The notes under the pieces are model-generated. The model was not told the origin of the DNA. It did no database searches and saw only the letters and a list, made by a program, of their open reading frames with translations. From Xanthomonas hydrangeae (lineage in GTDB: Bacteria > Pseudomonadota > Gammaproteobacteria > Xanthomonadales > Xanthomonadaceae): 64,000 bases of DNA. This document shows, piece by piece, positions 1 to 64,000 of this stretch; position 1 is the first letter of the stretch; each line of letters starts with the position of its first letter. The DNA lies in assembly GCA_905142475.1 (NCBI GenBank), contig LR990730.1, positions 4,650,001-4,714,000 of the forward strand, written 5' to 3'. Made by a program: the position numbers and the translations under genes.

Positions 1-1023
1 CCTTCTCGCGCTCTTCGCGAAGGGCCATACGTGATCGGCATCGCACTGATAAAGGCCATTGCTGTCCCCCTGCAGGCGCTACAGCTGACCAGAAGTGCTG
101 TGCGAGTTGCATCTTCTTTGCCTGGTTGTGCACACCTTTGCCAATTCACAACCGTCCAGCCTAAATGACGCCGCCGTCCAGTTTGACTGATAGCTTCGTC
201 CAGTTGATTTGGTGCCAGCGTCCACTTGCTTGGCTGTATGTACGGCCATTGCGCGAGTGCTCAAGCGTGGGCGCAAGGAGGTAGCTGGAGCGCCCTGACA
301 GGCCCCTAATGGAAAATTTTTGGGATGACCATCGGAACAAGGTAATTTAGGTAATCCGCGCTAAGAAACGCAACAATCCCCATATTTATCAATAACTTAT
401 TCAACAATATCAAAGGTAATTAAAGGGTAACTGGGAGGTAATGGGATTACCTTTTGGGGAGGTAATCAAGCCCCCAAAAAATACTCTTAAAATTCAACAA
501 CATAACTTTTTTATAGGAAGCTGATTACCCTAAATCACCTCAAAAGGTAATCTTGAATTTCCCAGTTGCATCAATCGCTTAGACCCTGTTTCAGGTCACC
601 GATTACCGATTACCTAGTTCCGATGGTCATTTGCCGAGATGCGCCGGGAGGTCTAGCCACGGAACGCAGCCGCGCTCCCCCGCAAAAGCCCCAGGGCGCG
701 CAGGGATCCGCAGGGAAGAGCGGCCCCCTTGAACCGCGCGGATCGGCAGCAGCAGCGCGGCCTAGTGCCACCCTGCGGGGGTGCAGCGAAAACCATGCAT
801 GAAGACCGCAGGCGTGGCGGGGCGACGATTGCGCGCGCCAGGGGTAGCACCATTCGCAGACGTCGGAGTTTTCCTACTGCGCCCGATGTGGAAGGCAGGC
901 ACCATGAGGTCTAGGTCGGAGCGCCGTTACGCCAGGGCGTCGTTGGACGGCCGCATCGAGCTTTGGCGTGGCTGCACACGGTTGTTCCAGGGTCCTAACT
1001 GACCGCGCTCCAAGAGGTACACG
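1..1023. other. geneless accessory stretch
   Basis: No reading frame here looks like a real gene: the short frames have low-complexity Arg/Pro/Ala-rich translations typical of GC-rich noncoding DNA. Bases 150-225 hold several CGTCCA words that resemble the repeated motifs found at some insertion-sequence ends, but no transposase is visible. Bases 325-630 hold the GGTAAT repeat cluster, listed separately. Bases 700-800 contain short GC-rich hairpins, for example CACCC/GGGTG around 769-783. Confidence 0.5.
325..630. repeat. GGTAAT/ATTACC cluster bounded by long inverted repeat
   Basis: The left arm at 325-356 is nearly the reverse complement of the right arm at 601-630. They share the outer ATGACCATCGGAAC block and two GGTAAT words, and differ mainly by a two-base indel. 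About ten GGTAAT or ATTACC words fall at roughly 341, 350, 415, 437, 446, 461, 524, 546, 602 and 609. The interior is much more AT-rich than its surroundings. No protein is encoded. It could be a small non-autonomous mobile element, an array of protein-binding sites, or a remnant of an origin; the sequence does not decide. Confidence 0.6.
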
Positions 1024-1695
1024 ATGGATGAGACAATCGAGCCCATGAATATGAACGAAGCCAGAGAAGTCGCAGGGAGCAGGCCCCAGAGAGGCGAGTT
1101 CTACACCCTCAGTCCTGACATGCGTGGAAGCCAAGGCCATAGCGTAGTGTTCGAGAACAAAGCGGACTTCCCTCTGCCCAGGCATTTAAGCGTTGAGCAA
1201 TCGAGCAGCGGAATTAAAGGCTTTAGAGATATACCCCGCTTGCGCCAGGCTCAGCCGGATCGAATGGTCAATGATCTTGACTCAAGCTTTCGTGGTTACT
1301 GGCTGGTATCCGATCCATTGAAAAAGCTTTTCGAGTCAATTGACCCAGAGGCGTTTTCTTTTGCGAAATGCGACTTCACTCTTTATGACGGATCGCAAGC
1401 CGCGCCACATTATTTCTGCGAGGTCATTAGGGAAATTGATGCGCTCGACGAACAAGCGTCAACTGTCAAAATCCTGACCGAAGGCTACCCTAAAGGCAAG
1501 CACTATAGTTTAGCTGGGGGAGCCAGCCTCACCTTTAGAAAAGAAATTCTGGGTTCAGCACATGTCTTCCGGACACCCTATAACAGTGGGCTTGTCATCT
1601 GTGATCGCTTGTTTAGAGATGCACTGATCGATCATGGATTTGGAAAGGGACGCAATTCGCGCGGCATCTGGCTGAGCGACGCCGCAGACTGTTAA
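1024..1695 (+). CDS. Imm11 (DUF1629)-family immunity protein
   Basis: A 223-residue soluble protein. Residues 90-220 show the DUF1629/Imm11 pattern: YWLVSDPLKKLF, then a segment about the value to be protected, then a C-terminal 'LVICDRLFRDALIDHGF' block followed by GIW. Members of this family neutralise polymorphic toxins carried by contact-dependent or type VI-type systems. It sits directly before a gene whose first domain is an AHH-type nuclease, the usual kind of partner, although immunity genes normally follow their toxin. Base composition is AT-richer than the chromosome, as expected for exchanged toxin/immunity modules. The family call rests on pattern memory only. Confidence 0.7.
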   Translation: MDETIEPMNMNEAREVAGSRPQRGEFYTLSPDMRGSQGHSVVFENKADFPLPRHLSVEQSSSGIKGFRDIPRLRQAQPDRMVNDLDSSFRGYWLVSDPLKKLFESIDPEAFSFAKCDFTLYDGSQAAPHYFCEVIREIDALDEQASTVKILTEGYPKGKHYSLAGGASLTFRKEILGSAHVFRTPYNSGLVICDRLFRDALIDHGFGKGRNSRGIWLSDAADC

Positions 1696-1721
1696 GTCAA
1701 TCGACTTTATAAGCACCTTAA

Positions 1722-4700
1722 GGATCGAGGGACATACCTGCCAACAGTGTCATCCTGCAAAGCCACCACGTTATTGAGCAGAGCCTTATACAACGACACC
1801 CCCTATTGGTGGAGTTGGTCGATCATGGACTGATTGACGAGCACGCTTCGTCAAACCGCCTTTATTTGCCGGTGGACGGAAAGCTAGCTGACGCCATTGA
1901 AACTTCGCCGCACCGAGGAAGAACACGCAGCTCATATACACAGGGCATCGTTGAAACGCTAAACAGTATTTCCGACACAGGCGATGGCTTAGCTGCACTC
2001 GATGGCGATCCGCTCGCATTACAGAAAGTCGCCACTCAGGTCACCGAACTGCAAGACACCCTCAAGGTTGCTTTAATCAACGGAGATGTCTTCACGACCA
2101 CGCCCGATCGACTAACCAAGGTCGAGGCCAACGCGCAGAACTTGAGAACGTTTTCCGATCTCAATCAGTACAGAGCAGAGCATGCGGGCCAGTTAAAAGC
2201 CTTGCGCTCGATGGGTGAGGTGGAATCCGAATGGGCCGCTATTACGCACTCTGAGCACCGGATTGCGGCGGTGATCGGCGCGGCGAGCAACACTTCGTCC
2301 AACCTTGTCGCAGCACCTGGTGAACCAGCCATTCGAGAGATAGCCGGCAGAGAGGAATTCCGCCTGGCGATCGCACACGCCGAGGACGCCGGGCGTGTGA
2401 CGTTATCCGAGTCCAATGCGGCATTGGTCAAGCAGGTGCTGGATGACACGCCGACAGGTATCGGCGGCGCTGCTCGCAGCATTCGCCCAGTAGCGGGCGC
2501 CGCATCGCCGCCATATACACCGCTGTCGCAACGCGGCTTCGCTACTGCAGAGCTGCTCGCCGGCGACTTGTCGGCAGGCCAGGCACTGCGCAGCGCCGGC
2601 CTGCTTACCACCGCCGCCGATACCGTCGTCACCGGTCAGCGCGCCACCCGCTTCCTCGGCCAGGACAACCCGCTCGCCGCGCAATCGGAGCTGGCCCATT
2701 TCGCCGGCCGCAATGTCGGTGGCTGGGCAGGCGGCACCGCTGCTGCTTATGCGCTGGGTAGCTCGGGCGCGGGGCCGATGGTGCTGATCGCGGCCGATGC
2801 CTACTTCATGACCAAGGCCGGCGAAAAGGCCGCCGAGTTGCTCGACAACCGCACCATCTACCAGCAGACCGATCGCGACGGGACGCACTGGTCGTTCGAT
2901 GGCCGCGCCTGGGCACGCGAGGGCATGGTCGACACCACTCGCGACGGGGTGAACAACCCGACCTCCACGCCAATCGTCGCCAGTTATGAGAAGGCCCGCG
3001 AGCTCAACTACCAGGCCACCAATACCGCCGCAGCGTTGGCCCTCAAAGATGCGCCGGCGCCCGCTGATCCGTATCGCCAGCCTGCCAACGCCACAGACCG
3101 GCCAAGCCTGAGCACTGCCGACTGGCGGCGTGACGCGTCGGACGGCCAGTGGCACCGCCAGGTGAAGACCGAGATTTCCGGCGCCAACGATCGCGGCAGC
3201 TACGTACAGGAAACAGCCTTGCCGCCTCGCGCGGCTGAACTGGACGCGCAGGCGCAGGAGGTCATCGCGCGCAACATCGCCAACAGTCCGGGCGCGATCG
3301 CCGCGCGCTATGAGCTGGCACATCACCGCAGCGGCTGGGCCGCCGATGGGCTGCCGATGTCGCCAGCAGTGCTGCAGGCGTTGCCCGACCCGGATGCGTT
3401 GACCGCCTCGAACGGCCAGCACTACTACCGCGACGTCGAGGGCCGGTGGATCAGCAACGGTGACCCGCCCGATGGCAACCGCTTGCTGGAACTGGAGACC
3501 ATGCGCGCGATGCTGCAGCCGGCGCTTGCCGAGCAGACCCAGGCGATCGCAGCCATCCAGCAATCGCCGCAGGAGCTGCAGGGCGAGCAGACGCTGTATC
3601 GCTACCGCATCGTGGGAACGGAGTTGCAGCCGCAATGGCGCGAAGCGATCGAACTGGCGACCCAGCGCACCCGTGAGGCAGAGGGACTCGCTGGCGATGG
3701 CGCAATGCAGTTGCAGCGCGGGCCGAGCGGGCAGTTTGGCGCCGATAGCCCAATTGCCCATCTCCAACGGGGTGCCGATGGTGTTGAGCGCATTGCGGCA
3801 GTCACCAGCACCGAGGACATCCGCCAGGCACTGCAGGAGGCACAGGTGCGGCAGAACTCAGCCCTGCCGATACAGCAGATGGCCTCGGCGCTTCGTTCAT
3901 CGGACGGATCCGCAGATGCGGACACGTCGTCTTCCGCCCCCTCCAACCAGCATGCGCTCGACGTGCAGGCGCGGGGCCAGGCGGCCAGCGCCGCGCAGGA
4001 GCGTCAAGAGCGACAGCAGGAGGACCGGCAAGCGCAAGACCAGCAGCTTGCGCAGGCACGCGCGCACACGCTGCAGGAGCAAACCTCGCACGAAGACCGA
4101 GCGCAGGATGCTCAGTCGCTGCAGGCGCATGCATTGCAGGAGTTTCGCCGACAAGAATCACAACAGCTGGAGCAACAAGAACGCCAGACACAGGCTGCCC
4201 TGCAACGAGAACAAGTCCAGCAGCAGGCACACGAGACCGAGCAGCGCGAACAAGCGCAGCAGCAGGCCCAGGAGGCGCAGCAGCGCGAGCAGGAAACACG
4301 CCAGCCCCAGGACGCCCAGCAGAGCCAGCAGGAACGCCTGCAGGCGCAGACGGTGCAACCTCCCGAGCAACAGCCGCTGCACGCCCAAGCGGTTCCACAA
4401 CGCGAGCAGGAGCCGGCACAGGAAGCCGTCTCGCGCGAGCCGTCGTCGCTCCATGCGCAAGACACATCGCCGCACCAGCCCGAGCAGCGGTCTACCGCGG
4501 ATGACGTCGCCCAACGGCCCCAGGAGCAGCTGGCAGAGCCTGCGCAAGCACATGCATCCGACGTAGCGCAGCAGCGGACGCAAAGCCAACAAGCGCAGGA
4601 AGAGCGCCCGCAGGAAGTCCAGCAGCAGACAGCGCAGAGCGCGGCGATCGCGCAGACAGCACCGGCAGATCAGCAGCAGGTTTCGGACCTGCACAGCGGC

Positions 4701-5705
4701 CAACGATCGATTAGGGCGCAAGGCTCGGATGCGCACCAAGATGCACCGACGCAACAGCCCGAGCAGCCGGCGGACGCGCACATGGCCCAGGCAGCGACCT
4801 CGCCTTCCGCTCCATCGCTCGCCACCCCGGTGGCCGCAGAACAGCGCGACGATCAACAGGTGCGCACGCCACAGGCTCAAACACCGGAAGCAGCAGATCC
4901 CCCTGCAGCGTCGCCAATGTCCGCACACCTCGCGCAAGCGACAGGGCCATCGCTGGAAATGCCGACCGCTGGCCGCTCCGCCGATGCACCCGAGGACGCG
5001 GCCGGTGCGCGCGAGCCGCTTTCCGCGTCCCTGGCAGATGAACACGACCGTCCTGCCGCTGTGCCCGCCAATCCGAACTCATGGGAGGAAATAGCGCGCT
5101 CCATGCGTGAGCTGCGCATCCAACTTGAACAGGATCTCGAAACAGAAAACCGCGTCGCAGAAGCGCGGCAGGCGCGCGTGGACCGTGGCGAAAGGCCGTT
5201 TACCGAGCTGGAATTGCGTGATGGGTACGACCCGGACGGCCCCTCTGCGATGAGACAACCGGCGCTCATGCCGACACGCACTGCGCCGCAAGGTGAAACG
5301 GTTACCGCTGTTGCGCAAACGTCTGACGAGCAGGACGATCAGCCAACGCCTACGCGCAAGAACATCACGGGCGATCCCGATGTGGATGACCTGCTGTACG
5401 CCCTCGATTCCAAGAACGATCTTGCGATTGAACAGGCATTGAGCCGGGTCGCCAACAGCGCGCATAGCAATGCCCTCGCACAGCAGGGCCACGAACATCT
5501 TGAAGCCAAGGCACAGCAGGAAGCGCAGGAGCAAGTGACCACACGCCAGGCGCTGGGCATGGACGTCTCGGCAGAGCTACAGACCAGCCGTGGCCCGGTG
5601 ATGGTGATGACCCTGCCGCAGTTCGCCAATACTCCCGCATCGCAAGGTGGAGGCCCGCCCGGTGATGGAGGTGGCGACGGCGGTGGCGGTGGCGGTGGCG
5701 GATAG
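1722..5705 (+). CDS. AHH/HNH-type nuclease toxin domain with long Gln-rich tail, start uncertain
   Basis: The frame is open from 1722. Residues 1-75 in that reading carry SHHVIEQ, HPLL, a conserved Asn before YLP, and SPHRGRTRSSY, which is the AHH nuclease pattern (HNH/EndoVII fold). The first usable start codons (TTG 1806, GTG 1809) lie after the HH pair, so a product starting there would lack the catalytic histidines; no ATG, GTG or TTG exists between the stop at 1719 and 1806. A Gly/Ala-rich hydrophobic segment lies near 2690-2840 and a roughly 350-residue Gln/Ala-rich coiled-coil-like stretch at 3950-4900; the protein ends in poly-Gly. The XVIPCD signature of Xanthomonas T4SS effectors was not recognised. 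The nuclease part is AT-richer than the rest. It may be a mosaic or 5'-truncated effector. Confidence 0.6.
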   Translation, partial: GSRDIPANSVILQSHHVIEQSLIQRHPLLVELVDHGLIDEHASSNRLYLPVDGKLADAIETSPHRGRTRSSYTQGIVETLNSISDTGDGLAALDGDPLALQKVATQVTELQDTLKVALINGDVFTTTPDRLTKVEANAQNLRTFSDLNQYRAEHAGQLKALRSMGEVESEWAAITHSEHRIAAVIGAASNTSSNLVAAPGEPAIREIAGREEFRLAIAHAEDAGRVTLSESNAALVKQVLDDTPTGIGGAARSIRPVAGAASPPYTPLSQRGFATAELLAGDLSAGQALRSAGLLTTAADTVVTGQRATRFLGQDNPLAAQSELAHFAGRNVGGWAGGTAAAYALGSSGAGPMVLIAADAYFMTKAGEKAAELLDNRTIYQQTDRDGTHWSFDGRAWAREGMVDTTRDGVNNPTSTPIVASYEKARELNYQATNTAAALALKDAPAPADPYRQPANATDRPSLSTADWRRDASDGQWHRQVKTEISGANDRGSYVQETALPPRAAELDAQAQEVIARNIANSPGAIAARYELAHHRSGWAADGLPMSPAVLQALPDPDALTASNGQHYYRDVEGRWISNGDPPDGNRLLELETMRAMLQPALAEQTQAIAAIQQSPQELQGEQTLYRYRIVGTELQPQWREAIELATQRTREAEGLAGDGAMQLQRGPSGQFGADSPIAHLQRGADGVERIAAVTSTEDIRQALQEAQVRQNSALPIQQMASALRSSDGSADADTSSSAPSNQHALDVQARGQAASAAQERQERQQEDRQAQDQQLAQARAHTLQEQTSHEDRAQDAQSLQAHALQEFRRQESQQLEQQERQTQAALQREQVQQQAHETEQREQAQQQAQEAQQREQETRQPQDAQQSQQERLQAQTVQPPEQQPLHAQAVPQREQEPAQEAVSREPSSLHAQDTSPHQPEQRSTADDVAQRPQEQLAEPAQAHASDVAQQRTQSQQAQEERPQEVQQQTAQSAAIAQTAPADQQQVSDLHSGQRSIRAQGSDAHQDAPTQQPEQPADAHMAQAATSPSAPSLATPVAAEQRDDQQVRTPQAQTPEAADPPAASPMSAHLAQATGPSLEMPTAGRSADAPEDAAGAREPLSASLADEHDRPAAVPANPNSWEEIARSMRELRIQLEQDLETENRVAEARQARVDRGERPFTELELRDGYDPDGPSAMRQPALMPTRTAPQGETVTAVAQTSDEQDDQPTPTRKNITGDPDVDDLLYALDSKNDLAIEQALSRVANSAHSNALAQQGHEHLEAKAQQEAQEQVTTRQALGMDVSAELQTSRGPVMVMTLPQFANTPASQGGGPPGDGGGDGGGGGGGG

Positions 5706-5745
5706 CCAGAACACGTGCAGCGAGTCGAATTATCAAGAGACCACT

Positions 5746-6381
5746 ATGGACATGCAGAACACCTCCGCGCGGCCCGATGCCAACGGATCGGAACGCGCAA
5801 TGAAAGAATCGATCCAAGCCATGGCCGCCGTGATCGGGGCGCTGCAGCGGCGAGAACAGGCCCTGGAAGATCTGGTGCGGCAGCAGCTGCAGCTTTTGCA
5901 GAGCGCGGTCAACAGCGCCGATCAGCGCGTCAATCGCGTGGTCGAAAACGCGCTACCTCGGCTAACGCAATTGAGCAATCAGGCGCTGACACACGCGCTG
6001 GAACCGGCGGCCGAGCGATTCAACAAGAAGATGGTCAACGCGGAGCAGACGTTGCAGCAGGCCTCTCAGCGCTATGCACAAGCACAGCACTCAATGGAAG
6101 CAACGGCCAAGCAACGCATGTGGATCGCATCCATTGCCCTGCTGGTTTCGGGCGTTCTGAGTGTGATCGTCGCAGGCTATGCGCTTTACAGCACGAAAGC
6201 GGCCATCGCGGAAGCTGCCCATCGCCGTGCAGAAATCGCTTTTTTGGATCGTCTCGCACACGCCAACCTCGTTGCCTGTGGCAAAGACCGGCTATGCGCC
6301 GAGATCGATAAGAAAGGACCGCGCTATGGTGATGGCGGCCAATATCGCGTGGTCGCTCTGCGCCAATCGACCTCACAGTAA
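5746..6381 (+). CDS. coiled-coil membrane protein of unknown function
   Basis: About 211 residues starting at ATG 5746, 40 bases after the large nuclease-tail gene, so probably cotranscribed with it. Residues 15-120 are Gln/Glu/Ala-rich and look like coiled coil. One strong transmembrane segment (WIASIALLVSGVLSVIVAGY) lies near residues 125-145. A short C-terminal domain has two cysteines (VACGKDRLC). The layout resembles small proteins next to relaxases or to secreted effectors, but no family is recognised. It may be a membrane partner or second protection factor for the upstream toxin-like protein; this is inference from position only. Confidence 0.55.
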   Translation: MDMQNTSARPDANGSERAMKESIQAMAAVIGALQRREQALEDLVRQQLQLLQSAVNSADQRVNRVVENALPRLTQLSNQALTHALEPAAERFNKKMVNAEQTLQQASQRYAQAQHSMEATAKQRMWIASIALLVSGVLSVIVAGYALYSTKAAIAEAAHRRAEIAFLDRLAHANLVACGKDRLCAEIDKKGPRYGDGGQYRVVALRQSTSQ

Positions 6382-6477
6382 TATCGCCCCCGCCTTCCCG
6401 AATCTGTGATGAACTTTATTAGCCCGATAGAGTCGCCAGCCTCGGACAATCAAGACCTTTATTGCAAGAGAATATAA

Positions 6478-7203
6478 ATGGAAAAAGAGACATCATCAGC
6501 GCGCCCTTTTATACCTTCGGAGTTCAAAAAGGCTCGCTACCACTGCAATATTTGCCGTGGGGATACACAATACCAGATTTTGACGCAAGTTAATTCAGAA
6601 ACATCTTGGTCGGATGGCCGAAATAGTGCTGACTGGTCCTCTCGACTGAAGACTTTAATGTGTCTGGGATGCGAGTCTCTTAGTTTTGTGAGGGAAACGA
6701 CCTCATCAGAAGAATGGGATGAAGACAACCAAGGCAACCTCGTGCACCCGTTAACTGTTGAACGGTATCCGGAGCGCACCGAGCGACTGAGTATGAGCAA
6801 CAGTCACTTACTGCCGTCAAAGCTCGGTGATATCTACGAAGAAACGCTGGGGGCTTACAACCGGAATTTAACCCTGCTCGGTGCGATTGGGATACGAGGA
6901 ATTATTGAAACAATTTGCCGGAACAGAAGCGCCAAAGGTGACAATCTATTTGGAAAAATTGAATCACTAATTCCGATGGGACTACTCACACCGGAACATG
7001 CCAAAATCTTACACAAACTGCGCAGCCTCGGAAATACAGCTGCGCACGAGGCAGAACCTCCTTCGCAAAAAAACCTCGGCCTTGCACTCGATGTATGTGA
7101 GCACCTACTACAAGGCGTTTACGTGATACCTGAACAAGCAAAAGCCGCATTTGGAATGGAACCCGATAAAGGCTCCTCACCGGCCACCGCAGCCGATGAG
7201 TGA
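6478..7203 (+). CDS. DUF4145 domain protein
   Basis: A 241-residue protein. Residues 20-80 carry two CxxC pairs (CNIC and CLGC), likely a zinc ribbon. Residues 115-225 form the helical DUF4145 region, including RGIIETICR, GKIESLI and a conserved LRSLGNTAAHE motif. DUF4145 domains occur alone or fused in restriction and anti-phage genes. It lies next to the portal/terminase end of the P2-like prophage, where such phages commonly carry defence cargo. Codon use is AT-richer than the phage genes, suggesting separate acquisition. Biochemical function is unknown. Confidence 0.7.
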   Translation: MEKETSSARPFIPSEFKKARYHCNICRGDTQYQILTQVNSETSWSDGRNSADWSSRLKTLMCLGCESLSFVRETTSSEEWDEDNQGNLVHPLTVERYPERTERLSMSNSHLLPSKLGDIYEETLGAYNRNLTLLGAIGIRGIIETICRNRSAKGDNLFGKIESLIPMGLLTPEHAKILHKLRSLGNTAAHEAEPPSQKNLGLALDVCEHLLQGVYVIPEQAKAAFGMEPDKGSSPATAADE

Positions 7204-7213
7204 GATGGTAGAA

Positions 7214-7232
7214 GGGCTGCGCGAGGCAGCCC
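7214..7232. terminator. hairpin between convergent genes
   Basis: A perfect 7-bp stem GGGCTGC/GCAGCCC with loop GCGAG lies between the stops of the DUF4145 gene and the convergent methyltransferase gene. There is no clear U-tract on either strand, so termination efficiency is doubtful. Confidence 0.4.
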
Positions 7233-7238
7233 CTCCAA

Positions 7239-7943
7239 TCAAGTCAAGCGCTGTCGAGTCACAGCAGCATAATGCTGAGTCATCTCGATCCCGGTGCATT
7301 GAAATCCTTCAAGATCAGCGGCCACCAGAGTTGTACCGCTGCCAGCAAACGGATCAAGAATCCGACCACCCGCCTCGCAGATACGCACCAGCTGCCGCAT
7401 CAATTCGGTGGGTTTGCCGGTTAGGTGATGCTTGTCGGCTTTACGCACCGACTCACGGATGACACCCGGCAACACCGGCGCGCGGCGGTCCAGCGGCATG
7501 TTGCCCTTGCTGCCCCACACGATGTATTCGGCCTGGTTGCGGAAGCGGCCCAACTGTGGCCGCACGCCTTCGGTCTTGTCCCAGACGGTGATGCCGCGCC
7601 ATGTGAAGCCGGCGATCTGTAGCGCGTCGGTGGTCAGCGGCAGCTGACGCCAGTCGGTGAACAGCAGCACCGGCGCGCCGTCCTTGAGTACACGCGCGCA
7701 CTCGGACAGCCACAGGTGCATCCACCTCAGGTGCGAGCGTTGGTCGCGTTCGTCGCCAACGAAGTCAGCATGCAGTTGCGCGCCGCCGCCCTGAACATAC
7801 TTTGCCGAGGGCGGCTTGGCCCGTGCCGCAGCAGTGAGGCCGCCGCTGGCATACGGCGGGTCAGTGATCAGCGCGTCGAACGAATTCGCGTCGAGCGTGG
7901 GCAGGATGGTCAGGGCGTCGCCCTGCAGGAGCTGGTTTTTCAT
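7239..7943 (-). CDS. phage DNA methyltransferase (N4C/N6A type)
   Basis: A 234-residue enzyme. DPPYASGG (motif IV, catalytic) is near residue 37 and LDPFAGSGTT (motif I, AdoMet binding) near residue 200, an order typical of the beta class of amino-methyltransferases. The specificity region lies between them. No restriction endonuclease is adjacent, so it is probably an orphan phage enzyme protecting phage DNA. Its start overlaps the upstream com-like gene, so the two are translationally linked as in the Mu com-mom arrangement, although the enzyme is not related to Mom. Confidence 0.85.
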   Translation of the reverse strand: MKNQLLQGDALTILPTLDANSFDALITDPPYASGGLTAAARAKPPSAKYVQGGGAQLHADFVGDERDQRSHLRWMHLWLSECARVLKDGAPVLLFTDWRQLPLTTDALQIAGFTWRGITVWDKTEGVRPQLGRFRNQAEYIVWGSKGNMPLDRRAPVLPGVIRESVRKADKHHLTGKPTELMRQLVRICEAGGRILDPFAGSGTTLVAADLEGFQCTGIEMTQHYAAVTRQRLT

Positions 7944-8106
7944 GGTGAGAGCCTTCTTGGATTCGCTCGCGGCGATCGGAGGTGAGGCTCTCGGCCTTCA
8001 GGTGATTGAGCGTGCCACAGCGCGGGCACTTGATCTGGATTTCATCGAAGGCACCGGCCTTGCACAGCAGGCGGGCGCATTCGCCACAACGGAGGTTCTT
8101 GAGCAT
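7861..8106 (-). CDS. com: Com-family zinc-finger translational regulator
   Basis: An 81-residue product starting at ATG 8106. Residues 1-32 hold CGEC and CPRCG pairs spaced as in the Mu Com zinc finger, which binds mom mRNA and opens its start site. The last third overlaps the first 83 bases of the downstream methyltransferase gene in another frame, placing any Com-binding hairpin inside this gene. It sits just downstream of portal Q in the leftward operon. Regulation of the methyltransferase is inferred from the family and the overlap. Confidence 0.75.
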   Translation of the reverse strand: MLKNLRCGECARLLCKAGAFDEIQIKCPRCGTLNHLKAESLTSDRRERIQEGSHHEKPAPAGRRPDHPAHARREFVRRADH

Positions 8107-8131
8107 TGCGTGATCTTGCGGTGGGAAAGGA

Positions 8132-9145
8132 TTACGCGGCCGCTGGCGGCGCGTAGGGGGTGAAGGCGATGACCTCATCGCCCACCCAGTCGTTGATCTT
8201 CAACATGCGCGCCTGCAGCGGTTCCAGCTCGTTGGCGGCCCAGACGGCAGCGGCCTCACGGATCGAGCCAAAGCCGCCAGCGTTCTGCGGCACGATGCCC
8301 ATGAGCTGCGGCGGGATGCGCAACGCGGCCAGCATGTCGTCGCGGGTGATGCCCTTGATGCCGCTGAACTCATCCTTGGCCGCCACTTCGCTGACCGGGA
8401 TCAGCTTCAGCCCGTCCTTGTTGCCGCCCGGCGAGTACAGGAACAGGTTGCGGAAGTTGCCCGGCCCCTTGGCGCCCTTCATGGCGTTGCGCAGCGCGTC
8501 GACGTCTTCCTGGCTCTGCTGCGGGTCGGTCAGGTACAGGATGAAACCGGCGTGCGAGCCGTTGTTGTAGTACTTGCGCCGGAACAGCGTGGCCGATTCG
8601 TTGAGCAGCGCGGACTGCATGGCCGGCATCCACTCGGGCAATCCGTAGAGCTCCTGATCGACATCGGCTTCGCGCAGCTGGAACACGCTGCCCGGCTCGA
8701 ACACGTGTTCGTCGTGCCAGGTGCGCACCTGGAAGTACTCGCCCTCCGCAACACCACGCCGCATGTACTTGGACAGCGGCGCAGCTAGCGAAAGCGCACC
8801 GCCCATGCGATTACGGCGGCGCTCAAGGTAGCCATTGCCCAGCGTGATCCAGTCCAGCGACAGCTGCTCGAAGGCCTCGCGCGTCAGCAGCCGATGCGGC
8901 TTGAAGGTGCGCGCCAGCATGTTGCGCTTGAAGATCAGCCCAGACTGCAGGAACGGATTGCTGCGGGTGGTCTTGGACAGGCCATCCAGCGCCACCGGCG
9001 GCTCGTACCAGCGCCCGTTCTGCCAGCACTCCAGATAGTCCAGCACGCCGCGCCCATCGAGCACCGGCGTCGGGTCGCCAAAGGTGAAGGCCTCGGCACG
9101 CGTGGGCACTGCAGGCGCGGTGGCGGGCAGCTGGTCGGTCAACAT
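8132..9145 (-). CDS. Q: P2 gpQ-like phage portal protein
   Basis: About 337 residues from ATG 9145, whose first base overlaps the terminase stop (ATGA) and which is preceded by GGAGA. Blocks include CWQNGRWYEPP, NPFLQSGLIFKRN, TLGNGYLE and RIPPQLMGI near the C-terminus, matching the portal family of P2 and PBSX. It forms the dodecameric portal vertex for DNA entry and exit and docks the large terminase encoded just upstream. Length is normal for the family (P2 Q is 344). Confidence 0.93.
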   Translation of the reverse strand: MLTDQLPATAPAVPTRAEAFTFGDPTPVLDGRGVLDYLECWQNGRWYEPPVALDGLSKTTRSNPFLQSGLIFKRNMLARTFKPHRLLTREAFEQLSLDWITLGNGYLERRRNRMGGALSLAAPLSKYMRRGVAEGEYFQVRTWHDEHVFEPGSVFQLREADVDQELYGLPEWMPAMQSALLNESATLFRRKYYNNGSHAGFILYLTDPQQSQEDVDALRNAMKGAKGPGNFRNLFLYSPGGNKDGLKLIPVSEVAAKDEFSGIKGITRDDMLAALRIPPQLMGIVPQNAGGFGSIREAAAVWAANELEPLQARMLKINDWVGDEVIAFTPYAPPAAA

Positions 9146-10929
9146 CAAGAGATCTCCATGAAGCCGGAGTTGCGCGCGGTGCGCCCTTCCAGCGGTTCGT
9201 TCTGCAGGGCATGGAACAGTGCCCACGCCAGGTCCGCGTGGCCGGTCTCTTCCGAGCGGCCAGCGGTGAAGGTGGACTGGCGGCCGCTGGCCGTCATCGT
9301 CTTGCGGATGGCCATCAACGACTGCGCCACGTCGGTCCAGCCGGCATCAAACTCCAGCCGCCCGTTGTGGATCACGTCGAACGCCTTGAGCACCAGGCGC
9401 GTTTTGACTTCGGGCGAGTAGCTGAAGGTGACCAGATTCGGGAAGAACTGCTTCACCAGCTGCGCCACGCCGCTGCCCATGCCGGTGGTGTCGATGCCGA
9501 TGTAGGTCACCCAGTACCGGCGCGTGATGCGCTCGATCTCGGCCGCCTGCTTGGCAAAGTCCATGCCCCGGAACTGGATCCGCTCCAGCAGCCGGAACTT
9601 GCCGCCGGGCTGCTGCGGTGGTGCCAGCACGACCAGGCCGGCGGTGTCGCCCGTCTCGGCCGGGTCGTAGCCGATCCACACCGCGCGATCGCCGTAGGGG
9701 CGCGCCGCAAACGGTTTGTAGTCCTGGCCCCATTCGACCCAGCTGTCGACCATGCACGGCTGCAGCATCGCCAGCGGGAAGATGCTGGCGCCGTCGTCGA
9801 CGAAGTCGCACATCAACAGGTTGGCGAACGCGTCCGGGCTGTATTCCTCGCGCAGCTCGTCGATGTCAAACAGGTCGCAGCCACGGCGCTGGGCGTCGAG
9901 GATGTTGACGATCTGCCGCCAGGCGCGGTCCTGGCAGCGGCGCCCGCCAGCCAGCGCATCGTGCGAGACATCGATCTGGATCCGCTGCGCGGCCGGCTTG
10001 CCCTTGTTGCGGCGCTCTCCGGTCCAGAACGTGTAGGCCTCGTGCGCCATGCTCGACGGCGTGCTGAAGTAGGTCTTGCGCCACTTCATGTGCATCGCCA
10101 TGCCGCTGGCAACCTTGTTCAACTCGTTGAACCCGTAGGTCCAGAAGAACTCGTCGAAGTAGAAATTGCCGTGGTAGCCCTGCGCCGTGCGCGCATTGGT
10201 GCCCAGGAAGAAGAGCTCGGCGCCGTTGGGAAACACGATGGTGTCGCCGCCGGAGAGCGTCTCGTCGATCGTCTCGCGCACGAACTGCTGCATGTAGCCG
10301 CGAAACAGATGCGCCTGCGCCTTGGACGCACTGAGGAAAATCTGATTGCGCCCGGTGGTGAGCGCATCGATCAGCGCCTCGCGAGCGAAGTAGTATGTAG
10401 CACCGATCTGGCGCGACTTGAGGATTATGCGGGTGCGCTCGTTGCTGGCCCTGTACCAGTCGCGCTGGTAGTCGAAGCAGCCGTCGATGAACGCAGTGGT
10501 GAGTTGCTCGACCTGTTCGTCGGTGAAGTCGTTGCGCTTGGGTTTCTTCTTCGGCGCGGCGTTGCGATTCGCCACAGCCGGATTTAAATCGGCTTCGTTG
10601 CCGCCGCCCTGGTAGCGTTGGATGCGCGCTTGGCGCTCCAGCTGCCGGTGCAGCAGATCGATTTCCTTGAAGTCGCCGCCGGACTTCTCCGGCTTCATGA
10701 TCAGCACGACCAGGCGCGCTTCCAGTGCACCACCGATGCGCTCGACGTTGTCTGCGCGATCCCACTCGTCACGGGACTTCCAGCTGTGTACAGTCTTCTC
10801 GTTCTCGCCGATGGCCTGCGCAATTTCGGTCACGCGCCATCCCATCCAGTACAGGAACTTGGCCTGTCTGCGGGTGTCCATCGGGAGCTGGGTGGCAACG
10901 CTTTGCATGCCGACCAGGGTGCGGCTCAC
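9145..10929 (-). CDS. P: P2 gpP-like terminase large (ATPase) subunit
   Basis: A 594-residue packaging motor. An N-terminal helix-turn-helix (YWMGWRVTEIAQAIGENEKTVHSW, residues 28-52) binds DNA. The ATPase region has SRQIGATYYFAREA as the Walker A-like segment near residue 172, FDEFFW as Walker B near 255, and a nuclease-like Asp cluster later (WIGYDPAETGDTAG near 395). Length equals P2 P (590). It is transcribed left, divergent from the capsid operon, as in P2. Confidence 0.93.
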   Translation of the reverse strand: MSRTLVGMQSVATQLPMDTRRQAKFLYWMGWRVTEIAQAIGENEKTVHSWKSRDEWDRADNVERIGGALEARLVVLIMKPEKSGGDFKEIDLLHRQLERQARIQRYQGGGNEADLNPAVANRNAAPKKKPKRNDFTDEQVEQLTTAFIDGCFDYQRDWYRASNERTRIILKSRQIGATYYFAREALIDALTTGRNQIFLSASKAQAHLFRGYMQQFVRETIDETLSGGDTIVFPNGAELFFLGTNARTAQGYHGNFYFDEFFWTYGFNELNKVASGMAMHMKWRKTYFSTPSSMAHEAYTFWTGERRNKGKPAAQRIQIDVSHDALAGGRRCQDRAWRQIVNILDAQRRGCDLFDIDELREEYSPDAFANLLMCDFVDDGASIFPLAMLQPCMVDSWVEWGQDYKPFAARPYGDRAVWIGYDPAETGDTAGLVVLAPPQQPGGKFRLLERIQFRGMDFAKQAAEIERITRRYWVTYIGIDTTGMGSGVAQLVKQFFPNLVTFSYSPEVKTRLVLKAFDVIHNGRLEFDAGWTDVAQSLMAIRKTMTASGRQSTFTAGRSEETGHADLAWALFHALQNEPLEGRTARNSGFMEIS

Positions 10930-11050
10930 CTCTTAATCCCGACAGTTGAACGACGCGTAATCGCCTTGTTTACATGGTGGTTTCGTTGCTGCGCTGTGCG
11001 TCGCGTTTGACCATGGGTCATCGCAAACGCATCCAGCGCAGAGGACACCC

Positions 11051-11893
11051 ATGTCGGGCAAGACCAAGAAGTTCCGTTCCAACTGGTTCCGCGTGGCCGT
11101 CGAAGGCGCCACCACCGATGGCCGCACGATTCAGCGCAGCTGGATCGACGACATGGCCGCCACCTACAACCGCGAGACCTACAACGCCCGCATCTGGATC
11201 GAGCACATGCGCAGCCTGCTGCCGGACTCGCCGTTCCGTGCGTATGGCGATGTCACTGCGGTCAAGGCGGAAGAGGTGGAGATCGATGGCAGCAAGCGCC
11301 TGGCGTTGTTCGCCCAGATCGAGCCGACCGCCGACCTGATCACCATCAACAAGTCCAAGCAAAAGCTCTACACCAGCATCGAGGTGCAGGAGAAGTTCGC
11401 CAACACCGGCAAGGCGTATCTGGTCGGCCTGGCCGTGACCGATTCGCCGGCCAGCCTGGGCACGTCGATGCTCAGCTTTGCCAGCCAGAACCCCGAGGCC
11501 AACCCGTTGGCCGATCGCAAGCAGTCACCGGGCAACCTGTTCACCGTCGCCGAAGAAACCGCGCTGGAATTTAGCGAGGTCAGCGAAGGCCCCGTCGCCA
11601 ACCTGCTCAGCCGGATCCGCACCGCCCTCAAGAGCGAGGACGCCACCGGTATCACCGCCGCGCAGTTCGCAGACCTCGGCCAGGGCGTCGAAGAGATCGC
11701 CGAGCACGTGCGCGGCCAGGACGAACGCTTCAACCGCCTGCAGGCCGAACACGCCGAGCAGAAGAGCAAACACGAGCAGCTGGCAAACGACCTGGCGCAG
11801 CTGCGCGAGTCGCTGTCGCAACAGCCCGACCCCGCACAGCCCGCACGCCCGGTGGTCACCGGCAGCGGCGCGGCCGTGCTGACCGACTGCTGA
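11051..11893 (+). CDS. O: P2 gpO-like capsid scaffolding protein/protease
   Basis: A 280-residue protein beginning MSGKTKKFRSNWFRVAVEG, with WIEHMRSLLPDSPF, VTAVKAEEVEIDG and FTVAEETALEFSE. The N-terminal half is the serine-protease domain of the GPO family and the C-terminal half is a helical, charged scaffold (residues 190-265) needed for procapsid assembly. It is the first gene of the rightward late operon; about 120 bases separate it from the divergent terminase gene and should contain the promoters for both directions. Confidence 0.92.
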   Translation: MSGKTKKFRSNWFRVAVEGATTDGRTIQRSWIDDMAATYNRETYNARIWIEHMRSLLPDSPFRAYGDVTAVKAEEVEIDGSKRLALFAQIEPTADLITINKSKQKLYTSIEVQEKFANTGKAYLVGLAVTDSPASLGTSMLSFASQNPEANPLADRKQSPGNLFTVAEETALEFSEVSEGPVANLLSRIRTALKSEDATGITAAQFADLGQGVEEIAEHVRGQDERFNRLQAEHAEQKSKHEQLANDLAQLRESLSQQPDPAQPARPVVTGSGAAVLTDC

Positions 11894-11939
11894 TCCCACA
11901 CCACACACACGCCGCAGCGCCACATCCTTCGGAGCCACC

Positions 11940-12956
11940 ATGCAAAACGCCACCCGCCTGCAGTTCAACCAGTTCGCCGATCAGATCGCCAAGCTCAATG
12001 GCATCACCTCCGCCTTCCATTCCTTCGCTGTCGATCCGACCGTGCAGCAGAAGCTGGAGACGCGCATGCAGGAATCCAGCGAGTTCCTGTCCAAGATCAA
12101 CATCATCCCGGTCGACGAACTGTCCGGCCAGAAGGTGGGCATCGGCGTCACTGGTAGCATCGCCAGCCGCACCGACACCGGTGCCGGCAAGACCCGCACC
12201 CCGCGCAACGTCGCCGCACTCGACAAGAACGAGTACGTCGCCAAGAAGACCGACTTCGATACCGCGATTCCGTATGCGCTGCTCGATACCTGGGCCAAGT
12301 TCCCGGACTTCCAGGCACGGCTGCGCGATGCCATCGTCAAGCGTCAGGCGCTGGACCGTCTGCAGATCGGCTTCAACGGCACGCATGCCGCCGCTGACAC
12401 CGACCGCGCCGCGTTCCCGCTGCTGGAAGACGTCAACATCGGTTGGCTGCAGCAGTACCGCACCAACGCCGCCCAGCGCGTGCTGGCGAGCGGCAAGACG
12501 GCCGGCAAGATGGTCATCGGCGCCGGCGATGGCGCGGACTATCGCAACCTCGACGCGCTGGTGTTCGATGTGGTGAGCAACCTGCTGGATCCGTGGCACC
12601 GCAAAGACCCGAGCCTGGTTGTGGTGCTGGGCCGCGACCTGATGCACGACAAGTATTTTCCGATGGTCAACAAGGACCAGGCGGCCAGCGAGAAGATCGC
12701 CACTGACCTGATCTTGAGCCAGCGCCGCGTCGGCGGCCTGCAGGTGGCCGAGGTGCCGTACCTGCCGGACGGCGCGTTGATGGTCACTTCGCTTGCGAAC
12801 CTGTCGATCTACTACCAGACCGGCGGCCGTCGTCGTTATATCCAGGAAGTGCCCGCACGCGATCGCATCGAAAACTACGAGTCCTCCAACGATGCCTACG
12901 TGGTCGAGGACTACGGCCTGGGCTGCGTGGTCGAGCACATCGAGATCGAGGCCTAA
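11940..12956 (+). CDS. N: P2 gpN-like major capsid protein
   Basis: A 338-residue HK97-fold capsid precursor of the P2 family. Recognisable blocks are NQFADQIAKLNG at the N-terminus, SSEFLSKINIIPV, IPYALLDTWAKF, GFNGTHAA, and the C-terminal NYESSNDAYVVEDYGL. The short N-terminal segment is expected to be trimmed by gpO. A GGAGCC ribosome site lies just before the start. Length is close to P2 N (357). Confidence 0.95.
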   Translation: MQNATRLQFNQFADQIAKLNGITSAFHSFAVDPTVQQKLETRMQESSEFLSKINIIPVDELSGQKVGIGVTGSIASRTDTGAGKTRTPRNVAALDKNEYVAKKTDFDTAIPYALLDTWAKFPDFQARLRDAIVKRQALDRLQIGFNGTHAAADTDRAAFPLLEDVNIGWLQQYRTNAAQRVLASGKTAGKMVIGAGDGADYRNLDALVFDVVSNLLDPWHRKDPSLVVVLGRDLMHDKYFPMVNKDQAASEKIATDLILSQRRVGGLQVAEVPYLPDGALMVTSLANLSIYYQTGGRRRYIQEVPARDRIENYESSNDAYVVEDYGLGCVVEHIEIEA

Positions 12957-12959
12957 GCC

Positions 12960-13679
12960 ATGGCCGACAGTCCCGCCAAGCGTCACCACAGCCGCGTGCT
13001 CGCCGAACTGGAAGCGGCCCAGCGCGCCCCGCACCAGCTGATGGCTGGTGCAACAGCTTACGAGCAGCACATGGCGCAGCTGCAGAGCGATCGCCTGCGG
13101 CTGAAACAGATCCAGTCCACCCAGGGCAAGGCCGCACTCAAGGTGCAGCTGCTGCCGACCTACGTGCCGTATCTGGCCGGCGTCTTAGCCGGCGGCCAGG
13201 GCGCGCAGGACGAGATCGTCATGACGTGCATGGTGTGGCGCATTGATGCCGGCGACTATGCCGGCGCGCTCGAGCTGGGCGCCTATGTGCTCAAGCACGG
13301 CTTGCAGATGCCCGATCGCTTCTCTCGCACGGTGGGCTGCGTGCTGGCCGAGGAAGTCGCCGAGGCGGCGTTGTCGGCGCAGAAGACCGGCCAGGCGTTC
13401 GATGCGGCCGTGCTGGCCGACACCGCCACGCTGACCGCCGAGCAGGACATGCCCGATGAGGTCCGCGCCAAGTTGCACCTGGCACTCGCCCGCGCATCGC
13501 TGGCGGGTATCACCGATGAGACGCCTGCTGACCAGGCGCAACCCATCGCCGCTGCCGCTGTTGCCGACCTGCAGCGCGCCATCGCACTGCACGGCAGCTG
13601 CGGCGGCAAGAAGGATCTGGAGCGCGCCGAGCGGCTCCTGAAGAAGTTCAGCGTTGAGCCTGCGGGCACCAACGCATAA
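12960..13679 (+). CDS. M: P2 gpM-like terminase small (endonuclease) subunit
   Basis: A 239-residue protein starting three bases after the capsid stop. It has SPAKRHHSRVLAELEAA at the N-terminus, a central QDEIVMTCMVWRIDAGDYAGAL block and GLQMPDRFSR, all typical of the GPM family. With gpP it recognises and cuts cos. The C-terminal third is Ala-rich and helical. Confidence 0.92.
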   Translation: MADSPAKRHHSRVLAELEAAQRAPHQLMAGATAYEQHMAQLQSDRLRLKQIQSTQGKAALKVQLLPTYVPYLAGVLAGGQGAQDEIVMTCMVWRIDAGDYAGALELGAYVLKHGLQMPDRFSRTVGCVLAEEVAEAALSAQKTGQAFDAAVLADTATLTAEQDMPDEVRAKLHLALARASLAGITDETPADQAQPIAAAAVADLQRAIALHGSCGGKKDLERAERLLKKFSVEPAGTNA

Positions 13680-13777
13680 CCGAGCGTCCCCGCAACCCTC
13701 GCCGGCTCGGGGCCGATCCACAGTAACTTTTCGCTGTGGTGACGCCCCGACCACCGGCGATCTCTTCCGAGCCATCC

Positions 13778-14245
13778 ATGAGCGGATTCACTGCCACCGG
13801 CACCACCAGCGCCGCGCCTGATGCGATCGCCAATGCGCCGTTCTGGCCGGCGATCGCACCGGGTGCCGTGCGCGCGAGCATGCGCCTGGATGGCACCGTG
13901 ACCGATGCGCGTCTACGCCACGCCATCGTCGCCGCCATGTTGGCGGTCAACGATGAGCTGCAGACCTGGGCGCAGACGCAACAGGCGGCTGGCCACGCGG
14001 CGTTGAGCGATGTGCCCAGCACCACCGTCGATGGCGTCTCGCGGCGCGTGCAGCTGTACCTGCGCGCCGTGGCATGTGCCACCGCCGTCGAGGTGGCCGA
14101 GCGTTACCGCAGCTTCGACGCCACCGACAGCGCCAACCAGCGCGCAGACGACTTGTCACCCAGCATCACCGAGTTGCGCCGCGACCAGCGCTGGGCGGTG
14201 CGCGATCTGCAGAACCTGCCGCGCAGCACGGTGGAGCTCATCTGA
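13778..14245 (+). CDS. L: P2 gpL-like head completion protein
   Basis: About 155 residues from ATG 13778. Residues 20-60 (NAPFWPAIAPGAVRASMRLDG, split as seen) and the C-terminal blocks ATAVEVAERYRSFDATDSAN and RDQRWAVRDLQ match the GPL family, which closes the connector after packaging. It ends with a TGATG overlap onto tail gene X. Confidence 0.9.
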   Translation: MSGFTATGTTSAAPDAIANAPFWPAIAPGAVRASMRLDGTVTDARLRHAIVAAMLAVNDELQTWAQTQQAAGHAALSDVPSTTVDGVSRRVQLYLRAVACATAVEVAERYRSFDATDSANQRADDLSPSITELRRDQRWAVRDLQNLPRSTVELI

Positions 14246-14454
14246 TGCGCGTGCATGCCATGCAAGGCGACACCGTCGACCTGCTGTGCTGGCGCCACCT
14301 GGGCAGCACGGCCGGCCTGGTCGAGCGCACCTACCTCCTCAATCCCGGCCTGGCCGAACTGGGCGCCGTGCTGCCGCATGGCACGCCAGTGGAGTTGCCC
14401 GAGGTAACCACCACCACAGCAGCGATGACGCCGCTTGTGCAGCTATGGGACTGA
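14245..14454 (+). CDS. X: P2 gpX-like tail protein (LysM-like)
   Basis: A 69-residue protein with the pattern 'AMQGDTVDLLCWRHLGST ... VYLLNPGLAELG ... LPHGTPVELPE'. This is the tail protein X family, a single LysM-like fold thought to act in tail assembly. It overlaps the stop of L by one base. Confidence 0.9.
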   Translation: MRVHAMQGDTVDLLCWRHLGSTAGLVERTYLLNPGLAELGAVLPHGTPVELPEVTTTTAAMTPLVQLWD

Positions 14455-14458
14455 TCTG

Positions 14459-14815
14459 ATGACCGAACCCACCTCCGTATCGAGCGTCTTTCTGATCGCC
14501 ACCGGTGTGGGCCTTGCCTCCGTGCTGCCTGGCATCGACGGCGATGCGCTGATCGGCGCCTTCGCCGGCGGCGCGCTGTTCGTGGTGTCCGCCGCCAAGC
14601 AACCGCTGCTGGCGCGGCTGATCTATTTCCCGGTGAGCGTGATCGCCGGCTACCAGCTGGCGCCGGAAATCCTGCGTTGGTTACCGATCAAGTCCAGCGG
14701 CGTGGCCGCCTTCGCCAGCGCGGCGTGCGCGATCACGGTCACGCTGGGCCTGATCGAAAAGAGCAAGTCGTTCGACTTTTCCTTCCTACGTCGTGGAGGT
14801 CCGCCCAGTGCATAG
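14459..14815 (+). CDS. phage holin-like membrane protein 1
   Basis: About 118 residues from ATG 14459 with three hydrophobic segments (near residues 8-25, 32-48 and 60-100) and a short charged tail. It resembles the putative holin of P2-like phages of Xanthomonadaceae. It lies immediately before a second membrane protein and the endolysin gene. Which of the two is holin and which antiholin cannot be told. Confidence 0.75.
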   Translation: MTEPTSVSSVFLIATGVGLASVLPGIDGDALIGAFAGGALFVVSAAKQPLLARLIYFPVSVIAGYQLAPEILRWLPIKSSGVAAFASAACAITVTLGLIEKSKSFDFSFLRRGGPPSA

Positions 14816-15083
14816 CCTGGTCACCGTCCTGACGTTGATGGCCTCGCTCGCCATCTGCGTCCGCCTGCTTACCTACCACCGCCCGGTCGATGCGCGCCAT
14901 CGACGCGGCGCCGGCTGGTGCGCGTGGTTGCTGATCGCCAGCACCGGCGGCCAGGCACTGCACATCCTGCTGGCCGGCGCCGGCTCACAAGTCAGTCTTT
15001 GGCACCTGGGCACGTTGATCGTGCTGGCGGTGCTCACCTACCGCGCCCAGGGCAACGTGGCGCGCTTCCTGAAGGTCGATTGA
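14808..15083 (+). CDS. phage holin-like membrane protein 2
   Basis: About 91 residues. The start is chosen as GTG 14808 because a strong GGAGGT lies seven bases upstream inside the previous gene, which it overlaps by eight bases. Three hydrophobic segments (SLVTVLTLMASLAICVRLL, WCAWLLIASTGGQALHILL and LGTLIVLAVLTY) fit the small three-segment phage holin family. It ends in a TGATG overlap with the endolysin. Confidence 0.75.
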   Translation: MHSLVTVLTLMASLAICVRLLTYHRPVDARHRRGAGWCAWLLIASTGGQALHILLAGAGSQVSLWHLGTLIVLAVLTYRAQGNVARFLKVD

Positions 15084-15721
15084 TGTTCACCGATACCCAG
15101 CTCGCCTCGATCATGCAGTGCTCCGCGCAACGCGCACAGCGCTGGCACGGCCCACTGCTCGCCGCCGCCAACCGCTTTGGCATCACCACCAAGCGCCGCG
15201 CCGCGCATTGGCTCGGCCAGGTCGGCCACGAAAGCCTGAGCCTGTCGCGCATGGAAGAAGGGCTGACCTACACCACCAGCGCACGGCTGTTGGAAGTGTT
15301 CGGCGCACGCATCACGCCGGCACAGGCACCCAAGTTCCTGCGCAATCCGGTCGGCCTGGCCAACTTCGTCTACGCCGACCGCCTGGGCAACGGCAACGAA
15401 GCCAGCGGCGATGGCTATCGCCACCGGGGCCGTGGTCCGATGCAACACACATTCCGGGGCAACTACCGCCGTATCGGTGTGCTGATCGGCTTGCCGGTCG
15501 AAGAGCAGCCCGACCTGCTATTGCAGATCGAGCCAAGCGCACTGGGTGCGGCGGCGTACTGGCACGACAACGGCCTCAACGCGCTGGCCGATACGGGGGA
15601 CGTGCTGGGCCTGGGCCGCAAGATCAACCTGGGCAACGTGCGTGCCAAGCGCTTGCCCGAAGGCCACAGCGATCGCGTCACGCGCACCAAGCGCGCCCTG
15701 CAGATCCTGGGCGTGAGCTGA
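15083..15721 (+). CDS. GH19-family endolysin
   Basis: A 212-residue muramidase/chitinase-type enzyme with no signal peptide, so release depends on the holins. Blocks AHWLGQVGHESLSL (catalytic Glu), YRHRGRGPMQHTFRGNY and ALGAAAYWHDNGLN are the glycoside hydrolase 19 core. It replaces the unrelated gpK endolysin of P2 at the same position. It overlaps the genes on both sides by one base each, giving a compact lysis cassette. Confidence 0.88.
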   Translation: MFTDTQLASIMQCSAQRAQRWHGPLLAAANRFGITTKRRAAHWLGQVGHESLSLSRMEEGLTYTTSARLLEVFGARITPAQAPKFLRNPVGLANFVYADRLGNGNEASGDGYRHRGRGPMQHTFRGNYRRIGVLIGLPVEEQPDLLLQIEPSALGAAAYWHDNGLNALADTGDVLGLGRKINLGNVRAKRLPEGHSDRVTRTKRALQILGVS

Positions 15722-16209
15722 TGGTCACGCGCCTGATCATCCTGCTGGCGCTGATTGCGGTGCTCGTCGGTGGCTGCGTGTGGCAGGAGCGGCGCGTCAG
15801 CGCCGCGCACACGGAGCGCAAGCAAGCGCTAGACGCAAAAGCTGCCGCCATTGCCGAACGCGACAGCGCAAGAGCTTCCACAAAAACCGTTGTCGAGTAC
15901 GTCGACCGAGTGCAGATCGTGCGCGAAGCCGGCGCCACCATCACCCGCGAGATCCCGATCTATGTCACCCAGAAAGCCGATGCTGCTTGCGCTATCCCTG
16001 CTGGCTTTGTGCGGCTGCACGACGCCGCCGCCACGGGCAACCCTGCCGGGCCGCCCACCGGAGATCCTGATGCGCCGGCCGCCGGCATTACGCTCTCTGG
16101 CATTGCCGGTACCGTCGCCGACAACTACACCAGTTGCCACGCCACCGCCGCGCAGCTGAGCGCGCTGCAGGACTGGATCGACCTGCACGTGCCGGAGCCG
16201 GAGCCGTGA
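15721..16209 (+). CDS. Rz-like inner-membrane spanin
   Basis: A 162-residue protein with a signal anchor (LIILLALIAVLVGGCVW) followed by a coiled-coil periplasmic stretch (residues 25-75). This is the expected i-spanin layout and position, directly after the endolysin. A lipoprotein gene of the Rz1 type is nested in another frame at 15980-16159. Together they would fuse inner and outer membranes at the end of lysis. Confidence 0.8.
   Translation: MVTRLIILLALIAVLVGGCVWQERRVSAAHTERKQALDAKAAAIAERDSARASTKTVVEYVDRVQIVREAGATITREIPIYVTQKADAACAIPAGFVRLHDAAATGNPAGPPTGDPDAPAAGITLSGIAGTVADNYTSCHATAAQLSALQDWIDLHVPEPEP
15980..16159 (+). CDS. Rz1-like outer-membrane spanin lipoprotein nested in Rz
   Basis: A 59-residue product from ATG 15980 in the +2 frame of the Rz gene. 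It starts MLLALSLLALCGCTTPPP: a short signal with a lipobox ending at the second Cys, then a Pro-rich mature chain (about one third Pro). Size, lipobox, proline content and full nesting match Rz1-type o-spanins. AGAAAG upstream can serve as ribosome site. Confidence 0.78.
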   Translation: MLLALSLLALCGCTTPPPRATLPGRPPEILMRRPPALRSLALPVPSPTTTPVATPPPRS

Positions 16210-16625
16210 TCAAGCCCGCCAGCCTGCGCGCGCATCTGGTTGCGGCCTTGCCGGACCTGGCGCGCGATGCCGATCGGCTGCTGGTGTTCATCGACGCCGG
16301 CAGCCTGGTCAGCACGTTCCAGCGCGGGCTGTCGTTCGAGTACCAGTACACGCTTAACCTGATCCTGACCGACTATGCCGGCCATCCCGACAGCGTGATG
16401 CTGCCGCTGCTGGAATGGGTGCAGGTCAATCAATCTGAGTTGCTGTCCAACTCGTCGCGCCGTGGCGACATCGCCTTCGAAGCCGACATCCTCGCCAACG
16501 ATGCTGTGGATCTGTCGATCAAGTTGCCGCTGACCGAACGCGTCGTCGTGACGGCGAAGGACGGTGGCGGCTACGACATCACCCATGCACCCGAGCCGCA
16601 GATCGATCCCACATGGATGAGCTGA
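16206..16625 (+). CDS. R: P2 gpR-like tail completion protein
   Basis: A 139-residue protein starting at GTG 16206, overlapping the Rz stop. The pattern KPASLRAHLVAALPDL, FQRGLSFEYQYTLNLILTDY, LPLLEWVQVNQSELL matches the gpR family, needed to finish the tail for head joining. It overlaps gene S. Confidence 0.9.
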   Translation: MIKPASLRAHLVAALPDLARDADRLLVFIDAGSLVSTFQRGLSFEYQYTLNLILTDYAGHPDSVMLPLLEWVQVNQSELLSNSSRRGDIAFEADILANDAVDLSIKLPLTERVVVTAKDGGGYDITHAPEPQIDPTWMS

Positions 16626-17068
16626 CCGCGCTGGAGAACTGGGCCGCGCCGCTTCTGGCCCGCCTGCAGCCGGGCGAACGCCGCACGCTGGCCCGCAAGA
16701 TCGGAATGGAACTGCGACGCTCGCAGAGCCAGCGCATCGGCCGGCAGCAGGCACCGGACGGCACGCCGTATGCGCCGCGCAAGCAGCCGCTGCGTGACAA
16801 GTCCGGCAGGGTCAAACGCAAGAAGATGTTCACCAAACTGCGGCAAACCAAGTTTCTCAAGGTCAGCGCTAGCCCCAACGAGGTGAGCGTGGGATTCATA
16901 GGCCGTGTCTCGCGTATTGCGCGTGTCCATCAAGAGGGACAGGAGGGCCGTGTACGACCAGGTGGCCCCAGAGCATTATATGCAAAAAGAGTAATACTAG
17001 GTTTAACCACAGAAGAAAGGAACGCAATCTGTAACTCGCTAGGTCTGCACTTGGCAGGAATGTCGTGA
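16613..17068 (+). CDS. S: P2 gpS-like tail completion protein
   Basis: A 151-residue basic protein: LLARLQPGERRTLARKIG, QSQRIGRQQAPDGTPYAPRK, VGFIGRVSRIARVHQEG and LGLTTEER are hallmarks of the GPS / virion morphogenesis family. The last 25 codons are AT-rich, marking the border to the inserted cargo genes. Confidence 0.92.
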   Translation: MDELTALENWAAPLLARLQPGERRTLARKIGMELRRSQSQRIGRQQAPDGTPYAPRKQPLRDKSGRVKRKKMFTKLRQTKFLKVSASPNEVSVGFIGRVSRIARVHQEGQEGRVRPGGPRALYAKRVILGLTTEERNAICNSLGLHLAGMS

Positions 17069-17180
17069 TCGCGCGGCGTCGAAAGTAAAATATCTGTTGA
17101 CATTTCGCGAAAAAAATGCAATCAGTGCATTAAATAAAATCTCATTTACATTTCATTAATGTAATGCATCAGGAGGCTTG

Positions 17181-18074
17181 GTGAAAAAAACATATGTCTT
17201 TGCTGCTGCGGGACTGATTACAGCTGCGCTGATTATTTTTTTATTTATGAAACCCTCGCAATTGGCGGATGCATCGCGCGGTTCACTAAGTGAAACTGAA
17301 ACACGCAGGGTTAAAGAAGATTCGATTCCCGGAAGGGATAGTAGTCACGCCAAACAGCGGGTGTCGGACTGGGCGTCAAAGGCGTCAGATGAGATCTATC
17401 GAAATTTCCACGACACTAAAAGCCGCGCGGAGACAGGTGATGCTGCTGCACAACGACAGCTGGCAGAGATTTACGAACGGTGTGCCCTGTACAGCCTGTC
17501 GCCTCAAAAATTTGCTGGCACTTTAGATTCTTTTTCTGAACTTAAGAAGGAAAATTCCGGCCGATATAAGCAGATAAAAGACCGTACCTCGCACTACTGT
17601 GGCCAGGTTGATGGAGGAGAAGCAATACCCTTGGATGCAATTAAGCTTTGGTATGCTGAGGCTGCGAAGCGTGGAGACTTGATTGCTCAACTAAAGGTTG
17701 CCTCTCAAACGTCAAGTACTTCAGATGAATATCGAGCCTTGATTGCGAAAGCAATAAGAAGCAAGGATCCCGAGGCAATTTTCTCGGTCGATGACGTTTT
17801 ATCCAACCCCTCTGCTTCGATTGAGCTTGGTTCATATGCCCCCACAGGTTCAGGCAACTACTCAGAATACGCTTGGGCTTTGGCGGGCTGTCGAATGGGT
17901 GCGGATTGTGGACCGGGGTCTTATCGGCTAGATATGGCATGCATAAGTTATGGTGTTTGCAACTCATCCTCTTACGAGGATCTTGTAAGAAAGAACCTTG
18001 TCCCACCCGGGCAATTGAAGGCGCTTGATAAAGAGATTGAAAGAATCCGATCATTGATTGATGCAGAAAAATAA
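17181..18074 (+). CDS. membrane-anchored cargo protein, unknown (Sel1-like hints)
   Basis: About 297 residues from GTG 17181, preceded by AGGAGG. An N-terminal signal anchor (YVFAAAGLITAALIIFLF) is followed by a Lys/Ser-rich linker and a helical domain with AAQRQLAEIYERC and WYAEAAKRGDLIAQLKVA, reminiscent of Sel1/TPR repeats; several cysteines are present. Base composition is clearly AT-richer than the tail genes on both sides. It interrupts the usual S-to-baseplate order and is probably a lysogenic-conversion gene exposed to the periplasm. No specific function is recognised. Confidence 0.6.
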   Translation: MKKTYVFAAAGLITAALIIFLFMKPSQLADASRGSLSETETRRVKEDSIPGRDSSHAKQRVSDWASKASDEIYRNFHDTKSRAETGDAAAQRQLAEIYERCALYSLSPQKFAGTLDSFSELKKENSGRYKQIKDRTSHYCGQVDGGEAIPLDAIKLWYAEAAKRGDLIAQLKVASQTSSTSDEYRALIAKAIRSKDPEAIFSVDDVLSNPSASIELGSYAPTGSGNYSEYAWALAGCRMGADCGPGSYRLDMACISYGVCNSSSYEDLVRKNLVPPGQLKALDKEIERIRSLIDAEK

Positions 18075-18085
18075 AAGGGATTTAT

Positions 18086-18556
18086 ATGGACATGCAGAGA
18101 GAGAAATTTTTTAAAAGCTGTCGATCATTTATTGCATTAATGATTTTGATTCTGCCCCTTGCGGCTGGAGCGGTTACCATTCGCGCAGGCGATTCCCCAT
18201 ATAACAATGTTCCAGCGGCTCAAGGTGTCACCGTCCTGGACATGTCGGAACTTCGGGTAGCGGCAATGTTCGGGCTTTGGGGCGCTTACAGGACAGTGCA
18301 CGGATTCACGGCTTTGCCCCGAGGCTCAACTTTCACTGTGATTTATGCTGACGGATCCAGTGAAAATGCCACGGTCGCATGCGTGGGCTCAACCGTTTGC
18401 GTTATCCCAGTGCCCGGCACGCAAAAACGTGATGACGGCACATTAATTAGAGGCGGCGGGGGTGGAAATAATGGCGGCACAAGCCCTGGCACCCCTCCTC
18501 CTACGCCACCCGGTGGCGGTGTCGTGATCGTTGGACCACCCACGCACGAGCCGTAA
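18086..18556 (+). CDS. small secreted cargo protein with Gly/Pro-rich tail
   Basis: A 156-residue protein with a signal peptide (SFIALMILILPLAAGA, cleavage near residue 29). A compact domain follows with one CVGSTVC cysteine pair, then a low-complexity tail of Gly, Asn and Pro. It starts 11 bases after the previous cargo gene and is followed by a strong terminator, so the pair forms its own unit. Function unknown. Confidence 0.6.
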   Translation: MDMQREKFFKSCRSFIALMILILPLAAGAVTIRAGDSPYNNVPAAQGVTVLDMSELRVAAMFGLWGAYRTVHGFTALPRGSTFTVIYADGSSENATVACVGSTVCVIPVPGTQKRDDGTLIRGGGGGNNGGTSPGTPPPTPPGGGVVIVGPPTHEP

Positions 18557-18599
18557 AGCCTTTCAAACCCCACGCTGATCGGAGCTTCCAAACTCATTG

Positions 18600-18628
18600 A
18601 GCCGCACTCTAAAAGTGCGGCTTTTTTT
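18600..18628 (+). terminator. intrinsic terminator after cargo pair
   Basis: A perfect 9-bp stem AGCCGCACT/AGTGCGGCT with a 5-base loop, followed by seven T. It ends the 17.2-18.6 kb cargo unit and would cut readthrough from the late operon into the baseplate genes unless antitermination or a new promoter acts downstream. Confidence 0.85.
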
Positions 18629-18756
18629 GCAGTTTAGTACGGCACCAGCGGGTGCCTGTTCTCAGATTTTTTGTAAAAATCTTCTTTACGCTGCATGCGA
18701 ACGCTTTAGCTAGAACTGTAGGAGGATCCTTGAGCGCTACTCCGAGCGCATAGCTG

Positions 18757-19647
18757 ATGGCCTCCTTTACCGCTGTTGACTTATCTAAGCTCAAGGCTCC
18801 AGACCTGATTGAGGCGCTGGACTTCGAGACGATCTTCGCCGAGGCGCTTGTCCAGTTTCGTCGCCTGATGCCGGAATTTTCGGCGCTCACAGAAGCCGAT
18901 CCTGTCTACAAGATCCTGCAGCTGTTTGCGGCTCGCGAGCTGCTGATTCGCCACCGCGCAAATGACAAGGCGCAGCAAACCATGCTGGCTTTTGCGGTCG
19001 GCACCAACCTTGACCACTTGGGCGCACTGTTCGGCGTAGCGCGTCTGGTACTCGATCCTGGACAACTAGAAACCGGCGTTGCACCGACATACGAGTCGGA
19101 CGTGGACTTCCGCCGCCGCATCCAGCTGGCGCCGGAGGGATTCAGCGTGGCCGGCCCCGAGGGCGCCTACATCTATCACGCGCTCAGCGCGGCGGCAGAT
19201 GTCATGGACGCCAGCGCCACCAGCCCCGCGCCTGGCCAAGTCCTGGTCACGGTCCAATCGCGCACCGGCGATGGCACTGCTCCCCAGGCGTTGCTGGATG
19301 AGGTCGCGGCGATCCTCACCAACGATGATGTGCGCCCGCTGACCGACGATGTTGCGGTCCAGAGCGCCCAGATCGTCCCGTATGCCATTCGTGGGCGCGT
19401 CTACACCTACGCTGGCCCAGACTCGGCAGTGGTCATGCGCGAGGCGATGCGCAGCCTGCAGGCGTATCTGGACGAAGCTCACCGCATCGGCCGGGACGTG
19501 CCCGAGTCAGCGATCAAGGCCAAGCTGTTCGCTGATGGCGTGCAGCGTGTTGAGCTGGACTCGCCTGCAGCCGACATCCGGATCAGCCGCACCCAGGCTG
19601 CGTACTGCACCTCGATCGACATCGTGCACGCCGGCATCGATGAGTAA
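18757..19647 (+). CDS. J: P2 gpJ-like baseplate assembly protein
   Basis: A 296-residue wedge protein. The pattern LKAPDLIEALDFETIF, YKILQLFAARELLIRHRANDKAQ, LDHLGALFGVARL and the C-terminal SAIKAKLFADGVQRVEL identify the gpJ family. It overlaps gene I by eight bases. V and W, which precede J in P2, are found further downstream here. Confidence 0.92.
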   Translation: MASFTAVDLSKLKAPDLIEALDFETIFAEALVQFRRLMPEFSALTEADPVYKILQLFAARELLIRHRANDKAQQTMLAFAVGTNLDHLGALFGVARLVLDPGQLETGVAPTYESDVDFRRRIQLAPEGFSVAGPEGAYIYHALSAAADVMDASATSPAPGQVLVTVQSRTGDGTAPQALLDEVAAILTNDDVRPLTDDVAVQSAQIVPYAIRGRVYTYAGPDSAVVMREAMRSLQAYLDEAHRIGRDVPESAIKAKLFADGVQRVELDSPAADIRISRTQAAYCTSIDIVHAGIDE

Positions 19648-20188
19648 CTCCTCGCTCCCGCCCAATGCCACGCCGATGGAGCGCGCACTGGCCGCTGTCA
19701 CAGCGCGCCTGGAAGCAATCCCATTGCCGTACCCGGACCTCTGGAACCCGGACACATGCCCGGCGGGCCATCTGCCGTGGCTGGCGTGGACGCTATCGGT
19801 GGATGACTGGAAGGCCGACTGGAGCGATGCGGTCAAGCGCTCGCGCCTGCGTAGCGCCATGGCAATCCAGCGTCGCAAGGGCACCGCCAACAGCGTCCGC
19901 ATGGTGGTCGCCTCGTTCGGAGGTGCAGTGGCCATCCGCGAGTGGTGGCAGCAGCAGCCACGCGGCCAGCCGCACACCTTCGAGCTGACGCTCACGCTCA
20001 ACGGCTCCGATGGGCGGGCTGCGAGCGCTCGGTTTGTCGATGAGGTCATCGCCGAGGTTGAGCGCACCAAGCCCGTTCGCTCTCACTTCGGCTTCGTGCA
20101 GGGGCTGCAAGCCACCGGCAACGTCTCGCTGGTCAGCGGTATTCGCATCATCAACTACCGCCGTCTGTCGATGACGGCGCAGGGGTAA
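19640..20188 (+). CDS. I: P2 gpI-like tail protein
   Basis: A 182-residue protein starting at ATG 19640 inside the end of J. CPAGHLPWLAWTLSVDDW and RLRSAMAIQRRKGT are the family signatures. It links the baseplate wedge with the tail fibre. Confidence 0.92.
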   Translation: MSNSSLPPNATPMERALAAVTARLEAIPLPYPDLWNPDTCPAGHLPWLAWTLSVDDWKADWSDAVKRSRLRSAMAIQRRKGTANSVRMVVASFGGAVAIREWWQQQPRGQPHTFELTLTLNGSDGRAASARFVDEVIAEVERTKPVRSHFGFVQGLQATGNVSLVSGIRIINYRRLSMTAQG

Positions 20189-20191
20189 ACC

Positions 20192-21388
20192 ATGGCACTG
20201 CAATTGGTCCTCACCACCGCTGGTCGCGCGGCGCTGATCAACGCCGAGAAGAATGGCACCACCTCTACCAAGGTGGCCAGCATCGGCTTCACTGCGGCGG
20301 CATTCGCTGCAACGGAAGACCTGAAGAGCGTCCCAGGTGAGCACCTGGTGCTCTCCAGCATCTCGGGTGGCACCACGTCGTCCACCACCATCCACGTCAC
20401 CGTCAACGACACCAGCCGGGCGACCTACGAGGTACGCGGGTTTGGACTGTATCTGGAAAATGGCACGCTGCTGGGTAGCTACTCCCAGCCCGATCTGATC
20501 ATGGAGAAGGCCGCCGCTTCGGACCTGCTGATGTCGGCCGACATTCTGTTTTCGGGGGTCACCGTGTCTTCGGTGACGTTCGGCAATGCCAACTTCACCA
20601 ACCCGGCTGCGACCACCGAAAAGGAAGGCATTGTCGAACTTGCCACGCGCGCAGAAGCGATTGCAGGTGTGGACCCACAACGTGCCGTCACACCAGACGC
20701 ATTGAAAGCCGCGATTGATAGCCGCAGTGGTTGTGCGCGCTTTGAGGCATCCGGCACCTTTGTTGTTCCGGCAGGAGTAACGGCGATCTACGTCAGCGGC
20801 TGTGCCGGCGGTGGCGGCGGCGGCGGCGGCGGAACGCGCGCCGAGAAGTCCAATGGGACGGGGCTCTACACCGCGACCGGCGGCGGCGGCGGAGGTGCAG
20901 GCCAGTCGATCCAGCGCGTGCGTTTTGCGGTCACGCCTGGGGTCAGCCATCCCATCGTCATCGGTGCCGGCGGATCGGCTGGGACAGGCTCAAGGACAGA
21001 CGGTGCATCTGGAACCGCTGGTAGTGCGGGGGGTGCAACGGTCATTGGCAACCTCATCACCCTGGCCGGAGGCCAGGGCGGCGGCGGCGGGCTGACGGGC
21101 GCCAATCAGGTCGGCGGCGCTGCTGGCGGAGATGGCTATCCGGCGGGCGGCGACTCGGCATCTATCGCCGCGGTTTCGCCCTATGGCCCCGCCGGCACCG
21201 GTGGCTCGTGTGCGTTCGGCGGTGGCGGGCCTGGCGGTCGCAGTGCAGGCGACACCACGTCGGCCAGTCGCAAGGGCTTCGGTTTTGGCGGTGGTGGTGG
21301 TGGTGTGTCCAACGGTGCCGGCGCTGGCACGTTCGGCAAGGATGGGGCCATCGGGTGCCCCGGCTTCGTTTTCATTGAGTGGTGCTGA
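20192..21388 (+). CDS. H: tail fibre protein (gpH-like) with Gly-rich tip
   Basis: A 398-residue protein, short for gpH. Residues 1-150 (LVLTTAGRAALINAEKNGT) are the virion-binding phage tail-collar/DUF3751-like part, followed by a repeat-type linker (EKEGIVELATRAEA). The last 200 residues are dominated by Gly runs (GGGGGGGGG near 210, GGGGGG near 230, GGGGPGG near 350), a composition seen in polyglycine-sandwich adhesins such as gp38 of T-even-like phages. It probably recognises the bacterial surface. Confidence 0.85.
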   Translation: MALQLVLTTAGRAALINAEKNGTTSTKVASIGFTAAAFAATEDLKSVPGEHLVLSSISGGTTSSTTIHVTVNDTSRATYEVRGFGLYLENGTLLGSYSQPDLIMEKAAASDLLMSADILFSGVTVSSVTFGNANFTNPAATTEKEGIVELATRAEAIAGVDPQRAVTPDALKAAIDSRSGCARFEASGTFVVPAGVTAIYVSGCAGGGGGGGGGTRAEKSNGTGLYTATGGGGGGAGQSIQRVRFAVTPGVSHPIVIGAGGSAGTGSRTDGASGTAGSAGGATVIGNLITLAGGQGGGGGLTGANQVGGAAGGDGYPAGGDSASIAAVSPYGPAGTGGSCAFGGGGPGGRSAGDTTSASRKGFGFGGGGGGVSNGAGAGTFGKDGAIGCPGFVFIEWC

Positions 21389-21389
21389 G

Positions 21390-21617
21390 ATGACGATTGG
21401 ACGTTACGCGATGATCCAAACCGGGACCGACGTGGTGGTCAATATCATCGTTTCCGATAGCGGCTTCACCATTGACGGTTTCGAGTTCCGCGCACTCCAA
21501 GACAAGACCGTGTGCGAGCCTGGCATGTACTTCAATCGCCGCGACGGTCTGTACTACTTTGACGCGCAGTTTACTCAGCGCGAAGTCATCGCACCTGAGC
21601 CGCCTGCGAACTTGTAG
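21390..21617 (+). CDS. small protein after tail fibre, chaperone position
   Basis: A 75-residue protein in the position of the fibre-assembly gene G. It begins MTIGRYAMIQTGTDVVVNII and has an acidic, aromatic-rich body (YFNRRDGLYYFDAQF). It resembles short proteins downstream of fibres in Xanthomonas and Burkholderia phages, but not P2 gpG. A fibre-linked role is inferred from position. Confidence 0.55.
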   Translation: MTIGRYAMIQTGTDVVVNIIVSDSGFTIDGFEFRALQDKTVCEPGMYFNRRDGLYYFDAQFTQREVIAPEPPANL

Positions 21618-21695
21618 CGCCACTGTGCTGCGTAGATCACGCAGCTACAGCACAACTGCGGTGTCATCCTGCACGCGCGCGACGACCATGACTGC

Positions 21696-22259
21696 ATGGG
21701 CAACGCATCCTCCGCACTGAGTAACGCCATTCGCCTCGGCACCATCGCCGAGGTGAATCTCGCCACCGCGCGATGCCGCGTGCAGGTCGGCGAGATGCAG
21801 ACCGACTATCTGCCTTGGCTAGTCACGCTGGCCGGCACCACCATCATCTGGTCGGCGCCGGCGATCGGTGAACAAGTCGTGGTGCTGTCGCCGGCTGGCG
21901 ACCTGGCCGATGGTGTGGTGCTACGGGGCCTATATTCCGACCAATTCGCAGCGCCAGCCGCGTCCGATACGCTGGAGGTGCTGCGCTTTGCCGATGGCGC
22001 GCAGATCCAGTACGACACCGAGGCGCATGCCCTGCAGGCCACACTGCCCAGCGGCGGCACCGCGTCCATTACTGCCGATGGCGGCATCACGCTCAATGGC
22101 CCGCTGACCGTCAACGGCAAGACGATGCTCAATGGTGATGCCACCATCACCGGTACCGCGAAGGCGACCACCGATGTCATCGGCGGCGGGATCAGCCTCA
22201 AGAACCACAAGACCACCGGTGTGACCGCCGGCAGCGCGCTCAGCGGCGGCCCGCAGTGA
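21696..22259 (+). CDS. V: P2 gpV-like baseplate spike protein
   Basis: A 187-residue protein with an OB-fold domain (LGTIAEVNLATARCRVQVG, YLPWL, SAPAIGEQVVVLSPAGD) and a beta-helical C-terminal spike (GGITLNGPLTVNGKTML). The extreme C-terminus reads LKNHKTTGV where family members usually have an HxH iron-binding pair, so the metal site may be incomplete. It overlaps W by four bases. Confidence 0.9.
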   Translation: MGNASSALSNAIRLGTIAEVNLATARCRVQVGEMQTDYLPWLVTLAGTTIIWSAPAIGEQVVVLSPAGDLADGVVLRGLYSDQFAAPAASDTLEVLRFADGAQIQYDTEAHALQATLPSGGTASITADGGITLNGPLTVNGKTMLNGDATITGTAKATTDVIGGGISLKNHKTTGVTAGSALSGGPQ

Positions 22260-22615
22260 TCGGCGTCGATGCCGCCACCGGCCGCGTGATCGAGGGCGAG
22301 CAGCACTTGGCCCAGTCGATCGCCTGCATCCTCACCACGCCCATCGGCACGCGCGAGCAGCGCCGCGACTTCGGCTCGCTGCTGCCCGAGCTGATCGACC
22401 AGCCGTCCAACGGGGCCACCCGCACGCTGCTCTACGGCGCCACCGCCACCGCATTGATGCGCTGGGAGCCGCGCCTGCGCCTGACCCGCGTCGACCTGGT
22501 CATCGGCGATACGCCTGGCAGCTTCGTGCTGACGATCGAAGGCGAACGCACCGACGTTGCCCCCGCCAATGCGCGCTCGCGCATGACCATCCCGCTCCGC
22601 TTCCGCTCGTCCTGA
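22256..22615 (+). CDS. W: P2 gpW-like baseplate protein (gp25 fold)
   Basis: A 119-residue protein from GTG 22256 with the gp25-like pattern EGEQHLAQSIACILTTPIGTREQRRDFGS and LPELIDQP. It builds the wedge with J. Confidence 0.92.
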   Translation: MIGVDAATGRVIEGEQHLAQSIACILTTPIGTREQRRDFGSLLPELIDQPSNGATRTLLYGATATALMRWEPRLRLTRVDLVIGDTPGSFVLTIEGERTDVAPANARSRMTIPLRFRSS

Positions 22616-22626
22616 TCGAGGAACCT

Positions 22627-23793
22627 ATGTCCACTGTCTACCACCACGGCGTCCGCGTCATCGAAGTCAGCGCAGGTGCGCGCGTCATCCGCACCGTTTC
22701 CACCGCCATTGTCGGCCTTGTCGCTACGGCATCCGATGCGGACGAGAAAGTCTTTCCGCTCAACAAGGCCGTGCTGGTCACCGACGTGCTGGGTGCCATC
22801 GCCAGTGCTGGCACCAAGGGCACCTTGCGCGACACCCTGCAAGGCATCGCCGACCAGACCAACCCCGTAACCGTGGTGGTGCGCGTGGCCGAGGGCGAAG
22901 ACGCGGACAAAACCTCGTCCAACGTCATCGGCAAGGCTGAGTCCAGCGGCTACACCGGCCTGTATGCGCTGCTCGCAGCGCAAGCACAGCTGGGCGTGCG
23001 TCCGCGCATCCTGGGTGCGCCTGGGCTGGACACGGTGCCCGTCGCCAAGGCACTGGCGACCATCGCCAAGAAGCTGCGGGCCATGGCCTATGTGCGGCCG
23101 GTCGCCGAAACCGTGGCCGATGCCATCACCTACCGGGGGCAGTTCGGCGATCGCGAGCTGATGCTGATCTGGCCGGACTTCCTGGCCTTCGACACCGTCA
23201 CCAGCACCACGACAGCGGCCTATGCCACTGCACGTGCGCTCGGCCTGCGCGCCAGGATCGACACCGAACAGGGCTGGCACAAGAGTCTGTCCAATGTGCC
23301 CGTGGCCGGCGTCACCGGCATTTCCAAGGACGTCCACTGGGATCTGCAGGATCCGGCCACCGATGCGGGTGTGCTCAACGAGGGCGACATCACCACGTTG
23401 GTCAACTTCAACGGGCAACGGTTCTGGGGGTCGCGCACGTGCGCGGAGGACAACATGTTCGCGTTCGAGACGGCCACGCGTACCGCCCAGGTCCTGGCCG
23501 ACACCATCGCCGAGGGCGTGGCGTTCTACGTCGACAAGCCGATGCATCCCTCGCTGGTCAAAGACATCGTCGAAGACATCAACGCCAAGTTCCGCGACCT
23601 GAAAGCGTCCGGCTACCTGATCGATGCCACCGCCTGGTTCGATGGCACGGTCAACAGTGCCACCACGCTCGCCGATGGCGCGCTGCGCATCGACTACGAC
23701 TACACGCCGGTACCGCCGCTGGAGAACCTGCAGCTGTACCAGAAGATCACCACCAGCTACCTGGCCGACTTTGCCGAACGCGTCAACGCGTAA
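22627..23793 (+). CDS. FI: P2 FI-like tail sheath protein
   Basis: A 388-residue contractile sheath subunit. Markers are YHHGVRVIEVSAGARVIRTV, TAIVGLVATA, LLIWPDFL-type segments and the C-terminal NFNGQRFWGSRTC, FVDKP-like YVDKPMHPSLVKDIVEDIN. Length matches P2 FI (396). Confidence 0.95.
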   Translation: MSTVYHHGVRVIEVSAGARVIRTVSTAIVGLVATASDADEKVFPLNKAVLVTDVLGAIASAGTKGTLRDTLQGIADQTNPVTVVVRVAEGEDADKTSSNVIGKAESSGYTGLYALLAAQAQLGVRPRILGAPGLDTVPVAKALATIAKKLRAMAYVRPVAETVADAITYRGQFGDRELMLIWPDFLAFDTVTSTTTAAYATARALGLRARIDTEQGWHKSLSNVPVAGVTGISKDVHWDLQDPATDAGVLNEGDITTLVNFNGQRFWGSRTCAEDNMFAFETATRTAQVLADTIAEGVAFYVDKPMHPSLVKDIVEDINAKFRDLKASGYLIDATAWFDGTVNSATTLADGALRIDYDYTPVPPLENLQLYQKITTSYLADFAERVNA

Positions 23794-23823
23794 CGCACCC
23801 GCCATAGATTCCCGGAGAAACCC

Positions 23824-24333
23824 ATGGCTTTGCCCAAGAAACTCAAAGCGCTCAACCTGTTCAACAACGGTGAGAGCTATCTCGGCCAGGTGGTCGAAGT
23901 GAAGCTGCCCACGCTGTCCCGCAAGATGGAGGAATATCGCGGCGGCGGCATGAATGGCCCGGTCGATATCGACTTCGGCCAGGAGAAGATCGAGCTCGAA
24001 TGGAAGTGCGGCGGCATGATGCGCAGCGTGCTGAATCAGTACGGCGCCACCACGCACAACGCCGTGCAGCTGCGCTTTGCCGGCGCCTACCAACGCGACG
24101 ACAGCGGTGCGGTGGATGCCGTCGAATTTGTGGTGCGCGGCCGTCACAAAGAGATTGATCCCGGTACCGGCAAGTCCGGCGACGACACCGAGTTCGCGGT
24201 CAAGACCTCCGCCAGCTATTACAAGCTGATGATCAATGGCTCCACCGTGATCGAGATCGATCTGATGAACATGATTGAGATCGTCAACGGCGTGGATCTG
24301 CTCGCCCCGCATCGCCGCGCCATCGGCGCCTGA
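23824..24333 (+). CDS. FII: P2 FII-like tail tube protein
   Basis: A 169-residue tube subunit: ALPKKLKALNLFNNGESYLGQV, KMEEYRGGGMNGPVDID and the C-terminal YYKLMINGSTVIEIDL and MNMIEIVNGVDLL. It directly follows the sheath gene, as in P2. Confidence 0.95.
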   Translation: MALPKKLKALNLFNNGESYLGQVVEVKLPTLSRKMEEYRGGGMNGPVDIDFGQEKIELEWKCGGMMRSVLNQYGATTHNAVQLRFAGAYQRDDSGAVDAVEFVVRGRHKEIDPGTGKSGDDTEFAVKTSASYYKLMINGSTVIEIDLMNMIEIVNGVDLLAPHRRAIGA

Positions 24334-24378
24334 CCCTTTCGGCCTGGCGCCGCCAGGCCTCAGCCCTGAGACCTTCCG

Positions 24379-24681
24379 ATGACCCCGACCTTTTCCCCAG
24401 CCATTCCCCTCGACCAGCCGATCGTGCGCGGCGAGCAGACCATCGCCGACCTCAAGGTGCGCAAGCCCGGCGCCGGCGAACTGCGCGGCCTCAAGCTGAC
24501 TGACGTGCTGCAGCTGGATGTCACCGCGCTGGCAACACTGCTGCCGCGCATTTCCTTGCCCACGCTGACCACCGCCGACGTTAATGCGATGGATCCGGCC
24601 GACCTGCTGGCGGTAGGCCAGGAGGTGCAGGTTTTTTTCTTGCCGAAGGCACAGAGGGAAACGGACTTCCAGACTGCGTAG
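24379..24681 (+). CDS. E: P2 gpE-like tail assembly protein with -1 frameshift
   Basis: A 100-residue product (P2 E is 91). Near codons 85-87 the message reads G TTT TTT TCT, giving the slippery string T TTT TTC in the zero frame. A -1 shift there enters a frame that stays open to the TGA at 24801 and yields a 141-residue E+E' fusion (P2 E+E' is 142). The two forms act as tape-measure chaperones, like lambda gpG/gpGT. Confidence 0.9.
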   Translation: MTPTFSPAIPLDQPIVRGEQTIADLKVRKPGAGELRGLKLTDVLQLDVTALATLLPRISLPTLTTADVNAMDPADLLAVGQEVQVFFLPKAQRETDFQTA

Positions 24682-24689
24682 AAGATGCG

Positions 24690-24803
24690 ATGGCCGACAT
24701 CGCGGCCATCTTCCACTGGCCGCCGTCTGAAATGGACGGCTGGTCGCTGCACGAACTCACGGCGTGGCGCGAGCGTGCCCGCCTGCGAAGCGGAGCCGAA
24801 TGA
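24690..24803 (+). CDS. E': GpE' extension (made by -1 frameshift from E)
   Basis: The frame carries ADIAAIFHWPPSEMDGW and LHELTAWRERARLR, the GpE' signature. It has its own ATG at 24690 (37 residues), but in P2 it is expressed as an E+E' fusion through a -1 shift at 24633-24639, and the same slippery site is present here. It ends just before the tape measure gene. Confidence 0.85.
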   Translation: MADIAAIFHWPPSEMDGWSLHELTAWRERARLRSGAE

Positions 24804-24832
24804 TGCCCCACCCAACGAACGAGGCCGCCTAA

Positions 24833-27703
24833 ATGGCGGCCTCTGACAATCTGCGCCTGCAGGTCATCCTGGCCGCCGTCGATCGCGCCACCGGCCCATT
24901 CCGGCGCGTGTTGAGCGGTAGCCGCGGCGTTGCCACCGCACTGCGCAATCAGCGCGACGCGCTGCGTCAACTCAACAGCCAGCACCGCGACATCGGCGCC
25001 TATCGCGAACAGGTGGCGCTGGCGCAGCGTGCCAAGGCCGCGCTCGATGCGCAGCGGCAATCGGTGCGCACGCTTGCCCAACAGATCAAGGCCACCGGCA
25101 CGCCCACCGCTGCCATGAATGCCGAGTTCGACCGCGCCGTGCGCACCGCACGCGAACTCAAGACCGCACACGGCGCGCAGGAGGCCGGCCTGCAGCGGCT
25201 GCGCGGCCGGCTGGAGACGGCCGGGATCAGCACGCGCGAGCTGGTCACGCATGAGCGCCGCCTGCGCAGCGAGATCGACAGCACCAACACCGCCATGCGC
25301 GCCCAGCAGCAGCGCCTGGCGGCCATCGACGCTGCGCAACGGCGCAGCGCCCGGATCCAGAGCGCTGGCCTGCAGGCGAGCGCCTACGGCGCCGGCATGG
25401 CCTTTGCCGGCCAGCGCGCACTAGGCGCCTCGGTGCTGCCGATCAGCGATGCGATGGAGTTCGAGTCGGCCATGGCGGACGTGCGCAAGGTCGTGGACTT
25501 CAAGACGCCGCAGCAGTTCTTGCAGATGGGCCGCGATGTCGAAAACCTCTCCATGCGCCTGCCGATGCTTCCGGCCGAGATTGCCAAGATCGTGGCGGCC
25601 GCCGGCCAGGCCGCCATCCCGCGCCAGGAGCTGGTCCGCTTCGCCGAGGACGCGGCCAAGATGGGCGTGGCCTTCGACAGCAGCGCCGAGGACGCCGGCC
25701 AGACCATGGCGACCTGGCGCACGGCGTTTCGCATGGGCCAGGCCGAGGTCGTCGTGCTGGCCGACAAGATCAACTACCTCGGCAATACCGGCCCGGCCAG
25801 CGTCAACAAGATCAGCGCGGTGGTAAATCGCATTGGTGCCTTGGGCGAAGTGGCCGGCCTGCAGAGCGGGCCACTGGCCGCGCTGGGCGCCACGGTTGCC
25901 GGTATGGGCATCGAGTCGGAAGTCTCGGCCACCGGCATCAAGAACATGCTGCTTACGCTGGCGTCGGGCGAGTCGGCCACCAAGAGCCAGCGCGGGGCCT
26001 TCGACAAGCTGGGCATCAAGGCCAAGACCATGGCCCAGCTCATGCAGAAAGACGCAGGCGGCGCGATTATGTCGGTGCTGCAGAAGCTGCGCGCATTGCC
26101 CAAGGCTGAGCAGGCCGCAACCATGACGCAGCTGTTCGGGCGCGAGTCGATTGGTGCGATCGCACCGCTGCTGACCAATCTGGAGCTGCTGCAGGGCAAC
26201 TTCGCCAAGGTAGCCGATGCGCAGCGCTACGGCGGCTCGATGTCGGCCGAGTACGCCTCGCGGGTGGCCACATCGTCCAACTCGCTGCAACTGCTGAAGA
26301 ACACCGCTGTGGTGGTGTCGCAATCGATCGGCCAAACCCTGCTGCCACAGTTCAAGCAACTGACCGAGCGCACGGCTGCTGTGGTCGGCCAGGTCACGAC
26401 GTGGATCCGCGCCAATCCGGTGCTGGTGGGTGCGATCGCCAAGACGGCGATTGCCGGCGCCGCGCTGGTCACGATCCTGGGCGGTCTGCTGGTGGCCGGC
26501 GGCGTGGCCGCGATGGCGTTCTCGCAGATCCACGGCGCCGTCGCGCTGCTGTCGGGCGGTGGCGGCTTCGGTGCGCTGCTGCGGCAGGGGCTGGCGTTCG
26601 GCGGCCGCGTGATGCCCATGCTCGCCAATGGCGCGCGCCTGCTGCTGCCGCTGCTCAGCGGCGTCAGCCTGCCGGTGCTGGCGATCGGTGCGGCCGTCGC
26701 GGCGGTGGCGCTGCTGGTGTGGAAGTACTGGGGGCCGATCAAGGCCTTCGCCATCGGCGTCTGGCAAGGCATCGTCGATGTCGCTGCGCCGGTGCTGGCC
26801 GAGCTGCAGGCGGCACTCGCGCCACTGGCGCCGGTGTGGGACACCGTGGCCGCTGCGATGGGCCAGGCCTGGGCGTGGGTCAAGCAGCTGCTGACGCCGT
26901 TCGAGGCCACCACCGCGCAGTTGCACGGTGCAACGCAGGCCGGTCGCGGCTTCGGGCAGATCATTGGCGCGGTGCTCGTCACCCAGCTGCAGCTGGCGGT
27001 CAAGGCGATCGGCTGGCTGGTGCAGGCGTTTGTGTTCGTGCTGCCGGTGATCAAGCAGATCCTTGGCGGCGTGTGGCAGACCGTCCAAGGCACGTGGTCG
27101 CTGATCGTCGGCGTGTTCACCGGCAACGGCGATCGCATCCGCCAAGGGCTGCTGCAGCTGTGGGCCGGCATCAACGTGCAGTTGGCCAACTGGCCGGCCC
27201 GGATGCTGCAGGCCGGCGCGGACATGATCAGCGGCCTTGTCCAGGGCATCCGCTCCAAGCTCGGCGCCGCCAGCAATGCGATCGCCAGCGTCGGCACCGG
27301 TGTGGTCGATCGCTTCAAGGGTTTGCTAGGCATCCACAGCCCCTCGCGCGTGTTCGCCCAGTTGGGCGACTTCACCATGCAGGGCCTCACTGTGGGCCTG
27401 CAGCGCGGCCAGGGCGCGCCTGTGCAAGCCGTCACGGCGCTTGGCAACCGGATGCGTGCCGTGGGCGCCGGCCTGGCCCTGGCAACGGCCACAGCGCCTG
27501 TGGCGGCGATCGACAGCCGGGCGCCGCTGTCGGCGCCTGCGCGCGCCGCCAGCGCGCCTGCAGGCAGCAACAGCTACGTCATCCACGTCCATGCCGCACC
27601 GGGTATGGATACCACCGCACTGGCGCGCGAAGTCGCCCGCCAGATCGAAGAGCGCGAACGGCGCACGGCGGCCACCCGCCGCTCCAGCCTGCGCGACGAC
27701 TGA
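24833..27703 (+). CDS. T: P2 gpT-like tail tape measure protein
   Basis: A 956-residue protein. Residues 20-170 are coiled coil; 200-470 hold the TP901-type tape-measure core (GRDVENLSMRLPMLPAEIAKIVAAAGQ, split here, and MAKLMQ-like motifs). Hydrophobic segments lie near 535-620, and the C-terminal part has GIHSPSRVFAQLGDFTMQGL. It sets tail length and helps DNA cross the inner membrane. Length is within the range for the family (P2 T is 815). Confidence 0.93.
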   Translation: MAASDNLRLQVILAAVDRATGPFRRVLSGSRGVATALRNQRDALRQLNSQHRDIGAYREQVALAQRAKAALDAQRQSVRTLAQQIKATGTPTAAMNAEFDRAVRTARELKTAHGAQEAGLQRLRGRLETAGISTRELVTHERRLRSEIDSTNTAMRAQQQRLAAIDAAQRRSARIQSAGLQASAYGAGMAFAGQRALGASVLPISDAMEFESAMADVRKVVDFKTPQQFLQMGRDVENLSMRLPMLPAEIAKIVAAAGQAAIPRQELVRFAEDAAKMGVAFDSSAEDAGQTMATWRTAFRMGQAEVVVLADKINYLGNTGPASVNKISAVVNRIGALGEVAGLQSGPLAALGATVAGMGIESEVSATGIKNMLLTLASGESATKSQRGAFDKLGIKAKTMAQLMQKDAGGAIMSVLQKLRALPKAEQAATMTQLFGRESIGAIAPLLTNLELLQGNFAKVADAQRYGGSMSAEYASRVATSSNSLQLLKNTAVVVSQSIGQTLLPQFKQLTERTAAVVGQVTTWIRANPVLVGAIAKTAIAGAALVTILGGLLVAGGVAAMAFSQIHGAVALLSGGGGFGALLRQGLAFGGRVMPMLANGARLLLPLLSGVSLPVLAIGAAVAAVALLVWKYWGPIKAFAIGVWQGIVDVAAPVLAELQAALAPLAPVWDTVAAAMGQAWAWVKQLLTPFEATTAQLHGATQAGRGFGQIIGAVLVTQLQLAVKAIGWLVQAFVFVLPVIKQILGGVWQTVQGTWSLIVGVFTGNGDRIRQGLLQLWAGINVQLANWPARMLQAGADMISGLVQGIRSKLGAASNAIASVGTGVVDRFKGLLGIHSPSRVFAQLGDFTMQGLTVGLQRGQGAPVQAVTALGNRMRAVGAGLALATATAPVAAIDSRAPLSAPARAASAPAGSNSYVIHVHAAPGMDTTALAREVARQIEERERRTAATRRSSLRDD

Positions 27704-27715
27704 GGATCCACCCCG

Positions 27716-28117
27716 ATGATGATGTCCTACGGCACGTTTGTATTTGCCCTCGATAGCGCCGCCTATCTGCAGCTGCAGCGCCAGATGAGCTGGCGCCACC
27801 CCACCAGCGAGCGCGTCGGTGCGCGAGCGGCCAGCCAGTTCCTGGGCCCAGGCGATGAGACCATCGAGCTATCAGGGCTGATCGCGCCGGATCTGACCGG
27901 CACGCGTGGATCGCTGACCACGCTGCGCAGACTCGCAGCCGCTGGCGAGCCGCTGCCGCTGGTCGATGGCACGGGCTGGGTGTATGGGCCGTACGTGTTG
28001 CTGGCGGTCAACGAGACGGCCTCGCTGTTCTTCCCGGATGGCACGCCACGCCGGGTCGAGTTCCAACTGAGCCTGCGCCGCACCGACGACGTTGCGCCCG
28101 AGACAACTGCCGCATGA
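27716..28117 (+). CDS. U: P2 gpU-like tail protein
   Basis: A 133-residue protein: MSYGTFVFALDSAAY, SWRHPTSERVGARAASQFLGPGDETIELSG (read in pieces) and DGTGWVYGPYVL. It caps the distal tube. It overlaps D by four bases. Confidence 0.93.
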   Translation: MMMSYGTFVFALDSAAYLQLQRQMSWRHPTSERVGARAASQFLGPGDETIELSGLIAPDLTGTRGSLTTLRRLAAAGEPLPLVDGTGWVYGPYVLLAVNETASLFFPDGTPRRVEFQLSLRRTDDVAPETTAA

Positions 28118-29100
28118 GCTACCCGATTCCACAGTGGCGCGTGCTGCTCGATGGCACCGACCTCACCGAGCGCATCGCACCGCGCCTGCTCGATCTCACC
28201 CTCACCGAATGCCGTGGCGGCGAAGCCGACCAGTTGGATCTGCGGATCCACGACCACGACGGCAAGATGGCGTTGCCCAAACGCGGGGTGCGTCTGGCCG
28301 TGGCGTTGGGCTGGAAAGCTACCGGCCTGGTCGACAAAGGCACATTCGTCGTGGACGAGGTGGAGTACAGCGGTTCGCCGGACATCATCACGGTACGTGC
28401 GCGTAGTGCGGATCTGACTGCCGACATGCGCACACGGCGCGAACGCAGCTGGCACAACACCACGCTGGGTGCAGTGCTCAAAACGTTGGCCGGCGAGCAT
28501 GGACTGACACCGCGCGTGGCCGAGGCGCTGGCACGCACCAAGCTGCCCCATCTCGACCAGGCCAACGAGAGCGACATGAATCTGCTCACCCGCCTGGGGC
28601 AGCGCTTCGATGCAGTGGCAACGGTGAAGGGAGGTGCGTTGGTGTTTGCGCCGATCGGCGCCGGCACCACGGCGACCGGCAAGCCGTTGCCCACCGTCAC
28701 CCTGACGCGGCGCGACGGCGACCAACACCGCTACTCCGTGGCCGACCGCGATGCTTACACCGGTGTGCGCGCGTATTGGACGGACAAGGGCAAGGCGCGG
28801 CGGCAGTCGGTGCTGGTCGGCACGGACGACAACGCAAAGCGCCTGCGCGAGTCATATGCCGATGAGGCCACGGCACGCCAGCATGCGCATGCGGAGCTGG
28901 AGCGGGTGAAGCGCGGCGTGGCGAAGTTCGATTACACGCTGGCGATCGGCCAGGCGGATCTATTCCCAGAGCAGAGGCTGACGGCGAGCGGCTTTAAAAA
29001 GGAAATTGATGAGCAACGCTGGCTGATTGCCAAAGTAACGCACGTCATCGACGGATCAACCGGCTTTTCAAGCTCTCTTCAACTGGAATCCAGTTCATAG
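28114..29100 (+). CDS. D: P2 gpD-like baseplate hub protein
   Basis: A 328-residue protein with DLTERIAPRLLDLTLTECRG, ADQLDLRIHDHDG, the LAGEHGL and LARTKLPHLDQANESDMNLL blocks and the C-terminal WLIAKVTHVID. It is the late control/hub protein D, last of the conserved tail genes. In P2 the ogr activator follows; here a secreted cargo gene and then the lysogeny control region follow. Confidence 0.93.
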   Translation: MSYPIPQWRVLLDGTDLTERIAPRLLDLTLTECRGGEADQLDLRIHDHDGKMALPKRGVRLAVALGWKATGLVDKGTFVVDEVEYSGSPDIITVRARSADLTADMRTRRERSWHNTTLGAVLKTLAGEHGLTPRVAEALARTKLPHLDQANESDMNLLTRLGQRFDAVATVKGGALVFAPIGAGTTATGKPLPTVTLTRRDGDQHRYSVADRDAYTGVRAYWTDKGKARRQSVLVGTDDNAKRLRESYADEATARQHAHAELERVKRGVAKFDYTLAIGQADLFPEQRLTASGFKKEIDEQRWLIAKVTHVIDGSTGFSSSLQLESSS

Positions 29101-29190
29101 ATTTACGACAAGATCAGCGATGCCGACTTGAGATGGCAAGCGAGCTGTGATATTCAAAACCTACAGGGGGCTGCACAAGGAGATGCATGT

Positions 29191-29667
29191 ATGAAGATTG
29201 GAGTTCTGAGCCTGGCTTTGACAGCAGCTATGCTTGCTTCCGCTGGAATAAGTCCAGCAGATGCCAAGGAAGCGAAAGTCACAACTGTTTTGACTACGCA
29301 AAAGGTCTACGGTCCCACCGCACCTGAAGTAGGTGTAATACGCGACTGGATCAGCAAGCGCTCGCCGGAGTATCAGCCGCTCCTGAAGGGCGGAACTATC
29401 ACGGTGAAGCGCTCAGGGCCGGTGAATGCGCGGTCGATGGCGACAGCAGCTGACGGCCCCGGCGGCCCACCCGTTCCGCTTCCTGCGTCGGGCATCCCGG
29501 GTGAGACCATCGAAGTTACGCAGACATATCCAAATGGCGGCTACGAAACTTGGATATATGTCTGGGGTCTTCAGGACATTCCTTCGGGCCTGGGTGAGTG
29601 GCAATTGCAATCCTACAAGTTTGACAGGGGCAAGGGAGAGATCCCTGACAACATCCCGGAACCCTGA
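29191..29667 (+). CDS. small secreted cargo protein, unknown
   Basis: A 158-residue protein from ATG 29191 with AAGGAGA upstream. It has a clear signal peptide (IGVLSLALTAAMLASAGISPADA). The mature chain has no cysteine and includes GGPPVPLPASGIPGE and ETWIYVWGLQDIP. It sits between gpD and the repressor, a usual site for lysogenic-conversion genes. No family recognised. Confidence 0.6.
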   Translation: MKIGVLSLALTAAMLASAGISPADAKEAKVTTVLTTQKVYGPTAPEVGVIRDWISKRSPEYQPLLKGGTITVKRSGPVNARSMATAADGPGGPPVPLPASGIPGETIEVTQTYPNGGYETWIYVWGLQDIPSGLGEWQLQSYKFDRGKGEIPDNIPEP

Positions 29668-29762
29668 GTCCAATAGCTGAGAAGTTCATCCGGATGTCAG
29701 GCCACCTCGCATCGTCAGGAAGACGATGGTTCGATCGCACGGAGCTAAGCGCCGACACCTTG

Positions 29763-29796
29763 AAAGCCGCCGGAATCGCTCCGGTGGCTTTTTTAT
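29763..29796 (+). terminator. intrinsic terminator closing the late operon
   Basis: A 12-bp stem AAAGCCGCCGGA/TCCGGTGGCTTT with one G-T pair and a 5-base loop, followed by a T-run. It ends the late operon and cargo gene before the convergent repressor gene. Confidence 0.85.
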
Positions 29797-29894
29797 GCGC
29801 GCGATTGAATTGGAACTCTAGCTACTCAAAGTCCGCCAGCCGCTGCCGATAACGCTCTCTTTTGCGAGGACCAGCTGTCCTATCTGGACGTTGA

Positions 29895-30326
29895 TCAAGA
29901 CTTCTTTTTTTTACGGCCGCCCATGTTGATCTGCATACATCTCTGGTCTATTGCGCCCGTCGTGTTAAGCATTTGAGCTACGTTGCTGTTGTCGTTTAAC
30001 GTCACCACAGGCGCAATTTTTTCAGCTCCCACGCGTACCGATCCAAGATCGGACAGCATCGCAGTGCGCACCTCATGTGATGCAGCGCGGAACGCAGCCA
30101 CCAATGCAGCCTCGGACGGGTCCAATTCCACCCGCTGTTCCAGAAGCACATACATGATATCTACGCCGCGAGCATGCGCGGCCAATAGGTAGGCTCCACC
30201 TGGCATGTTCTGGTCCTTCTCGAAGTAGAGCTGTGCCCACTTCGATATGCCACAAGCGTCGGCCATCTCCTGCTGCGTAAGGCGCAGACGCTTCCGTTCT
30301 TCCTTAAGGCGTTTCCCTACAGTCAC
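29895..30326 (-). CDS. phage C-type repressor (XRE HTH)
   Basis: A 143-residue protein starting at GTG 30326 with GAGGAA eight bases upstream. Residues 1-60 are an XRE helix-turn-helix (KRLKEERKRLRLTQQEMADACGIS, in pieces, then YFEKDQNMP). The rest is short and lacks a peptidase dyad, so it is a P2 C-like, SOS-insensitive repressor rather than a LexA-cleavable one. The C-terminus is Lys-rich. It diverges from the Cro/Cox-like gene, and the 18-bp palindrome at 30352-30369 is its likely operator. Confidence 0.8.
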   Translation of the reverse strand: MTVGKRLKEERKRLRLTQQEMADACGISKWAQLYFEKDQNMPGGAYLLAAHARGVDIMYVLLEQRVELDPSEAALVAAFRAASHEVRTAMLSDLGSVRVGAEKIAPVVTLNDNSNVAQMLNTTGAIDQRCMQINMGGRKKKKS

Positions 30327-30343
30327 TAAGGTATTTCCTCATA

Positions 30344-30372
30344 TTGACAAAGTTGGTGTTAACACCAACAAT
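30344..30372 (+). promoter_or_regulatory. early promoter with embedded 18-bp operator palindrome
   Basis: TTGACA at 30344-30349 and AACAAT at 30367-30372 are 17 bases apart, a good sigma70 promoter for the rightward early genes. Between and over them lies the perfect palindrome GTTGGTGTTAACACCAAC (30352-30369), so a bound repressor dimer would block RNA polymerase directly. This is the likely genetic switch. Confidence 0.75.
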
Positions 30373-30399
30373 TTCCAAAACCACAGGCGACCGCCACCG

Positions 30400-30660
30400 A
30401 TGCCCCGCAAAGAGCAAACTCAGCAGCAATTCCATCCTCGAACCAAAGCAGAGGCGCGGGAATGGTTGGTGTCCAACGGCATTACGGTCTCTGGATTCGC
30501 CCGGCAACTTGGGGTGAATCGCACTGTTGTCGACGACCTGCTCCGAGGCCGCTCGCAGGGCAAGTACGGCGACGCACACACGGCTGCAATTGCTCTCGGC
30601 CTCAAAGCACCGCCGAATTATGCCGCAAAAGTCCAAACATCCAAGCGCTCTAGGGGGTGA
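30400..30660 (+). CDS. Cro/Cox-like phage DNA-binding protein
   Basis: An 86-residue basic protein from ATG 30400. Residues 17-55 (AREWLVSNGITVSGFARQLG and NRTVVDDLLRGR) form a helix-turn-helix of the phage-associated, BcepMu gp16-like type. It is the first gene of the early operon, opposite the repressor, as Cox/Cro proteins are. It is expected to counter the repressor and perhaps assist excision. Confidence 0.75.
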   Translation: MPRKEQTQQQFHPRTKAEAREWLVSNGITVSGFARQLGVNRTVVDDLLRGRSQGKYGDAHTAAIALGLKAPPNYAAKVQTSKRSRG

Positions 30661-30662
30661 GC

Positions 30663-30983
30663 ATGTTCGGTCGAAGGAAAATCGTCTTCAGCTGCGAGGC
30701 TTGTAGCGCAAGGCTCATCAAGCGCACCAGCGTCCTCGCACACAAGTTCCTACGGCACGACTCTTATGTGTGCGAGAACCCGATGTGTGGTGCGACCTAC
30801 ACAGGCCATTCTGAGTTGACCGGTATTGCCAGCCCGAGCGGTGTGCCCACCTCACACAGCGAGCTTCCACCAACACCGGCGCTACAGCGCGCCCAGGCTT
30901 TGCAGGCGTACCGCGAGTCGCTAGGCGACCGTCAGCTGGATCTGCTTCCCATAGGCGGCGAGCAGTTCTTCCCTCACCTCTGA
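30663..30983 (+). CDS. Ogr/Delta-like zinc-finger late activator
   Basis: About 106 residues from ATG 30663, with GGGGGT as ribosome site. Residues 9-50 (FSCEACSARLI ... YVCENPMCGATYTGHSEL) give C-x2-C and C-x4-C pairs, the Ogr/Delta family zinc finger. In P2 and P4 these proteins activate late promoters. It is relocated from its P2 position after D into the early operon, so late-gene activation would follow early expression. Confidence 0.8.
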   Translation: MFGRRKIVFSCEACSARLIKRTSVLAHKFLRHDSYVCENPMCGATYTGHSELTGIASPSGVPTSHSELPPTPALQRAQALQAYRESLGDRQLDLLPIGGEQFFPHL

Positions 30984-30993
30984 GGCACCCGTA

Positions 30994-31272
30994 ATGCGAA
31001 AGACCATTGATTGGGCGGCATTGCCGCCCACGGCGAAGCTTTGCCTGGAAGTTGCACTCATCCACGGCGGCCTGGTGAAGACCGAACACGGTTACATCGG
31101 CCGCACTGCCGCGCCGGACACAGATCAGCGCTTCGGCGCAGTTCCGGTTGCCGCACTCATGCGCGAAGGCCTGGCCACCTCTGACGCTTTCGACGAGCGC
31201 CTGGTGGCGATGACCGATGCCGCCTCCGCGTTGTTCCATCTCCACCCCAAAAACACCGAGGTCGGCTCGTGA
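30994..31272 (+). CDS. hypothetical early phage protein
   Basis: A 92-residue protein (starts MRKTIDWAALPPTAKLCLEVA) with no recognised family. It lies between the zinc-finger activator and the primase and overlaps the next gene by four bases, so it is in the early operon. Confidence 0.6.
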   Translation: MRKTIDWAALPPTAKLCLEVALIHGGLVKTEHGYIGRTAAPDTDQRFGAVPVAALMREGLATSDAFDERLVAMTDAASALFHLHPKNTEVGS

Positions 31273-31481
31273 GGCATTCCAACAGCTGGTTCACCGCACA
31301 GGAGCCGCGATTCGTTGATGCGGCCAGCAATGTCCCGCAGCGCATAGCGCCGCACGCCAAGCACGAAGAAGCACGACTGCTCGCTGCCGCCGTTGACGCA
31401 CACCGCCGTTCGGGCGGCGCTTACGTCGTGATCGACAACGCCCCCTGTCCGCACGCGCCTCGGCGCGAGCTCGGCGTCTAA
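31269..31481 (+). CDS. hypothetical early phage protein
   Basis: A 70-residue product from GTG 31269 overlapping the previous stop. It is rich in His, Arg and Ala, with no domain recognised. The ten-base gap to the primase gene supports membership of the same transcript. Confidence 0.5.
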   Translation: MRHSNSWFTAQEPRFVDAASNVPQRIAPHAKHEEARLLAAAVDAHRRSGGAYVVIDNAPCPHAPRRELGV

Positions 31482-31490
31482 GGAAGTTCG

Positions 31491-34187
31491 ATGCAAGAGG
31501 ATCTGCGGCAACAGGTGCTGTCCCGGCTGGAACGGGATTACGGACTCAAGCACCGTAGTGGTACCGAGTACATGCGCGGCGGCAAGTGCCCGTCGTGCAG
31601 CAAGAAAGAGCTCTACACCAACCATCTCAAACCATGGGTAGTGAAGTGCGGCCGCCAATCCAAGTGCGGGCGCGAGCTTCATGTCAAGGATCTATACGAC
31701 GACCTGTTCGACGACTGGTCCAAGCGCTTCCAGCCAACGCCTGCGGCTCCCAATGCTGCGGCCGACGCCTACCTGCAGTTCTCGCGTGGTTTCGACCTGG
31801 CGCCGCTGAAAGGTCTCTACAGCCAGGATAGCCACTACGATCGCAAGATCACCGCCGGCACCGCGACTGTGCGCTTTGCGCTGGTCAAGGGCGGCTGGTG
31901 GGAGCGCCTGATCGATCGCCCGCATCGCTTCGGCAAACAGAAGGCGCGCTTTGCGCCAGGCCAGAGCTATGCGGGTGTGTGGTGGGCGGCGCCTGCCGCG
32001 CTGACAGCCATGCAGACGGTGCGCGAGCTGTGGATCGTAGAAGGCATCTTTGATGCGATCGCGCTCCTGCAGCATGGCGTGTGCGCGGTATCGGCCATGT
32101 CTTCCAACGCATTTCCGGAAGAATCACTGCGCGAGCTCGCCAAGGCACGCATGGCCGATCTTCCGACGCTCGTGTGGGCACTGGACAACGAGCCAGGCGC
32201 CCGTGCGTACACGCACAAGCACATCAAGCGTGCAGCAGCGTTGGGCTTCGACTCGCGGGCAGCACAGATCGTCCAGCGCGATAGCAAGAAGACCGACTGG
32301 AACGACCTGCACCTGCGCGCTATCGCGTCGGATGATCCCAAGCAATGGGACAACGACGTCAAAGAAGCCCGCTACCAGGGCGATCTGCTCGTGGCCCGCT
32401 CGGCGGTAGACAAAGGTCTGCTGATGTTCGAGCACGACGGCCGTAACGACTTCTGGCTGGAGTACCGCTCCCGCCTGTATTGGTTCGATTTCGACACTCA
32501 GCGCTTCGACAAGCTGCGCAAGGAGAAGCTGGGCGACATTGATGCCGACGACGGTGACTAGGTTGCAGCCGAGGATCTGAAGAAGATCAAGCGCGCCGCC
32601 TGTTCCGTGCAGAAGATCGCTAACTGCTACCCCGAGGCGCTGTATTTCCAGCGCCAGGAAGTCACGGATGAGAGTTGGTACTACTTCCGCGTCGATTTTC
32701 CGCACGATGGCCCCAGCGTAAAGGGCACCTTTACCGGTGGTCATGTCGCCAGCGCGTCCGAGTTCAAGAAGCGCCTCATCTCCCTGGCGGCCGGCGCCAT
32801 GTTCACCGGTACCGGCCACCAGTTGGACCGCCTGATCGAGGAGCAGACCGAGGCGATCAAGACGGTCGACGCCATCGACTTCGTGGGCTACAGCAAGGAG
32901 CACCGCGCCTACCTGCTCGGCGATATGGCCGTGCGCGATGGCGAGCTGGTGACGGCCAACGAGGAGGACTACTTCGAGTTCGACAAGCTGCGTCTGAAGA
33001 CCACGCAAAAGTCCATCCGCTTGGAGATCCAGCGCGACGCCGAGGCGTTCCGCGTGGATTGGCTGCCGTGGCTGTGGCAGTGCTTCGGCACGCACGGCAT
33101 GGTCGCCATGACGTTCTGGTTTGGCTCGTTGTTTGCCGAGCAGATCCGCGCCGGGCACAAGAGCTTTCCGTTCCTAGAAGCCACCGGTGAAGCCGGCGCC
33201 GGAAAGACCACACTGCTGACGTTCCTGTGGAAGCTGCTGGGCCGCTCGGACTACGAGGGCTTCGACCCGGCCAAGTCGTCCAAGGCCGGCCGCGCACGCG
33301 CTATGGGCCAGGTGTCCGGCATGCCCGTCGTCCTGTTGGAGGCCGATCGCAGCGAGCCAGACAAAGCGCATTCCAAGACGTTCGAGTGGGATGAGCTGAA
33401 AGACTTCTTCGGTGGCGGCACCCTGGCAACGCGCGGCGTGCGCAATGGCGGCAACGAGACCTACGAGCCGCCGTTTCGCGGCACGATTGTGATCACCCAG
33501 AACGCCGCAGTGGACGCCAGCGAGGCGATCCTCACGCGCATCGTGAAGCTGCACTTCAAACGCCCGCAGGTCACCACCGAAAGCCGCATCGCGGCCGACA
33601 ACCTCAACGCGCTGCAGGTCGAAGAAGTCAGCCACTTCCTTGTGCGTGCCATTCGCCAAGAGCGCGCAATCCTCGATCTATTCGCTGAGCGGGCGAAGGT
33701 TTTTGAAGCCAAGCTTCGCGCTCAGCAAGATCTACGCCTTGAACGCGTCATCAAGAACCATGCGCAGATGCTGGCGCTGTTTGACTGTCTGCGCCTGGTT
33801 GTCGCTCTCCCTGACGACATGGTCGAGCAGACGCGGCTAGCGTTGTTGGACATGGCGCTGGAACGACAGAAGGCGATCAGCGCCGACCACGCGATGGTCA
33901 ACGAATTTTGGGAAGTCTACGAATACCTCGAAGCCACCGGCCACGGCAAACCTGTGGTCAACCACAGCCGCGACGCGCAGCGCATTGCGATCAACCTCAA
34001 TCACTTCGCTGCGCGGGCTGCTCAGTTCAGTCAGTCAGTGCCCGATCTCAAGGTGCTGCGTGCGCTGCTTGGCGACTCGCGCCGGCACAAGTTCATCGGC
34101 GCGAACGTAGCCGTCAACAGCGCCGTCCTCAAGGACGATCTGACCGGCGTCGGCACCACCGTGAAGTGCTGGGTGTTCGCCAAATGA
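31491..34187 (+). pseudogene. Toprim primase-helicase interrupted by in-frame TAG at 32559
   Basis: One frame runs 31491-34187 (898 sense codons) but is cut by TAG at 32559-32561. The first part (356 residues) has a CPSC...C zinc-binding primase motif near residue 35 and a Toprim core (LWIVEGIFDAIALLQHG near 185, LVWALDNEPGA near 225, KTDWNDL near 267). The second part continues without a frame change; its first usable start is GTG 32607. It carries a Walker A GEAGAGKTT near codon 565 and a sensor-like GTIVITQNA, the P4 alpha/DUF927-like helicase. It would replicate phage DNA. Either the gene is inactivated, the parts work as two proteins, or the codon is read through. Confidence 0.75.
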
Positions 34188-34261
34188 GCGCACTCGCACA
34201 TGTGGGAAATTTTGAAAAATTTTCGTTGACATCTGCCCAGGAGCGGAGCAACCATTACCGC

Positions 34262-34346
34262 GTCGCCGCAAAATCGGCGACCGGGTTTGACAGCCTGAAT
34301 CAACGGCGCACCAGCGCCCATCGACCGATGCACGGCGCTTTTTTTT
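34262..34346 (+). terminator. attenuator: hairpin, UUGACAG target and intrinsic terminator
   Basis: A perfect 7-bp hairpin GTCGCCG/CGGCGAC lies at 34262-34281. Then comes GTTTGACAG (34285-34293), then GGCGC (34305-34309), which can pair with GCGCC (34314-34318). The same GCGCC alternatively pairs with GGCGC at 34334-34338, extended by CATC/GATG and followed by eight T. This is a terminator with a competing upstream pairing, as expected for an attenuator controlling the small-gene operon and integrase downstream. Confidence 0.7.
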
Positions 34347-34390
34347 CGCTCGCTGTGCAGTCGCGGGCGTTTGCCAGCCAGTTCTATGGC

Positions 34391-34456
34391 GGGCGGTGTG
34401 CGGAGGCCTTCGGGCCTGCCGGTTCCGTTGACCGGTCTGTCAACCGTGCACCGTCC
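34391..34456 (+). ncRNA. C4/CI-like antisense RNA candidate
   Basis: The DNA folds into a closed three-way junction. The outer stem pairs 34391-34403 with 34444-34456 (13 bp with G-U pairs). Inside are AGGCC-TTCG-GGCCT (34404-34417) and CCGGT/ACCGG (34419-34435). The only sizeable unpaired stretch is UCUGUCAA (34436-34443). Its complement UUGACAG occurs exactly at 34287-34293, before the terminator, and at 34467-34473, in a hairpin loop just after. This matches the seqA/seqB/seqC logic of P4 CI and P1/P7 C4 immunity RNAs. No covariance search was possible. Confidence 0.6.
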
Positions 34457-34486
34457 GCCACCTCGTTTGACAGCGTCGTGGCGGAC
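34453..34486 (+). promoter_or_regulatory. second target hairpin upstream of the small-gene operon
   Basis: GTCCGCCAC (34453-34461) pairs perfectly with GTGGCGGAC (34478-34486) and presents GTTTGACAG (34465-34473) in its loop, complementary to the unpaired CUGUCAA of the antisense candidate. Its 5' arm overlaps the 3' arm of that RNA, so the two structures exclude each other. The first gene starts 24 bases later at 34511, with ACGGAG as ribosome site. Confidence 0.6.
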
Positions 34487-34510
34487 TCCAACTACAACGG
34501 AGCCTGCACC

Positions 34511-34729
34511 ATGACCTACGACGCTCAAGAAGCGCCGGCCAATGCCGCGCGTCAGATCGCCCATTACTTCGGCCTGATTGCCGACACCCTCGATTGGAAC
34601 CACACCGCCTGGCTCGCCCTGCAGGCGAAGCTGCAGGCCATGGGCAAAGCGCCCGAAGCACTGACGCTGGCCGATGTCGAGGCCGCCATTTCCAGCACCA
34701 ATGCCGACCTGGTAGAGGTGCGCCAGTGA
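34511..34729 (+). CDS. hypothetical small phage protein
   Basis: A 72-residue, acidic, helical protein (MTYDAQEAPANAARQIAHYF). First of a string of overlapping small genes behind the structured leader. No family recognised. Confidence 0.6.
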   Translation: MTYDAQEAPANAARQIAHYFGLIADTLDWNHTAWLALQAKLQAMGKAPEALTLADVEAAISSTNADLVEVRQ

Positions 34730-35013
34730 GCCGCCGCGACCTGCATAAAGCGCTGCGCGTCGCCCCCGGCGTCTACCTGCTCCTGCAGATCCGGGCGACC
34801 GACGTCCTGGCCGAACTGTACGCCGACAGCCTGCATGACCGCCCACCGGTCATGTTCGCCTGCAGCGCGATCGAAAAGGCTTCCGAGTTGTTCCTGGTCG
34901 ATGACGGCACTGGCCTGGCCATTGGCTCGTTGCACGTTGTGATGCCGGAAGCCGAGGCTGCCGCGCTGCAGGAATGGGTAATAGATCGCTTGCCCGCGTT
35001 GGAGGTGGCTTGA
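34726..35013 (+). CDS. hypothetical small phage protein
   Basis: A 95-residue protein from GTG 34726, overlapping the previous stop by four bases and the next start by one. It contains VAPGVYLLLQIRATDVLAELY and an acidic C-terminus. No recognised domain. Confidence 0.6.
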   Translation: MSRRDLHKALRVAPGVYLLLQIRATDVLAELYADSLHDRPPVMFACSAIEKASELFLVDDGTGLAIGSLHVVMPEAEAAALQEWVIDRLPALEVA

Positions 35014-35285
35014 TGGACGCTGGTCACCCGAACGTACAGCTGCCGACGGACGCCGATTTCTCGATCAACGAAGAGGAGCAATACCGCCTCTGGCGCGCGT
35101 ACCACGCGGCCGCGTTGCTCGCGGCGCTGACCAATGATGTCGCGATCGACGCAGGCATCAATCACGACGGGCCGGCAGCAGTGGCCGAGTACATCCGCCA
35201 GGAACTCCTTGATGTGCTCAACGGCGCGCAGCGTCTGCGTGAGCCTGACCCCAGCATCCCGCCATCCGGCGCCGACCTGATCTAA
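35013..35285 (+). CDS. hypothetical small phage protein
   Basis: A 90-residue acidic protein from ATG 35013 (TGATG overlap), with FSINEEEQYRLWRAYHAAA as a likely helix. It may be a small DNA-mimic or regulator by composition, but this is speculation; no family recognised. Confidence 0.55.
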   Translation: MDAGHPNVQLPTDADFSINEEEQYRLWRAYHAAALLAALTNDVAIDAGINHDGPAAVAEYIRQELLDVLNGAQRLREPDPSIPPSGADLI

Positions 35286-35364
35286 CCCCCGCAACAGCGG
35301 GCCGGCGGGCGGTGCTGTAACACCGCCCCAAGGCCCTCCACCAACGCAACTCAGGAGAGTCGAT

Positions 35365-35790
35365 ATGCAACAGCACACTGGAACACGTCCAGCCACGGCA
35401 GCACGTCCGTTGGTTTTGAGCACCGGACCTAGCGCGGAGGCTAGCACGCCGGCCGTCGTCGCCTACGATCGCGGCATCGGCGACTGCTCGGCGACCATCA
35501 CCATGCACGTCACGCATGGTGCGGTTGTGGTCACTGCCACCCTGGACATGGGACCACTCCGCCAGGAGCGTCAGTCCTGGGAGCGGCGTCGCGGCACAGG
35601 CACCGGCTGGAAACTCATCGACGGCCCCCGCCTGTGGACAACGGCGGAAGACCGGATCAGCACAGAGTTGGCCGAGTTCATGGACGGCCTAGACTTCCCC
35701 TTCGACCTGGCCAACATGCTGCCGCGCCGACCGACTGCCGCTGCCGCCGCTGCTGTGGCCCAGGCCGCGCAGGAGGTGGCGCATGGTTGA
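35365..35790 (+). CDS. hypothetical phage protein
   Basis: A 141-residue protein. The N-terminus is low-complexity, then a beta-rich core (ITMHVTHGAVVVTATLDMG), then WKLIDGPRLWTTAEDRI and an Ala-rich tail. GGAGAG precedes its start. It overlaps the next gene by eight bases. Function unknown. Confidence 0.6.
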   Translation: MQQHTGTRPATAARPLVLSTGPSAEASTPAVVAYDRGIGDCSATITMHVTHGAVVVTATLDMGPLRQERQSWERRRGTGTGWKLIDGPRLWTTAEDRISTELAEFMDGLDFPFDLANMLPRRPTAAAAAAVAQAAQEVAHG

Positions 35791-35965
35791 GTTGCTCGCT
35801 TTGGCGATGATCCTGGCGCCAGCCGCCGGCGGCGCGCTGGTCTACAAGCTGTGGGCCTCGCGCCGTCCACGCCTCACGCAGACCGGCCTGGCTGTTGGAC
35901 AGGTGCCGCAGCGCCTGCGTCGCCGCACCCGCATGGCTGTGCGGCGGGAGGCTGCTCATGGTTGA
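35783..35965 (+). CDS. small membrane protein
   Basis: A 60-residue protein with one N-terminal transmembrane segment (LLALAMILAPAAGGALVY) and a strongly basic tail (RRLRRRTR-type). It overlaps both neighbours by eight bases. Unknown role. Confidence 0.5.
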   Translation: MVELLALAMILAPAAGGALVYKLWASRRPRLTQTGLAVGQVPQRLRRRTRMAVRREAAHG

Positions 35966-36230
35966 GTCCGTCATCCTTCTAGGCCCGCAGGGCAGCTGCA
36001 AATCGCTCAACGCCGAGGTGCTGTGTCAGCAACTCGGCCTGCAGGAGGTCATCGAACTGGACGATTTGTTGTTCACGTTCCGAGCTGATCGGCTGGAACC
36101 TTTCGGGCAGCTGATCCTGACCTGCAACGAACAGCAGGCGCAAACGTGGTCGGTACGCTGGGGCTTGCGTCTCATGCGTGTCGCAGAAGCACGCGCCCAG
36201 CTCGGCGCTGCATGGAGGACGCAGCCATGA
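35958..36230 (+). CDS. small P-loop-like phage protein
   Basis: A 90-residue protein from ATG 35958. Its start, ESVILLGPQGSCKSLNAEVL, looks like a P-loop (GPQGSCKS) in which the usual Gly before Lys is Cys. A later ELDDLLFTF could be Walker B and QLILTCNEQ a sensor strand. It is much shorter than usual NTPases, so it is either minimal or derived from one. Related small ATP-binding proteins occur in Xanthomonas phages. Confidence 0.6.
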   Translation: MVESVILLGPQGSCKSLNAEVLCQQLGLQEVIELDDLLFTFRADRLEPFGQLILTCNEQQAQTWSVRWGLRLMRVAEARAQLGAAWRTQP

Positions 36231-36451
36231 ACTTGGAGCGCACGATCGAAATTGCCCGCGCTGCCGCGCGTGTGGGAGAGCCTGGCACCTTGTCCACCGG
36301 AGAGGCGCTCACCGCCGCTCTGGTGCTCAATCGCCATGACTGGCTAGCCGAAATGGGCTACACCATCGCTCAGGCGTTGGACCGGATCGACTCCGACACC
36401 GCGCAACATCTTCGGGACGCCGAGCGCGTGCTGCGCCTGGAGGTACCGTGA
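36227..36451 (+). CDS. hypothetical small phage protein
   Basis: A 74-residue helical protein (MNLERTIEIARAAARVGEPG) with an ATGA overlap to the previous gene. No recognised family. Confidence 0.55.
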   Translation: MNLERTIEIARAAARVGEPGTLSTGEALTAALVLNRHDWLAEMGYTIAQALDRIDSDTAQHLRDAERVLRLEVP

Positions 36452-36720
36452 CGCAACGTCAGGTCGACCACGACAGTCCTCTGCCGCCCTGCACGAACGG
36501 CCACCTCGCTCGCCACATGCTCGACGCCCGCCGCCCCGAGGCGGGCGGCGGGCATTTCATCGAGTGCGTGTGTGGGCGAACGCAGAAGCATTCCAGCTAC
36601 GAGCTGGCCATGATCGAATGGCGCCGAGCGCATCGGATTCGCGCACCACGCCAGCCACGTCCCTGTGCGCCTAACGTCGTGCAGCTCGGTCTGCGCTTCA
36701 CTGGCACGCGCCAGCGATGA
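36448..36720 (+). CDS. small zinc-binding-like phage protein
   Basis: A 90-residue protein from GTG 36448. CTNGH, HMLDARR and the later ECVCG give a C/H set that could bind zinc, and WRRAHRIR is basic. This resembles the small Cys/His proteins common in phage early regions. It overlaps the next gene by four bases. Confidence 0.55.
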   Translation: MTQRQVDHDSPLPPCTNGHLARHMLDARRPEAGGGHFIECVCGRTQKHSSYELAMIEWRRAHRIRAPRQPRPCAPNVVQLGLRFTGTRQR

Positions 36721-36926
36721 TCGAGGGCGCGAATATGGAAGGGTTTCGCAGGGCTTGCGAGGCGCGCCACCGGCTTCGGCAGGGCTACGTGGATGCAGCC
36801 AAGGTGCGAGAGCTCCGGCTCCACATCGCGGCCCAGCGCGGCTACGCCGCGGCTGACATGCTCGTGGAGGAAATGCGCGAGCAATGGCGGCACAGGCGGG
36901 AGTGGACCAAGGAGCAAGATGCATGA
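36717..36926 (+). CDS. hypothetical small phage protein
   Basis: A 69-residue, highly charged helical protein (RRACEARHRLRQGYVDAAKV). Overlaps both neighbours by four bases. No family recognised. Confidence 0.5.
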   Translation: MIEGANMEGFRRACEARHRLRQGYVDAAKVRELRLHIAAQRGYAAADMLVEEMREQWRHRREWTKEQDA

Positions 36927-37147
36927 GCGGAGGTGTACTGACATTTGAGGATCTGCGGCGCCTATGCGCGCCAGTTGGCCCCTCCCCTCGTGCAGCTACC
37001 GTAGTGCGTTGGGCCAACGATCAGGGCATCCGTTACAAGTACGACGGTCGAGGTGGGATCTGGACAACGCTAGATGCGCTCAATGCCGCCCTTGGATTGC
37101 AGCACGACAACGACACCGAGATGGATACAGAACAGGAGCTGATGTAA
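36923..37147 (+). CDS. DUF4224-like protein, possible excisionase
   Basis: A 74-residue protein from ATG 36923: LTFEDLRRLCAPVGPSPRAATVVRWANDQGI, in pieces, then YDGRGGIWTTLDAL. It follows the DUF4224 pattern, a winged-helix-like domain often found just before integrases. It overlaps the integrase start by one base, so the two are co-translated. An excisionase or directionality role is inferred. Confidence 0.65.
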   Translation: MSGGVLTFEDLRRLCAPVGPSPRAATVVRWANDQGIRYKYDGRGGIWTTLDALNAALGLQHDNDTEMDTEQELM

Positions 37148-38334
37148 TGGCACGAGGCCGCAAGCGCAAATTCAATCCACTCATACCGGCACACATTGAC
37201 CAGGCCGCGCTCCCGCGCGGCCTATATCGGGAGGATGGCCGGTGGTACGTCGTCGAGCCGCACCCAGAAGGCGGGGCCACACGAAAGCAAACCGTGGCTT
37301 ACGCTGGAGCTCGTCTATCGGAATTGCATGGAATCGTTGAGGAACGTGCAGGTAGGGGCACGCGCGGCACGTTGCGCTATCTCTTCGATCGCTTTCACGA
37401 GTCGTTGGAGTTCAAGGAACTGGCAACCGACACGCAAGATGACTACCGGCGTTATGCCGACTCCATTGCCAACTATCTCCGCAAAGACGGATCGAAGTTG
37501 GGCTCAGTGCAGGTTGATCGCATCACCACGCCTGTGGTCCAGCGACTCGTGGAAGTCTTCGCAATGGGGCGACCAGCCAACCGTTACCAACCCGCGCTTC
37601 CAGCGACGCCTAGTAAGGCAAATCACCTTCACCGCTATTTACGTCGCACACTCGCGTGGGGCGTGCGCGTCGGCCTATGCAGATCGAATCCAGCCATCGG
37701 CGTGAGGCAAGCACGCGAAGCAAAGAAACACCGGATGCCAACGCCGGCCGCGTTCGACAAGGTGCTGACCTTCGCAAGAGAGCGCGGCTCCCTTCCGCCG
37801 CATACAAAGGGCAGCTGCCCGAGCTATCTCGCGCCAGTCATGGTGCTCGCATATAGCGCGCGCCTACGCGGCATTGAGGTGTGCACGCTCGACGACACAC
37901 ATAAGCAGCCAACAGGCATCCATGCTCAACGGCGCAAGGGATCACGCGACACGCTTACAGAGTGGGATCCAAAGATGATCGAAGCGTGGGATTTCCTCGT
38001 AACACGACGAACTGCCATATGGACCAAAAACGGTCGGAATTTTGCAGTCCCGATCAAGGCTGAGGATCGGCGCCTACTCGTTGAACAGACCGGTAATCCG
38101 ATGGCTAAATCATCGCTGGATAGTGCCTGGCAACGATTCATCACTCTCGCAATGAAAGAAGGGATCATTTCGAAGCAGGAGCGCTTTTCGTTGCATGGCC
38201 TAAAGCATCGCGGCATTACCGACACAGTGGGTAACCGGGGCGACAAACAAGATGCTGCAGGGCACGTGACACCAGCAACGACAGGCCGTTATGACCATGC
38301 GCTGCCGGTGGTAAAACCGCCAAAGCGCAGCTAA
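37147..38334 (+). CDS. int: prophage tyrosine-family integrase
   Basis: A 395-residue recombinase. A SAM-like core-binding domain lies near residues 75-200 and the catalytic domain near 210-390. Catalytic residues visible are Arg in YSARLRGIE (about 240), the HGLKH motif (about 355), GHVTPATTGRYDH with the second His (about 375) and the Tyr nucleophile. The usual HxxR box reads H-G-L-K, a Lys in place of Arg, as in some Burkholderia and Xanthomonas phage integrases. The gene ends 67 bases from the tRNA, which is its likely attB. Confidence 0.92.
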   Translation: MARGRKRKFNPLIPAHIDQAALPRGLYREDGRWYVVEPHPEGGATRKQTVAYAGARLSELHGIVEERAGRGTRGTLRYLFDRFHESLEFKELATDTQDDYRRYADSIANYLRKDGSKLGSVQVDRITTPVVQRLVEVFAMGRPANRYQPALPATPSKANHLHRYLRRTLAWGVRVGLCRSNPAIGVRQAREAKKHRMPTPAAFDKVLTFARERGSLPPHTKGSCPSYLAPVMVLAYSARLRGIEVCTLDDTHKQPTGIHAQRRKGSRDTLTEWDPKMIEAWDFLVTRRTAIWTKNGRNFAVPIKAEDRRLLVEQTGNPMAKSSLDSAWQRFITLAMKEGIISKQERFSLHGLKHRGITDTVGNRGDKQDAAGHVTPATTGRYDHALPVVKPPKRS

Positions 38335-38401
38335 TTTTCCCGGCAATTTTCCCGGCCGCTTCAATTCAGGGCGCTTGGCAGGAGCTAAGCCCTTGATTTT
38401 A

Positions 38402-38477
38402 TGGTGGGCCCAGAAGGATTCGAACCTTCAACCAAAGGATTATGAGTCCTCTGCTCTAACCGTTGAGCTATAGGCCC
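38402..38477 (-). tRNA. ileX: tRNA-Ile2 (CAU anticodon), prophage attachment site
   Basis: A 76-base cloverleaf with encoded CCA. The acceptor is GGGCCTA/TGGGCCC and the anticodon loop CTCATAA gives CAU. The D-loop (AACGGTTAGAGCAG) and variable region (TTTGGTTG) resemble E. coli ileX rather than elongator tRNA-Met, so after lysidine modification it should read AUA. The prophage joins at its 3' side, leaving the gene intact. Automated tools may label it tRNA-Met. Confidence 0.88.
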
Positions 38478-38627
38478 GGCAGGGTGGGTGGCGAGATGCG
38501 GGGCATGTCGGACCGTCCAGCTGAGGCGAAAGTTTACCCGTCCGCGCGCGTCGCTGTCTGCTGACATCCGGCGTCGATGAGGAGAAGCGCCTGCACCCAC
38601 CTGCGCTTGCGCATGCCGGCACAAAAA

Positions 38628-38651
38628 AGCCCGGCGTGAGCCGGGCTTTTG
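38628..38651. terminator. bidirectional intrinsic terminator
   Basis: AGCCCGGC/GCCGGGCT, 8 bp, with loop GTGA, flanked by an A-run on the left and TTTT on the right, so it can work in both directions. It lies upstream of the tRNA gene and downstream of the leftward small gene at 38767. Confidence 0.8.
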
Positions 38652-38766
38652 AATCTGGACGCGGTCAGCGTGCGCTGCGCACCATCAGCGGTGCAAGGTC
38701 CGGAGCCACACGTACCCGAGCAATCAGCCTAGGCAGTCCGGAATCCCGAATCCCCACTCCCGGCCT

Positions 38767-39006
38767 CTACGCCATCTCAAGCTGCGCGTCGACCAGCTCC
38801 CGGCCCGCACGGAATCCCTGCGCGATGGCGTCCTGGTAGGTCTCCCAGCCCGCTTCCCGGCCGCCGATGCGTGGCTGGCGTTTGCCGCCTAGTGCATACA
38901 CGTCGACCCACAGCGTCCACCGGGCACCCGGGGATGCCTGCGCAGCGCGTACGCGGATCTCGTGATCGCGGTATATGGTGGTCTCGAAGCGGCTTTGCCT
39001 ACTCAT
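38767..39006 (-). CDS. conserved small protein, unknown
   Basis: A 79-residue protein from ATG 39006: SRQSRFETTIYRDHEIRVRA, WTLWVDVY and YQDAIAQGFRAGRELVDAQL. No signal peptide or known domain recognised; it resembles short conserved proteins next to rpoD in Xanthomonas. It reads toward the bidirectional terminator. Confidence 0.65.
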   Translation of the reverse strand: MSRQSRFETTIYRDHEIRVRAAQASPGARWTLWVDVYALGGKRQPRIGGREAGWETYQDAIAQGFRAGRELVDAQLEMA

Positions 39007-39255
39007 CGGACGGTCTCGTTTCCATTCGGGCACCAACGTAGAAGTGCCGGCTGGAACATCAGGTGAGATTGAAGGAAACAGCCACTTAATAGTGCGTCGC
39101 GGTCCGGTTTCGTCATCGGAACGTGAAGCTGCGCGGCCTGGCCTGCGCTGTTCCCGGCAGCGCATGCGGCAAGCGTCGCCCTATCGGGCCCACAACGCAA
39201 CAGCCCCGCATGTGCGGGGCTGTTGTGTGATCAGCTGAGCATGGCGACCGACAAA

Positions 39256-41133
<1,878 letters not shown>

Positions 41134-41238
41134 GGATGCTCGCGCCACCGGCTTTGAGATTGGAAAGAGGACCTAGCATTATACCAGCGTGAAGCCCCGT
41201 CTGCCGGATTCAAGACGAGACCGCTGGTGTAGCGCTGG

Positions 41239-41679
41239 CTAGGGCCTGAGAAGGAAGGTCACCGGGCCGTCGTTGACCAGGTCGACAACCATATGGGCAC
41301 CAAAGCGCCCGGTTTCCACCCCGCCGCGATGTGTTTCGCGGCAGATCGCCACCAATTGATTGAACGCCCGTTCAGCCTCCGGCGGCGGTGCGGCCGTGCT
41401 GAAGCCTGGTCGTGTGCCCGAGCTGGTGTCGGCAACCAGGGTGAACTGGCTGACCAGCAGCAGCCCGCCCGCGGTATCGGTGAGTGAGCGGTTCATCTTG
41501 CCGGCGTCGTCGGCGAAGACGCGGTAGCCGAGCAGGCGTTCGGCCAGGCGCCGGCTCTGCGCATCGCTGTCGCCGGGCTCGACCCCGACCAGGGCCAACA
41601 GCCCGGGACCGATCTGACCGACGCGCTCCGCATCGACAGTGACAGAGGCACGGGTGACGCGTTGGATCAGTGCAAGCAT
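41239..41679 (-). CDS. dtd: D-aminoacyl-tRNA deacylase
   Basis: A 146-residue cytoplasmic enzyme that removes D-amino acids from mischarged t[14 protein letters not shown] (catalytic motif, near residue 77) and the C-terminal NDGPVTFLL (the Gly-cisPro-type recognition loop region) are both present. ATG 41679 is chosen because [13 protein letters not shown] is the family start. Divergent from the acyltransferase gene about 100 bases away. Confidence 0.95.
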
Positions 41680-41779
41680 GGGCATTGTGGTTGAGCAAAC
41701 TGTGTCGCGCAGCATGCCCAGCACTGCCCGTACTGTCACGCGCGGGCCTTGGGCGGCCGCGCTGTTTAGAATTACGTCG

Positions 41780-42694
41780 ATGAAACCTGATGCTCGCGCT
41801 CGCCTGCTCTACGCCACCGCCGCCACCGTGGGCCGCCTGCCGTGGCCGCTGCTCAAACGTGTGGCCGATACGCTGGCCTGGAGCTGGCGCAAACTCGATG
41901 CGCGCGAGAGCCGCGTGGCACGCCGCAACCTGGAGTTGGCGTACCCGGAACTGGACGCCGGCCAGCGCGCGCAGCTGCATGCGCAGGTGCTGCGTTCGAC
42001 CGCGCGGCAGACACTGGAAGTGCTGCGCACCTGGACCCGCCCGCCGGCCGAGAACCTGGCACGCCTGCAACGCAATGGCCAGGAGCTCTACGACGCAGCG
42101 CTGGCCTCCGGACGCGGGGTGATCGTGGCAGCACCGCACTTCGGCAACTGGGAACTGCTCAACCAGTGGCTGTCCGAACGCGGGCCGATCGCGATCGTGT
42201 ATCGCCCGCCGGAGTCGGACACGGTGGACGGCTTCCTGCAACTGGCCCGCGGCGGCGACAACGTGCGCCAGGTGCGTGCCGAAGGCCCGGCGGTGCGGCA
42301 GTTGTTCAAGGTGCTCAAGGACGGCGGCGCGGTCGGCATCCTGCCCGACCAGCAACCGAAGATGGGCGATGGCGTCTTTGCGCCGTTCTTCGGCATTCCG
42401 GCCTTGACCATGACCCTGGTCAACCGGCTTGCCGAACGTACCGGCGCGATCGTGCTGTACGGCTGGTGCGAACGCGCCGGTGGCGATCTGCAGTTCGCGC
42501 TGCATGTGCAGCCGTCCGACCCGGCGGTGGCCGATGCAGACCCGGTGCGCGCGGCCAGCGCGCTCAACGCAGGCATCGAACAGATCGCCCGGCGCGACCC
42601 GGCGCAATACCAATGGACCTACAAGCGCTACACGCTGCGCCCGCCAGGCAGCGGCGAGGCCAATCCGTATGCGACGGAGCGGCATCCGCACTAG
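41780..42694 (+). CDS. LpxL/HtrB-family lipid A acyltransferase
   Basis: A 304-residue inner-membrane acyltransferase. The start ATG 41780 gives [21 protein letters not shown], an N-terminal hydrophobic helix. The HX4E catalytic motif is HFGNWE near residue 118, and later blocks [16 protein letters not shown] and YQWTYKRY are conserved. It should transfer a secondary acyl chain to lipid A. Substrate chain and exact paralogue (LpxL versus LpxM) cannot be told. Confidence 0.88.
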
Positions 42695-42921
42695 CTTGGC
42701 CAGCAAACCGACGGCACGGCCACGTTTTGCTAGCCGCTCCTGGCTACAGATCCCGTGCAACGCTGCGTTGACACGCAGCGCATTCCGATCGCCTACATCG
42801 CAGACAGGCACTGGGTGACGCCGCGCCGCAGTGGCTCGCTACATCGCCCGACCGCTCAGCCCGGCGCAAACAAGGGTGCGAACAGAGCGCGGCACGCCGT
42901 GTCGGCGCCAGGCACCACCAT

Positions 42922-43443
42922 TCAATCGTCGTGTGGATCGGCCGGCGTGGCCAGAATGCGCTGATAGAACGCCAGATCCAGCCAACGCCCGAACTTGAAG
43001 CCTGCCTCGCGCACCGTGCCGGCGTGGGTGAAGCCGAATTGTTCGTGCAAGGCGATGCTGGCCTGATTGCTGGCATCGATGCCGCCGACCAGTACATGCA
43101 CGCCACGCTCCTGCGCCGCGGCGATCAAGGCCTGCAGCAGCGTGCGCCCCAGCCCCTTGCCGCGATGGTCGCGGTGCACGTAGATCGAATGCTCCACGCT
43201 GTACTTGAACGCCGGCCAGGCGCGGAACGTGCCGTAGCTGGCAAACCCCATCAACGTGCCGCCGGCGTCTTCCACACCGATCACCGGAAAGCCGCCCGCC
43301 CGCTTGGTCGCAAACCAGCCGACCATGCTCTCCGGCGGCCGTGGCTTGTAGTCGTACAGCGCGGTCGAGTTGGCGATGGCATCGTTGAAGATGTCCAGGA
43401 TGGCGCTGGCGTGGCGGGCTTCGCTGCAGTCGATAAGAGACAT
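42922..43443 (-). CDS. GNAT acetyltransferase, phosphinothricin-type
   Basis: A 173-residue GNAT enzyme. It has ILDIFNDAIANSTALYDYKPR at the N-terminus, the acetyl-CoA loop HRGKGLGRTLL near residue 95, and GGIDASNQASIALHEQFGF. This pattern is the PAT/MddA subgroup, which acetylates phosphinothricin, methionine sulfoximine or other small amines. It stands alone, with about 230 geneless bases on each side. Confidence 0.88.
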   Translation of the reverse strand: MSLIDCSEARHASAILDIFNDAIANSTALYDYKPRPPESMVGWFATKRAGGFPVIGVEDAGGTLMGFASYGTFRAWPAFKYSVEHSIYVHRDHRGKGLGRTLLQALIAAAQERGVHVLVGGIDASNQASIALHEQFGFTHAGTVREAGFKFGRWLDLAFYQRILATPADPHDD

Positions 43444-43688
43444 GGGGTCCTGGGCGGGCAGAGGGTCTTGGGATTAAAAAGCATTGCCGGGCGATGAACA
43501 ACGCAACCGGCAGGCAACCAAACCATGCCTGCCGTGCAACTCAATCTGCGGACGCTGGATGCAGCGTTCCACCGCGCCGTGGCGACCGGGCGTTGCGAAC
43601 CACGCGACAATGGCGTCACGCGACCACGCGGTGGCTGCGGCGGCGTCCGCCTTGAAGCGGCCGTGGCAATCCCCATCTGGAGTCGTGC

Positions 43689-44822
43689 ATGAGCAGCCCC
43701 GTCCCCTCCCCCAGCGCACACGCCTTCGGTGATCCGGCGGCGATCCGCTGTGAGCGCGCCGCCTCCGAGCTGCGGTCCGGCCGCCCGGTGCTGCTGACGG
43801 CTGCTAACGGGCAGGCGCGCGCGGTACTGGCGTTGGACAGCAGCACCGCGCAGTCGTATGCGGCCTTCGCGCGTGCAGCGCAGGGGCGTCACTATCTGTT
43901 CGTCACCCCGACCCGCGCCCAGGTGCTGGGCTTGAGCGCGCCGCAGGGCGCGCGCGTGGCGCTGATCGAACACAGCTACGACCAGCTCGCAGCGTTGGCG
44001 TACTTGCGCGACACGCCAGTGCCAGCGCAGTGGACCGCAGGCGATGCAATGGACGCAGGCGCGGTGGAGATCGCGCGTCTGGGACTATTGCTGCCGGCGA
44101 TGCTGGCGGTAGACCTGCGCGACGCGGACGACCAGGCCGCCTTCGCCGGCTGCCAGTCGCTGGCACTGGACGACCTGGGCACCGGCTGCGCCAAATCCGC
44201 CGCCGCCGGCTATGAGCTGGTCACGCGCACGCCGGTGCCGTTGCGCGACCTGGGCATGAGCGAATTCGTGGTGTTTCGAGGCGGGGTGGCGCAGCGCGAC
44301 CAGGTGGCGATCGTGGTCGGCCAGCCCGACCTCTCGGCTGCGGTGCCGGTGCGCGTGCATTCCTCGTGCCTGACCGGCGATCTGTTCGGCTCGCTCAAAT
44401 GCGATTGCGGCGATCAGCTGCGGCACGGCCTGGCCAAGCTGAAAGACCTCGGCGGCGGCGTGCTGCTGTATCTGGACCAGGAAGGCCGCGGCACCGGCAT
44501 CGCTGCCAAGATGCGCGCTTACGGCTATCAGCATGCCGGGCTGGACACCATCGATGCCGATGCGCAGCTGGGCTTCGGCCCGGACGAGCGTCGCTACGGC
44601 AGCGCGGTGGCAATGCTGCACGGCCTGGGCATTGGCCGGGTCCGGCTGTTGACCAACAATCCCGCCAAGGCCGAACGCCTGCGCGCGGCCGGCATCAGCG
44701 TCGAAGACCGCATCCCGATCACCGGCGACATCACCCCCGAAAACGAGCAATACCTGCGCACCAAGGCCGTCCGTGCCGGCCACGCGCTGGATGTGGATGC
44801 GCTGATTCTGGCCGCTCAGTAA
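43689..44822 (+). CDS. ribA: GTP cyclohydrolase II with extra N-terminal domain
   Basis: A 377-residue enzyme of riboflavin synthesis, opening the imidazole ring of GTP. The catalytic part (residues 180-377) has HSSCLTGDLFGSLKCDCGDQL (zinc cysteines), LLYLDQEGRGTGI, and RVRLLTNNPAKAERL. The first 175 residues resemble a DHBP-synthase-like region without its acidic active-site motifs, an extension known in some proteobacterial RibA proteins. It is not a true bifunctional RibBA. Confidence 0.88.
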   Translation: MSSPVPSPSAHAFGDPAAIRCERAASELRSGRPVLLTAANGQARAVLALDSSTAQSYAAFARAAQGRHYLFVTPTRAQVLGLSAPQGARVALIEHSYDQLAALAYLRDTPVPAQWTAGDAMDAGAVEIARLGLLLPAMLAVDLRDADDQAAFAGCQSLALDDLGTGCAKSAAAGYELVTRTPVPLRDLGMSEFVVFRGGVAQRDQVAIVVGQPDLSAAVPVRVHSSCLTGDLFGSLKCDCGDQLRHGLAKLKDLGGGVLLYLDQEGRGTGIAAKMRAYGYQHAGLDTIDADAQLGFGPDERRYGSAVAMLHGLGIGRVRLLTNNPAKAERLRAAGISVEDRIPITGDITPENEQYLRTKAVRAGHALDVDALILAAQ

Positions 44823-44895
44823 GCGCGGCCTGCGCCGGATGCGCCCGCCCTCGGCGCCCGGCTATGCTTGCGCACCGCTTCTGCAGGCCAGCCTA

Positions 44896-45438
44896 GTGCA
44901 CGACGCTCCACCGCCGCACCCCGATGTCATCGTCCCAGCCGCTCCAGCAGAAAGTCCCGCCGTGGACCACACGCAGTGGCAGGCGCTACCGCAGCGTGGC
45001 GCCTATGTGGCCGGGGTGAACGGCGCACTGGGCGGCGGATTCGCCGGGCTGATTGCCGGTGGCGTGACGGCCACCGCGCTGCACGCCTGGGGCTACTGGC
45101 CGGTGGTGCTGGGCGTGACGTTGGTGGCCGCTGCACTGGGTGCCTGGTTTGCGGTCAAACGCCATCGGCTCACCCATTGGAAGCTCGACCAGCATGGCCT
45201 GGCGCTGCAACGCGGCCACCTGTGGCAGAGCGACACGCGGATTCCGATCTCGCGCGTGCAGCATGTGGATCTGCGCCGCGGCCCGATCGAGCGCGCCACG
45301 CGCCTGACCACGCTGGTGGTGCACACCGCCGGCAGCCGACTCAATGCAGTGGCGCTGTCCGGCCTGGATCAGGACGATGCCGAGCGGCTGCGTGACCGCC
45401 TCGCGCGCCAGCTCGATCACGACGACGACGCGCTGTGA
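44896..45438 (+). CDS. bPH2-domain membrane protein, YdbS-like
   Basis: About 180 residues from GTG 44896 (ATG 44839 is an alternative). Two transmembrane segments (residues 35-80) are followed by a bacterial PH2 domain: LDQHGLALQRGHLWQSDTRIP and ISRVQHVDLRRGPIERATRL. It overlaps the next gene by four bases. YdbS/YdbT pairs are membrane proteins of unclear role. Confidence 0.85.
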   Translation: MHDAPPPHPDVIVPAAPAESPAVDHTQWQALPQRGAYVAGVNGALGGGFAGLIAGGVTATALHAWGYWPVVLGVTLVAAALGAWFAVKRHRLTHWKLDQHGLALQRGHLWQSDTRIPISRVQHVDLRRGPIERATRLTTLVVHTAGSRLNAVALSGLDQDDAERLRDRLARQLDHDDDAL

Positions 45439-46940
45439 GCGCGATCGAACATCCCGGCGACGCCGAACAGCGCCTGCATCCGCTGTCGTGGATGTTCGTG
45501 CTGCTGCAGCAGATCCGCCAGTTCCTGATTCCGCTGGCCGCGCTCGTGTTGTTCGGCAGCCGCGACGGCAGCCGCGATTTTGCCGACCACATCGCCACCG
45601 GCGTGGTGATCGCGGTGCTGGTGGCGATTTCGGTGCTGCGCTACTTCACCTACCGCTACCGCATCGGCACCGACGGCGTGGCCATCCGCAGCGGCCTGCT
45701 GGAACGAAGCAGGCGCGACATCCCGTTCGCACGTATCCACAACGTGGTGGTGCATCAATCGCTGCTGCACCGGCTGGCCGGCGTGGCCGAAGTGCGGCTG
45801 GAATCAGCCGGTGGCCACAAACCCGAAGCGGAAATGCGCGTGCTGCGGCTGGATCAGGCACTGGCGCTGGAAGACCTGATCCGTCGCCGTGCGCAGCACA
45901 CCGATGCCGCCGCGCCGCAGGTCGACAACAACAGCAACACGCTGCTGCGCCTGCCGATGGGCGAAGTGATCCGGCTGGGGCTGATTTCCAATCGCGGCAT
46001 GGTGGTGGTGGCAGCCAGTTTCGGTGTGATTTACCAGATGATTCCGCGCCGCACGGTGTCCAACTTCGTCGAACACAATGGCGAGCTGGCGTATCGCTAT
46101 GTCAGCCAGATCCATCCGGGCACGGCATTCACCGCCGCGTTGGTGGCAATCGGCTTTTTGGCGGTGTTACTCGCTATGCGCGCACTCTCTGTGGCCTTGG
46201 CGGTGGCGCAATACCACGGCTTTCATCTCAGTGAATCCGAGCGCCGTCTCACCGTGGAGCGCGGCCTGCTGACGCGCGTCCGCAGCAGCGTGGCGTTGCG
46301 GCGGATCCAGTCGTGGACGCTGTACGAAAGCCGCCTGCATCGCCTGTTCGGCCGGCGCCAGTTGCGCGTGGACACTGCCGTGGCAGGCACTGGCGATAAC
46401 GTAGGCAGCGCGTTGAAGGAACTGGCGCCAATCGCCGACCCGCAGCGCTGCAATGCCTTGTTGCAGCGCCTGCTGCCCGGTGCTGCCTGGCCGCCTGCGC
46501 AGTGGCAGTCGATCGCCACGCATTGCTGGTGGCGGCTGAGTCTGCCCACACTGCTGTTGCTGCTGCCGCTGATGGCCGGTCTGGCCTGGCAGTTCGGCAG
46601 TCAGGCGGCGTGGGTGTTGCTGTGGTTGCCCTGGAGTGCGTTCAAGGCGTATCGCCAGGTGCAGCGCATGGGCTATGCGCTGGATGCGCGGTATGTGGCG
46701 GTGCGCGGTGGCTGGTGGAAGCGTTGGTGGCGGCTGGCCGAACTGGACAAGCTGCAGGCGCTGCAACTGCAACGCTCGCCGCTGGATCGGTTGTCCGGCA
46801 CCGCCACGCTCTGGCTGGACACCGCCGGCGCCAGCGCAACCGGCCCGGCGTTACGCCTGCGCTTTGTGCCGTTGGCGCAGGCGCAGCAGCTGCAGGCACA
46901 ACTCGGTGCGGCGTTGACGCGGCGCAAGCTGCGCTGGTGA
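45435..46940 (+). CDS. bPH2-domain membrane protein, YdbT-like
   Basis: A 501-residue protein from GTG 45435. It has paired transmembrane segments and repeated PH2 domains: IGTDGVAIRSGLLERSRRDIPFARIHNV near residue 75, LTVERGLLTRVRSSVALRRIQSW near 275, and VAVRGGWWKRWWRLAELDKLQAL near 415. It partners the upstream YdbS-like protein. The stop codon coincides with the first unit of a long 7-base tandem repeat. Confidence 0.88.
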   Translation: MSAIEHPGDAEQRLHPLSWMFVLLQQIRQFLIPLAALVLFGSRDGSRDFADHIATGVVIAVLVAISVLRYFTYRYRIGTDGVAIRSGLLERSRRDIPFARIHNVVVHQSLLHRLAGVAEVRLESAGGHKPEAEMRVLRLDQALALEDLIRRRAQHTDAAAPQVDNNSNTLLRLPMGEVIRLGLISNRGMVVVAASFGVIYQMIPRRTVSNFVEHNGELAYRYVSQIHPGTAFTAALVAIGFLAVLLAMRALSVALAVAQYHGFHLSESERRLTVERGLLTRVRSSVALRRIQSWTLYESRLHRLFGRRQLRVDTAVAGTGDNVGSALKELAPIADPQRCNALLQRLLPGAAWPPAQWQSIATHCWWRLSLPTLLLLLPLMAGLAWQFGSQAAWVLLWLPWSAFKAYRQVQRMGYALDARYVAVRGGWWKRWWRLAELDKLQALQLQRSPLDRLSGTATLWLDTAGASATGPALRLRFVPLAQAQQLQAQLGAALTRRKLRW

Positions 46941-47041
46941 TTGGTGATTGGTGATTGGTGATTGGTGATTGGTGATTGGTGATTGGTGATTGGTGATTGG
47001 TGATTGGTGATTGGGGATTGGGGATTGGGGATTGGGATTGG
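46938..47041. repeat. 7-base tandem repeat TGATTGG
   Basis: Eleven exact copies of TGATTGG from 46938, followed by three of GGATTGG and a final GATTGG. The array begins on the TGA stop codon of the YdbT-like gene and ends about 50 bases before the next gene's stop. Such an array is prone to slippage and is likely to vary in copy number between strains. Confidence 0.95.
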
Positions 47042-47092
47042 CAGTTTGGATCAGCGTCGCTGATTGGCATTGGCATCGCGCACCACCAGCAA

Positions 47093-48148
47093 TCAACGTT
47101 GCGCCGGCCCCCAGTACCCGAGTTCGCGCCGAATCTGCAGCCCGCGCCATAGCGCACCCAACGGCTTGCGTCGCACCGGGCCGAGCTTGCCAGCGATGAA
47201 GTCCTCGGTCGCGGCAATCACCCGCGCCGACGATTGCCCATCGCGATATGGATGGATCGCGTCGGCATAACTGGCCAGCGCGCTACGCAGCGTCGCATCC
47301 GGCGCCAGTGCGCGCGCCAGTTGCTGCGGCAACTGCTCTGCTTGCTGAAAGTCGAGCATATGCGGCTGCGGCACGCGGTTGCGAAAGGTCACCACCGGTT
47401 TGTGCTGCACCACGAATTCGGACACGATCGATGAGGTGTCCGACACCAGCACATCGGCCGCACGCTGCGCGGCCATGACCTCTTCGGGTTCGACGAAGCG
47501 GGCATTCGGCCCGGCCAGCGCGCGATAGCGATCGAACAGTTCTGGCGCGCACTTGGGATGCAAGGTCAGCAGCCAGTAGTGCGTACCGCGCGCGATATCG
47601 GCGGCGATCTCAGCATAGAGCGCAGGCGCAGCGCTCAAGCGCTCGGTAAACGTGGAGCCGAACAGGATCACAGGCCGCCCGTTGGCTGGCGCGCGCAACG
47701 CGGCGCTGCGTCCGCCATCGTCGCGGAACACCGGGTCGAGCTTCGGCCAGCCGGTTTCGACCACTGCAAAATGCCCTTCGCGCGTGGCCAATGCACGAAA
47801 CGGTGCCGTGGTGGCAGGGCCTTGCGTGCAATACAGATCGAACAGACCGCGCACGCGGAAATGGCCGCGATTGTCTTCGCGCTTTTGCACGTTGAAGCCA
47901 TGGAAGAGCTGCACCTTGGCGCCGGAGATAAACGGCGGCACCCAGTTGGCCGCGCTGAACACCGCACGCGGACGCAACGCCAGCGCCTCGCGCAGGCCGA
48001 CCTCGCGCACGCCCGGCAAGGCCAGCCCGCGCGCACCGCCCTCGAACCACGCCGACACGGCGTCCCCGCGGGCCTGTAATGCCTGCGCCAATGGCGCCAG
48101 AATAGGCAACGCGTAACGCTCCGTTGCGAACAGCAGGTATTCGGCCAT
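47093..48148 (-). CDS. CDP-glycerol glycerophosphotransferase-family protein
   Basis: About 351 residues from ATG 48148, with AGAGGA upstream inside the divergent gene. A GT-B-like fold is suggested by GHFRVRGLFDLYCTQGP, GWPKLDPVF, LTLHPKC and the late SDTSSIVSEFVVQHKPVVTF block, the family's nucleotide-binding region. In Xanthomonas the gene lies in lipopolysaccharide core loci and probably transfers a polyol phosphate or sugar. Substrate unknown. Confidence 0.82.
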   Translation of the reverse strand: MAEYLLFATERYALPILAPLAQALQARGDAVSAWFEGGARGLALPGVREVGLREALALRPRAVFSAANWVPPFISGAKVQLFHGFNVQKREDNRGHFRVRGLFDLYCTQGPATTAPFRALATREGHFAVVETGWPKLDPVFRDDGGRSAALRAPANGRPVILFGSTFTERLSAAPALYAEIAADIARGTHYWLLTLHPKCAPELFDRYRALAGPNARFVEPEEVMAAQRAADVLVSDTSSIVSEFVVQHKPVVTFRNRVPQPHMLDFQQAEQLPQQLARALAPDATLRSALASYADAIHPYRDGQSSARVIAATEDFIAGKLGPVRRKPLGALWRGLQIRRELGYWGPAQR

Positions 48149-48151
48149 CAC

Positions 48152-48976
48152 ATGTCCTCTTTGACCGCACCCGACGAACGGCCGCGCATCAGCGCCTGCA
48201 TTATCGCGTTCAACGAGGCCGATCGCCTACGCGACTGTCTGAGCTCGCTGGCGTTCTGCGACGAGATCGTGGTGGTGGACTCCGGCTCCACCGACGCGAC
48301 CGTGGCGCTGGCCACCGCGCTTGGCGCACGCGTGTTGCAACGCGACTTCGACGGCTATCGCAGCCAGAAAGCGTATTGCGTCGAACAGTCCAGCCACGAC
48401 TGGGTGCTGTGCCTGGATGCCGACGAACGCATCAGCGATGCCTTGCGCAGCTCGATCACCGCCGCGCGCGATGCGGGCTTCACCGAGGCGGCCGGCTATC
48501 GCTTCGCACGGCTGTCGGATTACTTCGGCCGCTTTCTGCGCCATGGCAATGCCTATCCGGATCGCGTGCTGCGCCTGTTCGATCGCCGGCGTGGCGGCTG
48601 GCGCGGCAAGCGCGAGATCCACGAAGCGGCGAGTGTGGATGGAACCGTCGTCACCTTGCCCGGCGATCTGATCCATTACCCGTATCGCTCACTGGCGCAG
48701 CAGCTGGCCAAGACCCAGCGCTATGCGCAGATGATGGCCGAGCACGAGTACGCACGCGGCAAACGCGCGACCTGGAGCAAGCTGGTGCTGGCGCCGGCCT
48801 GGCGTTTCTGGCGCGGCTATCTGCTGCGTGGCGGTTTTCGCGATGGCTGGCACGGGCTGATCTACGCCTATGTGCGTGCCAACTACGTGCGCCAGAAGAC
48901 CATCATGTTGTGGCTGCTACAGCACAACCAACCGGTGCAGGACCCGCCGCGCGCGGACGATCAACGCAGCGACTGA
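48152..48976 (+). CDS. family 2 glycosyltransferase, LPS core type (WaaE/KdtX-like)
   Basis: A 274-residue GT-A enzyme: RISACIIAFNEADRLRDCL at residues 11-29, VVDSGSTDAT near 48 and the metal-binding CLDADERIS near 90. C-terminal basic and hydrophobic helices suggest membrane association. Similar to the WaaE/KdtX beta-glucosyltransferases of lipopolysaccharide core. It starts only three bases from the divergent gene and its end overlaps the convergent O-antigen ligase gene by 16 bases. Confidence 0.88.
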   Translation: MSSLTAPDERPRISACIIAFNEADRLRDCLSSLAFCDEIVVVDSGSTDATVALATALGARVLQRDFDGYRSQKAYCVEQSSHDWVLCLDADERISDALRSSITAARDAGFTEAAGYRFARLSDYFGRFLRHGNAYPDRVLRLFDRRRGGWRGKREIHEAASVDGTVVTLPGDLIHYPYRSLAQQLAKTQRYAQMMAEHEYARGKRATWSKLVLAPAWRFWRGYLLRGGFRDGWHGLIYAYVRANYVRQKTIMLWLLQHNQPVQDPPRADDQRSD

Positions 48977-50232
48977 GATGCAGCCTGCTGCGCCTGACGC
49001 GCTGCCAGGCCAGCCAGCACACCGACCATCGCCGTGTAGAAACTCGCCGAGACCTGATGCGCGAACATCGATTGGGTCAATCCACATAGCGCGTAGCTGA
49101 TCACGATCATCACACCGGCCGCTGCCGGCCCGCGGAACTGGCGCTGCCCGCTGCGCCGATGCAGTCGCACGAAGATCCACAGCGGCACGCCATACACCGC
49201 AAACAACAGCAACAGGCCCGGAACGCCCTGCGTGGCGCCCCATTCGGCAAGATCGTTATGCGCGTGACCCAGATGACAACGCAGCAACCAGGTATCGCCG
49301 GCACACACCGGCAGCTCGCGCATCGCATCGTCGAAACGCCCGACGCCCACGCCGGTGAGCGGATGCGCGCGCAAGGTATCCCAGGCCACATGCAGCCGCT
49401 CGATACGGGCGCCGGCAGACGAATCGCTGTCGCCGACCTCGTAGCGTTGCAAATCTCGCTGCAATTCACCCAGACGCATTTGATCGGTCAAGGCCGGCAC
49501 GCTGACGATCACGCCCACCGCCAGCACGCCGCTCCCGATGAAAGCCAGCAAACGCATGCGCGGGCTATGCCAGGCCGCGCCCCAGATCAGCACACCCAGG
49601 GTCACCAGCAACGACAGGTACACACCACGGCTGCCACTGAGCACGATGACCACCACCGCAGCGATGGCCGCGCCGACCAGCCAGCGCACGTTGCCGACCG
49701 GGCGACAGAACACCGCCACCACCAGCAGCATCAGCGTGATATCGGCGAACACAATCGCGTTGGTAAAGCCTTCCGCGCGGTCGGCACCGTTCATCACCTG
49801 CAACAAGGCGATCAACATGGCTGCGAACACGCCGGCCAGTGCACCGCGCCACAACCAGACCTGGCGCGGTTGCAGCGCGTAGGCCCACAACGCAGCCCAC
49901 GGCAGCACCAGAAAGCGCGAGCGGTTATCGACGTCGCGCAGCCCATGTTCGAACAGGGCGATCGACAGCAGCGACATCGCAATGACCGCCGCCGTCAGCC
50001 AGCCCAGCGCACGTAGCGACCCATCACGCGTGACGATGCCCGCACGCAGGTTGCGCCAACCCACCAGCGAACCGAGCAGCAGGCACACGCCGAACGGCAG
50101 CAGGCCGCTCGGCATGCTGACCACCAGCGTGGTCATCAGGAACACGCCCAGTTCGGCGATGCGCACGCCTGCCCGCGATGCGATGGGGGCAGTCTGCGAC
50201 AGCGAAGCGGGTTGAGTGGGCAAGGAATTCAT
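48961..50232 (-). CDS. O-antigen ligase-family membrane protein
   Basis: A 423-residue protein with about ten transmembrane segments and a large periplasmic loop (residues 255-330) holding RIERLHVAWDTLRAHPLTGVGVG and HLGHAHNDLAEWGATQG. This is the Wzy_C/O-antigen ligase pattern, with the family Arg and His in place. It would join O-antigen to lipid A-core in the periplasm, in line with the neighbouring core glycosyltransferases. Confidence 0.85.
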   Translation of the reverse strand: MNSLPTQPASLSQTAPIASRAGVRIAELGVFLMTTLVVSMPSGLLPFGVCLLLGSLVGWRNLRAGIVTRDGSLRALGWLTAAVIAMSLLSIALFEHGLRDVDNRSRFLVLPWAALWAYALQPRQVWLWRGALAGVFAAMLIALLQVMNGADRAEGFTNAIVFADITLMLLVVAVFCRPVGNVRWLVGAAIAAVVVIVLSGSRGVYLSLLVTLGVLIWGAAWHSPRMRLLAFIGSGVLAVGVIVSVPALTDQMRLGELQRDLQRYEVGDSDSSAGARIERLHVAWDTLRAHPLTGVGVGRFDDAMRELPVCAGDTWLLRCHLGHAHNDLAEWGATQGVPGLLLLFAVYGVPLWIFVRLHRRSGQRQFRGPAAAGVMIVISYALCGLTQSMFAHQVSASFYTAMVGVLAGLAARQAQQAASQSLR

Positions 50233-50385
50233 CGAGCATCAGTGGCGAAAGGGAGGCTAAAGCGGGCAACACGCAGCGGCAATGCCGGCCAAGCTAACGA
50301 TGCCCCGCATGAATCGTCGCTAGACAGCGGCCAGCGGCGGCATTGACGCAGCGCAAGTCACGCCCGGGAGGTGTGCTCGGCGCCC

Positions 50386-52104
50386 TCATTCGGTCTCCAG
50401 GTTGCCCTGCTCCTGTGCTTCCACCGCGCGCTCGTTGGAGCTCGCCACGCAACTGCCCTGCACCGCATCGGCCGGCACCAGCCACCAGCGACGACGGTTG
50501 GCCACCCCCACCAATTGGCTGCGACTGCGATCCACGCAGGCCAGCAACGCCGTCTCCTGTACCAACAGCCAGCGTTGCGCAGGCTGCTCTGCCTGCCAGG
50601 TCACCCCGCGTTGCAGCTGTTGTTCCCACGGCACCTTGAAGCCGAAGGTCTGCGCGGGGCGGTCGGCCATCAGCAGGTTCTGCTCTTTCCAGGCCACCAG
50701 CCCGAGCTGCGCCCCCCCGATCCGGCGCCCGGCTTCGCGCATCACCGCGCCCGACGAGCTGGAGTCGTTGAAGATGGGGTAGCAGACCAGCCCGAACGCC
50801 ACCCACCACGCACCCAGCAGCGAGGCGACCGCAAGCGCGGAGCCGCGCACCCGCAGCAACAGCAGGCTGGCCACGCCCCACCCCCCCACCGCCAGCAACA
50901 GCCAGCCGAGCGGGTCGGTCGCCTCGCTGCCGACCCCGCGGCTGTCCATGATCTTCTGCTCGAAGCCCGGATGCCCGATCAGCATCGCCACCCCGCCAAC
51001 GCTGAAGACCAGCGTCAGCAGCAGCGCGAATCCGAACAACATGCGTTGCACCCCGGCCCGGCGCAACAGCCCCGCCGCCAACGGCGCCAGCGCCAGGCAG
51101 AACATCGGCAGCGCCGGCAGGATGTAGACATCGCGCTTGCCGCTGGGAATGGTGAAGAACACCAGCACCAACAGCCACCATGCCAGCGGCAGCAGATAGC
51201 GCGGATCGCGGCGCTTGAGCCGGCGCCGCCAGGCCGGGATCGCCCATGGCAGCAGCAGGATGGTCGGCAGCCACATCGTGGCCATGCCCTTCAAGTGGTA
51301 CCAGACCGGTTGTGCGTGGTCCCAGGAACTGGCGTAGCGCTTGGCGGTCTGGCGCAGCAGGATGTCGTTGAGATACACGCGGTATTCGGGCTGGCCAGCG
51401 GTCAGCGCGGTCACCATCATCGGCACGAACCACAGCAGGATCGCGACAAAGAAAAACAGCGGCCCCAGCCAGAAGCGCCGATCGCGCACATGCACGCGTA
51501 CGCCTGGCCAACCGCGCGCCGACGCAATGCCGGCCGGGATCAGCATCAGCAAGGCGATCACGCCAACGCCCTTGGTGATCACGCCCAGCCCGGCGGCGAA
51601 CCAGCCCAGCGTCCACCAGCGCCAGGCCGGGCCCATCAACAGATGGCGCAACAGCCCGTAGTTGGCCAGGGTGATCCAGAACACCACCAGCGGGTCGATC
51701 TGCGCCTTCTTGGCCTGGAAGGTGAAGTGCAACGTGAACAGCAGCATCCAGGCCGCATACAGGCCGACGCGCCGGGTCCACAGCCGCCGCCCCAGGTCGT
51801 ACACGCAGGCCAGCGTGCCCAGGGCTGCCAGCAGCGACGGCAGCAGGAACGCCACCCGCCAATTGCCCAGCAGCGTGTAGAACAGCGCCTGCAGCCACAT
51901 CAGCATCGGCGGCTTGTCCGAGTACAGCTCGTTGCCGCGGTGCGGGAACAGCCAGTCGCCGCTCAGCACCATCTGTTTGGCGACCAGCGCAAAACGCGGC
52001 TCGTCCGCCGGCCAGGGGTCACGCAATCCCAGGCCGGCACCGATCACCAATACAGCGGTGATGGCCAGCAGCCAGAAATCGGTGGAAGCACGGGTCTTGA
52101 GCAT
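50386..52104 (-). CDS. family 39 (ArnT-like) glycosyltransferase
   Basis: A 572-residue polytopic protein. The N-terminal DPWPADEPRFALVAKQM (first periplasmic loop with the catalytic acidic residue) and YSDKPPMLMWLQAL are typical of ArnT/PMT enzymes that use undecaprenyl-linked sugars. About twelve transmembrane segments and a periplasmic C-terminal part follow. Likely modifies lipid A or another envelope glycan; the donor sugar is unknown. Confidence 0.87.
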   Translation of the reverse strand: MLKTRASTDFWLLAITAVLVIGAGLGLRDPWPADEPRFALVAKQMVLSGDWLFPHRGNELYSDKPPMLMWLQALFYTLLGNWRVAFLLPSLLAALGTLACVYDLGRRLWTRRVGLYAAWMLLFTLHFTFQAKKAQIDPLVVFWITLANYGLLRHLLMGPAWRWWTLGWFAAGLGVITKGVGVIALLMLIPAGIASARGWPGVRVHVRDRRFWLGPLFFFVAILLWFVPMMVTALTAGQPEYRVYLNDILLRQTAKRYASSWDHAQPVWYHLKGMATMWLPTILLLPWAIPAWRRRLKRRDPRYLLPLAWWLLVLVFFTIPSGKRDVYILPALPMFCLALAPLAAGLLRRAGVQRMLFGFALLLTLVFSVGGVAMLIGHPGFEQKIMDSRGVGSEATDPLGWLLLAVGGWGVASLLLLRVRGSALAVASLLGAWWVAFGLVCYPIFNDSSSSGAVMREAGRRIGGAQLGLVAWKEQNLLMADRPAQTFGFKVPWEQQLQRGVTWQAEQPAQRWLLVQETALLACVDRSRSQLVGVANRRRWWLVPADAVQGSCVASSNERAVEAQEQGNLETE

Positions 52105-52151
52105 GGCCGGCGGCAGTGGGAAGCAGGAGGGAGCGCCGACTCGGCGCGCGA

Positions 52152-53462
52152 TCAGGAGGTTTTTAGCAAAAGCGCGTAGAAAAATCCGTCGCAGTGCTGC
52201 TCGCCTGGAAACCGCTGGCGCCCGGCACCCGCTGCATGCCCAAACTGCGCACCCAGCGGCTGCGCCTGTGCATCGGCGCTACGTTGCAAAAACGCCTCCA
52301 CCTGGGCCTGGTTCTCACGCGCCAGCAAGGAACAGGTGGTGTAAAGCAACTGCCCGCCCGGACGCAGCGTGCGCCAGGTCGCATCGAGCAGGCGCGCCTG
52401 CAAGGCGCACACCGCATCGATATCGTCGGCACGGCGATGCAGCAGCACATCCGGCTGACGGCGCACCACGCCGGTGGCCGAACACGGCGCATCCAGCAGC
52501 ACCGCATCGAACGGCTGCCCGTCCCACCACGCGGCGGGGTCGGCGGCGTCGGCCGCATGCAGCGCCACCTGCGCGCCCGGCACGGTGCGCTGCAGGGTCT
52601 GCTGCACGCGTTCCAGCCGGCGCGCATCCACATCCAGCGCGGTGAGCTGCAGGCCGGGATGGCGTTCCAGCAGATGCGCAGCCTTGCCACCGGGCGCGGC
52701 GCAGGCATCGAGCACGCGCGCCGATGGAGCCAACGGCAGCGCATCGGCCACCTGCTGCGCAGCGCCGTCCTGCACCGAGACCTCGCCTTCGGCAAAGCCC
52801 GGCAATTGACTCACCGGTAGCGCACTGTGCAAGCGCACCGCATCCGGCAACATCGCATCAATTTCGGCAGCGATGCCCAGTTCGGCCAGGCGCGCGACAT
52901 ACGCGGCCGGATCGGTGCGCCCGCGATGCACCCGCAGCCACATCGGCGCCATCAGCGCGCTTGCAACGAAGATATCTTCAGCGTGATCGCCCCAATCGGC
53001 GCGCAGCTGCTTGCGCAACCAGGACGGCCAACCGGCATCGGCAGACACCGCCGGGAAACCCTCGCGCTGCGCACGCCGCAGGATCGCGTTGACCATGCCG
53101 GCCTGACGCGGCCGGCCCAGCGCGCGACACGCATCCACGGTGGCCGACAATGCCGCATGCGCGGGCAGTTGCAGCACGTCGAGCTGGGCGAAGCCGGCCA
53201 TCAGCAGCGCTTTCAGTTCGGCATCGCGCGGCGGCAACGGGCGCTCCAGCCACTGCCGCAGCGCTACGTCGTAGGCCGCGCGGCGGCGCAGCACCGCAAA
53301 ACAGATCGCCTCCACCAGCGCGCGGTCGCGTGGATCGCTCAGGCCGGGCAAGCTCGCGGCCAGCTCGGCCTTGAGCGAGCGGCCCTGGTCGAACACCGCC
53401 GTCAGCACCCGCGCTGCGGCCAGACGCGAGGCAACGCCGGCAGTGGCAGCTTCCGTCGACAT
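52152..53462 (-). CDS. rsmB: 16S rRNA m5C967 methyltransferase RsmB
   Basis: A 436-residue enzyme. An N-terminal NusB-like domain (residues 10-140, [19 protein letters not shown]) is followed by the Rossmann methyltransferase: [13 protein letters not shown] near residue 250, [15 protein letters not shown] (catalytic Cys) near 320 and LLYTTCS (second Cys) near 373. Its start overlaps the fmt stop in an ATGA, so fmt and rsmB are translationally coupled. Confidence 0.96.
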
Positions 53463-54385
53463 CAGGTCAGCGCCGGCAGATCGCGGCGCGCGTTGAGGTA
53501 GTCGGCGGCGGTGATCGCCTTGCCGCCCTCGCGCTGCAAGACGCGTACCCGCAACGCACCCGCACCGCAGGCGATATCGATGCCCTGCTTGCTGGCAGCG
53601 AGCAGGGTGCCCGGCGCCTGCCGATGTGCCAGGTCCAGCGCCACTGCGCCATGCAGGCGCACACGCTCACCGGCCAGCATCGCCTCGGCCACCGGCCAGG
53701 GGTTGAACGCACGCACGCGCCGCGCCAGTTCCTGCGCCGGCTGCGCCCAGTCCAGCCGCGCCTGCGCCTTGTCCAGCTTGTGCGCGTAGGTCACGCCCTC
53801 GGCCGGCTGCGGTTGCGCCACCGGGCGAACGCCGGCACGCAGCAACCCCAGTCCATCGGACAGCACCTGCGCACCCAGCGCGGCGAGGCGGTCATGCAGC
53901 TGCCCGCCGGTTTCCTGCTCGCCGATCTCCACACGTTGCGACAGCAGCACAGGGCCGGTATCCAGACCGGCTTCCATCTGCATCAGGCACACGCCGGTTT
54001 CGGTATCGCCTGCCTCGATGGCACGCTGGATCGGCGCGGCGCCACGCCAGCGCGGCAGCAACGAGGCATGCACGTTCCAGCAGCCATAGGTCGGCGCGGC
54101 CAGCACTGCCTTGGGCAGGATCAAGCCGTAAGCCACCACTACCATTAGGTCGGCATCGAGCGCGCGCAGCGTCGCCAGTGCCTCGGGCGAGCGCAGCGTC
54201 TGCGGCTGAAACACCGGGATGCCGCGCGCGATCGCTTGCAGCTTGACCGGCGAGGCGGTCAGCCCACGGCCGCGGCCGGCAGGCCGATCCGGCTGGGTAT
54301 AGACCGCCACCACTTCATGTCGCTGCGCGGCCGCGCGCAAGGAGGCGACGGCAAAATCCGGCGTACCGGCGAATATGATTTTCAT
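53462..54385 (-). CDS. fmt: methionyl-tRNA formyltransferase
   Basis: A 307-residue enzyme from ATG 54385 ([19 protein letters not shown]). Formyl-THF binding and catalysis are marked by [20 protein letters not shown] near residue 108 and the later Asp region. The C-terminal OB-like domain binds tRNA. It makes fMet-tRNA, and def, two genes upstream in sense, removes the formyl group later. A repeat-rich 100-base gap separates it from def. Confidence 0.97.
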
Positions 54386-54493
54386 GGGGCTGGGATTCGG
54401 AAGTGGAGATTGGGGATTCGTAAAAAAGGATCGGGCGACCGGGCCGAGAACCGGCGCTTCCAATCCCCAATCCCGACTCCCCAATCCCGGCCG
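54386..54493. repeat. inverted Xanthomonas-type intergenic repeat between def and fmt
   Basis: The stretch has GGGATTCGG and TTGGGGATTCG on one side and CCAATCCCCAATCCCG with CCCCAATCCCGG on the other, so its ends can pair. The same word family occurs as GGAATCCCGAATCCCC at 38740-38757 and in degenerate tandem form at 46938. It probably forms a hairpin in the def-fmt transcript. Confidence 0.7.
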
Positions 54494-55006
54494 TCAGGCA
54501 ACGTGTTTGCGCTGCTTGGCCAGTTTCTTGCGCACCATCTCGCGCTTGAGCGGCGACAGATAATCGACAAACAACTTGCCGTCCAGGTGATCCATCTCAT
54601 GCTGGATGCACACCGCCAGCAGGCCGTCGGTGCTCAGTTCCTGCGCCTGCCCGTGGCGATCGACATAGCGCACCGTGATCGCATCGGCACGGCTGACATC
54701 GGCATAGATGCCCGGCACCGACAGGCAGCCTTCCTGATACAGCTGCTCGCCCTGTTTGCTGACGATTTGCGGGTTGATGAACACCTGCGGCAGGTTCTTC
54801 TCGTCGCTGACGTCGATCACCATGAAACGCTTGTGCACATCCACCTGACTGGCGGCCAGGCCGATGCCGGGCGCCTCGTACATGGTCTGGAACATGTCGT
54901 CGAGCAAGCGTTGAAATGCCGGGCTGGTGACCTCGGCAGCATCGACCGGCACGGCCTTGGTGCGCAGCCGCGGGTCGGGAAATTCGAGAATAGGGAGCAA
55001 AGCCAT
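54494..55006 (-). CDS. def: peptide deformylase
   Basis: A 170-residue metalloenzyme with all three signature motifs: [11 protein letters not shown] near residue 45, EGCLSVPG near 92 (metal Cys) and QHEMDHLDG near 135 (HExxH). It removes the N-formyl group from new proteins. It heads the leftward def-fmt-rsmB operon and is divergent from the LysM gene. Confidence 0.97.
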
Positions 55007-55068
55007 GGGGTTACCCGTGCTGGGAACACCGGCGCGGCGCCGGCAAGACGCTCCTATTCTAGCGCACT

Positions 55069-55099
55069 GCTTGCGTAGCTCCGGGGTTTCTGGACTATA
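55069..55099 (+). promoter_or_regulatory. putative sigma70 promoter for LysM gene
   Basis: TTGCGT at 55069 and TATAGT at 55094 are 19 bases apart, in the def/LysM divergent gap. The -10 is good, the spacing long. Confidence 0.45.
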
Positions 55100-55138
55100 G
55101 TGCGCGGACCTGTTGGGGAATCAGGCAAGAAGGCACTC

Positions 55139-56275
55139 ATGTTGAACCGACTTCGTACGGTCGTCGCTGCGGCGATGCTGACCGTCGCGACCTACGCTGC
55201 CGCGCAAGCGGTGGGCGAACATCCAGAAACTTACGTGGTCCGCAAGGGGGATACCCTTTGGGACATCGCTGGGCGTTTTCTGCAAAAGCCGTGGCTGTGG
55301 CCGGAAATCTGGCAGGCCAATCCGCAAATTCAGAATCCGCACCTGATCTACCCGGGCGATGTGATCAGCCTGGCCTACCTGGATCGCGTCGCCAAGGGCA
55401 CTGTGCAGCCCGGCCCGCGTCAGGAAGCGCCGATCAATGCGATTCCGCTGTCGGACGTCGAGCCGTTTCTCAAGAACCTGCGCGTCACCGACGACTTCGA
55501 CGGCCTGCCGTATGTCGTGGGTCTGGAGGGCGGTCGTTCGCGTGCCACCACTGGCCAGCTGGCGTATGTGGTCGGCCTGGACGACGCGCAGCCGGGGCAG
55601 CGTTTTGCAGTGGTGCGCCCAACCGTGAAGTTCAGCCTGCCCAAGCCCAACGATGATCTGGATATGGCCGGCAATAGCGTCGCCGGCTCCGGCAACATCT
55701 GGAAGAACTACATCGCGCCGAGCAGTCGCCGCGAGTTCCTGGGTTATGAACTGGCGCAGGTCAACGTCGGCACCATTACCCGCAGCGCGGCAGGCGGCAA
55801 TTCCAAGGCGGCGACCTTGCTGTTGCAGGACAGCGGCCGCGAAGTGCGGGCGGGCGATCGCATCATCGCGGTCGAGGCGCAGCCGTACGATCTGCAGTTC
55901 ATTCCGCATCCGCCCTCGGAACAGGCCACGCAGACCGAGTTGCGCGTGCTGGCCATCTCCGATGCCTTCATCGTCGGCGGTACCCGCGACGTGATCGCCA
56001 TCTCCGGTGGCGCGCGCGAGGGCATCAACAACGGCACCGTGTTCTCGATCTGGCGCAAGGGCCGCACGGTCAGCGACCGCGTCAAGCACTCGCGTTTTTC
56101 GCGGACCGATGACGATTTCAGCGGTCCGGCCGGTTCCACCGTCGGCCTGCCCGACGAATACGTCTCGCACGCGATGGTGTTCCGCACCTTCGACAAGGTC
56201 AGCTATGCGTTGGTGATGGAAAGCGTCAAGCCGACCGGCCTGGGCTACATCGTCAAGCATCCAGACGCACAGTAA
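55139..56275 (+). CDS. secreted LysM-domain protein
   Basis: A 378-residue protein from ATG 55139 with a signal peptide (RTVVAAAMLTVATYAAAQA). A single LysM follows at residues 30-85 (YVVRKGDTLWDIAGRFL, NPQIQNPHLIYPGDVISL), which binds peptidoglycan. The rest is a beta-rich domain repeated in Xanthomonas, Pseudomonas and Lysobacter homologues always found between def and dprA. No enzymatic motif is seen. Confidence 0.9.
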   Translation: MLNRLRTVVAAAMLTVATYAAAQAVGEHPETYVVRKGDTLWDIAGRFLQKPWLWPEIWQANPQIQNPHLIYPGDVISLAYLDRVAKGTVQPGPRQEAPINAIPLSDVEPFLKNLRVTDDFDGLPYVVGLEGGRSRATTGQLAYVVGLDDAQPGQRFAVVRPTVKFSLPKPNDDLDMAGNSVAGSGNIWKNYIAPSSRREFLGYELAQVNVGTITRSAAGGNSKAATLLLQDSGREVRAGDRIIAVEAQPYDLQFIPHPPSEQATQTELRVLAISDAFIVGGTRDVIAISGGAREGINNGTVFSIWRKGRTVSDRVKHSRFSRTDDDFSGPAGSTVGLPDEYVSHAMVFRTFDKVSYALVMESVKPTGLGYIVKHPDAQ

Positions 56276-56300
56276 GCGGGACAAAATCCGACGTTTTAAC

Positions 56301-56330
56301 GCGACGGCGCCCGAGGGCGCCGTCGTCGTT
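56301..56330 (+). terminator. hairpin after LysM gene
   Basis: GCGACGGCGCC/GGCGCCGTCGT, about 11 bp with one G-T pair and a CGAG loop; only a weak T-tract follows (GTCGTTTG). Likely a transcript end or stabiliser between the LysM gene and dprA. Confidence 0.55.
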
Positions 56331-56349
56331 TGCGGCCTACGCTGACTGC

Positions 56350-57486
56350 ATGGCCCTGATTGCTCCAGACCTGCGTGCGTTGTTGATCCTGCTGCTGGCC
56401 GGCGGCCGCAGCCCGCCGCGCCGTACGCTGCTGACGACGTTCGCCTCGCCGGCCGAGATCCTTGCTGCCGGCTCCGATGCATGGCGCGCTGCCGGCTGCG
56501 ACGCGCTGCAATCGGCGCTGCTGCGCGTCCCCGACGCGCAGGCGCTGGACGCTGCGCTGCACTGGTGCGCGCAGCCCGGGCATCACCTCATCGGCTGGCA
56601 GGATCCGGACTATCCCGCCCTGTTGCGGCATCTGGTCAATCCGCCGCTGGCCTTGTTCGTGGACGGCGACCCCAATGCGTTGTGGCATCCAGCGGTAGCG
56701 GTGGTCGGCAGCCGCGCGGCCACGGCCGGAGGGAGGGAGCACACCCGCGCGTTTGCTTCCAGCCTGGCGGGCGCCGGGCTGGGCATCGTCAGCGGCATGG
56801 CGGCAGGCGTGGATGCGATCGCCCACGAGGCGGCGCTGGCCCGCGCCGACGGCATCACCGTGGCGGTGGTCGGCACCGGCACCGATGTGGCCTATCCCGC
56901 TCATCATCAGTCGCTACGCGATCGCATCGCCGCGCGTGGTGCGGTCGTCAGCGAGTATCTACCCGGTACAGCGGCGGCCGCGGGGCACTTCCCGGCCCGC
57001 AACCGGATCATCGCCGGGCTGGCATTGGGCACGCTGGTGGTCGAAGCGGCCATGCGCTCGGGCGCGCTGATCACCGCGCGGCTGGCAGCCGAGGCCGGGC
57101 GTGAAGTGTTCGCCCTGCCCGGCTCGCTGCACAATCCGCTCGCGCGCGGCTGCCATCACCTGATCCGTCAGGGTGCCACCCTGGCCCAGGAGCCGGCCCA
57201 GATCATCGACGGGCTGCGCCTGCTCTCGGGCGAGTTGGCCGATGCCTTGCGCCAGCGCCTGACCGCCCCCACTGATCAGGCCAGGACGGCGCCCAAGGCC
57301 TCTACCGCGCGCCCGGATCCGGACTACCAGCGCTTGTGGCAGGCACTTGGCCACGACCCAACCCCTATGGATGCATTGGTCGAACGCACCGGATTGACGG
57401 CCGCCACGCTGTCCTCCATGCTGCTCATCATGGAACTGGAGGGAGACGTGGTCACCGAGCACGGTCGCTATACCCGCAATCCCTAG
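56350..57486 (+). CDS. dprA: DNA-processing protein DprA
   Basis: A 378-residue protein. The Rossmann core has [11 protein letters not shown] near residue 118, [19 protein letters not shown] near 150, [21 protein letters not shown] (in pieces) near 215, and a [12 protein letters not shown] block. It also has an N-terminal SAM-like region and a C-terminal winged helix ([19 protein letters not shown]). It loads RecA on incoming single-stranded DNA during transformation. First of dprA-smg, with topA downstream. Confidence 0.96.
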
Positions 57487-57529
57487 TTTCTTCACCTCCA
57501 CAGCGTCGCGCGACGCAGGCCGAGGGGCA

Positions 57530-58003
57530 ATGAAAGAGAGCATTCTTGATGTACTGCTGTACCTGTTCGAACATTATTTCAGCGAAGATGCGGACCTGGT
57601 CCGTGACCGTGACTCGCTTCAGAATGGCCTGATCCAGGCTGGCTTCAGCCCTGCAGAAATCAGTAAAGCCTTCGATTGGCTGGACGCGCTCTCCGAGCAG
57701 CGGCCCAGCGTTGCGCGCCCGCACGTCGACGGGCCGGTGCGTATCTACCACGGCCCGGAGCTGGACAAGCTCGATGTGGATTGCCGTGGGTTTCTGATGT
57801 TCCTGGAACAACACCGCATTCTCGATGCCGATCAGCGCGAGTTGGTGCTGGACCGCGCCATGGCGCTGGACCAGGACGAGCTTGATCTGGACGACCTCAA
57901 GTGGGTGGTGCTGATGGTGCTGTTCAACCAGCCGGGCGCCGAAGCGGCCTATGCCTGGATGGAAACGCAGATGTTCCTCGACGAGCCTGAACCCGTACAC
58001 TGA
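57530..58003 (+). CDS. smg: Smg family protein (DUF494)
   Basis: A 157-residue acidic protein: [37 protein letters not shown] and [21 protein letters not shown], in pieces. This is the DUF494/Smg family that follows dprA in many gammaproteobacteria. Function unknown. Confidence 0.95.
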
Positions 58004-58043
58004 GGGTCGAAGCCGCGATGGAAGCGCGTGCGTGGGGACGGGA

Positions 58044-58769
58044 ATGAGCAGTTGGTATTACGCCGAGGGCAACTGCCATCGGCGTGGCCCGGTGGCCGGC
58101 GAGGCCTTGCTGGGCCTGTATCGTGATCGCGCAATTGCCTTGGATACCCTGGTCTGGCGCGAAGGCCTGGCCCAATGGGTGCCATTGTCTGCCTGCGCCG
58201 AAGAGCTCGGGCCGCCGATTTCCACCGAGTTGAGCGCTGCAGCGCAGCCGCCGCCACTGCCATCGGCGGCGGCACACATGTCGCCTGCCCACGTGTCTGT
58301 AATGCCAGCGCATCGCCTGCCGAACCACGGGCCGGGATGGTCGCTGGCGGTGGTCCTGTGCGCAGTGGTGGGGATGTTTGTCCTGGTGGCAGTGATCGGC
58401 ATTTTGGCTGCAATCGCGCTGCCGGCTTATCAGGACTATGTGGGACGCACCAAGGTCGCCAAGGCGGTGGCCGCGTTAGCGCCATTAAAGCCGCAGATCG
58501 CCGAATTTCTTGCGCAGGAAGGCCGTTGTCCGGTCAATGGCGACAGCGGGTTCCAGGCGCCCGAGCATTATGCAAACGACGTGCTGACCAGCGTGCGGGT
58601 CGGCCGTTTCGACACCACCCAGTGCGGCATCGAAGCGGTGATGCACGCACCGAAATCGGCCAAGCTCGACGGCAAGGCGTTGTGGCTGGATTTCGACGCT
58701 GATGCCAGCAGTTGGCAGTGCAGTTCCGAGATCGACGACAACCAACTTCCGCCGGACTGCCGCGGTTAG
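58044..58769 (+). CDS. GYF_2 domain fused to pilin-like module
   Basis: A 241-residue protein from ATG 58044. Residues 1-50 are a GYF_2/DUF4339 domain (SSWYYAEGNCHRRGPVAGEAL, WREGLAQWVPLS, in pieces). After a Pro-rich linker, residues 105-145 read GMFVLVAVIGILAAIALPAYQDYV, the N-terminal helix of type IV pilins, but without the Gly-Phe-Thr-Leu-Ile-Glu cleavage site. The C-terminal domain has three to four Cys. It is probably a fixed membrane protein with a pilin-like fold. Confidence 0.82.
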   Translation: MSSWYYAEGNCHRRGPVAGEALLGLYRDRAIALDTLVWREGLAQWVPLSACAEELGPPISTELSAAAQPPPLPSAAAHMSPAHVSVMPAHRLPNHGPGWSLAVVLCAVVGMFVLVAVIGILAAIALPAYQDYVGRTKVAKAVAALAPLKPQIAEFLAQEGRCPVNGDSGFQAPEHYANDVLTSVRVGRFDTTQCGIEAVMHAPKSAKLDGKALWLDFDADASSWQCSSEIDDNQLPPDCRG

Positions 58770-58830
58770 AGCGTGTTCTCTCAAAGCGCATGACACGCTC
58801 TAGCCAATTGTTTCATCCAAGGGGACATCA

Positions 58831-60066
58831 ATGACGCAGTGGTATTACGCCGACGCCCAGCGCGAACGCCAGGGGCCGATCGACACCGACACGCTGGTTG
58901 CACGCCTGTCGCAAGGCATCATCGACCGCTCCAGCCTGGTCTGGCGCGAAGGTCTGCCGCAGTGGGTGGCGCTGCGCGAGGTCGCGGCCGAACTGGGCGT
59001 CGACACAGCAGTGCCGGCGACCCCCGAGCCGACCGGATATACGTCGGTGGACGTTCCGGGCAGTGAACCGCAGGCGACGGTTTACCCGACCAGCGCCCCG
59101 GTGGATAACGCGCCCGCCGCAGTGGCGCCGTTTGCCGGCTCCGCTGCGGACGCTTCGCTCGCGCAGACCGAATCCGGCCTTGCCGATCACCCTGCAGCAG
59201 TCGATCAGCAGCAGATTCCGCCAAGCGAGCACGCTGCACCGGCAGATCCGGTAGCGTGGTCCACCACGCCGGCAGAGGCAGCGACACCCCCGGCGGCCTC
59301 AAGCCCGACCCTGACCAAGACCTCGGACGCGCCTGCGACGCCCGCCGATGCCTCGTCGCAGACACCCGCTGGCGTGCCAATTCCCAGCGCCTGGGACTCC
59401 GTAGCCGCCGCCGCACCCACAGCAAGCGTTGCTTTGCAGGATGCCCCGGTTGTCTACGCCGGCCTGTGGCGGCGCGTGGCGGCCAGCATTCTGGACAGCT
59501 TCGTGACCACCTTCGCGGTGTATCTGATCGTGATCCCGTTGGTGTTCGTCGTGGCGCTGGCAACCACCCGCGGCGATTCCGGTTCGGCCCTGGACGACGG
59601 CAGCGCGCTCGGCATCGCGATCATGGTGGTGTCGTATGGCATCGGTCTGGCCATCCCGACGCTGTATTTCGCCTGGATGCAGTCCAGCCGGCACCAGGCC
59701 AGCCTGGGCAAGCTCGCCTGCGGCATCAAGCTGGTGCGCGCCGACAGCAACGGCGGCCGGGTCGGTTTTTGGCGCAACGTGCTGCGCTATCTGGCCTACA
59801 TGCTGATCAGCGTGCTCACCCTGGGCATCGGCGCGATCGTGGCGGCGTTCATGGCCGGCATGACCCAGCGCAAGCAGGCCCCCCACGACAAAGTGTGCGA
59901 GACCCTGGTGGTGGATCGCTGGTCCTTCACCGATCATCCGGAGCGGCAATCCACGGGGCTGGACACAGTCACGATTGTGGTGCTGGCCATTTATGCGGTG
60001 ATAGTAGTGATTGGCGTGATCTTCGCCGCAATCATGATTGCAGCCATCGGAATGAGCCAGAACTGA
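58831..60066 (+). CDS. GYF_2 and RDD-domain membrane protein
   Basis: A 411-residue protein. Residues 1-50 form a second GYF_2 domain (QWYYADAQRERQGPIDTDTL, WREGLPQWVALREV). A long Ala/Pro/Thr-rich linker spans residues 60-205. An RDD domain with four transmembrane segments follows (YAGLWRRVAASILDSFVTTF, SLGKLACGIKLVR, RNVLRYLAYMLI), plus one last C-terminal segment. It is paralogous in its N-terminus to the gene 60 bases upstream. Role unknown. Confidence 0.88.
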   Translation: MTQWYYADAQRERQGPIDTDTLVARLSQGIIDRSSLVWREGLPQWVALREVAAELGVDTAVPATPEPTGYTSVDVPGSEPQATVYPTSAPVDNAPAAVAPFAGSAADASLAQTESGLADHPAAVDQQQIPPSEHAAPADPVAWSTTPAEAATPPAASSPTLTKTSDAPATPADASSQTPAGVPIPSAWDSVAAAAPTASVALQDAPVVYAGLWRRVAASILDSFVTTFAVYLIVIPLVFVVALATTRGDSGSALDDGSALGIAIMVVSYGIGLAIPTLYFAWMQSSRHQASLGKLACGIKLVRADSNGGRVGFWRNVLRYLAYMLISVLTLGIGAIVAAFMAGMTQRKQAPHDKVCETLVVDRWSFTDHPERQSTGLDTVTIVVLAIYAVIVVIGVIFAAIMIAAIGMSQN

Positions 60067-60131
60067 GGGTTCGTGGCCGAAGCCGCTTGACACGGCGGCG
60101 TCTGCCGTGATCTTTCTAAATAAGAGAACTG

Positions 60132-60158
60132 AACGCCCGGGCTACCATCCCGGGCGTT
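60132..60158. terminator. strong hairpin upstream of topA
   Basis: A perfect 10-bp stem AACGCCCGGG/CCCGGGCGTT with a 7-base loop. No U-tract follows on either strand, so it may be a factor-dependent terminator or protein-binding palindrome in the region between the RDD gene and topA. Confidence 0.5.
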
Positions 60159-60249
60159 GACGTGTGGGAAACAGGCGGTCTGCTTCCCTCCACCGGCCAA
60201 TTAGGCCACGCTACCTGCCCCCCGGGCCCTGCCCAAAGAATTAACCACC

Positions 60250-62742
<2,493 letters not shown>

Positions 62743-62750
62743 GTCGCACG

Positions 62751-63326
62751 ATGCAATCGGTACCCAGCCCCGCGCTCAGTGTGGATAACGCCGTCGCTGC
62801 CCTGAACCGGGGCGGCGTGATCGCCTATCCCACCGAAGCGGTGTGGGGACTGGGTTGCGACCCGCGCCAGGAAGCGGCCGTGCTGCGGCTGCTGGCGATC
62901 AAGCGGCGCCCTGTCGACAAGGGCGTGATCGTGGTGGCCGCCAGCGTGGATGTCCTGCACGAGTGGGTGGACTTCGACGCGCTGGAGGCTGCGCGCAAGC
63001 AGGAGGTACTGGCCAGCTGGCCGGGCCCGCACACGTGGATCCTGCCCGTCACCGCACAGGTGCCGCGCTGGGTCACTGGCGCACATGACGGGCTGGCAGT
63101 GCGCATCAGCGCGCATCCGGTCGTCGCCGCGCTCTGCGCAGCCTGGGGGGCTCCGTTGGTGTCCACCAGCGCCAACCTGGCCGGGGAGCCACCCGCACGC
63201 AGCCGGCAGGCGCTGGACCCGGCGCTGCTGGCCAGCATCGATGGCGTGGTGGATGGCGAAGTGGGCGCGTTGGCGCAGCCGACCCAGATCCGCGATGCGC
63301 GCAGCGGGCAGATCCTGCGCGACTGA
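62751..63326 (+). CDS. tsaC: TsaC/YrdC-family threonylcarbamoyl-AMP synthase
   Basis: A 191-residue protein from ATG 62751, eight bases after topA. GGVIAYPTEAVWGLGCDP near residue 25, LLAIKRRPVDKGVIVV, GPHTWILPV and PLVSTSANLAGEPPAR are the YrdC core with the KRP and STSAN ligands. Length fits the short TsaC type rather than Sua5. It makes threonylcarbamoyl-AMP for the t6A37 tRNA modification. Confidence 0.94.
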   Translation: MQSVPSPALSVDNAVAALNRGGVIAYPTEAVWGLGCDPRQEAAVLRLLAIKRRPVDKGVIVVAASVDVLHEWVDFDALEAARKQEVLASWPGPHTWILPVTAQVPRWVTGAHDGLAVRISAHPVVAALCAAWGAPLVSTSANLAGEPPARSRQALDPALLASIDGVVDGEVGALAQPTQIRDARSGQILRD

Positions 63327-63468
63327 GTAGATCCAGGCCAGATGGCACGTGCGGCGGGGCGCGAAGCCCTATGCGGTTGCCGCGTCGCTGATCCGCCGGC
63401 CTGCATGACCCAAACCAGTTCAGCCGCTCCCCCTTTGACACAGCCGGACAGACGCGCACACTGCGGTC

Positions 63469-64000
63469 ATGCGTACCGTCCTGACCCTTCTGTTGCTGGC
63501 CACCGCGCTGCCTGCGTCGGCGGCCAGTACCGCCAGCAAACCCGATCCGAATGTACGGATCTACCGCTGCGTCAGCAGCACCGGCACCGTGGCGCTGCAG
63601 GACGCGCCGTGCAGCAGCGGGCGCCAGCAGGTGCTGGACCTGCAACGCCCGCAAGATCCGCCGCCGCGATCGGAACGCGCTGTCGTCGCCCCTGCCACCG
63701 TCGCAACGCAGCCGCCACGCGAGGTGCGCATCATCACCGTGCAGCCGCCACAGCCGATGTATGAGTGCACCACTGAAGACGGCAACCGCTACACAAGCGA
63801 CAGCCCGGAAGGCAATCCGCGCTGGGTGCCGACCTGGGGCCCCGCCTATGTGGGCAACGGCATTGCCCCGCCGGTCAACGGCGGCGGCATCCAGCGTCCG
63901 CCGATCTCGGTGAGCCCGCGCCCGGCGGCATCGGTGCAAGGTGGCTCCGGACGGGGTGGAAGCCTGCGCGGAAGCGCAAGCTTCGGAGGCGGCGGCTATC
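63469..64000 (+). CDS. DUF4124-domain secreted protein (partial)
   Basis: The frame starts at ATG 63469 and is open to the window end (177 codons). Signal peptide VLTLLLLATALPASAAS, then the DUF4124 pattern NVRIYRCVSSTGTVALQDAPCSSGRQQ at residues 28-54. A second Cys block (YECTTEDGNRYTSDSPEG) and a Gly/Pro-rich region follow. Likely periplasmic or envelope-linked; function unknown. Confidence 0.85.
   Translation, partial: MRTVLTLLLLATALPASAASTASKPDPNVRIYRCVSSTGTVALQDAPCSSGRQQVLDLQRPQDPPPRSERAVVAPATVATQPPREVRIITVQPPQPMYECTTEDGNRYTSDSPEGNPRWVPTWGPAYVGNGIAPPVNGGGIQRPPISVSPRPAASVQGGSGRGGSLRGSASFGGGGY

Follow-up and report, generated by a model that had tools for sequence, protein, structure and literature searches.

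Gene context of the locus

The window, that is, the whole stretch of 64,000 nucleotides that was analysed, from contig LR990730.1 of the 5.58 Mb genome of Xanthomonas hydrangeae, contains the right end of a P2-like prophage. The genes and features identified there are the following.

around 27716-29100, gpU/gpD-like tail ORFs, named by eye
29895-30326, minus strand, HTH repressor-like gene (DicA/phrog_8-like), a profile match below the NCBIfam cut-offs
30657-30983, Ogr/Delta zinc finger
31491-34187, primase-like gene in two pieces, upstream of the C4 module
34226-34255, plus strand, promoter-like site read by eye, with TTGACA at 34226-34231, 18 nt, and a weak -10, AACCAT, at 34250-34255
34511-34729, plus strand, 72-aa anti-repressor-like ORF, the first gene behind C4 (phrog_26166; phrog_17048 'anti-repressor', E 3.2e-7)
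34726-35013, plus strand, small ORF with a function-less profile, phrog_24273
37147-38334, plus strand, integrase (tyrosine recombinase; phrog_1, E 5.8e-29)
38402-38477, minus strand, tRNA-Met, adjoining the integrase

The nearest phage record by DNA was Stenotrophomonas phage Smp131, with 73.5% identity over 10% of a 24.9-kb query. We looked for the left attachment site and found no exact same-strand repeat of at least 12 nt of the stretch 38341-38480 in the rest of the window. An in-frame TAG at 32559-32561 interrupts the primase-like gene; it may be a nonsense change, recoding or an assembly error.

A transcript is expected to start near 34262, from the promoter-like site. In the set of related C4 loci described below, TTGACA was present 50-68 nt before the first target word, a1, in 51 of the 83 loci where a1 was found, and TTGA in 79 of the 83; TTGACA occurred in none of 1071 control windows. 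An earlier note, made from the letters of this DNA, had placed the early operon up to the integrase under RNA control. This was borne out only in part: the 72-aa ORF and the small ORFs directly behind C4 would be under such control, and the integrase that follows may be if one transcript reaches it. However, the C4 leader and its promoter-like site are located downstream of the primase-like gene, which is thus not under the C4 switch, so that the 'early operon' had been drawn too wide. Together, C4 and the DicA-like HTH gene (29895-30326, minus strand) may form two layers of immunity.

A C4 antisense RNA with two pairing words

A cmscan of the whole window returned four matches above the gathering cut-offs: C4, a tRNA, c4-a1b1 and isrK. 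The C4 model, which had been proposed as a check of the P1 C4- and P4 CI-like reading in the earlier note, matched well above its cut-off (82.0 bits against 45). The RNA and its pairing words, named as in P1 from the annotation of NC_005856, are as follows.

34382-34465, plus strand, C4 antisense RNA (RF01695), 82.0 bits, gathering cut-off 45, E 1.5e-14, with covarying stems
34423-34431, plus strand, b', the P3 loop, UUCCGUUGA
34437-34443, plus strand, a', the junction CUGUCAA of the three-way junction
34287-34293, plus strand, a1, UUGACAG in a hairpin loop, exact complement of a'
34300-34306, plus strand, b1, UCAACGG, complementary to the P3 loop; the final GG also forms the first two bases of the anti-terminator arm
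34467-34473, plus strand, a2, UUGACAG, complement of a'
34495-34501, plus strand, b2, CAACGGA, complement of the P3 loop, overlapping the Shine-Dalgarno sequence GGAG
34453-34486, plus strand, alternative hairpin with a2 inside, 34453-34461 pairing with 34478-34486 (9 pairs)

By this score, which is among the top five of the 70 C4 matches in the genus, the locus can be assigned to the known C4 family as a new member. Comparison with P1 C4 leads us to expect a mature RNA of about 75 nt, from about 34388, where there is a GG at which RNase P would cut it out of a longer transcript, to about 34462. This stretch folds at -51.4 kcal/mol (z -6.2), and none of 200 shuffles was equally stable. The three-way-junction RNA had been proposed at 34391-34456; its fold was right and its ends slightly off. 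The junction a' pairs over 7 of 7 nt with both a1 and a2, and the b' loop over 7 nt with both b1 and b2. The b2 word takes in GGA of the GGAG Shine-Dalgarno sequence, at a distance of 8 nt from the start codon at 34511. While CUGUCAA in the junction and both UUGACAG words had been located correctly, that is, the a word, the second word, formed by the P3 loop with its targets b1 and b2, had been missed.

The hairpin that the earlier note had described after the RNA is real, since the folding check found its 9 pairs; it cannot coexist with C4 because it uses the 3' strand of the P1 stem of C4 as its own 5' arm. Complements of at least 6 nt for this hairpin were present in 64 of the 90 loci, but crossing the loci gave them as well, in 577 of 1267 pairs, and as a locus-specific element the hairpin was considered weak.

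C4 of phage P1 (RF01695, with its leader c4-a1b1, RF03163) has the same fold and the same order of elements, a1, b1, C4, a2, b2 and gene. Its a1, a' and a2 have the same letters as those of the window (UUGACAG/CUGUCAA) and its b2 also lies at the ribosome site, whereas the b words differ. The P1 leader, which reads GCGG-ACAA-CCGC and then GCGG-UAUUUUU (GUUAGUGCGG-ACAA-CCGC...GCGGUAUUUUU; L091 1416-1475), shows by eye the same plan of anti-terminator and terminator behind b1 as the window. In P4, a terminator lies between the upstream target and the RNA, and this feature of the CI immunity system is present in the window at 34314-34346. The P4 CI RNA (seqA, seqC) is described in passages of PMC4825925 as a leader-derived antisense RNA that pairs upstream and downstream and causes termination in the leader, so that antisense-dependent termination in P4 is known work; the likeness to P4 CI rests on this description.

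C4-like RNAs have been treated before. Passages of PMC5320573 deal with C4-like RNAs in Acinetobacter, processing in P1 and Weinberg's prediction in Xanthomonadales, and c4 antisense RNA and c4-a1b1 are listed in part of PMC2864571. A table in PMC11701678 names c4-2 (RF02944), and further c4-named families are thus already recognised in Rfam; cmscan gave no match to c4-2 in the sequences scanned here. In phage vB_Pae_U10, a deposited CDS spans the c4-a1b1 and C4 RNAs (L093 1871-2614), and the annotated protein is probably too long.

The leader and its putative shared-base attenuator

The earlier note had described an intrinsic terminator with a competing pairing, and both were found in the leader.

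34249-34301, plus strand, c4-a1b1 leader (RF03163), 53.0 bits, gathering cut-off 46.7
34262-34345, plus strand, isrK-like terminated leader (RF01394), 50.6 bits, gathering cut-off 50, marginal
34305-34318, plus strand, anti-terminator hairpin GGCGC-ACCA-GCGCC, GGCGC at 34305-34309 pairing with GCGCC at 34314-34318
34314-34346, plus strand, intrinsic terminator GCGCC...GGCGC-U8, with the arm GGCGC at 34334-34338 and the U tract at 34339-34346

The arm GCGCC is common to both structures, as 3' arm of the anti-terminator and 5' arm of the terminator. Across 90 C4 loci, a triplet of arms of this kind was present in 77 and absent, as searched, from 13. In L072-L074 all three arms had changed together (GCGGC/GCCGC/GCGGC). 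The range in which we sought b1 ran from 10 nt upstream of the anti-terminator arm to 3 nt within it, and in all 75 triplet loci with b1 it reached into that arm, by 1 nt in 3 loci, 2 nt in 64 and 3 nt in 8.

We then folded 61 distinct leaders from the 90 loci, leaving out those without the triplet (13), those without a1 or b1, and duplicates. For free leaders the folding gave 0.67 for the anti-terminator and 0.27 for the terminator. Covering a1 and b1 changed these values to 0.01 and 0.97, and covering the same words except the shared bases gave 0.74 and 0.26. The terminator was already favoured without C4 in 13 of the 61 leaders. The switch in folding is partly built in, because covering b1 covers anti-terminator bases, and what the model would show is the effect of base sharing, not C4 arriving in time. 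The real finding is that b1 and the anti-terminator share bases, and that this sharing is kept.

Covariation of words and stems

The genus set consisted of all 70 C4 places listed, in 26 of 35 genomes, one of the 70 being below the cut-off. A further 20 C4 places came from other genera, the family search having matched 53 of 247 genomes. Complements of at least 6 nt to the RNA of the same locus were found in the 70 genus loci for a1 in 69, b1 in 65, a2 in 63 and b2 in 63. When the targets were set against the RNA of other loci bearing a different word, the matches were 168/4032 for a1, 272/4586 for b1, 134/4032 for a2 and 498/4586 for b2. The 70 loci hold 12 distinct a words and 25 distinct b words; as C4 loci are related, the counts of loci are not independent events, and these numbers of words are the more reliable guide. 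In related loci the a words become TTGGCGT, TTAGCAG, TTTGCAG and others, together with a'. The a and b words also recombine: in the genus set the loop TCCTCAGG is combined with either CTGCAAA or ACGCCAA, and L052, from a different genus, combines it with CTGCTAA.

For the stems, 36 sequences were chosen (27 of the 70, 7 of the 20 from other genera, P1 and D6). Stem cells were paired in 96.3%, against 34-44% in slid controls, and 15 of the 27 stem pairs had changed on both sides, the kind of compensatory change that the earlier note had suggested looking for. Double-change cells numbered 47, compared with 11.0 in shuffles, and 0 of 500 shuffles reached as high. The tests on the C4 sequence, namely the Rfam score and the covariation of words and of stems, all bore out the P1 C4/P4 CI-like reading.

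Not all loci are complete. In six loci (L029, L075, L078, L081, L086 and L088) the P3 loop is 17-18 nt long; a1 is kept in 6 of them and b1 in 2, a2 and b2 are absent, and no ORF with a Shine-Dalgarno sequence was found close behind. L090 is a clearly decayed relative, with 39.6 bits and no target of 6 nt. In one genus of the family (g29; for example L044, L046 and L049) a single genome can hold as many as 12 dispersed C4 matches; of five g29 loci, L044, L046 and L049 were without a U-tract terminator leader and had another layout, and L050 and L052 have the leader. Two C4 matches on the same strand, separated by 0.4-1.3 kb, were seen at each of G259:C58:87636/88000, G166:C72:24289/25164, G199:C6:69883/71145 and G208:C2:204195/205110.

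The X. hydrangeae genome itself has four C4 places, which differ from one another in their a and b words. The match between an RNA and its four cognate targets is 7-9 nt long, and no RNA matches the targets of another of the four places by more than 5 nt. This would fit four compatible immunity types. The genus set showed a tendency to avoid equal types within genomes, but not a significant one: identical (a,b) pairs were 1 of 78 against a shuffled mean of 3.3 (P 0.14), and the b word alone gave P 0.21.

The gene behind C4

The 72-aa ORF is homologous to part of CH36_gp37 of Smp131, called anti-repressor in NC_023588. With this annotation and one PHROG match as the evidence, we infer that its product is an anti-repressor. 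Its named relatives in Xanthomonas and Stenotrophomonas are called 'hypothetical', and neither Pfam nor NCBIfam gave a match for it. Unlike P1 C4, the C4 of the window sits in an integrated P2-like prophage and has no icd relative behind it. An icd relative directly behind C4, as in the c4-icd-ant operon of P1, was rejected, BLASTP giving no alignment of P1 Icd with the 72-aa ORF.

ORFs with a Shine-Dalgarno sequence were found behind C4 in 81 of the 90 loci and grouped by single-linkage BLASTP. The 72-aa family accounts for 39 of the 81 and a SymE-like group for 17 (PF08845 at 42.9 bits in the one member tested). Groups of 14 and 3 ORFs gave no Pfam match in the one member tested of each, and 8 were singletons, including a P22_AR_N anti-repressor in L035. 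Conversely, the 72-aa family was searched in the genome collection (15 loci) and in viral collections (the best 80 of 121 matches), many of the viral loci being near-identical prophages and some of the genome loci repeating loci of the other sets. C4 lay upstream in 90 of these 95 loci, recognised by pattern in 89 and by Rfam in L269; in the 89 pattern loci a1, a2 and b2 matched in 89 and b1 in 84. The other five (L204, L205, L206, L285 and L286) had sRNA-Xcc1 by pattern, which was confirmed in the Rfam scan of 13 of the 95 loci.

Proposed mechanism and alternatives

We regard it as very probable that this is a C4-family module by which a P2-like prophage silences its anti-repressor-like gene, through forced termination and a hidden Shine-Dalgarno sequence. 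The promoter near 34226-34255 would start a leader carrying a1 and b1. Part of the transcripts would stop at the intrinsic terminator, at 34346, and the rest would read through C4 into the anti-repressor-like gene. C4, of about 75 nt, would be processed from the read-through RNA and would pair by a' and b' with the two target pairs, a1/b1 and a2/b2. On a1/b1 it would take bases needed by the anti-terminator, and the terminator would form, ending later transcripts before C4; on a2/b2 it would hide the Shine-Dalgarno sequence of the 72-aa ORF. Such forced termination would also limit the production of C4 itself. Through both actions the anti-repressor-like gene would stay repressed, not only in the prophage but also in an incoming phage that shares its a/b type, which would be immunity. 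The order of these events in the cell is one that we infer.

Silencing could instead be a matter of translation alone, as in P1, with C4 acting at a2/b2, downstream transcript loss being Rho polarity, and a1/b1 and the terminator being secondary. The P1 record, where translational repression is assigned to a2/b2 and a1/b1 is given only as 'putative', is in favour of this, as is the position of b2 on the Shine-Dalgarno sequence in the window, kept in 63 of 70 loci. However, a1 and b1 are conserved no less well (69 and 65 of 70), the six loci without a2/b2 retain a1 in 6 and b1 in 2, and b1 shares anti-terminator bases in 75 of the 75 loci with both found; we consider control by translation alone rather unlikely. 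The sharing of 1-3 bases between b1 and the anti-terminator, seen wherever both were found, would make a concrete attenuator of the 'putative' a1/b1 site of P1.

The module could also work in the opposite direction, the short terminated leader acting in trans on the read-through transcript and turning translation on. The window leader with its terminator scores as isrK (RF01394), the RNA of Salmonella prophage Gifsy-1, at 50.6 bits, and in passages of PMC4825925 the reported role of the short IsrK is activation of a long inactive mRNA, with a comparison to SeqA of P4. The match is barely above its cut-off and falls on a shared leader, though, and all four targets, with b2 on the Shine-Dalgarno sequence, fit repression by C4, which makes activation improbable. 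Still less probable is a decayed remnant of a defective prophage, in which the module no longer works. The TAG at 32559-32561 in the primase-like gene and the decayed relative L090 would agree with decay, but every part of the module is present and matching in the window, its C4 score ranks in the top five of the 70, and loci L005 and L006 have an identical a/b pair. As for the UUGACAG words being only -35 boxes or chance repeats, UUGACAG does contain TTGACA, which also occurs upstream at 34226. Both words and their flanking targets vary together across the 70 loci, the a words changing with a' through 12 forms, so that they are not just -35 boxes; covariation has refuted this reading, and we give it next to no credence.

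sRNA-Xcc1 in the place of C4

No C4 match was found in a 12.2-kb stretch of Smp131. In the place expected for C4 it carries sRNA-Xcc1 (RF02221; 73.5 bits, L094 5849-5936). The same RNA lies before the homologue of the 72-aa gene in six phage-type loci of Stenotrophomonas (Smp131, L204, L205, L206, L285 and L286), and the plan a1-b1-terminator-RNA-a2-b2 is present in 6 of 6, all four words matching over 6-8 nt and b2 running into GGAG. When phage-type loci with different b words were crossed, matches of at least 6 nt were found in 6 (a1), 4 (b1), 6 (a2) and 1 (b2) of 24 pairs, some of them because a words are partly shared among loci. The leaders contain GCGG...CCGC and a terminator CCGC...GCGG-U7, and covering a1 and b1 raised the terminator from 0.00-0.05 to 0.41-0.92 in five distinct leaders. 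A deposited CDS spans sRNA-Xcc1 in Smp131 (L094 5665-6237), and the annotated protein is probably too long.

sRNA-Xcc1 differs from C4 in belonging to another covariance family, with no clan shown, and in a longer P2 with an internal loop. The C4 model gave no match to it at E 0.5 in L094 5300-6300, at 0.1 in L185, L186, L187, L189 and L190, or at the gathering cut-off in L204, L205, L206, L285 and L286.

sRNA-Xcc1 across the genus and its link to SymE

All 35 genomes of the genus carry sRNA-Xcc1. We sampled 90 loci among 150 listed (30 selected automatically and 60 by hand, hence not at random); 87 of 91 loci were usable, 86 from the genus and Smp131, with L116, L141, L143 and L176 left out. 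Complements of at least 6 nt to the RNA of the same locus were found for b1 in 83, a1 in 84, b2 in 6 and a2 in 5 of the 87. For b1, complements of at least 7 nt were present in 81 of 87 loci against 196 of 7008 crossed pairs, and 21 of the 26 b words had at least 7 nt in every member. No b2 of at least 6 nt was found in 81 of the 87. The six loci with b2 are Smp131, the symE-cassette-type L095-L098, and L181, where b2 is at an untypical place and is taken as chance; a2 is present in the first five. The sequences of most chromosomal copies thus point to pairing of leader and RNA only. A folding switch was not seen in sRNA-Xcc1 leaders as a class, the terminator arm being paired at 0.85 when free and 0.92 when covered by a coarse measure in 74 leaders; in one symE-cassette leader, covering a1 and b1 raised the terminator weakly, from 0.02 to 0.21.

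Behind chromosomal sRNA-Xcc1 we found SymE (PF08845 at 52.9 and 76.2 bits in the two tested) and ORFs of the XAC0095 family (three tested). Among the matches listed, sRNA-Xcc1 lies at most 700 nt upstream on the same strand of 88 of 150 SymE genes and within 1000 nt on the other strand of 9 of 150; in the mirror position downstream it was found for 0 of 150. In the X. hydrangeae genome it is upstream of 5 of 7 SymE genes and C4 is upstream of 1 of 7, examples of SymE genes with one or the other being G000:C1:175541-175996 and G000:C1:5168107-5168582; the seventh has, by eye, a degenerate sRNA-Xcc1-like leader and RNA. Before one SymE gene, the assembly contains a stretch (L188 at about 1439-1503, G000:C1 at about 190987-191051) that we take to be sequencing-adapter sequence.

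The discovery of sRNA-Xcc1 is reported in PMC2996969, and the parts of the literature at hand describe it as integron-borne, controlled by HrpG/HrpX and suspected of a role in virulence. An integron cassette of symE and sRNA-Xcc1 in 13 species, with a divergent regulatory mechanism suggested, is covered in passages of PMC12444791. A section of PMC12189769, the only paper with both C4 and sRNA-Xcc1 among the search matches listed, lists C4, isrK and sRNA-Xcc1 in Xylella and, within that section, draws no link among them. According to an excerpt of PMC8780938, one Aeromonas salmonicida strain has 15 copies of sRNA-Xcc1 and the atypical strains have none, so that Xanthomonas is not alone in carrying it in many copies. 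The neighbourhood of sRNA-Xcc1 and symE is already known; the excerpts of the sRNA-Xcc1 literature, in which the main description is not included, contain no link between C4 and sRNA-Xcc1 and no C4-type plan for the latter.

We consider it likely that sRNA-Xcc1 is a further family of C4-type riboregulators. It would replace C4, with all four words, before the same anti-repressor-like gene in phage-type loci of Stenotrophomonas, and act in Xanthomonas as a leader-borne brake of SymE toxins and XAC0095-type genes, integron cassettes included; C4, too, is found before SymE. Brake and payload could then be exchanged independently of each other and would serve two ends, phage immunity and an RNA antitoxin function, and dozens of pairs of RNA and target words would exist in parallel. 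The putative shared-base attenuator and the proposed link to sRNA-Xcc1 lift the locus above the routine. In the passages of the literature consulted, sRNA-Xcc1 is a virulence-linked RNA without an established target. Its sequence suggests that it shares the C4 plan and may be a silencer of genes of phages and toxins. From this plan we would predict two kinds of target, the leader of the RNA itself and, in loci with a b2, the gene that follows, be it the phage anti-repressor-like gene or symE.
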